Part shown: positions 1-64,000 of the stretch, in pieces
Position numbering within the stretch: position 1 is the first letter of the stretch
Layout: each line of letters opens with the position of its first letter
From: a virus
Length of the DNA: 64,000 nucleotides
Strand: one strand, 5' to 3'
IMG/VR virus record: IMGVR_UViG_3300021963_005763
Coordinates: 39,954 to 103,953 of that record
Translations under genes and position numbers: made by a program
Notes under the pieces: generated by a model
What the model was told of the DNA's origin: nothing
Seen by the model: the letters and a program-made list of their open reading frames with translations, nothing else
Databases searched by the model: none

Positions 1-2736
1 ATTATTTGATTTCTTAGGACTAAGAGCTCCTATGTTATCAACGTTTAATCTGCTTAGGTTAGATGGTATGCCTTCTATATACGAAACAGAATTAGGATCT
101 AATTCCAAATCTTCTTTGGTAATTTTTACTGTAGCACCTTCCCCTATTCCGCTTCCCGGATTGCTGATGAGTAGATTTTTTTCTAGACTCTCACTGACCA
201 ATGATGTAACTAAATCTTTTGACCTAGATCCGTCACTATAGGACAAAAGTGTTGCCACTGTCTGTCTAACTTTACTGGAATTTTCTAAAGATGTTTGGCT
301 AAGTTCTGCCAGTCCTTCCTGGCTTAATCTTATATTTCTAGCCATATCACTCGGAAGCGGCGCTCCAATTGGCAAACTATCAGATGATAGACTTCCATCC
401 AAAGGATATTCTCCGAATGATTGATTTTTCACGGTGTCTTCATTACCACCTAGCCCCCCTGTGGCATTGGTGAAATTAGTATCGTCACTGGGCAAACCTC
501 TGTCATTGGGCAATCTATCACTAAAATCGCTGGCAGGTGTTTGTGCCTCAATGACTTGATCTTTAGGATTAGGAGAAGTAATCATAGCATCAGCCGGATC
601 AGTTGGCTGTAGATTTTGATCTATAAGTTGCCCCGGAATACGAATAAGATTTAATTTCTGATAAAAGAATCCATCCTTAAAGGTATTCTTTACCGTAGTA
701 ACTTGAAAAACACCACTAAAGGGTATGCGATTACTGTCAAATATCATCATACCATTAGAACCTATGTCAATAGGATTTCTAAAATTTATAGCTATTAAAA
801 CTTGACCAACTATATGTGCTGCTTCCCCATCAACAGTTTCTAAATGAGTTGTTAAAGCAGGATTATAATTCCCTATTCCACCTGTTACAGTAAAAAATGG
901 ATCTCCAAGAATTTCAATTTCTGCTGTAGCAAGACTTGTACTGTTAAGAACCTTTTCGTGCATTGACCTAGCTAACACACTGTAAGGATCATTTTTTGGC
1001 AGTGCTGAATTATATCCGCTTGGAGGTAGAACACTGGTAGCAGTAGGATCTGTTCTTTTACTAGGTTGAGGTACTGTAGTGTCTGTATTCAATGTTGTAG
1101 GATTTTGTTTTACATTTGTACTATTACCAGGTCTAGCCGCAGTCTTTGTGCCTTTTTCATCTTTATTACCCATATTTTGAGGAATAGCTTCAAAATAAAG
1201 AAAATTAAAATTCAATCTAAAATTTCTAACATCTGTGTTTAAACCTGTATACAAATAATTGTATTCCCTTAACACTGACCTTTTTAACTTTTTTTCGTTA
1301 ACTAAGGAACTTTCTAAATTAGGAATATTTGTATAATGAATCCTATAGGGAGTTACAACATAGGTATATGTTTGGTAAGGCTTCTTGGTTTTATCATCTA
1401 TATTAGAAGAATTCTTAACCTCTGTTCTAACAATAAAATAATCAACCATACCATCATTGTCTATTTTAAGATCTTTGATTAAATTACTAACATATTCGCT
1501 ATCTCTAATAACAGCAGCAATAATTTCATGTAGACTTACATTTTCTGGAAACTGAGTAACTGTTTTTTTTGGTTCAAACTTTTTTTCATCTAAATCAGTG
1601 TCACCAGATGGAGCAACATCCTTGACTGTTTTATAATTTGTCTTTTTATCTGTTTGGCTAGGATCTATCATCTGATAAAGGTTACTATCTGTGCCTAATT
1701 CAGACAACTTAGATTTAGCTATAGCACCTTCACTGTCATCAGTCCATCCGTTTGCGCTAGGTTTAAGAAACTTAATTTCATAGGTATCATGAAATTGACT
1801 GCCTGCCTTTTTGGCATTTTGTTTTTCCTGATCAGTTACATTGTCCATGAGATCTTTCAATATCTCTCGAACATTTTCTCCTGCCATTTTTACAGATTTT
1901 TTCAGTTTACCCGGTTGGCCGTAGGCAGTTTCATTGAATGGAACTGCGCTACATCTATATTTTGTACCACGTTCAGTTACTTCAACTTCTACTCCTGTAA
2001 ATTTAAAAACAAAGTATCTTTCACTTTTAGGAACGAAATCCGCATCAGGAAATTGTACATCATCTTTATAACCAATAAACTGAAGTTTCAATACAAAACT
2101 CGCACTGGCATAATTAGGATACCCCGCCTTTACCGCAGATATCTGAAGTGCTTCTAAGAATCCATTTATACTGTATGGTTCAATAACTTCAAATTTAAGA
2201 CTGGTAGGCTGAGTGGTACCGCCTTGCTGACTAAAGGCCATTATAGTATCGATTTCTACATCGTCTATGAACATGTCAAATCTACCAGGACTATCTTTAT
2301 TGAAGCCGGAAATAGCCTGTAAGTTTTCTGCTTGCTGTGCTGCTTCTTTTTTTTCTTCGTCCGTTTTGGCCTTTGATTGGTTTACCTTTACTTTTTCTTG
2401 GTCTTGAATAGTAGGATATGCTATGGCATCTCTACCTTTTCCACCAGATCTTAAAATAACCAAATCTAGCTCACTATTTCTATAAGCAGCAGGATTATTA
2501 GCCACTGTTTTGTCTAAGGCAGCTAACACAAAATTATAGGTATATGATCTATAACTACTCAGAATATTTTTTTTGCCGCTACTGACAAATTCAGCCTTTT
2601 GATCTGCCTCTTTTTTGTCTTTGTTGGTAGCCTTTTCAGTTTTGGCTGTCTTTCTTTCTACTTTTTGATTCGTAGATTCAGAGGGTGTAGGAACAAAAGC
2701 AGACTCATAACCGGAATATTCATATTCATTGGCCAT
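1..2736 (-). CDS. Large baseplate/tail-hub-type structural protein (partial)
   Basis: The minus-strand frame is open from an ATG at 2736 to the window edge (912 codons, no stop), so the C-terminus lies outside. The N-terminal 120 residues are Lys/Glu-rich and low complexity. A first folded block (about residues 150-300) carries the motif FDMFIDDVEIDTIM, then FVLKLQFIGYKDD and FKFTGVEVEVTERGTKY. A later block (about 610-720) has DPFFTVTGGIGNY, VLIAINFRNP and FFYQKLNLIRIPGQ. These strings resemble hub or LysM-adjacent baseplate proteins of marine T4-like phages, but I cannot give a T4 gene number. It lies seven bases downstream of the gp53-like gene and was probably transcribed with it and with the tube-like gene before it. 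Baseplate role is inferred from context and style; the reading frame itself is certain. Confidence 0.6.
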   Translation of the reverse strand, partial: MANEYEYSGYESAFVPTPSESTNQKVERKTAKTEKATNKDKKEADQKAEFVSSGKKNILSSYRSYTYNFVLAALDKTVANNPAAYRNSELDLVILRSGGKGRDAIAYPTIQDQEKVKVNQSKAKTDEEKKEAAQQAENLQAISGFNKDSPGRFDMFIDDVEIDTIMAFSQQGGTTQPTSLKFEVIEPYSINGFLEALQISAVKAGYPNYASASFVLKLQFIGYKDDVQFPDADFVPKSERYFVFKFTGVEVEVTERGTKYRCSAVPFNETAYGQPGKLKKSVKMAGENVREILKDLMDNVTDQEKQNAKKAGSQFHDTYEIKFLKPSANGWTDDSEGAIAKSKLSELGTDSNLYQMIDPSQTDKKTNYKTVKDVAPSGDTDLDEKKFEPKKTVTQFPENVSLHEIIAAVIRDSEYVSNLIKDLKIDNDGMVDYFIVRTEVKNSSNIDDKTKKPYQTYTYVVTPYRIHYTNIPNLESSLVNEKKLKRSVLREYNYLYTGLNTDVRNFRLNFNFLYFEAIPQNMGNKDEKGTKTAARPGNSTNVKQNPTTLNTDTTVPQPSKRTDPTATSVLPPSGYNSALPKNDPYSVLARSMHEKVLNSTSLATAEIEILGDPFFTVTGGIGNYNPALTTHLETVDGEAAHIVGQVLIAINFRNPIDIGSNGMMIFDSNRIPFSGVFQVTTVKNTFKDGFFYQKLNLIRIPGQLIDQNLQPTDPADAMITSPNPKDQVIEAQTPASDFSDRLPNDRGLPSDDTNFTNATGGLGGNEDTVKNQSFGEYPLDGSLSSDSLPIGAPLPSDMARNIRLSQEGLAELSQTSLENSSKVRQTVATLLSYSDGSRSKDLVTSLVSESLEKNLLISNPGSGIGEGATVKITKEDLELDPNSVSYIEGIPSNLSRLNVDNIGALSPKKSNN

Positions 2737-2743
2737 AATCTAG

Positions 2744-3043
2744 TTACCCATTTAGCGCCTGTTTTATCACAGATAATTTTGGCAAATATATTTGTACTCC
2801 TGCCACCATATCAAAAACTGGATCCTTAATTCTATCTTTATTCCTAGCAGCAAATACCCACCAATATCCTGGATTTTTATAGAGGTCATAAGCCAATAGA
2901 TCAGGTCTAAATTCGTAGGTAGCAGTTATAGTAAAAAGATGATCATCAGACTGATAGGGAATATCTCGAAAATTTAATACATCTAAGTGATCGTTGACTA
3001 TGCTAGTAGTGTAATATGGACTTGTTGGATTATAGATGATCAT
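2744..3043 (-). CDS. 53: Baseplate wedge subunit gp53-like
   Basis: A 99-residue protein. The pattern FRPDLLAYDLYKNPGYWWVFA followed by an N-[KR]-D-x-I-x-D-P-V-F-D segment and a final IYLPK is the LysM-like signature of T4 gp53. In T4, gp53 completes the baseplate wedge and joins wedges around the hub. T4 gp53 is 196 residues, so this is a short, domain-only version. It starts one base after the stop of the 311-aa gene upstream and ends seven bases before the large baseplate gene, so the three form one minus-strand operon. The assignment rests on motif recognition without alignment. Confidence 0.75.
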   Translation of the reverse strand: MIIYNPTSPYYTTSIVNDHLDVLNFRDIPYQSDDHLFTITATYEFRPDLLAYDLYKNPGYWWVFAARNKDRIKDPVFDMVAGVQIYLPKLSVIKQALNG

Positions 3044-3044
3044 T

Positions 3045-3980
3045 TTAAATGAATCCTTTTCCTCTCATAACGCCATTGAGGTAGCTATTAACACTAAACC
3101 CTTGCATTTCGTCTCTACTATACATAGTAATAACCGTTATAGCCAATGTACTCATTGTAGGTACTGAAAAGATATTGGCAGAATCTGCCGACTTAAAGGT
3201 CATATAATCAACACTATCAGGTAATTCAATACGAAAATTAGTTATTGCTACAGGTACATTGTCTAACATTAAATCTCCGTAAGCAAACAATCTACATACA
3301 GGGGGCGGAGCGCCGCTATCTGGATCACCTGACCTTGCTCCTCCTGATCTCATACGTGTTAAAGCTCTGACCAAGGTCTTAGTGGCAATATAAATTTTTG
3401 CGTCGTTTTCATTTTGTATTGTAAATTTTCCAGTCAATGTAATTGAGCTTAATTTACTGCGTTGATAGAAACTTATAGAAAAGTTGCTGTGCATGGGATT
3501 TAATGTACCATAATCCGCACTGGCTTCATAGGTTATACTAGGAGTGTAAGGGAATAAAATACCGCCTTGTCCAGTTAGGGCAGACGTTAAACCTGTTAGG
3601 TATTTAGGTGGTACAAGTATTCTTACCCTAAGATCCTGTCCTTGCTTATTGCCATTAACATCAAAAAAATTAACTGTAGGATTAGGGATAGGTCTTTTTT
3701 CTGCACCAGTAGGAATCCCAGGCACTGATCTTTCTAATAATCCAACAGATTTCTCTCCGTTTATTTCTCTTTCATCATAATATTCGCCGTTGATGTCAAC
3801 TATATTCGAATTTTGATATTTTTCCAATGTGCTTTGATCAGAATTTGACTGGTTAGTGGCTAGATTGCGCTCTGCCGCCTGTAAATTTTCAACATTCTGT
3901 CTACTTTGTTGCGTAGACAATGGTTCAATTTCAGCTGTAGTTGTCTGGTTTGATGAAGCCACAGGGTTTAGAATAGCCAT
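3045..3980 (-). CDS. Tail-tube/baseplate-associated structural protein
   Basis: A 311-residue protein. The first 95 residues are Gln/Asn/Ser-rich and look disordered. From residue 110 it has a tube-like beta fold pattern: LRVRILVPPKYL, GGILFPYTPSITYEA, LNPMHSNFSISFYQRS, then APPPVCRLFAYGDLMLDNVPVAITNF. That layout is shared by structural proteins of marine T4-like phages that sit where gp48 or gp54 (tube cap or initiator) is expected. The number is left open. It is the first gene of the minus-strand baseplate operon. ATG at 3980 is preceded by TAGGAAAC and, about 30 bases further upstream, by a minus-strand GTAAATA late promoter. Confidence 0.6.
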   Translation of the reverse strand: MAILNPVASSNQTTTAEIEPLSTQQSRQNVENLQAAERNLATNQSNSDQSTLEKYQNSNIVDINGEYYDEREINGEKSVGLLERSVPGIPTGAEKRPIPNPTVNFFDVNGNKQGQDLRVRILVPPKYLTGLTSALTGQGGILFPYTPSITYEASADYGTLNPMHSNFSISFYQRSKLSSITLTGKFTIQNENDAKIYIATKTLVRALTRMRSGGARSGDPDSGAPPPVCRLFAYGDLMLDNVPVAITNFRIELPDSVDYMTFKSADSANIFSVPTMSTLAITVITMYSRDEMQGFSVNSYLNGVMRGKGFI

Positions 3981-4011
3981 TGAAACAGTTTCCTAAATCA
4001 TTTTAATTTTA

Positions 4012-4018
4012 TATTTAC
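4012..4018 (-). promoter_or_regulatory. Late promoter GTAAATA for the baseplate operon
   Basis: The plus strand reads tatttac, so the minus strand reads GTAAATA about 32 bases upstream of the ATG at 3980. It stands back to back with a plus-strand TATAAATA that begins three bases away. T4-type late promoters are this -10 element alone, read by the gp55 sigma factor. Confidence 0.6.
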
Positions 4019-4020
4019 CT

Positions 4021-4028
4021 TATAAATA
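4021..4028 (+). promoter_or_regulatory. Late promoter TATAAATA, divergent from the baseplate promoter
   Basis: A perfect match to the T4 late promoter consensus, 74 bases before the gp55 start. It lies back to back with the minus-strand GTAAATA at 4012-4018. If used, gp55 would also be transcribed late and could feed back on its own synthesis. Confidence 0.55.
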
Positions 4029-4048
4029 AAGTGCCATTTTAGTACCTC

Positions 4049-4077
4049 TTGACCTTTTATCTCTAAGGTTATATACT
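4049..4077 (+). promoter_or_regulatory. Sigma70-type early promoter for gp55-gp47-gp46
   Basis: TTGACC (4049-4054), a 17-base spacer and TATACT (4072-4077) form a near-consensus host promoter with 5 of 6 matches in each hexamer. Transcription would begin near 4084, giving a leader of about 18 bases with AAGGAAG as Shine-Dalgarno. This fits expression of the late sigma factor and recombination nuclease before late genes. Confidence 0.65.
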
Positions 4078-4101
4078 CCTGGATAAGGAAGATTAATAAT
4101 A

Positions 4102-4995
4102 ATGACTATAATAACAAAAAAGGTAAAATACCTTAACAATCGTGATCTATTAGAAGAAATTCATAAGAGTAAATGTAGTTTTTCATGTTTCAGTAGTAAA
4201 GAATATCAACAACACGACATAATCGTAGCAGATATAAAAAAAATCACAATAAGAACCATAAGCGATGCTAAGAAAAACCGTGCTAAACGAATAGGTTTGA
4301 AAAATTTCGTAGAAGCTAGAAAAAACGGAGATAAAAAAATTAAATTAGCAGACCTTACTCCAGATTATAAAAAAATATTAAAGACCGATCTTGTGTTTAG
4401 AGTAATGACATTCGAACACATACCACTTACTCCGGGTCGAAAAAAAACTACCAAGACTACTTCAGATAATCACGAAAAAGTAAATTTTCCTCCTTTCCAG
4501 CATTGGAAATTTAACGAAGAAAATGAATTGATCTGTGTGGGCAAAAGTCATTGGAAGGGCGGAATAAAGACAGGAAAATTTTCTAAAGAACACGGACGTA
4601 TTACCGAAGAACTAGGCCGTATGTTTATTAAACTTTCCGAACGTTATGCCCAACGTAGTAATTGGCGTGGCTATACCTATATCGACGAAATGCGTGGTCA
4701 GGCCATATTACAACTTAGCCAAATTGGTCTACAGTTCGATGAATCAAAATCAGAAAACCCATTTGCCTACTATACTGCTGCTGTCAATAATTCATTTACT
4801 CGTATTCTTAATATTGAAAAGAAAAATCAGAATATCAGAGATGACATGCTGATTGAAAACGGACTAACGCCTAGCTCAACTAGACAAAATTATCAGGAAT
4901 TCGCAGAAGAAATAGCACGACAGGCTAACTTATATAAAAATACAAGAATGCCAAAAGCAGCAGAAAATATAGAAGATGAAGAGGAGGCGGCTTGA
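4102..4995 (+). CDS. 55: Late-transcription sigma factor gp55
   Basis: A 297-residue homologue of T4 gp55, the small sigma-like protein that directs host RNA polymerase to TATAAATA late promoters. Residues about 185-250 hold the core signature: NWRGYTYIDEMRGQAI, LQFDESKSENPFAYYTAAV, then FTRILNIEKKNQNIRDDM. T4 gp55 is 185 residues. The extra N-terminal 120 residues (KYLNNRDLLEEIHKSK, VFRVMTFEHIPLTPGRKK) are typical of the marine T4-like version. The C-terminus (AENIEDEEEAA) is acidic but lacks obvious hydrophobic residues; in T4 a hydrophobic/acidic tail contacts the gp45 clamp. ATG at 4102 follows AAGGAAG. The many (N)TAAATA elements in the window are its expected targets. Confidence 0.92.
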   Translation: MTIITKKVKYLNNRDLLEEIHKSKCSFSCFSSKEYQQHDIIVADIKKITIRTISDAKKNRAKRIGLKNFVEARKNGDKKIKLADLTPDYKKILKTDLVFRVMTFEHIPLTPGRKKTTKTTSDNHEKVNFPPFQHWKFNEENELICVGKSHWKGGIKTGKFSKEHGRITEELGRMFIKLSERYAQRSNWRGYTYIDEMRGQAILQLSQIGLQFDESKSENPFAYYTAAVNNSFTRILNIEKKNQNIRDDMLIENGLTPSSTRQNYQEFAEEIARQANLYKNTRMPKAAENIEDEEEAA

Positions 4996-5037
4996 CATTT
5001 AGATCTGTAATTGCTATTATGCCACAGAGGAGAGTCT

Positions 5038-6051
5038 ATGGCATTGTTTAAAAAGGTAGCGTGTTTTACAGATCTACATGTTGGTGCTAAATCAAACAGC
5101 ACAGTTCACCTACAGGACTGTGAAGAATTTGTAGATTGGTTTATTGAATCGGCTAAAAGAGAAGGTTGCGAAACCGCAATCTTTCTCGGAGACTGGAGTC
5201 ATAATCGTAACAGTCTAAACTTATACACATTAGATACTAGCCTGCGACTGTTAGAAAAACTGGGTGCGGCCTTTGAACAGTTCTTTTGGTTTCCAGGCAA
5301 TCACGACCTATTCTACAAAGACAAGCGTGATATTCATAGTTCAGCGTTCGGGCGTCATATACCAGGCGTTACTGTGGTTGAAACCGTAACCACTATAGAT
5401 GATGTAACTTTAGTTCCATGGCTAGTAGGAGATGAATGGAAGGTTATGAAAAATGTTAAAAGCAAATACGTGTTTGGACATTTTGAATTGCCCAAGTTTA
5501 TGATGAATGCTATGGTTCAGATGCCCGACCACGGTGAACTGCGTGCTGAAGATTTTAAGGGACCAGACTATGTATTCAGCGGACATTTTCATAAACGTCA
5601 ACGGAATGGATGTGTAATTTATATAGGAAACGCCTTTGCTCACAATTATTCAGATGCTTGGGACGATGACCGAGGCATGATGACCTTAGAGTGGGAAGGG
5701 GAGCCAAAGTTTCATAACTGGGAAAATGCTCCTAAATTTAGAACCATCAAGCTAAGTGACCTCATTGATCGCAAAGACGAAATAATGAAGTCAAAAATGT
5801 ATATTAGAGTGAACTTGGACATTGATATCAGTTTTGAAGAAGCCAACTTTATCAAAGAAGAATTTACTAAGATTTATGACATAAGAGAAATCAGTCTTAT
5901 TCAAGACAAGAGTAATTTAGAAGGTTCCTACGAGGATAATCCAGATACACAATTTGAAAGCATTGATCAAATTGTATCAGAACAATTGACCAATTTAGAC
6001 AGTGGTAATTTTGACAAGAAACTATTAATGGACATTTATAATGACCTTTAA
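5038..6051 (+). CDS. 47: Recombination endonuclease subunit gp47 (Mre11/SbcD-like)
   Basis: The 337-residue calcineurin-like phosphoesterase half of the gp46/gp47 nuclease, which resects DNA ends for recombination-dependent replication and host DNA breakdown. The metal-binding motifs are intact: DLH at 12-14, FLGDW at 49-53, PGNHD at 86-90, FGHFE at 146-150 and SGHFHK at 181-186. Length matches T4 gp47 (339). I start it at ATG 5038, which has AGAGGAGAG just upstream, rather than at an in-frame TTG at 5011. The stop overlaps the gp46 start by 11 bases, as expected for co-translated partners. Confidence 0.93.
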   Translation: MALFKKVACFTDLHVGAKSNSTVHLQDCEEFVDWFIESAKREGCETAIFLGDWSHNRNSLNLYTLDTSLRLLEKLGAAFEQFFWFPGNHDLFYKDKRDIHSSAFGRHIPGVTVVETVTTIDDVTLVPWLVGDEWKVMKNVKSKYVFGHFELPKFMMNAMVQMPDHGELRAEDFKGPDYVFSGHFHKRQRNGCVIYIGNAFAHNYSDAWDDDRGMMTLEWEGEPKFHNWENAPKFRTIKLSDLIDRKDEIMKSKMYIRVNLDIDISFEEANFIKEEFTKIYDIREISLIQDKSNLEGSYEDNPDTQFESIDQIVSEQLTNLDSGNFDKKLLMDIYNDL

Positions 6052-7828
6052 GATTAAGACACTGACAGTAAAGAATTTCATGAGTGTAGGCAATCAAACT
6101 CAAGGTGTTGATTTTGATCAAGAGCAGTTGACCCTGGTGTTAGGATCTAATCATGACCTGGGTGGCGATGACACAGGTTCCAGAAATGGCACAGGTAAGA
6201 CCACAATAATCAACGCCTTGAGTTATGGCCTTTATGGCCAGGCATTGACCAACATTAAAAAAGAAAATCTAATCAACAAGATCAATAATAAACATATGTT
6301 GGTCACAGTTGAGTTTGAAAAGAATAATCTAAATTATCGTATCGAACGTGGTCGTAAACCCAATGTTCTCAAATTGTTTGTCAACAATCAAGAAATCACT
6401 GCAGACAACCATGGAGACGATGAAAGTCAAGGTGACAGCAGAGAAACACAAAAGTCAATTGAACAAATGTTAGAAATGAGTCACACTATGTTCAAACACC
6501 TCGTAGCTCTCAATACCTATACCGAACCTTTCTTGGCCATGCGGGCCGCTGATCAACGTGAAGTTATTGAACAACTGTTAGGCATAACCCTATTGTCAGC
6601 CAAGGCAGAAGAATTAAAAAATCGTGTAAAAGAAAACAAGGACTTAATTTCCAAAGAAAATTTTAGAATTGAAGGTATCAAATCGGCCAACGAAAATGTT
6701 CAGAAGAGTATAGAAAGCCTAAAACTTAAAAGTTCAGCTTGGCTCAATAAACATGACCAAGAATTGGAATCATTAGGTCGTGCCATTGTTAATCTCGAAG
6801 CAGTAGATATTGAAGCAGAGATACAGGCTCACGCTAAATTAAAGGCATGGTTAGACAATGATAAAAAATTAACCGGCTTAAGAAAGCAAAAGGCAACGTT
6901 GGAAACTGCTGTCATGCAGGCAGAAAAAACTGTGAAAAAATACACAGCAGAAGTAGAAAAATTAAAAGATCATAAATGTCATGCCTGCGATCAAAAACTT
7001 CAAGATCATAAACACAAAGAAATGTTAGATGATGCTGTCAAGCACAAGATGGAAGCAGAGGAATATGCTTTAAAAGTGGTCAATGACTACGGACTGATTG
7101 TCAATGACATTGAAAAAATCGGCAACCAAGGAGCAAAGCCTACTACATTTTACGAAACTGAGGTAGAAGCATTAGGTCATAAAAACAATTTAGGCAACTT
7201 AGAAAAGGCACTGATACAAAAATCAGAAGAATCTAATCCCTATGAAGAACAAATTGAAGAACTAAAAAATTCTGCTATACAAGAAATAGATTGGACATCA
7301 ATCAACGAATTAACCAAGTTGCGTGATCACCAGGACTTTCTTTTGAAATTGTTAACAAATAAAGATAGTTTCATACGAAAACGTATTATTGATCAAAATC
7401 TTTCATATCTTAATAAAAGGTTAAGTTATTACATTGACAAATTAGGGTTGCCGCATCGTGTGGTGTTTCAAAATGATCTCACGGTAGAAATAACTCAACT
7501 GGGACAAGATTTAGACTTTGATAATCTCAGCAGGGGTGAACGTAATAGATTAATTTTAAGTATGAGTTTTGCCTTTAGAGACGTATGGGAAGGCCTATAC
7601 CAACCTATCAATTTACTATTCATCGATGAACTTGTTGATTCAGGAATGGATTCAGCCGGTGTGGAAAGTGCTTTAGCAGTATTGAAAAAAATGGGCAGGG
7701 AACGTAATAAGAATATATATCTTATTAGTCACAAAGATGAACTACAGGGCAGAGTTAATAACGTGCTTAGAGTGATAAAAGAAAACGGTTTCACTAGCTA
7801 TTCAAACAGTTTAGAATATGTCAACTGA
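6041..7828 (+). CDS. 46: Recombination endonuclease subunit gp46 (Rad50/SbcC-like)
   Basis: A 595-residue SMC-type ATPase, partner of gp47. Walker A is GSRNGTGKTT at 46-55. Two long coiled-coil arms flank a zinc hook, CHAC, at residues 313-316. The ABC signature LSRGERNRL is near 495 and Walker B (NLLFIDELVDSGMD) near 525, followed by an ISHKDE H-loop. T4 gp46 is 560 residues. All catalytic parts are present. It overlaps gp47 by 11 bases and the next small gene by 11 bases, so the cluster is tightly coupled. Confidence 0.93.
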   Translation: MTFKIKTLTVKNFMSVGNQTQGVDFDQEQLTLVLGSNHDLGGDDTGSRNGTGKTTIINALSYGLYGQALTNIKKENLINKINNKHMLVTVEFEKNNLNYRIERGRKPNVLKLFVNNQEITADNHGDDESQGDSRETQKSIEQMLEMSHTMFKHLVALNTYTEPFLAMRAADQREVIEQLLGITLLSAKAEELKNRVKENKDLISKENFRIEGIKSANENVQKSIESLKLKSSAWLNKHDQELESLGRAIVNLEAVDIEAEIQAHAKLKAWLDNDKKLTGLRKQKATLETAVMQAEKTVKKYTAEVEKLKDHKCHACDQKLQDHKHKEMLDDAVKHKMEAEEYALKVVNDYGLIVNDIEKIGNQGAKPTTFYETEVEALGHKNNLGNLEKALIQKSEESNPYEEQIEELKNSAIQEIDWTSINELTKLRDHQDFLLKLLTNKDSFIRKRIIDQNLSYLNKRLSYYIDKLGLPHRVVFQNDLTVEITQLGQDLDFDNLSRGERNRLILSMSFAFRDVWEGLYQPINLLFIDELVDSGMDSAGVESALAVLKKMGRERNKNIYLISHKDELQGRVNNVLRVIKENGFTSYSNSLEYVN

Positions 7829-8141
7829 ATTTGAAGATAGATATCGAGAATTGTATTCAAGATACGTAGAGCTTAATATAAATCTGCATAATTACCATGT
7901 CGAGTTCTTCAGGCGTAAGTTAAAGAAAGATGCAGATAATATACGAGATTGTCTTGCCGAGATGAGAGAACTTGTATTGGATATGAAAAAGATAGTGTTA
8001 GCAGTAAGACGAGAACATGTAAAAAATTGGCGAGTAAAAATACAGGACAAATATTATTACTCTAAAGATGGAAAGAAAAAACTAAAGAGGTCAACGAAAA
8101 AAGATTATGGAAACTACAAACCACCTGAAAAAACTATTTGA
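7818..8141 (+). CDS. Small basic protein of unknown function
   Basis: A 107-residue protein not recognised as a named family. It is predicted to be largely helical (YRELYSRYVELNINLHNYH, then a charged helix) with a Lys-rich C-terminal tail (YYSKDGKKKLKRSTKK). It starts 11 bases inside the end of gp46 and overlaps the next gene by 35 bases, so it is translated as part of the gp55-gp47-gp46 operon. A nucleic-acid-binding or nuclease-accessory role is possible but is only an inference from charge and position. Confidence 0.7.
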   Translation: MSTEFEDRYRELYSRYVELNINLHNYHVEFFRRKLKKDADNIRDCLAEMRELVLDMKKIVLAVRREHVKNWRVKIQDKYYYSKDGKKKLKRSTKKDYGNYKPPEKTI

Positions 8142-8301
8142 AGAATTTCTCAAAGAAGATGAAAAGTTTACCAGCGGCAATGCTGCGGCTGGAACCAGAG
8201 CAAGAAAAGCATTAGCAGAAATTTCTAAGACAGTTAAAGCTCGTCGTAATGAAATTACAGAAGAAAAAAATGCTCGCAAGGAAGCCAAGGCCGCTAAATG
8301 A
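8107..8301 (+). CDS. Histone H1-like (Hc1-type) small protein
   Basis: A 64-residue, Ala/Lys/Arg-rich protein. The segment GNAAAGTRARKALAEISK matches the short Hc1-like proteins common in environmental phages, which resemble the bacterial/chlamydial histone H1 homologue family. Two helices and no other motif are visible. It overlaps the preceding gene by 35 bases and its stop precedes the next start by three bases. DNA binding is inferred from the family; the role in infection is unknown. Confidence 0.7.
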   Translation: METTNHLKKLFEEFLKEDEKFTSGNAAAGTRARKALAEISKTVKARRNEITEEKNARKEAKAAK

Positions 8302-8304
8302 TTG

Positions 8305-8739
8305 ATGTCTTGGTATCATCAAGATACGATAGTCAATGAATTACCCGATGATTGTATTGGTTTTGTGTATCTCATCACCAATACAATCACAAATAAAAAA
8401 TACATAGGCAAAAAATTAGGCAAATTTTCAAAAACAACCTACAAAGTAGTAAAATTAAAAAACGGTACTAAGAAAAAGAAACGCATCAAAACAAAGATAG
8501 ACTCAGACTGGCAAACATATTACGGCTCAAACGATCAACTCACAAAAGATGTAGCACAATTAGGCACCGACAAATTTCACAGAGAAATATTATATTTTTG
8601 TAAATCTAAGGCAGAATGTAGTTACATTGAGGCACGCGAACAATTCACAAGAAAAGTATTAGAATCAGACGAATATTATAACGGACAGATATCTGTTCGT
8701 GTCCATGGCTCACATATCAAAGGCAAATTAATCGGTTAA
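8305..8739 (+). CDS. GIY-YIG endonuclease (SegE-like)
   Basis: A 144-residue protein with a GIY-YIG nuclease core: GFVY at 19-22 and KYIGKK at 32-37, then DWQTYYGSN, a conserved Glu in SYIEAREQF, and YYNGQ near the end. This layout corresponds to the T4 SegE-type free-standing homing endonucleases, which nick or cut DNA at intronless target sites and spread between phages. ATG at 8305 is preferred over the TTG three bases earlier. It is the last gene of the recombination operon and lies directly before a 440-base gene-free structured region, so the pair may have arrived together. Confidence 0.78.
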   Translation: MSWYHQDTIVNELPDDCIGFVYLITNTITNKKYIGKKLGKFSKTTYKVVKLKNGTKKKKRIKTKIDSDWQTYYGSNDQLTKDVAQLGTDKFHREILYFCKSKAECSYIEAREQFTRKVLESDEYYNGQISVRVHGSHIKGKLIG

Positions 8740-16916: not shown

Positions 16917-16939
16917 TCTACCGAGTTTTTAATCAATTT

Positions 16940-16946
16940 GTAAATA
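16940..16946 (+). promoter_or_regulatory. Late promoter GTAAATA before the acidic core gene
   Basis: GTAAATA lies 42 bases before ATG 16989, downstream of the hairpin at 16885-16916. The leader carries a strong AAGGAG Shine-Dalgarno, so this is the ordinary leadered arrangement. Confidence 0.55.
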
Positions 16947-16988
16947 TCCTTACAGCCTTGCCGCTACCATTTAAGGAGAATACAAGTC

Positions 16989-18017
16989 ATGACGAAGTTT
17001 GAACAACTTCTAGACTACATTGTTAACGAAGAACATGATAAAGCCAATGAGCTTTTTCATGAAATCGTTGTAGAAAAATCTAGAGAAATTTACGAAAATT
17101 TAATTGCCGAAGAACAAGATGAAGATATGGACGAAGCTTCTGAAGAAGAAGCAGATGAGTCTGTAGATGAAGCAGCTGATGAAGAAATGGATGAGTCAGA
17201 AGAAGAAATGGACGAATCTGCTGACGAGGAAATGGATGAAGGTGAAGACGAAGAAGCCGATGAAAGCATGGATCTAGAAGATTCATATATGATGGACGGT
17301 GACGACGAAGAGCCTATGGGCGGAATGGACGACATGGGTGGTGATGCCACAGATGACCTAGAAGGTGATGTTAGTGCCGACAGCCCAGAAGAAGAATTAA
17401 AAATGAGCATTAAAAATGCTATGGCAGAACTACAGGCTGCGTTTGACGCTGCTGAAGATATGTCAGGCGGAGACATGGGCGGTGATGATGAATTCTCTGC
17501 CGGTGACGATGACATGGGCGACGAGATGCCAAAAGAGGATGATATGATGGGCTTTATGGAAGGTCGTCGTATGACTCGTGAGTATATTGAAAAAGTTGGT
17601 AATGATTGGGACAAAGGTTCAAGTCAAAAACAACAGGCTAAACATGTTGGTGCAGGTTCAGGTGAAACAGCAAGTGCCCCCTCAGAAGGACGCAGTCCAA
17701 TCAGTAGCGGTTCTGGAAAACCTACAACAGGCGCACATGCTAAAAATTTAGTACAACATCACGCAGAATCAGCTCCTGACGGTACAACACCACATGGTAA
17801 AGCAGGTGGATTTTTAAGTAGTGCTAAGGATATGGGCACAGGCAACGGTAACGTTCCTGGTGGTAAGATGGGCGTTAAGAATCTAAAGAAAGTCAGTGGA
17901 GGTCACGGTGCTGAGAAGAAAGGTTCTGGTCCAGGTCCAGTTGGTTCAGGAACAGGCGATAAAGCAGGCCAGACCAGCATGGGTAACCAAGCTCAATTGA
18001 TCAAGCACATTAAGTAA
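16989..18017 (+). CDS. Highly acidic prohead core protein candidate (gp68 position)
   Basis: A 342-residue protein in two contrasting halves. Residues 1-45 form a helix-rich head (MTKFEQLLDYIVNEEHDKAN, IYENLIAEEQ). Residues 45-180 are an extreme Asp/Glu/Met tract with DE(E)MDE units and GGMDDMGG. After a short helix (RRMTREYIEKVGNDWDKG) the last 130 residues are Gly/Ser/Lys-rich and basic. LIAE resembles a gp21 protease cleavage site. Position between the gp67-like gene and gp21 is that of T4 gp68 (141 residues), but similarity is not visible and the size differs. The role as acidic scaffold core is inferred. Confidence 0.65.
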   Translation: MTKFEQLLDYIVNEEHDKANELFHEIVVEKSREIYENLIAEEQDEDMDEASEEEADESVDEAADEEMDESEEEMDESADEEMDEGEDEEADESMDLEDSYMMDGDDEEPMGGMDDMGGDATDDLEGDVSADSPEEELKMSIKNAMAELQAAFDAAEDMSGGDMGGDDEFSAGDDDMGDEMPKEDDMMGFMEGRRMTREYIEKVGNDWDKGSSQKQQAKHVGAGSGETASAPSEGRSPISSGSGKPTTGAHAKNLVQHHAESAPDGTTPHGKAGGFLSSAKDMGTGNGNVPGGKMGVKNLKKVSGGHGAEKKGSGPGPVGSGTGDKAGQTSMGNQAQLIKHIK

Positions 18018-18030
18018 TTAGAGAATCTGG

Positions 18031-18663
18031 ATGAAACAAATTTCCTATCTACGAGAACACCTGAGCTTCGATCAAGCTCAGGTGATTCTTGAATCTGACG
18101 ACAAGGAAGGCAAAAATCTTTATCTTAAAGGTATTGCTATCCAAGGCGGTATTAGAAATGCAAATCAGCGTGTGTATCCTGTAGATGAAATAGAGCGTGC
18201 GGTGAAAACATTGAACGATCAAATTCAAAGTGGATATTCAGTGTTAGGTGAAGTAGACCATCCAGATGACCTTAAAGTAAATTTGGACCGAGTAAGCCAC
18301 ATGATAACACAGATGTGGATGGAAGGTCCTAATGGATATGGGAAGATGAAAATTCTTCCCACTCCTATGGGCAACTTAATTCGTACCATGTTAGAAAGCG
18401 GTGTAAAACTTGGTGTCAGTTCAAGAGGCAGCGGCAACGTTGATGACTATTCTGGCAAAGTATCCGATTTTGAAATTATTACGGTTGACATAGTAGCCCA
18501 GCCCAGCGCACCTGGTGCCTATCCTACTCCTGTTTATGAGCATTTGATGAACATGAGAGGTGGAAACAAAGCATTAAAGGTTGCAAAAGAAGTAAAAGAA
18601 GATCCAAAGGCCCAGAAATATCTTCAAGAAAGTCTCTTGAATATTATTAAAGGTCTAAAATAA
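18031..18663 (+). CDS. 21: Prohead core protease gp21
   Basis: A 210-residue serine protease of the T4 gp21/herpes assemblin-like fold that trims scaffold, capsid and internal proteins during head maturation. Catalytic motifs are visible: GEVDHP with His77, GVSSRG with Ser130/131, and the downstream ITVDIVAQPSAPGA strand. The Ala/Pro-rich end of the domain is followed by a short charged C-terminus. T4 gp21 is 212 residues. It lies between the acidic core gene and gp22, the canonical order. Confidence 0.95.
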   Translation: MKQISYLREHLSFDQAQVILESDDKEGKNLYLKGIAIQGGIRNANQRVYPVDEIERAVKTLNDQIQSGYSVLGEVDHPDDLKVNLDRVSHMITQMWMEGPNGYGKMKILPTPMGNLIRTMLESGVKLGVSSRGSGNVDDYSGKVSDFEIITVDIVAQPSAPGAYPTPVYEHLMNMRGGNKALKVAKEVKEDPKAQKYLQESLLNIIKGLK

Positions 18664-18681
18664 GCCCGAGGAGAAACATAA

Positions 18682-19770
18682 ATGTTGGACGCATTCAAAA
18701 AATTAGTAGAGAGCGGCGCAATTTCAGAAGATGTTGGATCTGAACTGCAGAATGCTCTTGCTGCTAAACTTCAAGAGAATCGCGACCAAGTAACCGCTGA
18801 ACTTCGTGAAGAATTTGCTCAGAAGTACAATCATGACAAAAGTTTAATGGTTGAAGCAATCGACAAGATGTTAAGCGACAGATTGGCCGCAGAAATGGCC
18901 GAACTGCATGAAGACAAAAAAGCTCTATCAGAAGCAAAAGCACAGTACAAACAACGTATCAGTGAAGATGCTAAGAAATTAGAAAGTTTTGTAATCAAGC
19001 AACTAGGCAAAGAGTTAGTAGAATTTCAAGGTGATCGTAAGAAGGTCAGTGAGAATTTTACAAAACTAGAACAGTTTGTTGTACATGCCTTAGCTAAGGA
19101 AATAAATGAATTTGCCATAGATAAGCGTGATTTAGCTGAAACAAAAGTTAAATTAATTCGCGATTCTAAAGCAAAGTTCGAAAGTATTAAGGCTGAGTTT
19201 GTAAGCAAGGCTTCAAAGTTAGTAGAAAATGTAGTAACAAGTAAATTGAATTCTGAAATTAGCCAACTAAAAGAAGATATTCATAGCGCTCGTAATAACG
19301 ACTTTGGACGTAGAATTTATGAAGCTTTTGCGCAGGAATATTCTGCTTCTTATCTAAATGAAAAATCTGAAACTAGTAAATTATTAAAGATTATTCAAAA
19401 GAAAGAACATGAACTTGCCGAAGCTCAAAAAGCAATAGCTGAAAAGACAACCATTGTAGAATCAAAAGATCGCGAAATTCGCGTTACAAAAGATTTAATG
19501 GAACGTAAACAAGCTATGAATGAATTGTTATCACCATTAGGTGCTGACAAAAGGGAGCTGATGCATACGCTTCTAGAGTCTGTACAGACAAAAGATCTTG
19601 CAAAGGCATATGAGAAATACCTACCAACAGTGATGGAAGGCGAAATTAGGAAGACAGAAAAGAAACCTGTTCTAACCGAAGGAACCGAAGTAACTGGTAA
19701 TCGTGAAGCAAAGCCCGAGGTAGGCTTAGATAACATTATAGACATCCGCAAATTAGCGGGTCTAAAATAA
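18682..19770 (+). CDS. 22: Prohead scaffolding protein gp22
   Basis: A 362-residue, almost wholly helical, charged protein (LDAFKKLVESGAISEDVGSE, EEFAQKYNHDKSLMVEAIDK, then long Lys/Glu/Ala coiled coil). It matches the T4-type major scaffold gp22 in style and in position between protease and capsid genes. T4 gp22 is 269 residues. It ends in IIDIRKLAGLK, and an almost identical tail (VDLIRKLAGMAK) ends the 634-residue protein at 61927-63831. Shine-Dalgarno GAGGAGA precedes ATG 18682. Scaffold is degraded by gp21 in T4. Confidence 0.88.
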   Translation: MLDAFKKLVESGAISEDVGSELQNALAAKLQENRDQVTAELREEFAQKYNHDKSLMVEAIDKMLSDRLAAEMAELHEDKKALSEAKAQYKQRISEDAKKLESFVIKQLGKELVEFQGDRKKVSENFTKLEQFVVHALAKEINEFAIDKRDLAETKVKLIRDSKAKFESIKAEFVSKASKLVENVVTSKLNSEISQLKEDIHSARNNDFGRRIYEAFAQEYSASYLNEKSETSKLLKIIQKKEHELAEAQKAIAEKTTIVESKDREIRVTKDLMERKQAMNELLSPLGADKRELMHTLLESVQTKDLAKAYEKYLPTVMEGEIRKTEKKPVLTEGTEVTGNREAKPEVGLDNIIDIRKLAGLK

Positions 19771-19789
19771 TTCAAGGAGAAGACATAAA

Positions 19790-20965
19790 ATGTCAAAACT
19801 TTTAAATGAAAGATGGTCAGAGACCAAAGACGCTCTGCTTGAAGGCCTACAAGGTAACCGTCGTCAATCTATGGCAGTTTGCTTGGAAAACACACGTCGT
19901 TACTTGGCTGAAGCAGCAACAGCAGGTGCAACCAGCACTGGTAACATTGCTACATTAAATCGTGTGATTCTACCGGTAATCCGTCGTGTAATGCCAACAG
20001 TTATTGCTAACGAAATTGTTGGTGTACAACCAATGACAGGTCCAGTTGGTCAAATTCATACTCTACGTGTTCGTTACGCTGACAGCGGTAACAATGTTGT
20101 AGCAGGTGAAGAAGCACTAAGCCCATTCAAGATTGCTGCTGCTTATTCTGGTAACGATGTTGACGCAACTCCTAAAGCACAGGTAACAAGTGCTCTAGAA
20201 GGTGCACCAGGTAAGCGTATGAGCATTCAGATCTTGAAAACACCAGTTGAAGCTAAGAGCCGTAAGCTATCAGCTCGCTGGACATTCGAGGCTGCACAAG
20301 ATGCACAGGCACAACAAGGTATTGATATCGAAGCAGAAATCATGGCTGCTCTAGCTCAAGAAATCACAGCTGAGATTGACCAAGAAATCCTAGCTTCTCT
20401 ACGTGGTCTTGCTGCTGTTGAAGAAACATATGACCAGTCATTAGTTTCTGGTACAGCTACATTCGTTGGTGACGAGCATGCCGCTCTTGCTATTCAGATC
20501 AATCGTGTAAGCAACTTAATTGCTCAGCGTACACGTCGTGGTTCTGCTAACTGGGCAGTTGTTTCTAACCAGGCTCTAACAATTCTACAGAGCGCAACAA
20601 CTAGTGCGTTTGCTCGTACTACAGAAGGCACATTTGAAGCACCTACAAACACCAAGTTTGTTGGTACATTGAATGGCGCAATGCGTGTATATGTAGATGC
20701 ATACATGAGTGACACCAGTGACAACAACCAAGTCTTAGTTGGTTATAAGGGTACAAGCGAAGCTGATGCTGCTGCTTTCTATTGCCCATATATACCTTTA
20801 ATGAGTTCTGGTGTTGTTCTAGATCCAGCAACATTCGAGCCAGTAGTTGGCTTCTTAACACGTTACGGATATGTTGAGTTAACAAACACAGCTAGCTCTC
20901 TTGGTAACGCTGCCGACTATCTAGGTAAGGTTGCAATCACATCTGCTAATGTAAGCTTCAAATAA
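19790..20965 (+). CDS. 23: Major capsid protein gp23
   Basis: A 391-residue HK97-fold capsid protein. Diagnostic stretches are NRVILPVIRRVMPTVIANEI, VGVQPMTGPVGQIHTLRVRY and ARWTFEAAQDAQAQQGIDIE. T4 gp23 is 521 residues, so this is one of the short forms, probably lacking the surface insertion domain. The N-terminus is a helical propiece, and LAE-AAT (cut after Glu41) fits the T4 prohead protease consensus. Strong Shine-Dalgarno AAGGAGA. Codon use (CGT, GTT, CTA, GCT) is noticeably more uniform than in neighbouring genes, as for a highly expressed protein. A strong terminator follows. Confidence 0.97.
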   Translation: MSKLLNERWSETKDALLEGLQGNRRQSMAVCLENTRRYLAEAATAGATSTGNIATLNRVILPVIRRVMPTVIANEIVGVQPMTGPVGQIHTLRVRYADSGNNVVAGEEALSPFKIAAAYSGNDVDATPKAQVTSALEGAPGKRMSIQILKTPVEAKSRKLSARWTFEAAQDAQAQQGIDIEAEIMAALAQEITAEIDQEILASLRGLAAVEETYDQSLVSGTATFVGDEHAALAIQINRVSNLIAQRTRRGSANWAVVSNQALTILQSATTSAFARTTEGTFEAPTNTKFVGTLNGAMRVYVDAYMSDTSDNNQVLVGYKGTSEADAAAFYCPYIPLMSSGVVLDPATFEPVVGFLTRYGYVELTNTASSLGNAADYLGKVAITSANVSFK

Positions 20966-20990
20966 TTGCTTATATACAGAGTATAACATT

Positions 20991-21013
20991 AAGCCCGCCA
21001 TGCGGGCTTTTTG
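20991..21013 (+). terminator. Intrinsic terminator after gp23
   Basis: AAGCCCGC (20991-20998), loop CAT, GCGGGCTT (21002-21009) and a T-rich tail: a textbook rho-independent terminator 26 bases after the capsid stop. Confidence 0.9.
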
Positions 21014-21086
21014 TTAACAGCCTTAACAGGTTTATGCGGTACCCGCCGCGTAGTGGCTAGAACCCACATACATTGAGGAGAAACAA

Positions 21087-21800
21087 ATGGGACGTCCGAT
21101 TAAAGAAAAGTTTTTTGGTAATACAAATTCACCTTACACAAATGTAGCAAGAGGTGGAACATCAGGAGTAGGTGGGGAAGGATTTGGTGCTGTTGCAATT
21201 TTAAATACAGCAACAAATAGCGGATATTCTACTTCTACAACTGTTACATGGACAGGAAGCACACCGCAAGTTCCGGGTGGTGTAGCAGCTAGCGGTACTG
21301 CAAATGTGCAATTTATTGGTGGAACTGGGCGTATTCAAAGTCTTAATATAACTACCGCTGGTACTGGTTATACATCAACATCTAGCGTTACTATAACATT
21401 TAGCCCAGCAACAGGTGGTACTGCTGCTACGTATGCTATTACTGCTTTAACATCAAGTCGCCAAAATGCGTTGAGAGGTTTCGCATACCTAACGACTGGA
21501 AGTAGTGCTGTTCCTTATGATATTATGGAACAAAGAAGTAGCCGCAGGTATTTAGTGAACACAAGTCAAGGTAGGGGCGTGGTTAAATTAGCTACTACTA
21601 CAACCTTAACAGCAGGAACAATGAATTTAGAAGCTACTGATGCAAATAGTAATAAGTATCTTGTTAAGAAATTAACAGGACGCCGTGCTGTTCTTGTAAG
21701 AACAACAGCTAGCGGAGCTTGGTTATTTGCTACAAATGCTGCCGCAGGGTGGACATTTAATTCTGCGAGCACAGGCACAGTTAGTTTAGCAAATAATTAA
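21087..21800 (+). CDS. MGRP-type virion protein of unknown role
   Basis: A 237-residue, Thr/Gly/Ser-rich beta protein. It begins MGRPIKEKFFG and has a C-terminal module YLVKKLTGRRAVLVRTTASG. Proteins with this start and this KxLTGRR module are common in marine T4-like phages and have no known function. The middle (GYTSTSSVTITFSPATGG) is a low-complexity beta repeat also seen in fibre proteins. Strong Shine-Dalgarno GAGGAGA. Framed by terminators on both sides (20991 and 21822), so it is an independent transcription unit. Virion decoration is an inference. Confidence 0.65.
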   Translation: MGRPIKEKFFGNTNSPYTNVARGGTSGVGGEGFGAVAILNTATNSGYSTSTTVTWTGSTPQVPGGVAASGTANVQFIGGTGRIQSLNITTAGTGYTSTSSVTITFSPATGGTAATYAITALTSSRQNALRGFAYLTTGSSAVPYDIMEQRSSRRYLVNTSQGRGVVKLATTTTLTAGTMNLEATDANSNKYLVKKLTGRRAVLVRTTASGAWLFATNAAAGWTFNSASTGTVSLANN

Positions 21801-21821
21801 TTTTATTAAGGTGGTGATTTC

Positions 21822-21846
21822 AAGGGGCTTAGGCCCCTTTTTGTTT
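21822..21846 (+). terminator. Intrinsic terminator AAGGGGC-TTAG-GCCCCTT
   Basis: A 7-bp GC-rich stem with a four-base loop followed by TTTGTTTTT. It ends the preceding unit; only two bases separate its T tract from the late promoter at 21849. Confidence 0.9.
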
Positions 21847-21848
21847 TT

Positions 21849-21856
21849 GGTAAATA
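21849..21856 (+). promoter_or_regulatory. Late promoter GGTAAATA exactly five bases before ATG 21862
   Basis: TAAATA 21851-21856, spacer ctggt, then ATG. This sets the start of the next gene; the frame is also open from a GTG at 21811, but that runs through the terminator. Confidence 0.65.
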
Positions 21857-21861
21857 CTGGT

Positions 21862-22386
21862 ATGGCTACTCCTTGGACTTTTCCATCAACAGTTACGCAA
21901 TATGCTCAGACCGGAGCAGAACAAGCCCATATTTCTTGGTTGGAAATAGATAATTTCAGTGCTTTAAAAAGTTTAAATCAACAACATATTAAAACCACCA
22001 GAGACCTTGTTCATATTGCTAGAGATCCTAGACATGATATTGTAGAAAAAACATACTATCTTAAACTTACAAATTTTGTTTTTCAAAATTTACCAAGTAC
22101 ACTGTCCGGTATCCAAGTAAGATTAACTATGAAAAGATTTGGTAGAATCACAGACGATGAAATTTTTCTTTGTCTTAATAATGATATTGTAGGGGATAAT
22201 TTTGGTGACCTGGATTTGTCCCCTACTAAAATTTATGGAAGCGAAACTGATACATGGAACACATCACTTACAATATCAGATGTTCAACATTCTTCTTTTG
22301 GAGTTGTATTAAGATTCAAAAGTCATCCTCAATGGCCGCATAAGTCCAGCGCACTTATTGACGCAATTGAAATAAGAGTTCATTAA
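21862..22386 (+). CDS. Unknown beta-rich virion protein
   Basis: A 174-residue protein of a type I cannot name. It is beta-rich: TYYLKLTNFVFQNLPSTLSG, IQVRLTMKRFGRITDDEIFL, SDVQHSSFGVVLRFKSHPQW and a closing IDAIEIRVH. The alternating strand pattern recalls small carbohydrate-binding or jelly-roll modules in structural proteins, but no diagnostic motif is present. ATG 21862 is chosen because it follows GGTAAATA by five bases, while the longer GTG-started frame would be encoded by the terminator. There is no Shine-Dalgarno, so the mRNA is probably leaderless. Confidence 0.6.
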   Translation: MATPWTFPSTVTQYAQTGAEQAHISWLEIDNFSALKSLNQQHIKTTRDLVHIARDPRHDIVEKTYYLKLTNFVFQNLPSTLSGIQVRLTMKRFGRITDDEIFLCLNNDIVGDNFGDLDLSPTKIYGSETDTWNTSLTISDVQHSSFGVVLRFKSHPQWPHKSSALIDAIEIRVH

Positions 22387-22394
22387 AATAAATA
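22387..22394 (+). promoter_or_regulatory. Late promoter AATAAATA before the giant fibre gene
   Basis: AATAAATA starts at the last base of the preceding stop codon. The predicted start is near 22400, 12 bases before ATG 22412, with GAGG inside this very short leader. Confidence 0.5.
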
Positions 22395-22411
22395 CATTGA
22401 GGAAAACTTAA

Positions 22412-25400
22412 ATGCCAGTAAATGTTCTTAATATACCAGGTGATTACTATATTACAGCCAATAATGGCCTAATTCAGGTAAAAGCAGGCCAAAGTGTTAC
22501 TAATCAAGCCGGGTCATATCTATTAAATACCGCAGGGTCATACCTGCGTAATAATGCTGGATCTTTTTTAGAAAATGTTGCTGGTACATCACTAACAAAT
22601 ACGGCTGGTACTTCTCTCACAAATACTGCAGGAACAAATCTTACTAACGTAGCTTCTGGAATTTTAGCTAACTCTGCTGGCACAAACATGACCAATAATG
22701 CCGGCGGGAATATGGTTAATGTTGCCGTTGGAAATATTACGAACCAGGCTGGGGGTAATCTAACCAATCAGGTCACAGGTAATTTTGATAATACAATAAG
22801 CGGAAATTTTAATAATGTTATTACTGGTAGCATTTTAAATTTATCTAATAATAATATAACTAATAATGCTATAGGTAATATTTCAAATGTAAGTCAAAAT
22901 TTTTCAATTTATGCAGATGTTATTCAACTAGGTGAAAATTCTGCTGATAAAATAAATCCAGTTGGCTTGTTTAATAATAATCTTGTCCCAGATGTAGATA
23001 TTACCTATGATTTCGGTACAAGTTTAATTTCCTGGCGTAAAGTTTATGCTGAAGAATCATATCTAAAAGGTACCGATAACGTTGATAATCCCTATCTACG
23101 TCCATACAATCCGGCAGATATTTATGGTACAGCGGCTCAAAGACAAGCCGGTGCATTTTACGTAGCAGGTGGTGTAGGTATTGAAAAAGACCTAAACGTA
23201 GGTGGTTTCATCTACGGCCGAGTAGAAACTGCTAATACTAGTCTAAGTATCAACGTAACAGCAACAAATGTAGATCAAGTGTTTTATTCTACATTTGCTG
23301 TGAACACAGGCAATCAATTCTTGTTCATAGATAATGCTGGACCTTTTGGTGGATTTACCTATAACCCCAGTGAAGGAAAACTAACAGTTGATCGTGCCCG
23401 TGTTGCGCAAACTGATAATTCAGTTTCTACAATGACAGGTGCCTTTACAATTACTGGTGGTGTAGGTATTGGGAAAGATGTTTATGTTGGTGGAAATATT
23501 CTACCTGGAGCAGTGAACACAGGCAGTCTAGGTAAACAAGATCTAGAATGGTACCAAGGTTATATTGACAACCTATATACAAAAGTTATTGGTAGCACAG
23601 CCAGTAATTTAACTGTAGCCCCAGGTAGCGGTATGACTGATGTATTTGGGGACATCAGAGTACGCGGTACTAACCCAATAGGCACTGCACCTGTTGTTAG
23701 AAATACATTATACGTAACTATGGACGGCAATGATACCAATGATGGTAGAGCAATGGATGCTAGCCGTGCTTGTAGAACAATTGGTGGAGCTCTTAGAAGT
23801 CCTTATTATCAGGAAGGTACACAGATCTTAGTCAGCGCAGGGCACTACCTAGAAGACAATCCCCTACCTATGAAACGCTATACAAGCATTCGTGGTAGTG
23901 ATATTAGAACAACTTTTATTGAACCAATCAATAAGACGCAGGATCTTTTTCATGTCAATAGTGGATGTTATTTAAATTACATGACATTCTTAAATGGTCG
24001 TAGCGGATTACTAGAAGGACCATATGAACAAGGCTTTAATCGTGGTGCCTATTGTACTGCGTTTCCTCCATTAAGCGGCGATGACAGAATAACACTAAAT
24101 CAAAGTCCCTACATCCAAAATTGTACTAATCAAAGTGGACCATGGCTTAAAGATGGAACAATGTTTATTCCAAATCAGACTATTCAGGTTCCTGTAGCGG
24201 TTGGAACAGGCACTTGGGCTGCTAATACTACACAAATTGTAGTGTCTGTAAGTACTGGCACAATTGAATTAGGAATGACAATCAATGCAGGTAATCAGAA
24301 TCCGGGATTCTATGACGCTAGAACACTCTTATTGGCCAATAAAGGATTTATCCAAGAACAGGTAGTAACTTTTGTAGATCAAACATTTAACAGTGGTAAC
24401 TTTTCTTACGATGCTATTAAGTGTGCTAGAGATACTGGATTAATAGTTGAAAGCATTGCCATAGACCTATTACAGAATTCTGATAGTGACAGCATATTTG
24501 CAGGATTACAATATTGGAGACAGGATGGTTTTGTAGATGCTATAGGCAACCAAATTACAACTACAACTAATGCCATAGCTTATCTTAGAAATATAACTTC
24601 TGCTACAGTTGCTACAAGCACTGAGAAGGGTATAGTTTTTAATAGATTCAATGATATATTAGATGTTCTAAATAGTGGAACTACATATACTATTGAATTA
24701 CAAAATGGCACGTTTAGCGAGTGGATTACAAATAAGATACAATCAAACTACACAGGTACTACAGCCAGCTCATATCTCGCTGCTGCTAATGCTATTATTT
24801 CTAATAAAACAACCCTAACAAATCAAACTATAGCCTATATACAAAGTACCGCTCCTACATTTACGTTTAATACTAGTACTTGCCGCAGAGACATTGGTTT
24901 TATCTTAGACAGTGTGGTATTTGATTTACTTCATGGTGGCAATAAACAAAGTATTAAGTCAGGAGTTTACTATTTTCAATACACAACAGGTACTAGTGAA
25001 GTAGTTGCTGAAGTTCCACAAGTACAAGCAGCATATAGATTTATGAAAGGGCTTGTACAAAATGTTGTAAAAGGTAATGTAGTTGTTACCAAATATCAAA
25101 ATACAATTACTCAGTCTGTAGCTGGATTTAACAGTGCAACAATTTATGAAGCTGACGCATTGGCAGATAAAATTGATATTATTACAGGAATTATAAGAGA
25201 CGGTCCAGAAGATTATTATGCTGTAGGAAAAAGAGTTCCTATTCTTTTAACCAGCAACTCATCTACTGCTGTACAAAATGCCTATAATTTATTGTTAGCA
25301 AATAAACAATTTATTGTAGCAGAAACAATTGCCTACATAAATTCTACATCTAATTTCTTTGATTATAATAGAGAAAAGTGTAGACGAGATGTTGGTATAT

Positions 25401-28400
25401 TAGTTGAGAATATAGCATACGATGCTACATTTGGCGGTAATCAAAAAGCAGTAGAAAGTGGTCTAGCCTATTTTGATGGTGTGATTAGTAAAATATCTGG
25501 ACAAGAAACACAGACAATTAGCGCCATCGATTATTTGGCCAGCCTAGCTCAAAAGATTATAATTAATGACCCGTGTACTGATCTATTATCCGGAACAGGA
25601 ACCTATGCTCAAGTAATTAACACTGCGTTAATAGGCGGCGGTATAGCATTTGATTCGATTGAAAATCTCAAAAATATTATTACTACAATTATCGATAATG
25701 GTCCTGATGCTGCTCCTGTTATCTACACCAGTCCAGGACCAGATAGTGCATTTGTCAGTGCTGAAATTTTGATTCAGGCAAACAGGAAGTTTATACAGCA
25801 AGAAACTGTTAATTATATCAATCATGTCATTATACCAGCTACTAATCCTGGATATTTTCCGTATAGCGAAATTAAGTGTCGTAGAGACACAGGACTAATC
25901 ATTGATTCATTTGCGCAAGACTTGCTATATTATACAAATAGTCATAGTCAAAGTACATTTGCAGGATTACAATATTGGGGACAAGACTTTTATGTAGGTG
26001 ATATTGCTGACCAATTGAACCCTACTGTAGAAGCAATTAAATATCTAAAAGCCACTGCTGTTAAAATTATTCAAAACATTACTCCAAACGATGATCTTAT
26101 TGCTAGATATCAAACTGTAGTTGCCCAGAATACAACAACCTATCAAGCAGCTACTTTAAATGAAGCAGCTATTATTTCAGCAAGATTTAACGAAATCATA
26201 GATATTGTTAGCGGCAATAAAACAGGATGGACTGATAGAATAATTTCTAACGCAACTGCTAGTAATATTGTCAGTACTATCAACGCTTATAATAATTTAC
26301 TCTTACATAAAAATTACCTTGCCAGTGAAATTAATGCCTTTGTAACAGCTACTAATTTTGGCTTTGTCTACGATGCTATAAAATGTGGCCGTGATGTAGG
26401 CTATATGATAGATGCAGTGGCATTTGACTTGCTACACGGCGGTAATAGACAAAGTGTTCAAAATGGCCTGTATTATTATGGATTTAGTACAACTAGTACA
26501 AATATCTATAATGAAACAACACAAACAGTAGCAGCATTTAATTATCTAGCCTCGATAGCAGGGCAGGTGGTTAGAAATCAAACTGTTACAGCTAGACAAA
26601 CTGAGGTTGTGCAAGTTTTCACTACTTCGACAGGAACGACCAGCGAAGCAACAGCTATAACAATAAGTGTTAACACTATTACCAGTATTATAACCAATGG
26701 TCCTGGAGTAGCAGCTAGTCCGAGTGCTATAGCTATGACAGCTAGTTCTACTGCTACAGTAATTGCTGCCTACGATTTGTTGTATGCAAACAAGAGCTTC
26801 TTAATAGAAGAAACTATTGCCTATATTGATCAAACATTTAATTCAGGAAAGTTTAATTACAATGAGGCCAAGTGTTTTAGAGATGTTGGTTTAATCTTAG
26901 ATGCTGTAACACAAGACATATTATTAGGCGGAAATAGTAAGAGTGTGGAAGCAGGCCTAAGTTATTGGAGTAACGGATACAACTCAGTAGGCGGCCAAGA
27001 AACTACAACCACATTGGCTTTAAACCGAGCAAGAGATGTTGCTCTACTGGTTGCAGCTAATCAAACAGTTACAGTTACTACAGGTACTATAATCCCACAG
27101 ATAATTAACACCTTCTTTGATTATGGTTATGAGTACGGTCCTCAAGAAGGTATCACAAGAAACTTTGGTATAATAAATCGTATTATTGAAAACGGTCCAG
27201 CATATGCGCCGCCTGTATTCAAGGGAGGAGGGCTATTCAGTCTAGTTGGTATTAATGGTGCTGATGTAAATGTTACACCTAAAGTAGTATCTGTTGTTCA
27301 AACAGGAACTAATTTTAGAATTGGCTTAGATATACCGACTATTGGCTTTGGAACAAATGCTACATTATACTTTGGTGACACAGAAATATATCCATTACGT
27401 GATTATCAAGTTGATGAACTAAGTTTTGAAAGAACAGGCAATACTAGTACTTGGGCTCTTAGAAAGATCGATCAATTTGGAGGAATGGGTGGGGCTTTAA
27501 TTGATGGTGCGGTAATTGCTGATAATTCACCTATTCAATCTTTTGTATTTGATGCTTACACTCAATTAACTCAAGGTGGTAGAGGTGTTCATATTAAAAA
27601 CGATGGCTACGCTCAGTTGGTTAGTGTATTCACAATCTTTTCTAGTATAGGTGTAGAAGTAGAAAGCGGCGGCATAGCCAGTATTGTTAACAGCAATGCT
27701 AACTTTGGAAATATTTGTTTACAGGCAAATGGTTTTGGTCGTCGTAAGTTTACAGGACACATTTACAATCCTCCTTACAAGGCATATCCAGAAAGCCCAG
27801 TAGGACTTGTAGGTAGTGAAGGATTGAACCAATATTATCCTAGCGGGTTCTGGCCAAATAATGCACAGGTAATGGTATTTTTACCTGATACAGCAGATAG
27901 ACCACATATTTCTTTAGTCATGGAAGTTGAACCTCCAGAAACTGTAAGAGATTTTACCGGACAATTAACAGCACAATTAAATGAACAAGGATTCCCAGGT
28001 TTCTTAAATGCTAATCCTACCACTGGGACTTTAACAACCAGTACAATTACCCTTACAGGTATTAGTACAGATGGTATATTTGTAGGAAATGCTGTTTATG
28101 CTAGAGATCAATTTGGTCGTTCAACAAGTACCAATCTAGATGTTAATGGTAATTATATACAATATATTGCTTCAGGTACAGTTGTTACTGCTCTAGGATT
28201 TAATTCTATAACATTGAATAAACCTGTACAAGCGGGAGGATCTGATCCTACAAATACAACGAACAGTTACAATGCTAACTATTTTGATTTATATTTCTGC
28301 GGTAATGCCTACTACACTGTGTTAAGTAGTGAAATAGGAAGTAATCCACAATATAATACAATTAATCAAGTTATTCCCGATGGAGAAAATATCCTTAGCA

Positions 28401-29344
28401 CAGCAAGTTTAGGTCTAAGTGTGGGTCAATTACCTGCTCATATACAGGCTATGCGTCATTTAAATACCATTACAAATTTAATTGTCAGCAACAGCATAAT
28501 ACCAGCAAGTAGCGCAGGAACAGTTAAGATTTATCAAACTGGAACAAATACTACAACACAATATAGTAATTTATTGTTACAGGATGGTTCACAGGCCATA
28601 ACATTTATTAATTTAAGATTCAATGATATGATCAATATCATTGCTGCTCCTAATCTTACAAGTGCCGAGAACGTTGTTAGACAAAACAATAGAAATACTA
28701 CAGGACCAGCAGTACAAGGAGCAGGAGCGGCAGTTAGTCTTATTGAAAACAACATAGAATTTCTTGCAGATGAGGTCGCTGCATTCGTTGCTTACTATAA
28801 TTATGGTCCAGGTGGAAGCGGATTTTCTAGTTACTCTACATCCGTAAGAGAGCAAATCAGCGTAAAATGCCAAAGAGATGCCAAGATAATACTTCAACGA
28901 TTAATATATGATATTGAATCTGGTGGTAATTATAACATGGTCATGTCTGGTCTAAGTTATTGGAGACGTACTGGTACTTACCATATAGTGAGTTTAGGTG
29001 AAGGTGTTACTAGAACTGACTTATTCCCAGACGGAGCAACTGTAAATTTCTATCAAAGAAGTTACATGAGTGCCAGTGGTTATGTATTTGAATATGTAGG
29101 AGCTGGTATTGATTACGGAGCATTACCTCAACGTGGTGTAGCTGATCCGCAGCAAAGTAGAGAAGTAGTTCAATTAAATGCTGGTAAGGTATTCTTTACA
29201 TCAACTGATCAAAATGGTGATTTTAGAATTGGCCCAGGGCTAGTTATCAGTCAGGCTACTGGTGTTCTTAGCGGTAGAACATTTACAAGATCTTTGTTCG
29301 CCAATCTAACACCGTTTATATTGGCTATTGAGGCGGGCGGTTAA
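22412..29344 (+). CDS. Giant fibre/virion protein with KCxRD repeats and beta-helix
   Basis: A 2310-residue structural protein, the largest here. Residues 25-150 are about a dozen short Gly/Asn/Thr units (NTAGTSLTNTAGTNLTNVAS style), likely a triple-stranded beta-helix. Two GGVGI-type fibre repeats follow near 245 and 350. Residues about 430-560 resemble a pectate-lyase-type right-handed beta-helix (LYVTMDGNDTNDGR, LVSAGHYLEDN, SIRGSDIRTTFIEP). From about 630 to 1610 there are six copies of a roughly 150-residue helical unit with K-C-x-R-D-x-G and G-x-x-Y-[WYF]; a seventh lies near 2150. A second beta-helix (1610-1790) and a closing IGPGLVISQATGVLSGRTF complete it. Host attachment or whisker function is inferred. 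Confidence 0.75.
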   Translation: MPVNVLNIPGDYYITANNGLIQVKAGQSVTNQAGSYLLNTAGSYLRNNAGSFLENVAGTSLTNTAGTSLTNTAGTNLTNVASGILANSAGTNMTNNAGGNMVNVAVGNITNQAGGNLTNQVTGNFDNTISGNFNNVITGSILNLSNNNITNNAIGNISNVSQNFSIYADVIQLGENSADKINPVGLFNNNLVPDVDITYDFGTSLISWRKVYAEESYLKGTDNVDNPYLRPYNPADIYGTAAQRQAGAFYVAGGVGIEKDLNVGGFIYGRVETANTSLSINVTATNVDQVFYSTFAVNTGNQFLFIDNAGPFGGFTYNPSEGKLTVDRARVAQTDNSVSTMTGAFTITGGVGIGKDVYVGGNILPGAVNTGSLGKQDLEWYQGYIDNLYTKVIGSTASNLTVAPGSGMTDVFGDIRVRGTNPIGTAPVVRNTLYVTMDGNDTNDGRAMDASRACRTIGGALRSPYYQEGTQILVSAGHYLEDNPLPMKRYTSIRGSDIRTTFIEPINKTQDLFHVNSGCYLNYMTFLNGRSGLLEGPYEQGFNRGAYCTAFPPLSGDDRITLNQSPYIQNCTNQSGPWLKDGTMFIPNQTIQVPVAVGTGTWAANTTQIVVSVSTGTIELGMTINAGNQNPGFYDARTLLLANKGFIQEQVVTFVDQTFNSGNFSYDAIKCARDTGLIVESIAIDLLQNSDSDSIFAGLQYWRQDGFVDAIGNQITTTTNAIAYLRNITSATVATSTEKGIVFNRFNDILDVLNSGTTYTIELQNGTFSEWITNKIQSNYTGTTASSYLAAANAIISNKTTLTNQTIAYIQSTAPTFTFNTSTCRRDIGFILDSVVFDLLHGGNKQSIKSGVYYFQYTTGTSEVVAEVPQVQAAYRFMKGLVQNVVKGNVVVTKYQNTITQSVAGFNSATIYEADALADKIDIITGIIRDGPEDYYAVGKRVPILLTSNSSTAVQNAYNLLLANKQFIVAETIAYINSTSNFFDYNREKCRRDVGILVENIAYDATFGGNQKAVESGLAYFDGVISKISGQETQTISAIDYLASLAQKIIINDPCTDLLSGTGTYAQVINTALIGGGIAFDSIENLKNIITTIIDNGPDAAPVIYTSPGPDSAFVSAEILIQANRKFIQQETVNYINHVIIPATNPGYFPYSEIKCRRDTGLIIDSFAQDLLYYTNSHSQSTFAGLQYWGQDFYVGDIADQLNPTVEAIKYLKATAVKIIQNITPNDDLIARYQTVVAQNTTTYQAATLNEAAIISARFNEIIDIVSGNKTGWTDRIISNATASNIVSTINAYNNLLLHKNYLASEINAFVTATNFGFVYDAIKCGRDVGYMIDAVAFDLLHGGNRQSVQNGLYYYGFSTTSTNIYNETTQTVAAFNYLASIAGQVVRNQTVTARQTEVVQVFTTSTGTTSEATAITISVNTITSIITNGPGVAASPSAIAMTASSTATVIAAYDLLYANKSFLIEETIAYIDQTFNSGKFNYNEAKCFRDVGLILDAVTQDILLGGNSKSVEAGLSYWSNGYNSVGGQETTTTLALNRARDVALLVAANQTVTVTTGTIIPQIINTFFDYGYEYGPQEGITRNFGIINRIIENGPAYAPPVFKGGGLFSLVGINGADVNVTPKVVSVVQTGTNFRIGLDIPTIGFGTNATLYFGDTEIYPLRDYQVDELSFERTGNTSTWALRKIDQFGGMGGALIDGAVIADNSPIQSFVFDAYTQLTQGGRGVHIKNDGYAQLVSVFTIFSSIGVEVESGGIASIVNSNANFGNICLQANGFGRRKFTGHIYNPPYKAYPESPVGLVGSEGLNQYYPSGFWPNNAQVMVFLPDTADRPHISLVMEVEPPETVRDFTGQLTAQLNEQGFPGFLNANPTTGTLTTSTITLTGISTDGIFVGNAVYARDQFGRSTSTNLDVNGNYIQYIASGTVVTALGFNSITLNKPVQAGGSDPTNTTNSYNANYFDLYFCGNAYYTVLSSEIGSNPQYNTINQVIPDGENILSTASLGLSVGQLPAHIQAMRHLNTITNLIVSNSIIPASSAGTVKIYQTGTNTTTQYSNLLLQDGSQAITFINLRFNDMINIIAAPNLTSAENVVRQNNRNTTGPAVQGAGAAVSLIENNIEFLADEVAAFVAYYNYGPGGSGFSSYSTSVREQISVKCQRDAKIILQRLIYDIESGGNYNMVMSGLSYWRRTGTYHIVSLGEGVTRTDLFPDGATVNFYQRSYMSASGYVFEYVGAGIDYGALPQRGVADPQQSREVVQLNAGKVFFTSTDQNGDFRIGPGLVISQATGVLSGRTFTRSLFANLTPFILAIEAGG

Positions 29345-29355
29345 AAGGAAAAAAT

Positions 29356-29769
29356 ATGGCTCTTATACCATTAAATTCATTTAAAACAAAAACTACTGTA
29401 CTAACAACATCTAGTACCTATTTTAGTCCAACAATAGGAGGATCAACAAGTACAGTTTATACAGCACCAATTGGTGTTACTAGTATTATACTAATGGCGC
29501 AATGCTCTAACCTAACTAATAATACTCAATATGTTAGTTTTGTTCATCACAGAAATAGGCCTGTATTAGCAGATGCCCAAGGTAATGGTGCGCAGGCAGC
29601 TAATGTTGATAGTTATTTGGTTAAAGATTTTAGTATACCTGCAGGTGATGCTGGTACAGTGTTAAGTGGAAAATTAGTTTTAGAAAGTTTAGATAGTCTA
29701 AGAGCATATTCATTATCCAGTGGCACCGTTCAGTTGGTGCTGAGTATTTTAGAAACTGCTAACAATTAA
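29356..29769 (+). CDS. Small beta-rich virion protein
   Basis: A 137-residue protein. The pattern VYTAPIGVTSIILMAQCSNL, QYVSFVHHRNRP, VKDFSIPAGDAGTVLSGKLV, SGTVQLVLSILE is that of a compact beta-sandwich of the kind often found on phage fibres or baseplates. No family name can be given. It starts 11 bases after the giant fibre gene with AAGGA as Shine-Dalgarno and is followed after 11 bases by another fibre gene, so it is part of the fibre operon. Confidence 0.6.
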   Translation: MALIPLNSFKTKTTVLTTSSTYFSPTIGGSTSTVYTAPIGVTSIILMAQCSNLTNNTQYVSFVHHRNRPVLADAQGNGAQAANVDSYLVKDFSIPAGDAGTVLSGKLVLESLDSLRAYSLSSGTVQLVLSILETANN

Positions 29770-29780
29770 TTGAGAAATAT

Positions 29781-31466
29781 ATGCCAAGTTTATTAAGCGG
29801 ATCAGTACTAAGATCAGGAGGAAGCGGGCAGTTCCTTGACCTAGCCAGAGCTCAGCCTCAACTGCCTGCAACTCTAACTACACTTACTGGTTTCACGATT
29901 GCTACAGATGGTACCTTAATATCAACATATAGATCTAGCCTTGGGTTTGTAGAATTTTCTACTGCTTCGCTATATAGCGCATTACCAGAAGGTACAATTA
30001 GAATATTGGCTTCAGGTACTGCTTATCTATCAACAACTACTGCTACTGGGCTTCTTGTAGTACAAGGTGGTATAGGTGTAGGCGGCAATATGACCGTGGC
30101 CCAAGATATTCAAGTGAATGGTGTTACTGTAGGTCAAGGATATCAAGGTGTTAATAATATTGTTCTAAGAGGAATAGCTAATACAAACACATCTGTTTTA
30201 GAAAACGGCCAAAACAGTATTGCTATCGGATACGATGTGTTAACTGGTTTACTTACTGCTAATAAAAATATAGCAATCGGTAGAAAAGCACTTAGTTCAG
30301 GGACTAATATTAGTAATACGATAGCTATAGGTGATACAGCACTGGCTAGAATGGGTACGAATAATTACCCTTTCATTTCTACAATTTCAAATGTTACAAT
30401 TGTTCCAAGTACAAGTGTTACAAATATAACTAATACAACACCAATTCAAATTACAGCCGCTGCCCATGGCCTAAGCTCTGGTACTAAAGTGGTTCTCAAT
30501 GGAGTCATAGGTTTAGCTACTGCTACAGGAGCCCCTAGTGTAATCAATGGAACATCTTATTGGATAAGCTATATCAATGCCAATACTTTTAGTTTATATA
30601 ATAACAGAGCATTAACAATTCCTAGTAACGGATCTACAACAACCTTCAATGGAAGTATAGTATCGTTAACAAATTATATAAGTGGCGGAACCGTTGTAAG
30701 TCCTGTAAAAGTTAGTGTTAATACCTTTATTAATACTGGAACTGACATTTACATAGATGGCGTGGTAGGAACTACTCAACTTAATTTTAGACATTTCTAT
30801 GTAGATAATATCAATAGCACAACTATTGCCTTATACCAAAATAGTATTTTAGATCAACCAGAAGATTCAACCGGATACACTGCTTACAGTAGTAGTGGTA
30901 CAGTTTATAGATATGTTTATAATGATAATAACCTAGCGTTAGGTGTTAATTCAGCGCCAGTTTTAGAAAATGGGGCAAACAATTTCTTTTTTGGTAATAA
31001 CCTAGTAACATCAATGATAACAGGTAGTAACAATACCTTTATCGGACATAATGTAGGCGCTAACTTAGTCAATGTAAATGGTACTATAGCATTAGGCGGT
31101 GATAATTTGATCGATAATAGAGATAATCAGATCAATATCGGTAGTGTGTTTTACTATGATGGAGTAGGAAATACAGATATAAATTCAGATACTAGATTAG
31201 GATTAGGCACTGATTCAACAGGAACTGACACAGGCGCTTTAGTTGTAATTGGTGGAGCTGGTATTAAGGGTAAAGTATACAGCTATGGTAGCGGAGTACC
31301 TGACGAAAATTACGAACTATACACCCCAATAACTACAATTACTACTGGAACAGCACCGGCTAATCCTAGATTAGGAGATATTTGGATTAATACTAGTATT
31401 TTTGGTTATTTTCAGTATATACAAGATGGTACAAGCACCATATGGTTACAAATTGTACAACTATAA
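29781..31466 (+). CDS. Fibre protein with YadA-head-like and HGL-type modules
   Basis: A 561-residue fibre. It contains two copies of the GGVGIGG repeat (LLVVQGGIGVGGNMTV; ALVVIGGAGIKGKVYS). A trimeric-adhesin-like stretch has SIAIGYDVL, NIAIGRKALSSG, TIAIGDTALARMG, later NLALGVNSAP and TIALGGDNLI, the left-handed parallel beta-roll pattern of YadA heads. Two IT.A.HGL..G-type modules (about 205-345) also occur in the 961-residue protein downstream. The C-terminus (PRLGDIWINTS) resembles phage tail fibre ends. It is probably a trimeric attachment fibre. Confidence 0.7.
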   Translation: MPSLLSGSVLRSGGSGQFLDLARAQPQLPATLTTLTGFTIATDGTLISTYRSSLGFVEFSTASLYSALPEGTIRILASGTAYLSTTTATGLLVVQGGIGVGGNMTVAQDIQVNGVTVGQGYQGVNNIVLRGIANTNTSVLENGQNSIAIGYDVLTGLLTANKNIAIGRKALSSGTNISNTIAIGDTALARMGTNNYPFISTISNVTIVPSTSVTNITNTTPIQITAAAHGLSSGTKVVLNGVIGLATATGAPSVINGTSYWISYINANTFSLYNNRALTIPSNGSTTTFNGSIVSLTNYISGGTVVSPVKVSVNTFINTGTDIYIDGVVGTTQLNFRHFYVDNINSTTIALYQNSILDQPEDSTGYTAYSSSGTVYRYVYNDNNLALGVNSAPVLENGANNFFFGNNLVTSMITGSNNTFIGHNVGANLVNVNGTIALGGDNLIDNRDNQINIGSVFYYDGVGNTDINSDTRLGLGTDSTGTDTGALVVIGGAGIKGKVYSYGSGVPDENYELYTPITTITTGTAPANPRLGDIWINTSIFGYFQYIQDGTSTIWLQIVQL

Positions 31467-31478
31467 TGAGACAGTAAC

Positions 31479-32516
31479 ATGGCAATATTAAATTTTCCTC
31501 CCAATCCTACGCCCGGACAAACATATACAGTAGGAAATAGAACTTACATATGGAATGGTCAAGCTTGGATAATCGGTCCAGTACCAGGAAATTTTTCTAT
31601 CATTACAGGTACAAACTTAGTTTTAACAACGACTACAAACGCTGTAAGTCTTACAACAGGTGGAGGACTTACTGTTTATGGCGGCGCTGCTATTGCCCAA
31701 GATTTGATATTAGGTGGAAGTTTAATTGGGTTAAGTACAGGTACAGGTGGCGGAGTAGGCGCTATTATTGCTCAAACCGGTACATTTCAAAGATTATTTG
31801 TTTTAGGGGGTATTGCTACTACTAGCACAAATTCGGGAGCATTGGTTGTTAATGGCGGAGTGGGCATAAGCGGTGATTTATTCATGGGCGGAACTATATT
31901 TGCCGGTGGATCTCCTGTACTAACTACTGCTAGTTTTAATAACTCAGTAGCAGATGGAATTGATATTGACATCGTTGATGTCGGTGGCGGTGTTTTAGAA
32001 TTTAACGATATTTCTACACTTCAATCTGTTACCGGTAGAGGTTTTACCACAACATATAGAATTAATATTACAAATGCTACTTCTAGTACAAATACTACCA
32101 CAGGTGCTCTAACAGTAATCGGCGGGGTAGGTATAGGCGGAAGATTGAATTCAGAAAGTGTAAAGATACAAGACACCGTTTTTGATTCTACAGTTCAAAC
32201 GGTAAATAGTGTAGTACCGACGGTTATAGATGAATTTTCGTTTGGAGAGTTTAGATCTGCCAAATATCTAGTACAAATAGATGAAGGCACATCAAGTTCT
32301 CAAAGATGTCAAGTAACGGAGTTACTAACATTGGTTAGTAACACAGGGAGCGTAATTTTAACTGAATATGGTTCTGTTGTTACAGATACAGATCTAGGTA
32401 ATTTTGATGCTATGACTACGGTGGTAGGATCAGAAACAATGGTTAGATTATTTTTTATAGCAACAGATACTGTGCCAAAAACTGTAAAGGTGATGAGAAC
32501 AGCGATGGCAAAATAA
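31479..32516 (+). CDS. Fibre protein, GGVGIGG-repeat family
   Basis: A 345-residue protein. The N-terminal module (FPPNPTPGQTYTVGNRTYIW, NGQAWII) is a common phage fibre/appendage start. Three GGVGIGG-type repeats follow (near 60, 125 and 220). The last 100 residues (VIDEFSFGEFRSAKYLVQID through KTVKVMRTAMAK) form a beta domain that recurs at the end of the next gene. It belongs to the five-gene fibre array; spacing to its neighbours is 12 bases on each side. Confidence 0.7.
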   Translation: MAILNFPPNPTPGQTYTVGNRTYIWNGQAWIIGPVPGNFSIITGTNLVLTTTTNAVSLTTGGGLTVYGGAAIAQDLILGGSLIGLSTGTGGGVGAIIAQTGTFQRLFVLGGIATTSTNSGALVVNGGVGISGDLFMGGTIFAGGSPVLTTASFNNSVADGIDIDIVDVGGGVLEFNDISTLQSVTGRGFTTTYRINITNATSSTNTTTGALTVIGGVGIGGRLNSESVKIQDTVFDSTVQTVNSVVPTVIDEFSFGEFRSAKYLVQIDEGTSSSQRCQVTELLTLVSNTGSVILTEYGSVVTDTDLGNFDAMTTVVGSETMVRLFFIATDTVPKTVKVMRTAMAK

Positions 32517-32528
32517 AGGAAGTGGAGC

Positions 32529-35090
32529 ATGCCTATATTTTCGCAGAGTAGGGATTTTGTAACTAAGAATGGTATTGTAACTGAAGGGACAGGTGTCGCA
32601 ACTAGTTCTACAGGTGGCAGTAATATCATTCAATCTGGAGGTGGTCTAGCGGCTGCTGGTAACCTTGTTGTCGGCACCTCAGCTACCATTTACAGTGAAT
32701 TAGTTGTTTATGGTACAACTACTACCGTTCAAACACTTAAAGCAACCATAGTTACAGCTACTCAAACTTCTACCTTTGTTGATTTATTTGTAAGAGATAT
32801 AACTGCTAGTGGTACAATCAGTGGTACTGTAACAGGGAATATTAATTCTGCAACAAATCTAGCTAACGGTACAGCTGGTCAAGTTCCATATCAGTCTGCG
32901 GTTGGTGTAACAGCCTTTGTAGGCGGAGCAGCCAGTGCAGGTAATGTTTTCGTAAGTAATGGAACAGCAGCACCTGCATTTAAGAACACATTAACACTGA
33001 CAGGTTCTACAGTTGCTTCAAACACCAATAGCGGTGCATTGGTAGTTCAAGGTGGTGTCGGTATTTGGGGGGCATTATATGTAGGAGGAAGTTTAACTGC
33101 AGCTAGTGTAGTAGGTACTAGTACTAATGCCATTACTGCCACAAATATTGCTTTAGGAACGGCGGGACAACTTCCATATCAAAGTGCTATAGGCGTAACA
33201 GCATTTACAGGTCCAGGAACCACAGGCGAAATTCTAGTCAGCAGGAACAGTTCAGGTCCTGTATTTCAAAACACTCTAACATTAGCAGGTACAACTTCCG
33301 CAACATCTACAAATTCAGGTGCTCTACAGGTAGTAGGAGGTGTAGGTATAGGTGGAGCCCTATATGTAGGTGGATCCATAACTGGGTCATTAACTGGTAC
33401 GGCTACAAGTGCTAATAACCTAACAGGTGGCGCAGCAGGCAGTATTCCTATTCAAAGCGCAAGCGGTACAACTGCTTATATTCCGTTAGGCCTAAACGGA
33501 TATATTCTCAGTGTTACAGCAGGTAACACGGCAACATGGGTAAGCACAGCAGGTCTAAGCGCAGGTAATGCTACAACTTCTAGTAACTTATTAGGTGGTA
33601 CAGCAGGTCAAGTACCTTATCAAAGTAGTCCTGGAATAACAACCTTTACTGGACCCGGCAGTGAAGGTGAAATCCTGGTCAGCAGAGGCACAACTGGCCC
33701 AATATACAGCAATACTCTAACTATTGGTGGTACAACAAATGCTACAAACAGTTATACAGGTGCTCTACAGGTTAGAGGTGGCATAGGTATTGTTAAAGAT
33801 TTATATGTCGGTGGTTTAGCAGGTATTGTAGGAAACGTAACCTTAGAAAGTTCAGGGGCAAGCACTGCTACAGGCGCCACAAATGCTCTTTTTGTCAAAG
33901 GTGGTGTTTATATAAATCGAACATTGGTAGTGAAAGATCAAGCTACCTTTGAAGGTGCTGTGGTATTTGCCGGAACAGCTACATATGCCTACAGTACTAA
34001 TACGGTTTTCAGTGACAACCTAATTAATATTCATGTACCACCCGGATCTACAGGTAGTAATCATACATGGACTTTAGATGATGGCAAAGATATTGGACAC
34101 ATATTTCACTACTACAAATCAGGACAAGATAAGGATGCGTTTTTAGGATTAGCCAATGACACCAGTTACCTAGAATGGTATGATAATGGAACTGAAAGTG
34201 GAGGTGTATTTACCGGTACAAGTTATGGTATATTTAAGACTGGTGGTATACGACTTGTCGGGGGTGTAGCTAATAATGGAGATGCTAGTTCTGGAGATCT
34301 TCAGATAACCGGTGGTGTAGGCATTGGAGGTAGAATATATGTTGGATCTACAGCGACATACAATGCTAGCATATTACCGACTAGCTCAAATGTTAACCTA
34401 GGTAGTGCTAGTCAAAGATTTGGAACATTATTCGTAACCAGCAGTACAATAGATATTGGCGGTGTGCCATTAGGCAGCGATGGTTCCAGTTTACTGCTAG
34501 CACCGGGTGCTAGATTTACTGCCACAACAGTGGCCAGTGCTACAAATACAGGTGCTTTACAAGTTGTAGGAGGTTTAGGTGTAGGAGGATCTGCTTATTT
34601 TGGTGGTAGCGGTAGTTTTGCCTCAACCTCAGCTTCAACCTCTCCCTCTACAGGCGCACTGGTTGTGTCAGGTGGCGCAGGCATAGGTGGTAACCTGAAT
34701 ATCACTGGTACTGCCGCATTTGGTACAACTTCAAGCAGTGCTGTAGTCATGGGCTATGTTACAAACAATTCAGCTTATGCTACCTATACAAGTCCTGCTA
34801 TCATTAATACTGTTCAACAAGTTTTAGATACTTTTAGCACTTCTACGTATAGAACAGCCAAATATACAATTCAAATTGTTGATGGTGCCAAGTTCCACGC
34901 ACAAGAATTATTATTGTTCCATGATAACACACAGATTTATAAAACTGAATACTCAATAATTTTTAACAATGCTGAACTAGGAACCTTTGACGCAGATATT
35001 TCAAGTGGTAATGCTAGATTATTATTCACTGCTGCCGCAGGTGTAAGTAGTCTTGTGGTCAAGTTAAATCGAACCACGATAACCTCTTAG
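32529..35090 (+). CDS. Fibre protein, GGVGIGG- and PYQS-repeat family
   Basis: An 853-residue fibre built from two repeat types. Seven copies of a 17-residue unit (such as ALQVVGGVGIGGALYVGG) alternate with four copies of a longer unit of the type GTAGQVPYQSAVGVTAF. An island near 490-580 (HVPPGSTGSNHTWTLDDGKD) looks globular. The C-terminal 95 residues (LDTFSTSTYRTAKYTIQIVD, AQELLLFHDNTQIYKTEYS) match the end of the preceding 345-residue fibre. Such shared C-terminal domains are where receptor specificity often lies. Shine-Dalgarno GGAAGTGGAG. Confidence 0.72.
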   Translation: MPIFSQSRDFVTKNGIVTEGTGVATSSTGGSNIIQSGGGLAAAGNLVVGTSATIYSELVVYGTTTTVQTLKATIVTATQTSTFVDLFVRDITASGTISGTVTGNINSATNLANGTAGQVPYQSAVGVTAFVGGAASAGNVFVSNGTAAPAFKNTLTLTGSTVASNTNSGALVVQGGVGIWGALYVGGSLTAASVVGTSTNAITATNIALGTAGQLPYQSAIGVTAFTGPGTTGEILVSRNSSGPVFQNTLTLAGTTSATSTNSGALQVVGGVGIGGALYVGGSITGSLTGTATSANNLTGGAAGSIPIQSASGTTAYIPLGLNGYILSVTAGNTATWVSTAGLSAGNATTSSNLLGGTAGQVPYQSSPGITTFTGPGSEGEILVSRGTTGPIYSNTLTIGGTTNATNSYTGALQVRGGIGIVKDLYVGGLAGIVGNVTLESSGASTATGATNALFVKGGVYINRTLVVKDQATFEGAVVFAGTATYAYSTNTVFSDNLINIHVPPGSTGSNHTWTLDDGKDIGHIFHYYKSGQDKDAFLGLANDTSYLEWYDNGTESGGVFTGTSYGIFKTGGIRLVGGVANNGDASSGDLQITGGVGIGGRIYVGSTATYNASILPTSSNVNLGSASQRFGTLFVTSSTIDIGGVPLGSDGSSLLLAPGARFTATTVASATNTGALQVVGGLGVGGSAYFGGSGSFASTSASTSPSTGALVVSGGAGIGGNLNITGTAAFGTTSSSAVVMGYVTNNSAYATYTSPAIINTVQQVLDTFSTSTYRTAKYTIQIVDGAKFHAQELLLFHDNTQIYKTEYSIIFNNAELGTFDADISSGNARLLFTAAAGVSSLVVKLNRTTITS

Positions 35091-35120
35091 GGAGAAACCA
35101 GTCTATAGCATCATTAACTG

Positions 35121-35128
35121 GTTAAATA
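35121..35128 (+). promoter_or_regulatory. Late promoter GTTAAATA within a hairpin
   Basis: TAAATA precedes the 1723-residue fibre gene by 36 bases. Its first bases overlap the right arm of an inverted repeat AACCAGT (35096-35102) / ACTGGTT (35117-35123), which lacks a T tract. Confidence 0.5.
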
Positions 35129-35163
35129 TCGAGTTATAAGCCTGTAGGTGGAAAGGGAAACTG

Positions 35164-38100
35164 ATGGCATTGGATAAAGATTTTAAGGTCAAAAATGGAC
35201 TGGTAGTTGTATCTACACTAACCATCCAATCAACTTCACAGAGTATTTCAACAACCACAGGCGCTGTTCAAGTAGTAGGAGGCCTAGGCCTAGCAGGTAA
35301 TCTAATTGTAGGTGGTAATCAAAACACAGCGGGTATTTTTTCCGTTACTAATACCACCTTAGCGACATCAACAGCTACAGGTGCCTTACAAGTAGCAGGT
35401 GGAGTTGGTATTGGCGGTGACGTATGGATTAGAGGCCAACTAAACGTAGCAGGTGGTATCAATGCGGTAATTACTGGTACTATTTCTACTGCTACAAATA
35501 TTCAAGGCGGGACAGCAGGTCAATTACCATATCAAAGTAGTCCAGGAAACACTGGTTTTGCCGGGCCAGGAACAGCAGGGCAAATTCTAATCAGTGGAGG
35601 AACAAGCGGCCCTAGTTTTGTTAATACTGCTAGTTTTAAAGTTGGGTATGCTGATAGTGCCGACAAATGGACTACATCTAGGACATTAACCTTATCCGGT
35701 GACCTATCTGGAAGTGCTTCTTTTGACGGCAGTTCGAATATTACTCTTACAGCCACAGTGGTTACAGATTCAGTTGCGTTAGGCACTGACACTACAGGTA
35801 TATATGTTGCTCAAGGTAGTACTGCTGGGTTTGGTATTAGTGGTAGTGCTAATACAGAAGGATCAACATTTACAATAACATCTAATGCTACAAGTTCTAA
35901 TACTGTAAGTTCGTTAGTTTATAGGGATGCTTCTGGAAATTTTTCTGCTGGAACTATCACTGCTAGTTTAACAGGCAATGTAACAGGAAATTTAACAGGC
36001 ACAGCAGATAGTTCAACAAAATGGACTAGCTCACGAACATTGACTTTGGCCGGAGATTTATCTGGTAGTGCGTCATTTGATGGCAGTTCTAATTTTACTC
36101 TAACTGCTACAATTGCAAACGATAGTGTAGCATTAGGAACTGATACGACAGGTATATATGTAGCACAGGCAGCAACAAGTGGATTTGGTATCAGCGGCAG
36201 TGCTAATACAGAAGGTTCGAACTTTACCGTGAGTTCTAATGCTACGAGCTCTAATGTAGTAAGCACTATTGTTTTTAGAGACGCATCTGGTAATTTTAGA
36301 ACTAATGCTTTAAACATTGATTCTACTACAAACTCAAATGCTACTAATTCCGGAGCACTACAGGTAGCAGGAGGCGCTGGTATTGGCGGCAATTTGTATG
36401 TAGGTGGTACAATTGTTGCGCAACAATTGACTATAGAATATACCACTGTTACTACCACTCTTGTCACAACTGATGATATAATACAGACAACTAATACTTC
36501 TTCAGCTAGCTCAACATCTACTGGTGCGCTACGAGTATCAGGCGGGGTTGGAATTGGAGGTGCTGTATATATAGGAGCTACCAGTTTTATAGCTGGTTCA
36601 CAGATTGTAACAACTTCTACGCTTGGTACAGTTGGTGTTAGCAGCATTACTGCTGGTACAGATACTCAAGTATCGGCTAGTACAGGAGCCGTATCTATAT
36701 GGGGAACATCGACCTTACAAAGTGTTACTAATAGAGGATCGTCTACTAATAACGCAGTATCTATTACAAATACAACTACTGCATCATCTACAAATTCAGG
36801 AGCACTTCAGGTAGTCGGTGGTGTCGGCGTAGGCGGAAATTTATTCGTCGGTGGCAATGTAAATATACGTGGTGTTGCGACAGGAACTATTACCACTGCT
36901 ACAAATGTTGCTAACGGCACAGCAGGACAACTGGTCTATCAAAGTAGCCCAGGTGTAACAGCATTTGTTGGTCCAGGGGCAGCAGGACAATTACTATTAA
37001 GTGCTGGTACAGGTGCTCCTGTTTATTATAACACAGGAAGTCTTGTAGTAGGTTACAGTTCAAATATTTTATTAGGCACCGCAGGGCAGCTTTTATATCA
37101 AACAGCACCAGATGTTACAGGATTTGTTGGACCAGGAACAGCAGGTCAAATTCTGTTAAGTCAAGGTGCTAACATTCCTGTATATAGAAACACCAGTAGT
37201 CTATTGGTTGGATATAGTTCTAATATTTTTGGCGGTACTATAGGACAGATTCCTTACCAAAGCGCCCCAAATACTACATTATTTGTAGGACCTGGAACCG
37301 CAGGACAAATTTTAGTTAGCACAGGAGCTAGTGCCCCCCAATATCAAAACACTTTGACATTGGCAGGAACTACAGCAGCGACATCTACAAATTCTGGAGC
37401 ATTTCAGGTAGTAGGTGGTGTAGGTATTGGTGGAGCAGTATACATAGCAAATACTAGCTTTATTTCAGGCGCACAGATTTTAACCACTGCTACAGTGAAT
37501 TCATTTGTTACTTCAGGTGTTAGCTCTGTAACTGCCGGCACAGACACTCAGGTCAGCACTTCCACTGGAGCCGTATCTATATGGGGAACATCAACCTTAC
37601 AAAGTGTTACAAATCGAGGATCATCTACTAATAACGCAATATCTATAACAAATACAACCTCAGCTACATCTACAACAACAGGGGCTCTAATTGTAACCGG
37701 AGGTGCTGGATTTGGCCAGGACGTTTATATTGGTAGAACTCTGTCTGTAGGTGGTGCTGCAGGTGGAAGTATAACTGGTGTAACATATCTAACAGCAACT
37801 AATGTATTCGTAGATGGAACGACCGCAGCTACATCAACAAATACAGGTGCTTTACAGATTATTGGGGGTGTTGGAGTAGGAGGTAATCTATTTGTAGGCG
37901 GTAATCTTAATATACGGGGTATTGCCACAGGAACAATCACTACTGCGACCAATCTTGCAGGAGGCACACCTGGTCAAGTTCCTTATCAAACGGCAGCAGG
38001 TTTAACTTCTTTTTACGGGCCAGGTACTGCTGGAAATATTTTAGTTAGTAACGGAACAAGTGCTCCTAGTTATAATAATACTTTGACTCTTACAGGAGCA

Positions 38101-40335
38101 ACTGCGGCTACCTCTACTAATTCAGGGGCATTACAGGTTGTAGGTGGAGCCGGTATTGGTGGAAAATTATATGTAGGAGGTCTAACTCAAAGCACTACAA
38201 CAGTTATAATGTATTATAACAGTTCAACTGGAGAAATTAGTTATGGCCCTTACTTTGCTTCTAGTGGAGGGGGTAGCGGTGTAATAAGCCCCTATAGTGG
38301 TATTTTCACTATCACCAATACAACTCAGGCAACAAGTACAAATACAGGCGCACTTCAAGTAACAGGTGGAGTAGGAATAAATCAGAATCTTATAGTAGCA
38401 GGTCAAACCACAGTTACAAATACCACGCAGGCGACATCTACACTTACAGGCGCACTTCAGGTAAGAGGTGGAGCAGGTGTTGGAGGTAACATATATGTAG
38501 GTGGTAGTGTAGTTGTAGGATCTGGTACAGGGGGCAGTATTGATGGCATTAATATATTAACTGCTACCACTGTTATCATATCAGGATCAGCTAATAGCAC
38601 AAGCACTAACACTGGAGTATTACAGGTAGCAGGTGGGGTTGGTATCAACCGAGATCTTTATGTAGGTGGCACAGTCAGCATAGGCACAGGTAGTGGAGGA
38701 GTACTTACAGGATTGGCTGGTGTTACCACAACTAATCTTGTAGTATCTGGGCTAACTAATTCTACCTCAACTACGACTGGCGCACTTCAGGTTAGAGGTG
38801 GAGTAGGTATTGGTGGTAATCTTGTTGTAGGTGGTGCAATAACCGCTACCAGTATTGTTATAAATGGCTTTTCAGTCAGTACTTCTTCAGGAGGAACTAC
38901 CAGTCCTTACAGTGGTATATTTACTATGACTAATTTTACCTCTGCTACAAGCACAAACACAGGTGCTCTACAAGTAGCAGGAGGAGTTGGCATAGGTGGA
39001 GAAATCTATGCTGGTGGACATATTGTTTCTGATAGAATCATACAATCACCCTTCCCAATTAGTAGCCCACGAAATGTTTTATTTAGAGGAACTGGAGTAT
39101 TAACGTCTGGAACATCATTCTCTGCTGCATTTACAGGACCTACAAAGTCCACGGTTCATCCCAATGGTATGTTTTTAGCTGTGGCATTTTATGGTGGGAA
39201 TGGCGTCCAGGTTATGTCCATAAACACATCTACAGGTCTACTTTCTAGTACTTTTAGTCAAAACGGACTAGGTAACTGTTATGATATAACCTTTCATCCT
39301 AAAGGTAAGTTTGCCTATGTTGCTGGTTACCAAAACAATTTAATCTATGCCTATACAGTCAGCCAACTTATTGGGGTGTTAACGCCGATAACCAGTTACG
39401 CCACAGGCAGTGCAAATCCTCAAAGTGTTTGGGTTGATCCTACAGGCAGATTCTTGTTCTCTGCCAATTATACTGGTAACAGTGTTTCTGTATGGCGTAT
39501 AGATCAAACTAGCGGAGCTTTGACCAGCGTTCAATCGGGCTTAGGAATAGGTGGACTTGCTGTAGATCTTTGTACTGATAACACGGGTCGATTTTTGTTT
39601 GTATTGAATAGATCTACCAATAGTGTAATGACTTACAGTATTAATCAAGTTACAGGACAACTTACATCACTTTCTTCAATAAACACAGGAATAAATGGAC
39701 CTTACACACTTACCCTACATCCCAATGGCCGATTTATCTATGTAGCCAGTGGATCAAACAGTGCTATATGCTACTTTGAAATAAATCAAACTACAGGCGC
39801 TCTTACTTATATAAACAGTGTAGCGGCAGGATCAGCTAATGGATTATATCAAATTAAGATAGAACCAACTGGTAATATTCTTTACGCCTATAACTATACT
39901 GATAGTAGATTTTTTCAGTATTATATTGATCCTGGTTCAGGAGATCTGAAACAAATAGGTGCTACACCTACTGTGCTTCAAGGACAATATTTCAGCATTG
40001 ATCCTACCGGTAAGTACCTTTATCTCAGCTACCTTAATGATCAAAGAGTATCACCGTTTATAATCAATAACTTTCATGTAGGATCATTAACAGTAGCAGG
40101 ATCAATAGTAGTAGGTACTGCAGGCACAGGTAATATAACTAATGTAGGATTATTCAGTGCTACTACAGTAGTGGTTTCTGGAGCAACTGCTTCTACAGGA
40201 ACAAATACAGGGGCATTGACTGTTACAGGCGGAGCAGGCATAGGTGGTGACTTATATGCCGGCGGAAATGTCTATGCAGGCGGTGTAGATGTTAAAGCAT
40301 TAGCATTAGCAATGAGTGTAGCGTTTGGTATGTAA
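35164..40335 (+). CDS. Long fibre with embedded seven-bladed beta-propeller
   Basis: A 1723-residue fibre. Residues 1-1280 contain 14 GGVGIGG-type repeats and five PYQS-type repeats. Between about 165 and 400 a unit of about 118 residues (SRTLTLSGDLSGSASFDGSS onward) occurs twice almost unchanged. Residues about 1300-1640 are different: seven repeats with the pattern hPxGxFLYVxxxxxNxVxxYxIxxxTGxL (for example DPTGRFLFSANYTGNSVSVW), the hallmark of the lactonase/YncE beta-propeller superfamily. One more GGAGIGG unit and a short end (ALALAMSVAFGM) follow. The propeller is probably a host-ligand-binding head on the fibre; enzymatic activity is not shown. Confidence 0.75.
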   Translation: MALDKDFKVKNGLVVVSTLTIQSTSQSISTTTGAVQVVGGLGLAGNLIVGGNQNTAGIFSVTNTTLATSTATGALQVAGGVGIGGDVWIRGQLNVAGGINAVITGTISTATNIQGGTAGQLPYQSSPGNTGFAGPGTAGQILISGGTSGPSFVNTASFKVGYADSADKWTTSRTLTLSGDLSGSASFDGSSNITLTATVVTDSVALGTDTTGIYVAQGSTAGFGISGSANTEGSTFTITSNATSSNTVSSLVYRDASGNFSAGTITASLTGNVTGNLTGTADSSTKWTSSRTLTLAGDLSGSASFDGSSNFTLTATIANDSVALGTDTTGIYVAQAATSGFGISGSANTEGSNFTVSSNATSSNVVSTIVFRDASGNFRTNALNIDSTTNSNATNSGALQVAGGAGIGGNLYVGGTIVAQQLTIEYTTVTTTLVTTDDIIQTTNTSSASSTSTGALRVSGGVGIGGAVYIGATSFIAGSQIVTTSTLGTVGVSSITAGTDTQVSASTGAVSIWGTSTLQSVTNRGSSTNNAVSITNTTTASSTNSGALQVVGGVGVGGNLFVGGNVNIRGVATGTITTATNVANGTAGQLVYQSSPGVTAFVGPGAAGQLLLSAGTGAPVYYNTGSLVVGYSSNILLGTAGQLLYQTAPDVTGFVGPGTAGQILLSQGANIPVYRNTSSLLVGYSSNIFGGTIGQIPYQSAPNTTLFVGPGTAGQILVSTGASAPQYQNTLTLAGTTAATSTNSGAFQVVGGVGIGGAVYIANTSFISGAQILTTATVNSFVTSGVSSVTAGTDTQVSTSTGAVSIWGTSTLQSVTNRGSSTNNAISITNTTSATSTTTGALIVTGGAGFGQDVYIGRTLSVGGAAGGSITGVTYLTATNVFVDGTTAATSTNTGALQIIGGVGVGGNLFVGGNLNIRGIATGTITTATNLAGGTPGQVPYQTAAGLTSFYGPGTAGNILVSNGTSAPSYNNTLTLTGATAATSTNSGALQVVGGAGIGGKLYVGGLTQSTTTVIMYYNSSTGEISYGPYFASSGGGSGVISPYSGIFTITNTTQATSTNTGALQVTGGVGINQNLIVAGQTTVTNTTQATSTLTGALQVRGGAGVGGNIYVGGSVVVGSGTGGSIDGINILTATTVIISGSANSTSTNTGVLQVAGGVGINRDLYVGGTVSIGTGSGGVLTGLAGVTTTNLVVSGLTNSTSTTTGALQVRGGVGIGGNLVVGGAITATSIVINGFSVSTSSGGTTSPYSGIFTMTNFTSATSTNTGALQVAGGVGIGGEIYAGGHIVSDRIIQSPFPISSPRNVLFRGTGVLTSGTSFSAAFTGPTKSTVHPNGMFLAVAFYGGNGVQVMSINTSTGLLSSTFSQNGLGNCYDITFHPKGKFAYVAGYQNNLIYAYTVSQLIGVLTPITSYATGSANPQSVWVDPTGRFLFSANYTGNSVSVWRIDQTSGALTSVQSGLGIGGLAVDLCTDNTGRFLFVLNRSTNSVMTYSINQVTGQLTSLSSINTGINGPYTLTLHPNGRFIYVASGSNSAICYFEINQTTGALTYINSVAAGSANGLYQIKIEPTGNILYAYNYTDSRFFQYYIDPGSGDLKQIGATPTVLQGQYFSIDPTGKYLYLSYLNDQRVSPFIINNFHVGSLTVAGSIVVGTAGTGNITNVGLFSATTVVVSGATASTGTNTGALTVTGGAGIGGDLYAGGNVYAGGVDVKALALAMSVAFGM
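35664..36375 (+). repeat. Tandem duplication of a fibre module
   Basis: The stretch starting near 35664 (encoding TSRTLTLSGDLSGSASFDGS) recurs about 354 bases later near 36018 with most residues unchanged, including DSVALGTDTTGIYVAQ and GFGISGSANTEGS. The two copies differ at many synonymous sites, so the duplication is not recent. Limits are approximate. Confidence 0.7.
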
Positions 40336-40338
40336 ATA
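40331..40338 (+). promoter_or_regulatory. Late promoter TGTAAATA
   Basis: Starts within the final codons of the propeller fibre gene; predicted start near 40344, followed by AGAGGA and ATG 40357. Confidence 0.5.
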
Positions 40339-40356
40339 AAGAATTAGAGGAAAATT

Positions 40357-43242
40357 ATGGGAAAAAGACAAGAACGAAGTTGGGTTTTTACACCGGGGGC
40401 TATTGGTGTGGGGACTATCGTTATTCCAGGTAATATACGATTAGAACAAATATTATTAATAACTAATGTAACAAGAAACATAATTCTTTATAATTTTGCC
40501 GATGTTGCTTATGCCAGCACTACTGTAGTTCATACAGCTAGCGATCAAGCTACTAATTTTCCTAAAATTACTCAACGTGAATCTGGTTATACTACTATTA
40601 CACTACGTGTAAACACAACTAGTCATAATGCCAACGACAGATTAAGTATTTTAATAGAAGAAACTGAAGCACTGTTTAGACCATTTAGATTTGGTACAGA
40701 CGCAATTGAACGTATAAGAATAAGTCAAGGCCAGTCTATGATTGATGCTGACTTTGAATACGGGCTACAGCCTACTAAGTGGGCAGCGTATGGTCTTGTT
40801 AGGGGTTATAATTCTATATACGAAATTCCTGGTGTAGATTTGACAATTACCAGCATTATCACAGAAGGACAAAGCCCTAAGAGTACTATTTCTTTGGTTA
40901 CTAATATCCCTCATGGCATATCACCGGGACAGGCTGTTAGTGTTACCGGAGTAAATGATAACATTACAGGATTCAGTCGAGCAGATGGTTTATTTTTTGT
41001 ATCTTCTGCAAGCAATGTCACAATTACATATACAGCATGGGGAGTAGTTGGTTCTGCCGGACAGTCTTTATTGAGTGATGCTACAAATATCAGACGTGCT
41101 GGCATTTACACTGGCGCAACTTTGAATGTTGCATCAATTTCGGGGGGTGGAACTACAATGACTGTTACATTTAACAGTAATCACGGGCTAGTTCCAGGAA
41201 GTCCAATTTTTGCCAGTGCCTCTGGAGGAACTAACCCGCAAAATGCCACAGGCCCATTTTATGTAACATCAGTCCCTAGCGCAATTCAAATTACTTATAC
41301 AGCAGTTGCAACTTCATCACCTACCTCGGTGGCTATCTATTGTATCAGCGGAGCTCAAATTATTCATAGACCGTTTGACGGCGGAGTAATATTATCAACC
41401 GGTGTGCCGAGTTATGGTGCTAATGTCATTAGAATTAGTAAAAAGTATTTTAGATATCAATCTGGTAAAGGATTGTTATGGTCCACAGGCACCCTATTCA
41501 AACCTAATTACGATATAGAAAATCTAACACAGTCAGGATCAGTTGCAGGCAGCACATTGACTATAACTGTAGACAATATTGTTCACGGATTACAGGTAGG
41601 TTGTCAAATTCGAGTTGAAGGATTTACAGCTACTCCTGAATATAATCAATTATATACAGTGGCCAGTATCGTAGATGATTATGCTTTTACAGTTACTACA
41701 CCGACCGCAGTAAACCCATCAGGACCTACATTTGGGCAAACTCAAAAAGTGGTAGTAGAGAACTGGCACGGAGCAACAATTAGGGCAGGGTGTTTTGATG
41801 ATCAAAACGGGATGTTTTGGGAATTTGATGGTATGAATATCTGTGTGGTTAGAAGGGCAGCTACACAACAGTTATTAGGATTAGTAACAATAAACAGTAA
41901 CAGCAATCAAGTAACAGGTGCGACTACTAAATTTAGATCACAAGTTAGAGCAGGAGACAAGATAGTTATACGAGGAATGACACATGTTGTAACTGCGGTT
42001 AACAGCGACACGTCTATGTTTGTTAATCCTGACTACAGGGGTTCTACAAACGCAGTTCAGGTTAAAGCTAGTATTGTGATAGAAACACGAGCAAGACAAC
42101 AAGAATTTAATATTGATAGGTTTGACGGGACTGGCCCATCTGGATTTGTGTTAAATTTCAATCGTATGCACATGCTTGGTATTCAGTACACATGGTACGG
42201 TGCTGGTTTTATTGACTTTATGTGTAGAGGCAGTGACGGTAATTGGTTGTTTGCACATAGAATTAAAAATAACAATATTAACTATGAAGCTCATATGAGA
42301 ACCGGTAATTTACCTGTACGATATAGCATTGAAAATGAACCTGCTGTAAACTCTTATCTCACAGCAGCTATGACTTCTATACAAAATACCATAACTTTAC
42401 AAGACAATACATTTTATCCAAATACAGGCACTGTTTATATAGATAACGAATTGATAAATTATACAGGAAAATCAGGACTGACATTGTTAACAGGCTGTAC
42501 TCGAGCAGCTACTCTAACTCAATGGATTAATGGAGGCACACAGTCATTTACAGCAGGCACAGCTGACATTCATTCAGTTGGTACCGGAGTGTTATTGATT
42601 TCAAACTATGCCAGTCCCACTTTGAGTCATTGGGGTAGTGCGTTATTATGTGACGGTATGTTTGATAATGATCGTGGTTACATTTTTAGTTATCAACGAA
42701 CAGACCAACAAATTGTATTGAGCAATGGTACTAGTACACAATTTGTGTTAAGATTAGCACCTAGTGTGAGCAATGGACAAATAGGTAACCTAGGCACTAG
42801 AGATTTATTAAATAGAAGTACTTTGTTACTTCAAAGTATTACCATATCTACTTCTAGATCAGCCAACCAACCAAACAGTGTGATTTGTGAAGGTGTTCTT
42901 AATCCGAAAAATCTAACAGGTGCTACGTACTTTGCCTTAAACGGCGAATCGGTAGGTGGACAACCTAGTTTCGCACAAATCGGAACTTCCCCTTCATTTA
43001 GCAGCGGCACTTATGCCTTACCGGGTGAACAGGTTTTTGCTTTTGCCTGTAACCCTAACTCTGACGCAACCTTAGACCTAACTCAATTGAAGGAATTATC
43101 TAACAGTCCATTTGGCGGTTCGGGTGTATATCCAGATGGACCGGATACATTGGCCATTAATGTACGTGTGTCTGGTGGCCAAAGTGGTAGTGCTGAAGTG
43201 AGACTGGCTATTTTATTGCGTTGGTCAGAAGCTCAAGCCTAA
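40357..43242 (+). CDS. Large virion structural protein of marine T4-like type
   Basis: A 961-residue protein. The segment LFRPFRFGTDAIERIRISQG, QSMIDADFEYGLQPTKWAAY is one I associate with a conserved structural protein of marine T4-like phages of unknown role. At least three HGL/HGI-type modules (NIPHGISPGQAVSVTG, NSNHGLVPGSPIFAS, NIVHGLQVGCQIRVEG) resemble the FCCH-like beta modules common in phage appendages. LHMLGIQYTWYGAGFIDF-like and QPSFAQIG segments follow. It closes the plus-strand fibre cluster. Baseplate-peripheral or fibre-linking function is possible. Confidence 0.7.
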   Translation: MGKRQERSWVFTPGAIGVGTIVIPGNIRLEQILLITNVTRNIILYNFADVAYASTTVVHTASDQATNFPKITQRESGYTTITLRVNTTSHNANDRLSILIEETEALFRPFRFGTDAIERIRISQGQSMIDADFEYGLQPTKWAAYGLVRGYNSIYEIPGVDLTITSIITEGQSPKSTISLVTNIPHGISPGQAVSVTGVNDNITGFSRADGLFFVSSASNVTITYTAWGVVGSAGQSLLSDATNIRRAGIYTGATLNVASISGGGTTMTVTFNSNHGLVPGSPIFASASGGTNPQNATGPFYVTSVPSAIQITYTAVATSSPTSVAIYCISGAQIIHRPFDGGVILSTGVPSYGANVIRISKKYFRYQSGKGLLWSTGTLFKPNYDIENLTQSGSVAGSTLTITVDNIVHGLQVGCQIRVEGFTATPEYNQLYTVASIVDDYAFTVTTPTAVNPSGPTFGQTQKVVVENWHGATIRAGCFDDQNGMFWEFDGMNICVVRRAATQQLLGLVTINSNSNQVTGATTKFRSQVRAGDKIVIRGMTHVVTAVNSDTSMFVNPDYRGSTNAVQVKASIVIETRARQQEFNIDRFDGTGPSGFVLNFNRMHMLGIQYTWYGAGFIDFMCRGSDGNWLFAHRIKNNNINYEAHMRTGNLPVRYSIENEPAVNSYLTAAMTSIQNTITLQDNTFYPNTGTVYIDNELINYTGKSGLTLLTGCTRAATLTQWINGGTQSFTAGTADIHSVGTGVLLISNYASPTLSHWGSALLCDGMFDNDRGYIFSYQRTDQQIVLSNGTSTQFVLRLAPSVSNGQIGNLGTRDLLNRSTLLLQSITISTSRSANQPNSVICEGVLNPKNLTGATYFALNGESVGGQPSFAQIGTSPSFSSGTYALPGEQVFAFACNPNSDATLDLTQLKELSNSPFGGSGVYPDGPDTLAINVRVSGGQSGSAEVRLAILLRWSEAQA

Positions 43243-43252
43243 ACGATTTGTA

Positions 43253-43260
43253 GGTAAATA
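43253..43260 (+). promoter_or_regulatory. Possible late promoter GGTAAATA
   Basis: Followed at once by an inverted repeat AACTGA/TCAGTT (43260-43276). About 90 bases upstream of the next clear gene; the closer TATAAATA at 43324 is the better candidate. Confidence 0.35.
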
Positions 43261-43323
43261 ACTGATTATATCAGTTTATATTATGACTTTATCTCAAAAA
43301 AATTGTTTAGGATTATCTGCGTC

Positions 43324-43331
43324 TATAAATA
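43324..43331 (+). promoter_or_regulatory. Late promoter TATAAATA
   Basis: A perfect T4 consensus, 21 bases before ATG 43353. The predicted leader is about 16 bases and holds TTAGGTAA as a weak Shine-Dalgarno. Confidence 0.65.
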
Positions 43332-43352
43332 GAGGTGCCATTAGGTAATTAT

Positions 43353-43589
43353 ATGGCAAATTTAATCCCGCCAACAGGTGCTCAAATATCGTTCGGTGCT
43401 GTAAATCAGGCATTTACTAACCTTACACCAGGATCGACAGGTAATGCTCCAAGTGGCGGTCAAAATATTAAACTTAGCGCGGTGTTAGGATCAAAACCAA
43501 CCTATGGAATTGGACAAACTACAGGAACACAGATTAGTTTTTCACTGACCTTCGGCGGGAAATCCACACCTTACAATTATCCAGGATAA
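43353..43589 (+). CDS. Small Gly/Thr-rich virion-type protein
   Basis: A 78-residue protein, not recognised by name. It begins MANLIPPTGAQISFGAVN and ends FGGKSTPYNYPG. Short proteins with this ISFGAVNQAF opening and Gly/Thr-rich body are found among appendage genes of marine phages. ATG 43353 is preferred over GTG 43335 because of the TATAAATA promoter and leader. The stop lies two bases before the next start. Confidence 0.55.
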   Translation: MANLIPPTGAQISFGAVNQAFTNLTPGSTGNAPSGGQNIKLSAVLGSKPTYGIGQTTGTQISFSLTFGGKSTPYNYPG

Positions 43590-43591
43590 GC

Positions 43592-44062
43592 ATGAAAGTA
43601 ACTGATATAGATAAAATATTAAAATCAGCAACTACAACTACAAAATGGGAATTAGATAATATAGTATATTGGGATAGAACAACCAATCCTCAAACATTAT
43701 TAAATTTCCTCAATAGAATACTACATCTTAGTCATATAGAATTTAAAAGTTGTACTGAAACTGTAGAATTAGAATATCTATTGTCTATGTTAGACGATTT
43801 AGATGTTAGAGAATGTTGTGATATTTTAGATTCTAGTAATGATGAAGATGTTAAAATGAGATTTATAGAAAATCTAGCTAGAACTTGTGCCATAGAAACG
43901 TTAACTATGGGTAAGCTCAGTTTTGAAAGCATGAATACCGCTTGTAAATTAAGTCCTACTGATTTTATACTATGCGCTAAACGCACCCAGGATCTAATTA
44001 ATGCCATACATGGTTTAGTAATAAAGGGTGAAACTCTAAGCAAAGATGTGGCGGGCGCATGA
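43592..44062 (+). CDS. Unknown helical protein
   Basis: A 156-residue protein of no family I recognise. It is predicted to be helical throughout, with acidic and Cys-containing helices (ELEYLLSMLDDLDVRECCDI, DVKMRFIENLARTCAIETL, DFILCAKRTQDLINAIHGL). It overlaps the start of the glycosyltransferase gene by four bases (ATGA), so the two are translationally coupled and may act together. Confidence 0.6.
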   Translation: MKVTDIDKILKSATTTTKWELDNIVYWDRTTNPQTLLNFLNRILHLSHIEFKSCTETVELEYLLSMLDDLDVRECCDILDSSNDEDVKMRFIENLARTCAIETLTMGKLSFESMNTACKLSPTDFILCAKRTQDLINAIHGLVIKGETLSKDVAGA

Positions 44063-44712
44063 AAAAGTCAGTTTTTGGAACTACAACATGGAGTAATAAG
44101 AAAGGTAAGCTAGCTGTATGTATTCCAGTGCGAGATACCTTACATAGTGCTCATGCTCTATGTCTAGCTGAAATGGTAAAATTAAACACTCAAAATAATA
44201 TAGATACGCATGTTTTTATGGATGCCAGTACCATATTATTAACGCAACGTGAACACCTAGCCACTGAAGCACTTAATTTAGGGTCAGAATATACTTTATG
44301 GTTAGACAGTGATATTACTTTCCCTAGTAGCATTGCTATGAGATTAATGTCACATAATGAACCTTTGGTAGCATGTAATTACATAAGGCGCCAACTACCG
44401 GCAAAAGGTGTGGCCTATGAAGTTATAGGAGATTGGCAAAACCCACTATCCTTTGACATCGAGGATGAATTAGTTGATGTACAAGGAGTAGGTATGGGTT
44501 GTATGCTTATGAAAACTGAAATTTTAACTAAGATACAAAAACCTTGGTTTGAATTTGGTTGGAGTCCAGACTCTAATGACTTTCTTGGAGAAGATATGCT
44601 GTTTTGTCAAAAGGCTACAAAGGCTGGATACACGGTAAAAATTGATACAGCATTGAGCCACGAATTAAGGCACTTAGGAACCTGGGCGTTTGGTCCTGAT
44701 TTGTTAGATTAA
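44059..44712 (+). CDS. GT-A-fold glycosyltransferase (family 2-like)
   Basis: A 217-residue nucleotide-sugar transferase candidate. The pattern is AVCIPVRDTLHSAHA at the N-terminus, then YTLWLDSDITFPSS with a DxD-type metal-binding motif at 83-85, LVACNYIRRQLP, and a later GEDMLFCQKATKAGY acidic motif, all typical of small phage GT-A enzymes. The likely role is modifying phage DNA, a virion protein or host surface sugar; the substrate cannot be read. No membrane segment. Its stop overlaps the stop of the convergent Nudix gene by nine bases. Confidence 0.78.
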   Translation: MKKSVFGTTTWSNKKGKLAVCIPVRDTLHSAHALCLAEMVKLNTQNNIDTHVFMDASTILLTQREHLATEALNLGSEYTLWLDSDITFPSSIAMRLMSHNEPLVACNYIRRQLPAKGVAYEVIGDWQNPLSFDIEDELVDVQGVGMGCMLMKTEILTKIQKPWFEFGWSPDSNDFLGEDMLFCQKATKAGYTVKIDTALSHELRHLGTWAFGPDLLD

Positions 44713-45144
44713 TTCTAATATAAGTTCTAACTTTGCCTTAATAATTTTATTATTGAAACTGTTCTTAACACCTTGATGTAATGGTCTAGGCCATTGTGAA
44801 TAATTACACCAAGCATAACCAGCATGTTCTAAATTTAGTCTAGGTATAAATTCGTTTTCAATAACCAAAACATAGGTATTATATTGAAATTTTTGGTCGT
44901 AACTGACAAATAACTCTAGAGGAATAGTTTTGATTATATCAGGAATATCTCCAATCTCTTCCTCGATTTCTCTCTTTAGAGTGTCGTAGGCTGTATTATC
45001 ATTGGGTTCTTTTTTGCCACCTACAAATCCCCACTGACCTGCCGTTTTGCCCTGCGTCCTCAGTAAAAATAAAAATCTTTGAGTTTCTTTAGATAAAAAT
45101 AAACCACCACTACATATAATTTGATTTAGAGAACTAGGCGCCAT
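44704..45144 (-). CDS. Nudix hydrolase
   Basis: A 146-residue protein. The Nudix box is recognisable as GGKKEPNDN-x7-REIEEEIGD (residues 42-66), with the metal-binding REUxEE core intact. The upstream Glu of the canonical GX5EX7REUXEEXGU box is not conserved (Asp49/Asn50 with one extra residue). The fold is complete: FLFLLRTQGKTAGQWGFVGG before the box, and LNLEHAGYAWCNYSQWPRPL after it. It would cleave a nucleoside diphosphate linked to another group; the substrate is unknown. Its start overlaps the end of the gp15-like gene by 19 bases. Confidence 0.85.
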   Translation of the reverse strand: MAPSSLNQIICSGGLFLSKETQRFLFLLRTQGKTAGQWGFVGGKKEPNDNTAYDTLKREIEEEIGDIPDIIKTIPLELFVSYDQKFQYNTYVLVIENEFIPRLNLEHAGYAWCNYSQWPRPLHQGVKNSFNNKIIKAKLELILELI

Positions 45145-46523
45145 AACTTGCTATCGTATACTCCTTCAAAGGTCTTACTCCAATCGCCATTGTTATATTG
45201 ATATTGCGTGCCTGTGAAAGAATTAGTAACATATATTACACTAGAAGAAGCACTAGAGTCAAATATTAAGGACCATGAGGAACCATTCCATTCTATTATA
45301 TCATTGGCGCTTGCACGAAAATCTGTTAGATTAGAATTTTTCCATGCTACTGGACCATCATAACCTACAGAGCCAAACTGTGCGTTATCGTTGATGCCTT
45401 CTAGGATTAAGAATCTAGTACCTGCTGTTAATCCACTTGGATTGTAGGTCAATGGATTAACTATAGCATCTATTGTTCCTCTACCCGATAAAATAGTATT
45501 TGTGGGTATGGTATCAGTGTCAACATTCAATACCATGGCAAAATCATCTGTGGGATTTAGGCTTATATAGGCAATAATCTCAGTACCACCTTCTTGACTA
45601 AATCGTAGAGTGCTTATACCCGCACGAAATTTGCCAGGATATAGATTTAACAATGCGTGCCATGATACACTGTTTCTAGGATCTGTAAGATCTATTTGAT
45701 CGCCTACTGTGCCGTCTAAAATTAACCTTGCAGACCCATTCAATACTAGCAATTTGTAGTTGCCAGGTGTAACTATAATATCTGTATCTGGACTTATACC
45801 ATCGAAAACATTGCTAGCGCCTGAAATATTATAACTTGTTTGAATTGTGCCCTGTGCTCCAGAGCCAAATATGTTGTTTATAATCTTAGTTACTACCCCT
45901 AATTTCTTTACCTTAGCAGGTGGAGTAATCCAAATTGGAGCACTAAAAGTTAGAGTAAGTATATCTATATCTTCTGCCACACCCTGCGGGATGGTTCTTG
46001 ATGTAAATGTCTGACTGTCTAGGTGTAAAACACTCAGACTGGTCCAATCGATGTAGTTGTCGGTGGTCTGTATTTCAAAACTCGGGTTAAAAAATACAAC
46101 TATTTGTTCCCAAATTTGTAATTTTTGATCTACACTAGTAGACCATATATCTGCATTCATGGTTAAAGTATATGGACTTGGCATTATACGTTCTACTGTA
46201 TAATTTGATCCCTGCGTGTTTATATAATCTCCCTGAGCATTTACATCACGTTCTCTGATATTAATCTTGCTGATAAATGTGGGATCTTGTAGCCTAGGCC
46301 TGTCATATTGAATATCTTTTATGTAGCAGGCAATAAACGGCGCACTAGGCATGGTATTTTCACTGTTTTTCTTAAGAATTTGTGCTACCTGTCTACTCAT
46401 GTCTCCATATCGTACAGGAATTTGTACTATATTACCTCTGCCATCTTTATAGGCAAAGTTGCTCATAACATTCATAAATTGGCTGACAAATCGTCTTACT
46501 TGGCCGTCATAAAAATAATCCAT
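45126..46523 (-). CDS. 15: Tail sheath stabiliser/completion protein gp15-like
   Basis: A 465-residue protein. Its first 230 residues follow T4 gp15 closely in pattern: DYFYDGQVRRFVSQFMNVMS at the start, IQIPVRYGDMSRQ, then a NYTVERIMPSPYTLTMNADI segment and LQIWEQIVVFFNPSFEIQ. In T4, gp15 caps the finished tail and binds the neck. T4 gp15 is 272 residues; the extra 200 residues here include a beta domain (DTDIIVTPGNYKLLVLNGSA) and a WNGSSWSLIF / YQYNNGDWSKTF ending like those on fibre tips. Gene order gp14-gp15 on the minus strand, one base apart. Confidence 0.85.
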   Translation of the reverse strand: MDYFYDGQVRRFVSQFMNVMSNFAYKDGRGNIVQIPVRYGDMSRQVAQILKKNSENTMPSAPFIACYIKDIQYDRPRLQDPTFISKINIRERDVNAQGDYINTQGSNYTVERIMPSPYTLTMNADIWSTSVDQKLQIWEQIVVFFNPSFEIQTTDNYIDWTSLSVLHLDSQTFTSRTIPQGVAEDIDILTLTFSAPIWITPPAKVKKLGVVTKIINNIFGSGAQGTIQTSYNISGASNVFDGISPDTDIIVTPGNYKLLVLNGSARLILDGTVGDQIDLTDPRNSVSWHALLNLYPGKFRAGISTLRFSQEGGTEIIAYISLNPTDDFAMVLNVDTDTIPTNTILSGRGTIDAIVNPLTYNPSGLTAGTRFLILEGINDNAQFGSVGYDGPVAWKNSNLTDFRASANDIIEWNGSSWSLIFDSSASSSVIYVTNSFTGTQYQYNNGDWSKTFEGVYDSKLWRLVL

Positions 46524-46524
46524 A

Positions 46525-47712
46525 TTATAAATCTGCCCTTGGTTTTAGTGCTTTGCTTAGTGCCTGACGTTCTTGAACAATCTCGCCTGCTACAGTGGCA
46601 GTGTTTATATTATTGACAAAAGTGGCTTTGAGTTTTTGTCTTACCAAATTACTGTCATTTGTCTGTGTGGGTCCTAAAGTACTGACGGTCATACGAACAT
46701 TATCCTCAAATCTTGTCCAAACAGTGCCGCTATATCTATACAATCTATTAGGAAGATAGTCGGTTCTTAGAAAAAATTGACCTTGTACAGGGCTACTTGG
46801 GAACACAATACCAAATCCATAAGGGGCACCATCTGGCGGAACTCCATCACCTGTAAGATATCCTATGTAATAATTCTGTGAAGGTGTTTCTAAAGTGGCC
46901 GCAGCATTAATAACGGTTGAACTGGCATCTAAATCGGTGTCGCTAACATCTGCTGTGTCTACAAGATTACGTGTATTTTTTGGTATGATAAAAAATTGTC
47001 TAGTTTCATAACCACTTTTTGGAACATCTTCTTCTGCTTGTAGAATAACCTGCTCATTGATTTCGATACTACGATTATATTCACTTAATAAATCTCTCAA
47101 ACTCGTGCCATCGTCTGCTCCGGCATCTTGATCCAGTATCTGACTGAATTCTTGGCGATCAACCAATGGTTGACATTTGGCTCTAATTAAATGAGGATAC
47201 CAAGTTTGACTGTAACCGCTAGCAGGTCTTGTCACTTCACTGACTACATAAAACCTTTTTAACGCAACTAGGTTATCATCTAGTGCGTACTCATCTTTTT
47301 GATGTGGTAATTCTAATACATCACCTGCCATGATTTTTCTTCCAAGAGCATCATAACTGCTTCTAAGATGAAAAGTGATCATTATATTATCGTTTTGTAG
47401 AAACAGACCAAATTGACTGAGATTGAAATCAACATCCTGTAAAGTATAAATGCCTCTTACTACATAGACATCTTCGTCATATTTTCTATCTCTATTTTCT
47501 AAAAACAATAGATCTTGTATACCTAATTCTGGTATGGCGTTAGATTGATTAGGTTGACTTGGTGTACTTTCGCCTGCGTCAGGTTCAACAGGTCCTACAT
47601 ACTTATGTATGAAAATATCAGTACCGCCGACTTGAAATTGTTCATTAATCGCACGGTCTAGAAAACGAAAATCCTTACCCTTTTCTGGGCGGTACAGGGA
47701 AAGTCTAGGCAT
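46525..47712 (-). CDS. 14: Neck protein gp14
   Basis: A 395-residue protein starting MPRLSLYRPEKGKDFRFLDR, a start I associate with marine T4-like gp14. Supporting stretches are VGGTDIFIHKYVGP, IQDLLFLENRDRKYDEDVY, DFNLSQFGLFLQNDNIMITF and LGRKIMAGDVLELPHQKDEY. In T4, gp13 and gp14 form the neck that joins head and tail. T4 gp14 is 256 residues. I start it at 47712; the frame is open further upstream, but that part overlaps the divergent gp13 gene and its promoter. CATAAATA lies seven bases before the ATG and there is no Shine-Dalgarno. Confidence 0.85.
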   Translation of the reverse strand: MPRLSLYRPEKGKDFRFLDRAINEQFQVGGTDIFIHKYVGPVEPDAGESTPSQPNQSNAIPELGIQDLLFLENRDRKYDEDVYVVRGIYTLQDVDFNLSQFGLFLQNDNIMITFHLRSSYDALGRKIMAGDVLELPHQKDEYALDDNLVALKRFYVVSEVTRPASGYSQTWYPHLIRAKCQPLVDRQEFSQILDQDAGADDGTSLRDLLSEYNRSIEINEQVILQAEEDVPKSGYETRQFFIIPKNTRNLVDTADVSDTDLDASSTVINAAATLETPSQNYYIGYLTGDGVPPDGAPYGFGIVFPSSPVQGQFFLRTDYLPNRLYRYSGTVWTRFEDNVRMTVSTLGPTQTNDSNLVRQKLKATFVNNINTATVAGEIVQERQALSKALKPRADL

Positions 47713-47719
47713 AGTCGTA

Positions 47720-47734
47720 TATTTATGGTAAATA
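47720..47734. promoter_or_regulatory. Bidirectional late promoter shared by gp14 and gp13
   Basis: The plus strand reads TATTTA-TGG-TAAATA. The minus-strand element CATAAATA (47727-47720) serves gp14 at 47712; the plus-strand GGTAAATA (47727-47734) serves gp13 at 47740. The two 8-mers share one base pair. Only 27 bases separate the two start codons. Confidence 0.65.
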
Positions 47735-47739
47735 GCAGT

Positions 47740-48498
47740 ATGAATGAAAATGACCAAGAGCGCCAAAAAGTCATAGATTACTGCCAAACAATGTTGGGTG
47801 GTTCTATGATAGATGTTGAATTAGATCCTAAAGACTATAATGTTGCCATAGATAGAGCTTTGGCTAAATTTAGACAAAGAAGCAGCAACGCTACCGAAGA
47901 AAGTTTTGCCTTTTTAACTGTTATAGTTGATCAAAATGAATATACATTGCCTGGTGAAATAGAAAATGTAAGGCAAATATTTCGTAGAAGCATAGGGTCC
48001 AGATCAGGTGGAGGTCAGGGTGGTACTCTTTTCGAACCATTTAATCTAGCATATTCTAATACCTACCTACTTGCTGCTACCAACATGGGCGGTCTAGCCA
48101 CTTATTATGCTTTTGCCAGCTATCAAAAACAGGTAGGTAAAATGTTTGGTAGTGAAATTAATTTTACATTCAATCGCACTTCTAAAAAATTAACCCTAAT
48201 GCAAAGACCTAGAAGTGAAGAAGAAGTTTTGTTATGGGTTTATAATTACCGTCCTGATTTTAATCTATTACAGGATAATTTTGCCAAACAATGGTTGAGA
48301 GATTATAGTCTAGCAACTTGTAAAATCATGTTAGGTGAAGCTCGTGAAAAATTCGCACAAATAGCCAGTCCACAAGGGGGAACCAGTCTAAATGGAACTG
48401 CCCTAAAGGGTGAAGGCAAGGCGGATATGGAAGTTTTGGAACAAGATCTGATCAATTATAAGGACGGCGGCACACCACTTACATTTGTCATTGGATAA
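47740..48498 (+). CDS. 13: Neck protein gp13
   Basis: A 252-residue protein matching T4-type gp13: VIDYCQTMLGGSMIDVELDP, IDRALAKFRQRSSNATEESF, QNEYTLPGEIENVRQIFRR, and LWVYNYRPDFNLLQDNFAKQ near the end. T4 gp13 is 309 residues; with gp14 it seals the filled head and binds the tail. ATG 47740 is chosen because it follows GGTAAATA by exactly five bases; an upstream in-frame ATG at 47725 lies inside the promoter itself. Divergent from gp14. Confidence 0.88.
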   Translation: MNENDQERQKVIDYCQTMLGGSMIDVELDPKDYNVAIDRALAKFRQRSSNATEESFAFLTVIVDQNEYTLPGEIENVRQIFRRSIGSRSGGGQGGTLFEPFNLAYSNTYLLAATNMGGLATYYAFASYQKQVGKMFGSEINFTFNRTSKKLTLMQRPRSEEEVLLWVYNYRPDFNLLQDNFAKQWLRDYSLATCKIMLGEAREKFAQIASPQGGTSLNGTALKGEGKADMEVLEQDLINYKDGGTPLTFVIG

Positions 48499-48510
48499 TC
48501 AGAGGAAATT

Positions 48511-51510
48511 ATGCCATCATTAGATCTAGGCAGCGGCCAATTTGACGCAAATTTATCAATAAATATGATTCCCTTATTTGGGGTAACTAACTCAGCTACA
48601 GCAATAAACGAAGGTAGTTCTCTACTTGTAACAATTACTTCAGAACTGGTACCTGATTCTACGACGCTTTATTGGAGCGTAAGTAGACCAGAAGATTTTT
48701 CAACAGGATCTGGATCTGTAGTGGTAATTGGTAACACTGCCAGTTTTACGCTGACTGCTACTAATGATTTTACCACAGAAGGTGATGAAGTTGTATATGT
48801 CTATATTAGAACAGGCAGTCAATTAGGACCTATTGTTGCTCAATCTCAATTTTTATTGTACGACACCAGTCTAAATCCAACTTATTCAGTTACCAGTTCC
48901 GTTGATTCTATTAATGAAGGTGAAAATGTTTCCTTTACTGTGACAACAACAAATGTACCAAACGGAACCACACTATATTGGACCAATGATGGTACATCGA
49001 CTTCTAGTGATTTTACAGGGTCTCCTGCGCAAAGTGGTAGTTTGGTTATCAACTCAGGGACTGCCAGTTACGGCACCACAGTGGCTATAAATGACGTCAC
49101 CACTGAAGGTGCTGAAACTATAATCTTTAACCTTCGTACAGGTAGCACATCTGGTACTATTGTAGCCAGCAAGACAGTGATTCTTCGTGATACCAGTCAA
49201 GCACCTAGCTACAACATCACTCCATCTGTAACTTCTTTCAATGAATCTGGATCAGTGACCTTTACTGTGGCTACAACAGGTATTGCTAACGGCACAGTTC
49301 TATATTGGACAGCCGCAGGATCAATAAGCGGGACAAATGGAGTTGATGTCAATGTAACAAGTGGATCTGTTACAATTAATAGCAATTTAGCTACATTTGT
49401 TATAAGTGCTGTAGCAGATCTTACCACAGAGGGCAACGAGGTTTTCAATGTAACGCTGAGAAGTGGTAGTACCAGTGGACCAACACTGGCCATAAGTGAT
49501 ACAGTAACCCTATTAGATAGCAGTCTGTCTCCTACATATAGCATAGGTATTCAAGGTGGAAATTACAGTAGAAATGAAGGTACTGATTTTACGCTAGAAA
49601 TAAACACTACTGGTGTTGCCAACGGAACACAGTTATATGTTACGTTTTCTGGCACAATAGTGGCAGATGATATCGTTGGGGGACTAGATAGATTCCTTAC
49701 AATAAATTCTAATTATAGTAACCAATTAGTGAGTATCGTAGGTGATTTAACTACTGAAGGATCAGAAACATTTGTCATGCAGGTTAGAACAGGTAGCACT
49801 GTTGGTCCTATCGTAGCTACATCACCTCTTGTTACGATTAACGATACCAGTCTAAGTATCAGTGTAAATTGGGCTAATTTAAGCGTTAACGAAAATGCCA
49901 ATATGGCAGGAACAGTGACAACTACAGGTCTAGCCAATGGTACTACTCTTTATTGGACTATAAATCATATTACAACAAATGCATCTGATTTTATTGCTGA
50001 GACGGGCTCATTTACTATCAATAGTAACCAAGGTACTGTTAATATTTTCCATTTGGCAGACTTTACCACTGAGGGTAATGAAACATACACAGTCAGTATA
50101 CGAACAAACAGTGTTACAGGTCCAGTCAAGTATACCAGTCCTACGCTCACTATTGTGGATAGCAGTAAAACTCAATCAGTATCTATTACACCCAGTACTA
50201 CTACTCCAACTGAAGGTACTACGGTTACTTTTAACGTCACAGGTACCAATATAGATGATAACACTACTTTATATTGGAGTAATATAGGTACAACTACTTC
50301 GGCTGATTTTACACAGGCCAATAATGATGGATCTTTTCTTTATTTTAACCCAAATATTGTAGGCGTATCACGTACCTTGGTAAACGACCTAACCACTGAG
50401 GGCCTAGAAACTATCATCATCAGGGTATGGAGAGGTGGAGTAGGTTTCTTTTTATTAGGACAAGCTGTTCAAGTTAATGTAAGTGACACTAGCCAAACTC
50501 CTGCCATTACTGTACAGTGGCTGGGTGGTGCAGGGGGTGGTGGTGGAGGTGGTTCAGGATGTGGAGGTGGAGGTGGTGGTGGTGAATTCTATGTAAGTAG
50601 CTTTAGTGCTCAAGTAGGTTCAAACTATAATATAACAGTAGGTTCTGGTGGTCAAGGTGGAGGCATTCCAGCCGGCGGCGACGTAGGTGGTGCACAAGCC
50701 ATAGGGCAAAACGGACAAAATACTCAAATAGCAGGCCTAGCACTTTTCGGTGGAGGCGGAGGCGGTTCAGGATACACAACTTATAGGCCCACCGCCAGTG
50801 CAGCAAGACAAGTTGGTAGAAGCACTTTATGGGGCAGAGATGGTAATGGTGCTCCTGCCTACACCGGCGGTGGAGGTGGTGGTATGAGTCCTGCTGTGTT
50901 CAGTAAAGGCGGCGTAGGGCAGGCACCACTCGGTCTTTTCGGTGGCTTTGGAAGAGGAATACCTAGTTTTGTTAATAGAATGGGAGGAGGAGGTGCGGGC
51001 GTATTAGGCAACGGACAATCCGGGGTAAATCCTGCTCCTTATATATCTACTCTATTAAGGGGAGGTAATGGAGGGGGTGGAAGAACAGTTAGTAGTATAT
51101 ACGCACCCGCTAGCAACCCAATAGAAGGTGGAGGTGGTGGAGGTGGTGGAACTTTTGCTGTTCCCTTATATTCTAATAGAGCAGGAACAGGTGGTACAGG
51201 CTTGGCTCAAGGAGGAACAGGAGCCGGGCCTGGAATAGGAAATGGAGGCAATGCCCAATTCTCTGTATCTACAGGAGGTGGGGGTAGCGGAGGCGATGGA
51301 CCAAGCTCACCATTCCCAAGTAATCCTGCATGGCTAACTGCGGGTGGAGCAGGCAGCGCAGGAACAGTTATCATTAAATATCCGAGCTCAGCAAACACTG
51401 TTCAATTTACAGGCCTAAGCGTGTTTGGTCAAAACCCTGACACAACATCTAGCCCTGGTTTTAAAATTCATAGAATTGCTCCTGGTTCTGGTACAATTAG
51501 ATTTCCATAA
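48511..51510 (+). CDS. Adhesin-like fibre: six Calx-beta-type repeats plus Gly-rich tip
   Basis: A 999-residue protein in two parts. Residues about 25-665 are six tandem repeats of about 105 residues with the pattern S-[IF]-NEG-x-[SN]-[VL]-x-F-x-V, NGTTLYW, [FLV]TTEG-x-ET and a closing DTS/DSS, typical of Calx-beta-like modules in adhesins. Residues about 670-960 are extremely Gly-rich (blocks of six to eight Gly, such as GGAGGGGGGGSGCGGGGG), like the polyglycine sandwich tips of phage adhesins such as T-even gp38. A short end (GFKIHRIAPGSGTIRF) follows. It lies right after gp13. Receptor binding is inferred. Confidence 0.72.
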   Translation: MPSLDLGSGQFDANLSINMIPLFGVTNSATAINEGSSLLVTITSELVPDSTTLYWSVSRPEDFSTGSGSVVVIGNTASFTLTATNDFTTEGDEVVYVYIRTGSQLGPIVAQSQFLLYDTSLNPTYSVTSSVDSINEGENVSFTVTTTNVPNGTTLYWTNDGTSTSSDFTGSPAQSGSLVINSGTASYGTTVAINDVTTEGAETIIFNLRTGSTSGTIVASKTVILRDTSQAPSYNITPSVTSFNESGSVTFTVATTGIANGTVLYWTAAGSISGTNGVDVNVTSGSVTINSNLATFVISAVADLTTEGNEVFNVTLRSGSTSGPTLAISDTVTLLDSSLSPTYSIGIQGGNYSRNEGTDFTLEINTTGVANGTQLYVTFSGTIVADDIVGGLDRFLTINSNYSNQLVSIVGDLTTEGSETFVMQVRTGSTVGPIVATSPLVTINDTSLSISVNWANLSVNENANMAGTVTTTGLANGTTLYWTINHITTNASDFIAETGSFTINSNQGTVNIFHLADFTTEGNETYTVSIRTNSVTGPVKYTSPTLTIVDSSKTQSVSITPSTTTPTEGTTVTFNVTGTNIDDNTTLYWSNIGTTTSADFTQANNDGSFLYFNPNIVGVSRTLVNDLTTEGLETIIIRVWRGGVGFFLLGQAVQVNVSDTSQTPAITVQWLGGAGGGGGGGSGCGGGGGGGEFYVSSFSAQVGSNYNITVGSGGQGGGIPAGGDVGGAQAIGQNGQNTQIAGLALFGGGGGGSGYTTYRPTASAARQVGRSTLWGRDGNGAPAYTGGGGGGMSPAVFSKGGVGQAPLGLFGGFGRGIPSFVNRMGGGGAGVLGNGQSGVNPAPYISTLLRGGNGGGGRTVSSIYAPASNPIEGGGGGGGGTFAVPLYSNRAGTGGTGLAQGGTGAGPGIGNGGNAQFSVSTGGGGSGGDGPSSPFPSNPAWLTAGGAGSAGTVIIKYPSSANTVQFTGLSVFGQNPDTTSSPGFKIHRIAPGSGTIRFP

Positions 51511-51513
51511 TCT

Positions 51514-51541
51514 TTGTTTTTCACTCATAATATGCTAAAAT
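51514..51541 (+). promoter_or_regulatory. Possible sigma70 promoter with extended -10 for dNMP kinase
   Basis: TTGTTT (51514-51519), 16 bases and TGCTAAAAT (extended -10, 51533-51541). The predicted start is near 51548, giving a short leader with GTAGGA before ATG 51566. No late motif precedes this gene, fitting early or middle expression. Confidence 0.45.
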
Positions 51542-51565
51542 AATTTTATATTGTAGGATATTATT

Positions 51566-52225
51566 ATGATTATAGGGTTTGTAGGATTTATAGGCTCTGG
51601 AAAAGATACTGCTGCTGATTATCTCGTAAATTTCCATGGATTTCGTAGAGATAGTTTTGCTAGTTCACTAAAGGACGCAATAAGTGTTATATTCAGTTGG
51701 GATAGAACACTTATGGAAGGACGCACTAAAGAAAGTCGAGAATGGCGTGAACGGGTCGATACCTGGTGGGCAGACCGTCTTAATATTCCAAATCTAACTC
51801 CTAGATGGATCATGCAATATTGGGGTACAGAAGTTTGCCGTCACGGATTTCACGATGATATTTGGATAGCCAGTGTAGAAAATCGCATGCGAAAAACTAC
51901 TGACAACATTGTTATCAGTGATGTGAGATTTCCTAATGAAATAATGGCCATTCATAAAGCAGGTGGAAAGGTTGTTCGAATCAAAAGAGGATCCGATCCT
52001 GAATGGTATCAGGATGCTGTAAACGTTAATTCTGGCCCGTCTAATATGACTTGGGCAATAAGTAAATCTAGACTAGAAGAACTTAAGATTCATGCCAGTG
52101 AAACCAGTTGGGTAGGTGGAGATATTGATTATACTATAGATAATGATTCTACAATAGATGATATGTTTTCACAATTAGAAGAATTAGTCATAGGTCAGGT
52201 GCAATACTGCTCTTCCGCCATTTAA
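51566..52225 (+). CDS. 1: Deoxynucleoside monophosphate kinase (T4 gp1-like)
   Basis: A 219-residue P-loop kinase: GFIGSGKDT at 7-15, DSFASSLKDAISVIFSWDR, PRWIMQYWGTEVCRHGFHDD, and the DVRFPNE motif near 120 that is typical of T4 gp1-type dNMP kinases. T4 gp1 is 241 residues and phosphorylates dTMP, dGMP and hm-dCMP to diphosphates for phage DNA synthesis. Which dNMPs are used here is unknown. The 3' end overlaps the convergent HNH gene by 38 bases. Confidence 0.88.
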   Translation: MIIGFVGFIGSGKDTAADYLVNFHGFRRDSFASSLKDAISVIFSWDRTLMEGRTKESREWRERVDTWWADRLNIPNLTPRWIMQYWGTEVCRHGFHDDIWIASVENRMRKTTDNIVISDVRFPNEIMAIHKAGGKVVRIKRGSDPEWYQDAVNVNSGPSNMTWAISKSRLEELKIHASETSWVGGDIDYTIDNDSTIDDMFSQLEELVIGQVQYCSSAI

Positions 52226-52526
52226 CATGTTCCTTATCTAGTACCGATTCGCAATTAGCACAAATTGTTTTAAGATTAGGAAATCTACAATTCTGAAGGT
52301 TTCCGTCAATATGATATACCCTAAAGGGTTCTGAATATTTGCTATTAAACCCGCACCTATCGCATATAGTCTTTTTCCTATATCCCGCCCTATACCATAG
52401 GGGAATACCATTAGCCCTATTTTTAGAACAATGATCACATAGCGTTCTAAAATAGGTCTTACCTTCTTTGTGATAATTAATAGCCACAGGTCTCTGTTGG
52501 CATTTTTTACAGAGTTTTCTATTCAT
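52188..52526 (-). CDS. HNH-type zinc-binding endonuclease
   Basis: A 112-residue protein with two zinc-finger-like halves. The first has CKKC and CDHC; the second has CDRCGF, VYHIDGNLQNCRFPNLKTIC and ANC, the H-x-D-x-N and C-x-x-C layout of small HNH nucleases found throughout marine T4-like phages as free-standing homing endonucleases. It is the only minus-strand gene in a plus-strand region and overlaps the dNMP kinase end by 38 bases, a sign of insertion. A minus-strand CTAAATA lies about 28 bases upstream of ATG 52526. Confidence 0.75.
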   Translation of the reverse strand: MNRKLCKKCQQRPVAINYHKEGKTYFRTLCDHCSKNRANGIPLWYRAGYRKKTICDRCGFNSKYSEPFRVYHIDGNLQNCRFPNLKTICANCESVLDKEHVKWRKSSIAPDL

Positions 52527-52553
52527 ACGCCCTTTTCAGCGCCCTTTTAGGGG

Positions 52554-52560
52554 TATTTAG
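52554..52560 (-). promoter_or_regulatory. Possible late promoter CTAAATA for the HNH gene
   Basis: The plus strand reads tatttag; the minus strand reads CTAAATA. It is followed on the minus strand by two copies of AAAAGGGCG in the leader. Confidence 0.45.
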
Positions 52561-52583
52561 CCTGGATTTTTTTTAATCAATGT

Positions 52584-52591
52584 CATAAATA
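52584..52591 (+). promoter_or_regulatory. Late promoter CATAAATA for the sheath gene
   Basis: Located 31 bases before ATG 52623; the leader carries TTTAGGAGA as Shine-Dalgarno, the leadered type of late gene. Confidence 0.6.
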
Positions 52592-52622
52592 TATCAAAGT
52601 AATCCATTTAGGAGATTGAATA

Positions 52623-55592
52623 ATGGCAACATTAAATTCACCAGGTGTAGCAGTAACAGTAATTGACGAAAGTTTTTATACACCTGCCGCTACAGGAACC
52701 ACACCTATGATTTTTGTGGTAACCGCTCAGGATAAAACCAATCCTAGTGGTACAACTGCCGCTGGCACCACCAAGGCCAATGCGGGTAAAGTATGGTTAA
52801 TTAGCAGCCAAAGAGATCTAACAGATACTTTTGGTACACCATTATTTTATACAGATAGCAGTGGAAATCCCCTACATGGTAATGAATTAAACGAATATGG
52901 TCTACAAGCAGCATACAGTTCTCTAGGTGTAAGCTCTCGTTCTTATGTTGTAAGAGCAGACGTTAATCTAACAGAACTGGCTCCTAGTTCAAGTGTACCA
53001 GTAGGCGATCCAATTTCTGGCACATATTGGGTAGACACAGCTTCTAGTCTATTTGGTATTAAAGAATGGAATGCATCTACACAGAAATTTACTGTAAAGA
53101 CCCCTATCGTATTAGATGACAGTTCAGATGCTGCTAGTTTTTCCGGAGTTGCTCCTGCCATCAGTGTTGGATCTATCGGTGATTACTGTATGGTGGTAAC
53201 AAATGACAATGCCAACAGATTATATTATAAGACAACCAGTAACGTTTGGACATCAGTTGTAAACACTTTTGACAACGGTAAAAATTTGAAAATCGGTGCT
53301 CATTATGATTATCCTGTATACAATGGAAGTACAGCTACAGGTAGTATATGGGTAACTTCAACAACACCTAGCAATGGCGCCAATTGGAGTGTGAAATATT
53401 ACAGTGGCTCAACAGAAACATGGAGTTCTGTGTCAGCACCTATCTACACAGATATGGTGTCAGCTATCTATAGTTTAGATTCAGTAGGTGGTGGTAAAAA
53501 TATTGCTGTAGGTTCTGTGTTTATTGACAGCAACTATGATGAAATTGCCAATGAAGTTGCTAATTTCAAACTATGGAGACGTAATTCTACAGGTAACACT
53601 GTATTGAGCTCTAGCGCAGTTTCTACCACAGCCACAAACGGAACGACATATACCTTTCAAATCGCTGAATCACGTTCAGGTCAGGGAACCTATGCTTCTG
53701 CTGTAACAATTAATTTAACAGCTACAAATGTATCAACTGTGTTAGGTTCTTTACTACCAGCCGCTATAAGTGCTGTTGGTTCAGGTTTAACCAAGACCAC
53801 AGCATCATTCAATACAAACACTGGTGTCACAACCCTTACACATTCAGAAGGTGGTGTAATTAAAATTACAGCGATGAGCTCAACTGTACAAACTCTATTA
53901 GGATTAACAGCCTATGATATGAGTACATTATCAGGTACAGCTAATTTTTATACAAGAACAAGCTCAACAACTACTGACTTTTTAGTAACAAATTGGAAGC
54001 CTTTGGTATATGAAGCTCGTGCTAATGCTCCTACAACCGATCCAGTAGATGGTACATTATGGTATAGTAATGCCTTTGATCAAGTTGATCTAATGGTTAA
54101 TACAGGCACAGCTTGGGCAGCATATATTCACGTGTATCCAAACACAGATCCTAATGGTCCGATTATCCAAGCCACTGAACCTACTACACAAAGTGATGGT
54201 AGTCAGCTAGAAGCCAACGATGTTTGGATTGATACCAGTGATCTAGAACAATATGGCAAGAATATCTATGTTTATGATCCGACCGTGTCTGGCAGCAATT
54301 GGGTACTACAAGATACCACAGACCAGTCAAGCCCAGATGGATGGGTATTTGCTGATGCTCGTTGGTCAACTTCAGGTGAAACAGAGACAGCCAGCACAAT
54401 GAGTGCGCTACGTGTCAGTGATTATGTAGATCCTGATGCTCCAAATCCTGCGCTATATCCTAAATATATAAAATTATGGAACACACGTAGATCCGGATTT
54501 AATGTTAAAAAATACATTGTAGGACATATAGATATTCTAGCAAATAACGGACTAAACACTCGTTATCAAAATCAGTCAATGACAAATTATGCCGCTAACC
54601 GCTGGGTAAGTCAGTATCCAACAGCAGCAGATGGAAGTGGTGTGTTTGGTAGAAAGAGTCAAAGACAAATTATTACCAAAGCTATTAAAACCATGGTAGA
54701 TACTAATGTTGCTATTAGAGATACAGACACATTGAACTTCAATTTAATAGCATCTCCTAGCTATCCAGAATTAATTCCAAACATGGTTAATTTTAATACA
54801 GATAGAGGAACTACAGCATTTGTAGTAGGTGATACACCATTTAGACTACAGCCAACTAGCACAGGATTAACTTCCTATGGCCTAAATAGCAACGGGGCAG
54901 TAGAAACAGGTGAAGATGGTGCGGTTACATACAACGAATACATGGCCATGTTCTATCCAAGTGGTTACACTACTGATAACACAGGCAATAAGATTGTAGT
55001 CCCTGCTAGTCATATGATGTTACGTACTATGATTAATAGCGACGCTAAGAGTTATCTATGGTTTGCACCAGCTGGAACACGTAGAGGCACCATTGATAAT
55101 GTATCATCAATAGGTTATATAGACGCTGAAGGCGAATTTAAGACAACCACAGTACCACAAAGTCTTAGAGATGCATTAGATGACGTGAAAATTAATCCTA
55201 TAAGCAATTTAACAGGTGTAGGTTTAGTTAATTTTGGTCAAAGAACAAGAGCAGCATCAGCGAGTGCTCTAGACAGAATCAATGTTGCAAGACTGGTTGC
55301 TTATCTACGTAGACAATTAGATGTTCTTTCAAGACCATTCTTATTTGAACCAAATGATGCTCAGACACGTAGAGAAATTAAAGCAGCAGCAGAAAGTCTA
55401 CTGTTAGAATTAGTAGGTCAAAGAGCACTTTATGATTTTATTGTAGTCTGCGATGAAACAAATAATACCGCAGCTAGAATTGATCGTAATGAGCTTTACA
55501 TGGATATTGCTGTTGAACCTGTTAAGGCTGTTGAGTATATCTATATACCTTTAAGAATTAAAAACAAAGGTGATATAGCAGCAGGATTATAA
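52623..55592 (+). CDS. 18: Tail sheath protein gp18
   Basis: A 989-residue contractile sheath. The N-terminus (MATLNSPGVAVTVIDESFYT) and the C-terminal polymerisation domain (NPISNLTGVGLVNFGQRTRA, RINVARLVAYLRRQLDVLSR, FEPNDAQTRREIKAAAESLL) are strongly conserved in T4-type gp18. T4 gp18 is 659 residues, so about 330 extra residues are inserted. They include two stretches with GTLWY/TYWVDTASSLFGI-type motifs that look like the surface-exposed WIDTS modules found on fibres. The sheath is therefore probably decorated. Followed after 21 bases by the tube gene. Confidence 0.93.
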   Translation: MATLNSPGVAVTVIDESFYTPAATGTTPMIFVVTAQDKTNPSGTTAAGTTKANAGKVWLISSQRDLTDTFGTPLFYTDSSGNPLHGNELNEYGLQAAYSSLGVSSRSYVVRADVNLTELAPSSSVPVGDPISGTYWVDTASSLFGIKEWNASTQKFTVKTPIVLDDSSDAASFSGVAPAISVGSIGDYCMVVTNDNANRLYYKTTSNVWTSVVNTFDNGKNLKIGAHYDYPVYNGSTATGSIWVTSTTPSNGANWSVKYYSGSTETWSSVSAPIYTDMVSAIYSLDSVGGGKNIAVGSVFIDSNYDEIANEVANFKLWRRNSTGNTVLSSSAVSTTATNGTTYTFQIAESRSGQGTYASAVTINLTATNVSTVLGSLLPAAISAVGSGLTKTTASFNTNTGVTTLTHSEGGVIKITAMSSTVQTLLGLTAYDMSTLSGTANFYTRTSSTTTDFLVTNWKPLVYEARANAPTTDPVDGTLWYSNAFDQVDLMVNTGTAWAAYIHVYPNTDPNGPIIQATEPTTQSDGSQLEANDVWIDTSDLEQYGKNIYVYDPTVSGSNWVLQDTTDQSSPDGWVFADARWSTSGETETASTMSALRVSDYVDPDAPNPALYPKYIKLWNTRRSGFNVKKYIVGHIDILANNGLNTRYQNQSMTNYAANRWVSQYPTAADGSGVFGRKSQRQIITKAIKTMVDTNVAIRDTDTLNFNLIASPSYPELIPNMVNFNTDRGTTAFVVGDTPFRLQPTSTGLTSYGLNSNGAVETGEDGAVTYNEYMAMFYPSGYTTDNTGNKIVVPASHMMLRTMINSDAKSYLWFAPAGTRRGTIDNVSSIGYIDAEGEFKTTTVPQSLRDALDDVKINPISNLTGVGLVNFGQRTRAASASALDRINVARLVAYLRRQLDVLSRPFLFEPNDAQTRREIKAAAESLLLELVGQRALYDFIVVCDETNNTAARIDRNELYMDIAVEPVKAVEYIYIPLRIKNKGDIAAGL

Positions 55593-55613
55593 TTTAAGAA
55601 TAAGGAGCATTAA

Positions 55614-56264
55614 ATGCCAATCGCAAGTTTAAGAAATTTCACAGTTCCTATCGCAGGAGCACAGGCAAGCCCTACACAGGGCCTATTGATGCCAAAATTA
55701 AAATATCGCTTTCGCGTTACTTTAGACGGCTTTGGTGTTGCAGGCGCTCCTACTACAGAACTAACAAAACAGGTAATGAATGCTACTAGACCTGATGTGA
55801 CTTTTGAAACTGTAGTATTACCTGTATATAACAGTCAGGTTAAAATCTTAGGCAAACACAGTTTTGCTGACGCTAAATTAACACTACGAGACGACGCAAG
55901 TGGAGTAGTCAGTCGTAAAATAGGTGAGCAATTACAGAAACAGTTTGATTTCTTTGAACAAGCAGGTGCTCAAAGTGCTATAGATTATAAATTTAGAATG
56001 CGAGTAGAAATTCTAGATGGCGGTAATGGTGGATATGAGCCAGTTACTTTAGAAAGTTTTGAATTTTTAGGATGTTTTGTAAAACAAGCTACTTATCAAG
56101 GTGGTGATTATAATAGCAATGAGGTAATGGACATTGCTCTAACAATAACTTATGACAACGCAATTCAACTCGAAGCACCAGGGGGAGCAGCCAGTGGACT
56201 AGGTGTAAATGTAGGTCGAGTGGTTCGCCCTGCCAACGCACAAGGTTTATCTACCGGCGGTTAA
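55614..56264 (+). CDS. 19: Tail tube protein gp19
   Basis: A 216-residue tube subunit: LMPKLKYRFRVTLDGFGVAG, VTFETVVLPVYNSQVKILGK, LTLRDDASGVVSRKIGEQLQ, FEFLGCFVKQATYQGGDYNS. These are standard T4-type gp19 signatures; the protein polymerises as hexameric rings inside the sheath. T4 gp19 is 163 residues; the C-terminal 40 residues (GGAASGLGVNVGRVVRPANA) are extra. Shine-Dalgarno AAGGAG. A strong terminator follows the stop by 26 bases. Confidence 0.93.
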   Translation: MPIASLRNFTVPIAGAQASPTQGLLMPKLKYRFRVTLDGFGVAGAPTTELTKQVMNATRPDVTFETVVLPVYNSQVKILGKHSFADAKLTLRDDASGVVSRKIGEQLQKQFDFFEQAGAQSAIDYKFRMRVEILDGGNGGYEPVTLESFEFLGCFVKQATYQGGDYNSNEVMDIALTITYDNAIQLEAPGGAASGLGVNVGRVVRPANAQGLSTGG

Positions 56265-56290
56265 TAATTACAACTTTATTAATCCAAAAC

Positions 56291-56316
56291 AAGCCCGACA
56301 AAATCGGGCTTTTTTG
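56291..56316 (+). terminator. Intrinsic terminator after gp19
   Basis: AAGCCCGA (56291-56298), loop CAAAA, TCGGGCTT (56304-56311) and a T tract. Five bases later the late promoter of the next gene begins. Confidence 0.9.
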
Positions 56317-56320
56317 TTCT

Positions 56321-56328
56321 TATAAATA
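56321..56328 (+). promoter_or_regulatory. Late promoter TATAAATA exactly five bases before ATG 56334
   Basis: A perfect T4 late consensus; spacer tatac; the ATG falls at the predicted +1. No Shine-Dalgarno. Confidence 0.7.
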
Positions 56329-56333
56329 TATAC

Positions 56334-57617
56334 ATGAGTAAAACCAATAATTATATAGGAGTAGGTAATAAGGCCACGGGACTTGTAGACGGTTCGGGAA
56401 CTCCTGGGGTAGCCAGATTACAAGATTATCGTCATGCTGGTAGATTGTATGTTGACGATTATCAAATTAGAGCTCCTAAATATGGTTTCTTATATTATGT
56501 AAATTTTATTATCAATCAAAATGCTGTAATTGATAAATTAGATCGTAATATAGGAGTTTATGTAAAACGTATAGACCTTCCTAAATTTTCTCTAAAGACT
56601 GAAACACTTAATCAATATAATAGAAAAACCACAGTTACTACCGGTTTGACCTATAGTCCTGTACAAGTAGAATTTCATGACGATAATGCTGGTATAACAA
56701 ATGAGCTATGGGCTAGTTACTACAAACACACTGTGGCTGATAGTAATTATGATATTGAAAATAGTGATGTACCTAGACAATTTAAAGATACCAAATTTGG
56801 CTCTATAGACTATGAATATGGTATGTATAATAGGGGAGTGTCAGATCAATTTTTCGAAAGAATTGATGTCTACATGCTACATCATACACTTCATGAATTT
56901 ACTAAAATTAGTCTTATAAATCCCAGGATCACAGAATGGCGTCATGACAGTCTAAATCAAAGTGAAGGTACAAAATTACTAACTAACATGATGACTATTG
57001 CCTACGAAAATGTTTTATACAGTAAAGGCGCTCATAACGGTAATCTTAATAGATTGCCCGGATTTATCAATGAGTTTTATGATCCTAGTCAAAGTCCTCT
57101 TACTATAGGCGGCAATCCTCAAAATGAACCTGTGTTAAATGATTCAGCTCCGCTGCGTCCAGGAAATGCTGTTATTTTTGATAAGCCTCAAACTGCTATT
57201 CAAAATAATCCATTATTTGACAAGGCAGGTAAGGCTAGAGCTTATAATAATCCAGTTAAGAAAATCACCACTTTTGATAGAGCAGCAGGGCCTAGACAAT
57301 ACGGGTTGGTCAATAGTCCATATAGCCCGCAGAATCAACTTTTGGATATCGCTGCTATTCTTGCCAAAGATTATATTAATAAAAATGGATTAGGAAGAGT
57401 TGGACCTAGAGGTTATAACATCGCCAGTAGTGCCTTAAATTATTCAACGAGAGCACCAGCAGGCAAATATTATGAACCACCAAGTAATCAATATAATCCA
57501 GGTGTTTTGAACCTACCAGGTGGAATAGGCGTAAATGTTTTTAAGGGACTTAATACAGGAGTAGATGGCAAATTACGTGTTAACCCTGCGGCTGTTATCT
57601 TTCCACCTAAGAGATAA
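56334..57617 (+). CDS. Tail-tube-like/baseplate-tube structural protein
   Basis: A 427-residue protein. Residues 45-240 have a tube-fold pattern related in layout to gp19: APKYGFLYYVNFIINQNAV, VYVKRIDLPKFSLKTETLNQ, YNRKTTVTTGLTYSPVQVEF, NELWASYYKHTVAD, and RITEWRHDSLNQSEG. The C-terminal 190 residues are Pro/Asn/Gly-rich and probably extended. Marine T4-like phages carry such a protein next to the tube gene; it may act as tube initiator or baseplate adaptor (gp48/gp54 functions), but I do not assign a number. Its mRNA is predicted to be leaderless. Confidence 0.72.
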   Translation: MSKTNNYIGVGNKATGLVDGSGTPGVARLQDYRHAGRLYVDDYQIRAPKYGFLYYVNFIINQNAVIDKLDRNIGVYVKRIDLPKFSLKTETLNQYNRKTTVTTGLTYSPVQVEFHDDNAGITNELWASYYKHTVADSNYDIENSDVPRQFKDTKFGSIDYEYGMYNRGVSDQFFERIDVYMLHHTLHEFTKISLINPRITEWRHDSLNQSEGTKLLTNMMTIAYENVLYSKGAHNGNLNRLPGFINEFYDPSQSPLTIGGNPQNEPVLNDSAPLRPGNAVIFDKPQTAIQNNPLFDKAGKARAYNNPVKKITTFDRAAGPRQYGLVNSPYSPQNQLLDIAAILAKDYINKNGLGRVGPRGYNIASSALNYSTRAPAGKYYEPPSNQYNPGVLNLPGGIGVNVFKGLNTGVDGKLRVNPAAVIFPPKR

Positions 57618-57619
57618 TA

Positions 57620-57988
57620 ATGAGATCAAATTATACAAATTTACCTAGTAAGGCAGACAAAAATGCCACTGTCAAAGCCTTTGAAGGTTATCAAAATCTT
57701 CCAATTGGTATAGATCCTACAGTGTTTGCGGCAGTATCAGGATTTTTCACTACTCGTGGGTTTAGTGAAGTAGCTGGCGAATTATTGGCAGAAACAATCA
57801 TTGTACAGGCTAGAACAGACGGATATAATCCCATGCAAATATTAGATACACTACGAGGATTAACAGATGTTGATCTTTCGGGATTGGTTGCTGAAGTTCT
57901 TAACTATAATAGATATAAATCTAGTAGTCTAGGATATGCGGCTAAGACTATGACTCATCCCGAAATAGAGAGAAATCTTGTTGTATGA
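57620..57988 (+). CDS. Small conserved-type protein next to gp4
   Basis: A 122-residue protein without a named family. It is helical in the middle (IDPTVFAAVSGFFTTRGFSE, MQILDTLRGLTDVDLSGLVA) and ends YAAKTMTHPEIERNLVV. It starts two bases after the preceding stop and overlaps the gp4 start by four bases, so it is translationally coupled to gp4. A structural or assembly role is likely from position; nothing more specific is visible. Confidence 0.6.
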   Translation: MRSNYTNLPSKADKNATVKAFEGYQNLPIGIDPTVFAAVSGFFTTRGFSEVAGELLAETIIVQARTDGYNPMQILDTLRGLTDVDLSGLVAEVLNYNRYKSSSLGYAAKTMTHPEIERNLVV

Positions 57989-58431
57989 GTTTGAAATTCA
58001 GCAAAGATTTTTACAAGGTAAGAAACCTTGAAAAATATGTAGGCACAAAAGATCCGCTGTATAGAAGCAGTTGGGAACTGACATTTATGCTGTTTTGTGA
58101 TAACAACCCTAGCATACAGCAGTGGTCCAGCGAACCAGTGAAAATACCCTATATGGATCCGTTAACAGGTAAACAAACAGTGTACGTACCTGATTTTCTT
58201 ATTATGTACCTTGATAAAAATCTTAAAAAACATGTAGAGCTTATAGAAATTAAGCCAGCCAAACAGACATTAAAAGAAAAGGTAGGAAAAAATCCCTACG
58301 ATCAGGCCCAATATGTAAAAAATATGGCTAAGTGGGGAGCGGCTAGCGAATGGGCTAGAAATCATGGTATTAAATTTCGTGTTATAAACGAACAAGATAT
58401 TTTCCATTCCGGGAAAAAATCAAAAAGATAA
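57985..58431 (+). CDS. 4: Head completion protein gp4 (nuclease-like fold)
   Basis: A 148-residue homologue of T4 gp4 (also called gp50/65; 150 residues), required after DNA packaging to complete the head before tail joining. Conserved stretches are YRSSWELTFMLFCDNNPSIQ, WSSEPVKIPYMDPLTGKQTV, YVPDFLIMYLD and ELIEIKPAKQ. Glu31, Asp70, Glu88 and Lys90 give an E/PD-x17-ExK arrangement like PD-(D/E)xK/TnsA-type nucleases. Activity here is not shown. It overlaps the previous gene by four bases. Confidence 0.88.
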   Translation: MSLKFSKDFYKVRNLEKYVGTKDPLYRSSWELTFMLFCDNNPSIQQWSSEPVKIPYMDPLTGKQTVYVPDFLIMYLDKNLKKHVELIEIKPAKQTLKEKVGKNPYDQAQYVKNMAKWGAASEWARNHGIKFRVINEQDIFHSGKKSKR

Positions 58432-58438
58432 GTACATC

Positions 58439-58915
58439 ATGACAAAAAAATTAGAAACTTTATTCAACCTACCAGGGCAAGAAGAATTTATTGATCCTAA
58501 GACATTTTCAAATTTGCCGTCTACTATCGATTTACAGGAAAAATTAGAGGAATTTGATAAAATCTCTAGTGCCTTACCTAAGGTAAAGGGCTTGGGAGAT
58601 ATGGCAGATAGTGAACTAGATGCTCTTGCAGCCAAGGCAGAACAGGCATATGACGACCTTATGGATCTTGGTATGAACGTAGAAGTAAGATATGGTGCTA
58701 GAATGTTTGAGGTAGCAGCTAATATGATGAATGCCGCCATTCAGGCAAAAAGTGCCAAAATTGATAAAAAATTAAAGATGGTAGATCTTCAGTTGAAAAA
58801 ACTTGCGATTGATAAAAAACACTCATCAGCAGAGACTAATACCATTGAGGCAGAGGGTTATGTTTTATCGGACAGGAACAGCCTGTTAGAAAAACTTAAG
58901 AATATGAATAAATAA
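58439..58915 (+). CDS. 16: Terminase small subunit gp16
   Basis: A 158-residue helical protein with the T4 gp16 layout (164 residues): an N-terminal PKTFSNLPSTIDLQEKLEEF region, a central helical hairpin (KAEQAYDDLMDLGMNVEVRY, GARMFEVAANMMNAAIQAKS) that oligomerises into rings in T4-like phages, and a charged C-terminal helix. It recognises DNA and stimulates the gp17 motor. A variant GATAAGTA lies four bases before the ATG and there is no clear Shine-Dalgarno. Two genes separate it from gp17, whereas in T4 the two are adjacent. Confidence 0.85.
   Translation: MTKKLETLFNLPGQEEFIDPKTFSNLPSTIDLQEKLEEFDKISSALPKVKGLGDMADSELDALAAKAEQAYDDLMDLGMNVEVRYGARMFEVAANMMNAAIQAKSAKIDKKLKMVDLQLKKLAIDKKHSSAETNTIEAEGYVLSDRNSLLEKLKNMNK
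58907..58914 (+). promoter_or_regulatory. Late promoter AATAAATA exactly five bases before ATG 58920
   Basis: Spans the last codons of gp16 and its stop; spacer atact; ATG at predicted +1; no Shine-Dalgarno. Confidence 0.55.
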
Positions 58916-58919
58916 TACT

Positions 58920-59513
58920 ATGAAAACCTTTACAGAATATCTAACCGAAAGTCAAAAGCGTTATGATTTCAAAATCAAAATCGCCGGCAATATGACTAAC
59001 GACCAAGAAACGGTGTTAAAAAACAGCCTAGAAAGGTTCGTTACCAGCAGTTTCAAAAAATCAGGCAAGACTCCTATTCAAGAACTTCCTTTAGATTTTC
59101 CACATGTGAAAAATATGGAAGTGAATATTTACGAAGTAAGTTTAGGCTATCCCACCACACAGCATGAATTAACTGAGTATGTCAGCCAGGCTCTAAAATT
59201 AAATAAATCAATGGTTGTTGTAAAAAGACCCGGCGAGCCTAGTGAAGAATATCAAACTCCTGCAGCAGAGCGTAAAGGAGCACTGTTAGACGATCCAGAT
59301 TATAAAGAAGCTCCTAATGCCAAATTTGAAGATTATTACGGCGACAAATATAATTCGGGGTTTGTAAAAGAACTTAATGATATTCTTAAACTACAACGCA
59401 AAGAGCGTGGTGAGCAAAGACCTACCGAAGGTGATGCTAAATTTAGTACAGATTCGCCTGCAGGTACACAAAGTCCAATAAAGGCAACGGACTATAACCC
59501 GTTAAGGAAATAA
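58920..59513 (+). CDS. Protein with T4-style capsid-targeting N-terminus
   Basis: A 197-residue protein beginning MKTFTEYLTES. This is close to the capsid-targeting peptide of T4 internal proteins (MKTYQEFIAEA), which gp21 cleaves after Glu. The body has FKIKIAGNMTNDQETVLKNS, KTPIQELPLDFPHVKNMEVN and YEVSLGYPTTQHELTEYVSQ, an alpha/beta pattern I have seen in unnamed proteins of marine T4-like phages. The C-terminal 50 residues are charged and Pro-rich. It sits between gp16 and gp17. Packaging inside the head is an inference from the N-terminus. Confidence 0.65.
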   Translation: MKTFTEYLTESQKRYDFKIKIAGNMTNDQETVLKNSLERFVTSSFKKSGKTPIQELPLDFPHVKNMEVNIYEVSLGYPTTQHELTEYVSQALKLNKSMVVVKRPGEPSEEYQTPAAERKGALLDDPDYKEAPNAKFEDYYGDKYNSGFVKELNDILKLQRKERGEQRPTEGDAKFSTDSPAGTQSPIKATDYNPLRK

Positions 59514-59515
59514 TT

Positions 59516-60271
59516 ATGCAGATGCTAGATGTATTGAAAAGATTAGCAGAACTAGATTCCGGCAATCCAAGAGTTTATAATGACACGCCTACTCTTAATA
59601 ATGAGAGCAAGGATGTAGATGAAGAAAAAGCCGATGAAGGTCCTGAAATCCTAAAAATAAAATCAGATCAAGCCAAATCTAAAGGTGAGAAATCTTTCAA
59701 AGTAGGCGACAAAACTTTCCCGGTAAAAGAAGGCGAAGACGAACAGGTTGAAGAATGCGGTATGATGCCTGCAATTGGCGGTATGAATGATCATCATACT
59801 CCGGCCAGCATAAACATTTCAGCAGATAGCGGTGATGAACTAAGTGCCATGTTACGTGATATAATGACACTGGCAGGTCGTGATCATCATGATCATGGTA
59901 ACATGGACATGTCGGAGCCTATGGGAGATATTCCTCCACCAGCAGAAGTAGATACAGACAGTAGTAACGACATGGGTATGTATGAACCAACAATGATGCG
60001 TAGTATGATTGACAAATTAAACCCCGGCGACGATGAAGGAGGTGACCAAGACGGCGACCAGGAAGACGACGAAGAAGTTAAAGAATACGACAACGAACCT
60101 AACCCTACAACATCCGGTTATGCAAGTATGACTCCTACAGGCAACGACCTAAGCAGTCATGGGGATAATGAAGCAAGCAAAGTTAATGGCGGCGGCAACC
60201 CTTATACTCGTACAATGGAACAAATTGAACAAAGTTTGTTTACAGAGTATAAGAAATTCGTGAACGAATAA
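59516..60271 (+). CDS. Acidic His/Met-rich protein of unknown role
   Basis: A 251-residue acidic protein. It starts MQMLDVLKRLAELDSGN and has a Lys-rich patch (SDQAKSKGEKSFKVGDKTFP), then ISADSGDELSAMLRDIMTLA, a His/Asp cluster (GRDHHDHGNMDM) and a long Asp/Glu tract (GDDEGGDQDGDQEDDEEVKE). It ends in an amphipathic helix (MEQIEQSLFTEYKKFVNE). The DVLKRLAEL and DIMTLAG segments recall the IRKLAG tails of gp22 and the 634-residue protein. Shine-Dalgarno AAGGA. A scaffold-core or packaged role is possible; no enzyme motif is visible. Confidence 0.6.
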   Translation: MQMLDVLKRLAELDSGNPRVYNDTPTLNNESKDVDEEKADEGPEILKIKSDQAKSKGEKSFKVGDKTFPVKEGEDEQVEECGMMPAIGGMNDHHTPASINISADSGDELSAMLRDIMTLAGRDHHDHGNMDMSEPMGDIPPPAEVDTDSSNDMGMYEPTMMRSMIDKLNPGDDEGGDQDGDQEDDEEVKEYDNEPNPTTSGYASMTPTGNDLSSHGDNEASKVNGGGNPYTRTMEQIEQSLFTEYKKFVNE

Positions 60272-60291
60272 GGCAATGATTTGTTCACATC

Positions 60292-60319
60292 AAATAGCCC
60301 CTTAGGGGGCTATTTTTTT
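60292..60319 (+). terminator. Intrinsic terminator before gp17
   Basis: AAATAGCCCC (60292-60301), loop TTAG and GGGGCTATTT (60306-60315), a 10-bp stem running into seven T. One base later the gp17 late promoter begins. Confidence 0.92.
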
Positions 60320-60320
60320 C

Positions 60321-60328
60321 AGTAAATA
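60321..60328 (+). promoter_or_regulatory. Late promoter AGTAAATA exactly five bases before gp17 ATG
   Basis: TAAATA 60323-60328, spacer attat, ATG 60334. No Shine-Dalgarno; the T tract of the terminator lies directly upstream. Confidence 0.65.
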
Positions 60329-60333
60329 ATTAT

Positions 60334-64000: not shown

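Follow-up and report, generated by a model that had tools for sequence, protein, structure and literature searches.

A probable pair of back-to-back T4-type late promoters fused to divergent neck genes in an uncultured giant phage

Introduction

Phage T4 carries, at its gene 26/51 pair, two inverted late-promoter elements compressed into 12 bp (TATTTATAAATA, NC_000866 116450-116461), where two perfect consensus 8-mers share 4 bp. Late promoters of T4 occupy positions -13 to -6 (PMC1524935). Among bacterial promoters, bidirectional promoters of the sigma70 type have a shared -10 element, and their starts are commonly 10, 18 or 23 bp apart. Leaderless phage mRNAs are known chiefly as isolated cases, such as lambda cI.

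Here we describe the junction of two divergent genes in a 104-kb viral record (G000), of which a stretch of 64,000 nucleotides, hereafter the window, was analyzed. We consider it very probable that 15 bp of this junction represent two late promoters of the gp55 type (T4), lying back to back and each fused to its own gene. Back-to-back geometry already has precedents at the sequence level; what is new here is that the promoters are fused to the start codons. No report of leaderless T4-type late genes was found in the literature searched, which left out most subscription papers. The record had no DNA match in the phage collection at the 'near' setting, and the closest cultured phages in gp13 (PA5oct, Atu_ph07 and the RaK2 group) reach at most about 47 percent identity.

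Two inverted late-promoter cores between divergent genes

The intergenic region is 27 bases long and is bounded by the start codons ATG 47740 on the plus strand and ATG 47712-47710 on the minus strand. Read directly from the window, positions 47710-47742 consist of CAT, AGTCGTA, TATTTA, TGG, TAAATA, GCAGT and ATG, in that order. Between the divergent start codons lie the 15 bp TATTTATGGTAAATA (47720-47734), made up of TATTTA (47720-47725), TGG and TAAATA (47729-47734), with sequence and coordinates as claimed in an earlier sequence-only reading of this DNA. The gp14-side element CATAAATA occupies 47720..47727 on the minus strand (core TAAATA 47725-47720) and the gp13 element GGTAAATA occupies 47727..47734 on the plus strand (core TAAATA 47729-47734). 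The two 8-mers have base pair 47727 in common, so that the one-base-pair overlap described by that reading is real. The plus 8-mer agrees with T4 TATAAATA in its last six bases only, as its -13/-12 positions are GG and off consensus. For the pattern TATTTA-N0-15-TAAATA the window has two hits where 0.63 would be expected, a number that alone is not beyond chance. We accept the junction pattern as real because it is kept in relatives, not from window statistics.

The plus-strand gene (47740..48498) encodes a gp13-like neck protein of 252 aa (head-tail adaptor Ad2), predicted to be leaderless, which matches PHROG 211 (E 2e-34) and T4 gp13 chains in the PDB (E 2.6e-5). The first minus-strand gene (46525..47712) encodes a neck-region virion structural protein of 395 aa. 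This is probably gp14, judging from its position adjoining gp15 and from its match to PHROG 11591, a family of virion structural proteins; profile search returned no PDB match for it, and its fold model was too poor to use (pLDDT 37). The gene names given by the sequence-only reading hold for gp13, and for gp14 as a probable assignment by position and family. The second gene behind the minus promoter (45126..46523, minus strand) encodes a gp15-like tail sheath stabiliser (Pfam PF16724, E 5e-24). Directly after gp13, at 48511-51510, the window encodes a protein of 999 aa whose acidic TEGxE segments are repeated and whose tail is rich in glycine; it belongs to PHROG 2295 of unknown function.

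Spacing to the start codons among relatives

Relatives were picked by similarity and are themselves interrelated. The gp13 set comprised 80 related contigs, of which L066 is truncated, and the junction was read with free spacing of 0-34; a gp14-selected set comprised 80 loci. TAAATA lies exactly 5 bases 5' of the gp13 ATG in 78/80 sequences, namely 77 of the 78 that carry both elements plus L040; L080, left unscored by the script, has the same spacing when viewed. The sole clear exception, L024, has a gp13 spacing of 16 and has gained a strong Shine-Dalgarno (SD) sequence, AAAGGAG. On the minus strand, TAAATA-N7-ATG predominates, and spacings of 6-7 with ATG were found in 79/80 loci of the gp14-selected set. 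The remaining locus (L401) has a spacing of 20, an SD-like site and an ATT start.

The core TAAATA is invariant in 68 distinct relatives on the plus side and in 77 on the gp14 side, an invariance that follows from row selection on both sides, so that the real test lies in the spacing and the free columns. In these columns, the base before the gp13 AUG is a pyrimidine (T or C) in 68/68. On the gp14 side, an A stands just before the core in 59/77, and the leader has an invariant A (77/77) five bases after the core, equivalent to 47715, followed mostly by CT.

Seven relatives of the gp13 set have long gp14 leaders, all with an SD-like site, and six of them start with ATT. Counting both sets, short spacing is lost at the gp14 side in eight sequences (seven from the gp13 set and one from the gp14 set), with ATT in 7/8, while short-spaced gp14-side genes start with ATG in 59/59 (gp13 set) and 79/79 (gp14 set). 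The ATT starts are those of L006, L013, L024, L030, L041, L046 and L401; L033 has ATG despite a leader with an SD-like site. ATT starts have like surroundings (AGGAGA..AAAATTCC) and, because of this similarity, some of the seven or more gains of ATT on the tree may be due to recombination of a single cassette. Such rare AUU starts may reflect initiation-factor control. Close relatives that switch the same gene between a leaderless AUG and an AUU with an SD would constitute a natural experiment.

Predicted transcript starts and translation mode

Because T4 elements span -13 to -6, TAAATA-N5-ATG places the predicted +1 on the A of the gp13 AUG (47740). The predicted 5' leader of the gp14 mRNA is ACU (47713..47715, minus strand), starting at A 47715, or at C 47714 by the strict T4 offset. 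With the offset borrowed from T4 and the base signature taken together, the gp13 mRNA should start at its AUG and the gp14 mRNA about three bases before its own. Given that the short spacing of the junction genes leaves no room for an SD, we infer leaderless translation of gp13 and near-leaderless translation of gp14. The sequence-only reading had predicted the same, and its prediction gains support from the invariant spacing, the base signature and the absence of an SD.

In the mechanism that we propose, polymerase with the phage gp55-like sigma would bind TAAATA in one orientation, transcription would begin about 5-6 bases past the core, at A 47740 for gp13 or at A 47715 for the gp14 side, and ribosomes would initiate at the 5'-terminal or near-terminal AUG without an SD. 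That the elements touch would follow from the compactness of a divergent junction holding two fused promoters, and was probably not selected for in itself.

A class of late genes with the fused layout

TAAATA was found before the late structural genes for portal, terminase, tail tube, sheath, gp13 and the gp14 side. An ATG-led frame of at least 60 codons follows the hexamer at a distance of 4-7 bases at 12/79 sites in G000 (p 3e-8) and at 23/110 sites in a 207-kb relative, G001 (p 5e-17), with permuted hexamers as the control (45/2730 and 60/3523, respectively). The same test in T4 gave 3/225 sites (p 0.7), and the fused layout is not seen there. Similarly, TAAATA-N5-ATG exceeded its reversed control in G000 (10:2), G001 (10:2) and G002 (11:2), and the excess was weak or none in T4 (10:5) and in eight jumbo relatives.

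Candidate fused layouts in the window precede the genes for portal (spacing 4), tail tube, an internal-head-like protein, terminase and a structural protein (spacing 6). The second fused example is the terminase, where TAAATA-N5 (60323..60333, plus strand) stands directly before ATG 60334. Its orthologues have a spacing of 4-8 in 77/77, 72 of these with a spacing of 5, and a pyrimidine before the AUG in 50/50. The tail sheath belongs to a contrasting, leadered class, with TAAATA-N31-ATG and an SD at 52586..52622 (plus strand); a spacing of 31 with an SD-like site recurs in 25 of the 39 sheath orthologues scored. The portal was rejected as a fixed leaderless gene, since its spacing of 4 is found only in the 4 nearest relatives of 78. 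In many relatives (among L115-L194), a terminator-like hairpin with a T run lies directly against the fused late promoter ahead of the terminase gene.

The strict motif TATAAATA was rejected, with 3 occurrences in the window against 8.9 expected, and TAAATA served as the working core. TAAATA itself occurs 49 times in the window against 72-158 for permuted hexamers. Both are scarce as if stray late promoters had been removed.

Judged from sequence, the fused layout, which is conserved throughout a large group of uncultured giant phages, is the mark of a genome-wide class of late genes in this clade. A wider proposal is that an uncultured jumbo-phage clade has fused the late promoter to the AUG of fixed head, neck and packaging genes for SD-independent late translation, with the sheath and others keeping SD leaders; we put it forward tentatively and think it rather less than likely. 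If true, leaderless and leadered late genes would coexist under one promoter type, and one could ask whether the phage assigns translation modes to genes. Gene callers may misplace starts here, for example at ATG 47725.

Late transcription machinery

The window encodes a homologue of the gp55-type late sigma factor (297 aa, 4102..4995, plus strand; PHROG 234, E 1.4e-26, match at G000 44502-44930), also present in four relatives (G001, G002, G003 and G005), and this homologue presumably reads both junction elements. Together with conservation in relatives, the gene backs the view of the sequence-only reading that the junction holds two inverted late elements. The gp45 clamp profiles (PF02916, PF09116) had no match in the incomplete records G000-G005 or in the complete Atu_ph07, and they did match the T4 control; possibly the clamp has diverged beyond these profiles. 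PHROG 223 (gp45) matched nowhere, hence is uninformative, and a bacterial-type clamp was not found either. As gp45 was not found, the activation step may differ from that of T4. The authors of the CBB study report gp55 without gp33 and gp45 (PMC5259590). In T4, the orientation of the clamp on DNA sets which promoter polarity gets activated (PMC2988020) and we speculate, by analogy, that the orientation of a T4-like clamp, if one is used here, would pick which neck gene is read.

Further element pairs were also seen. A back-to-back late pair, TATTTACCTTATAAATA, lies at 4012-4028 of the window, 73 bases 5' of the ATG of the gp55-like sigma gene, and feedback of the late sigma on its own gene is possible. 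Late elements that face each other at a distance of about 30 bases are located at 130547/130579 in G001 (L110) and at 12412/12444 in the window (G000 about 52366/52398); their transcripts would overlap at the 5' ends.

Alternative explanations

The sequence-only reading knew of no described T4 late promoter pair as tight as this one, but tightness was rejected as a novelty: the T4 26/51 pair is tighter, and so are relatives with gaps of 0 (L063) to 2 (seven others). It had also proposed mutually exclusive firing of the two promoters. That the overlap is a selected device of this kind, giving balanced, alternating bursts of gp13 and gp14/gp15, seems unlikely to us. Exclusion of polymerases is physically expected, since two cannot start 25 bp apart simultaneously and the predicted starts lie 25-26 bp apart; the gap between the cores is 6 or less in 57 of the 78 relatives with both elements and 3-5 in 72/80 of the gp14-selected set. 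However, compactness alone yields short gaps. The gap, which is 3 in the window, has a mode of 4 and ranges from 0 to 36. On the gp13 tree, of which only 33/69 inner branches are well supported, the gap underwent at least 33 changes and the gp13 promoter-to-ATG spacing a single one. The palindrome is conserved in its cores and ATG spacings and not in the gap between them. Because the gap changes often and the ATG spacing does not, the overlap looks incidental and the fused promoter appears to be what is conserved. At 194169-194185, G001 has a further back-to-back pair in which the spacing is short in both directions. The weight of exclusion depends on the firing rate, and the tested E. coli bidirectional promoters show competition only under strong activation of one direction, which also speaks against a selected device (PMC12825309). 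Steric exclusion at the gp13/gp14 junction is nonetheless plausible, its role in regulation being hypothetical.

Boxes resembling TANNNT are known 5-7 bases before the AUG of leaderless bacterial genes, and the elements could be host-type -10 boxes for the housekeeping sigma of a leaderless-rich host, a view to which both these boxes and the failure to find gp45 lend some weight; but the conserved core is the late TAAATA and not simply any TANNNT, it marks structural genes, and a gp55 homologue is encoded, so we regard this as improbable. Even less probable is a single functional TAAATA core, the other being kept by chance or for another cause. The plus element of the window, off consensus at -13/-12, would fit that explanation, yet both cores are invariant in distinct relatives, each at a fixed distance from its own ATG. 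Finally, the frame of gp13 is open from ATG 47725 in the window, and translation from this codon, within the promoter, would mean that gp13 is not leaderless, an outcome that the sequence-only reading had itself named as contrary to its proposal. Of 78 sequences, only 5 have ATG at this codon and 21 have a stop there (TAG or TAA); we rejected this start and give the idea hardly any credence. Two late promoters, each fused to its own gene, are the reading that we retain.

Comparison with known systems

Like the T4 26/51 pair, the junction has inverted gp55-type elements that would serve divergent genes of one substructure, which in T4 is the baseplate hub; unlike the junction genes, T4 26 and 51 both have leaders with an SD. 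More generally, the core TAAATA, the structural genes and the gp55 homologue are as in T4-type late promoters (gp55/gp33/gp45; CTAAATA in Aeh1 and ATAAATA in CBB), and -13/-12 vary among relatives of the window, as reported for Aeh1 and others. The difference lies in the distance to the gene: T4 TATAAATA elements are separated from the ATG by at least 13 bases, about 28 being common, and an SD is present, whereas here the distance is 4-8 bases, without room for one. The gp13 junction of Atu_ph07 is also divergent, with TATTTACCGTTAAATA, but both of its genes have leaders with SD-like sites.

As in bacterial bidirectional promoters (Warman et al. 2021; PMC12825309), a short pseudo-symmetric stretch would drive both directions, and binding of one polymerase should block the other. 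The sigma70 type is defined by its shared -10 element, and the gp13/gp14 junction falls outside it, having two late elements that share one base pair and predicted starts at a wider distance. Lastly, the predicted transcripts resemble leaderless mRNAs such as lambda cI in having the AUG at or near the 5' end, without an SD. Unlike lambda cI, they would come from an entire class of late structural genes that is conserved among these phages, as inferred from DNA alone.
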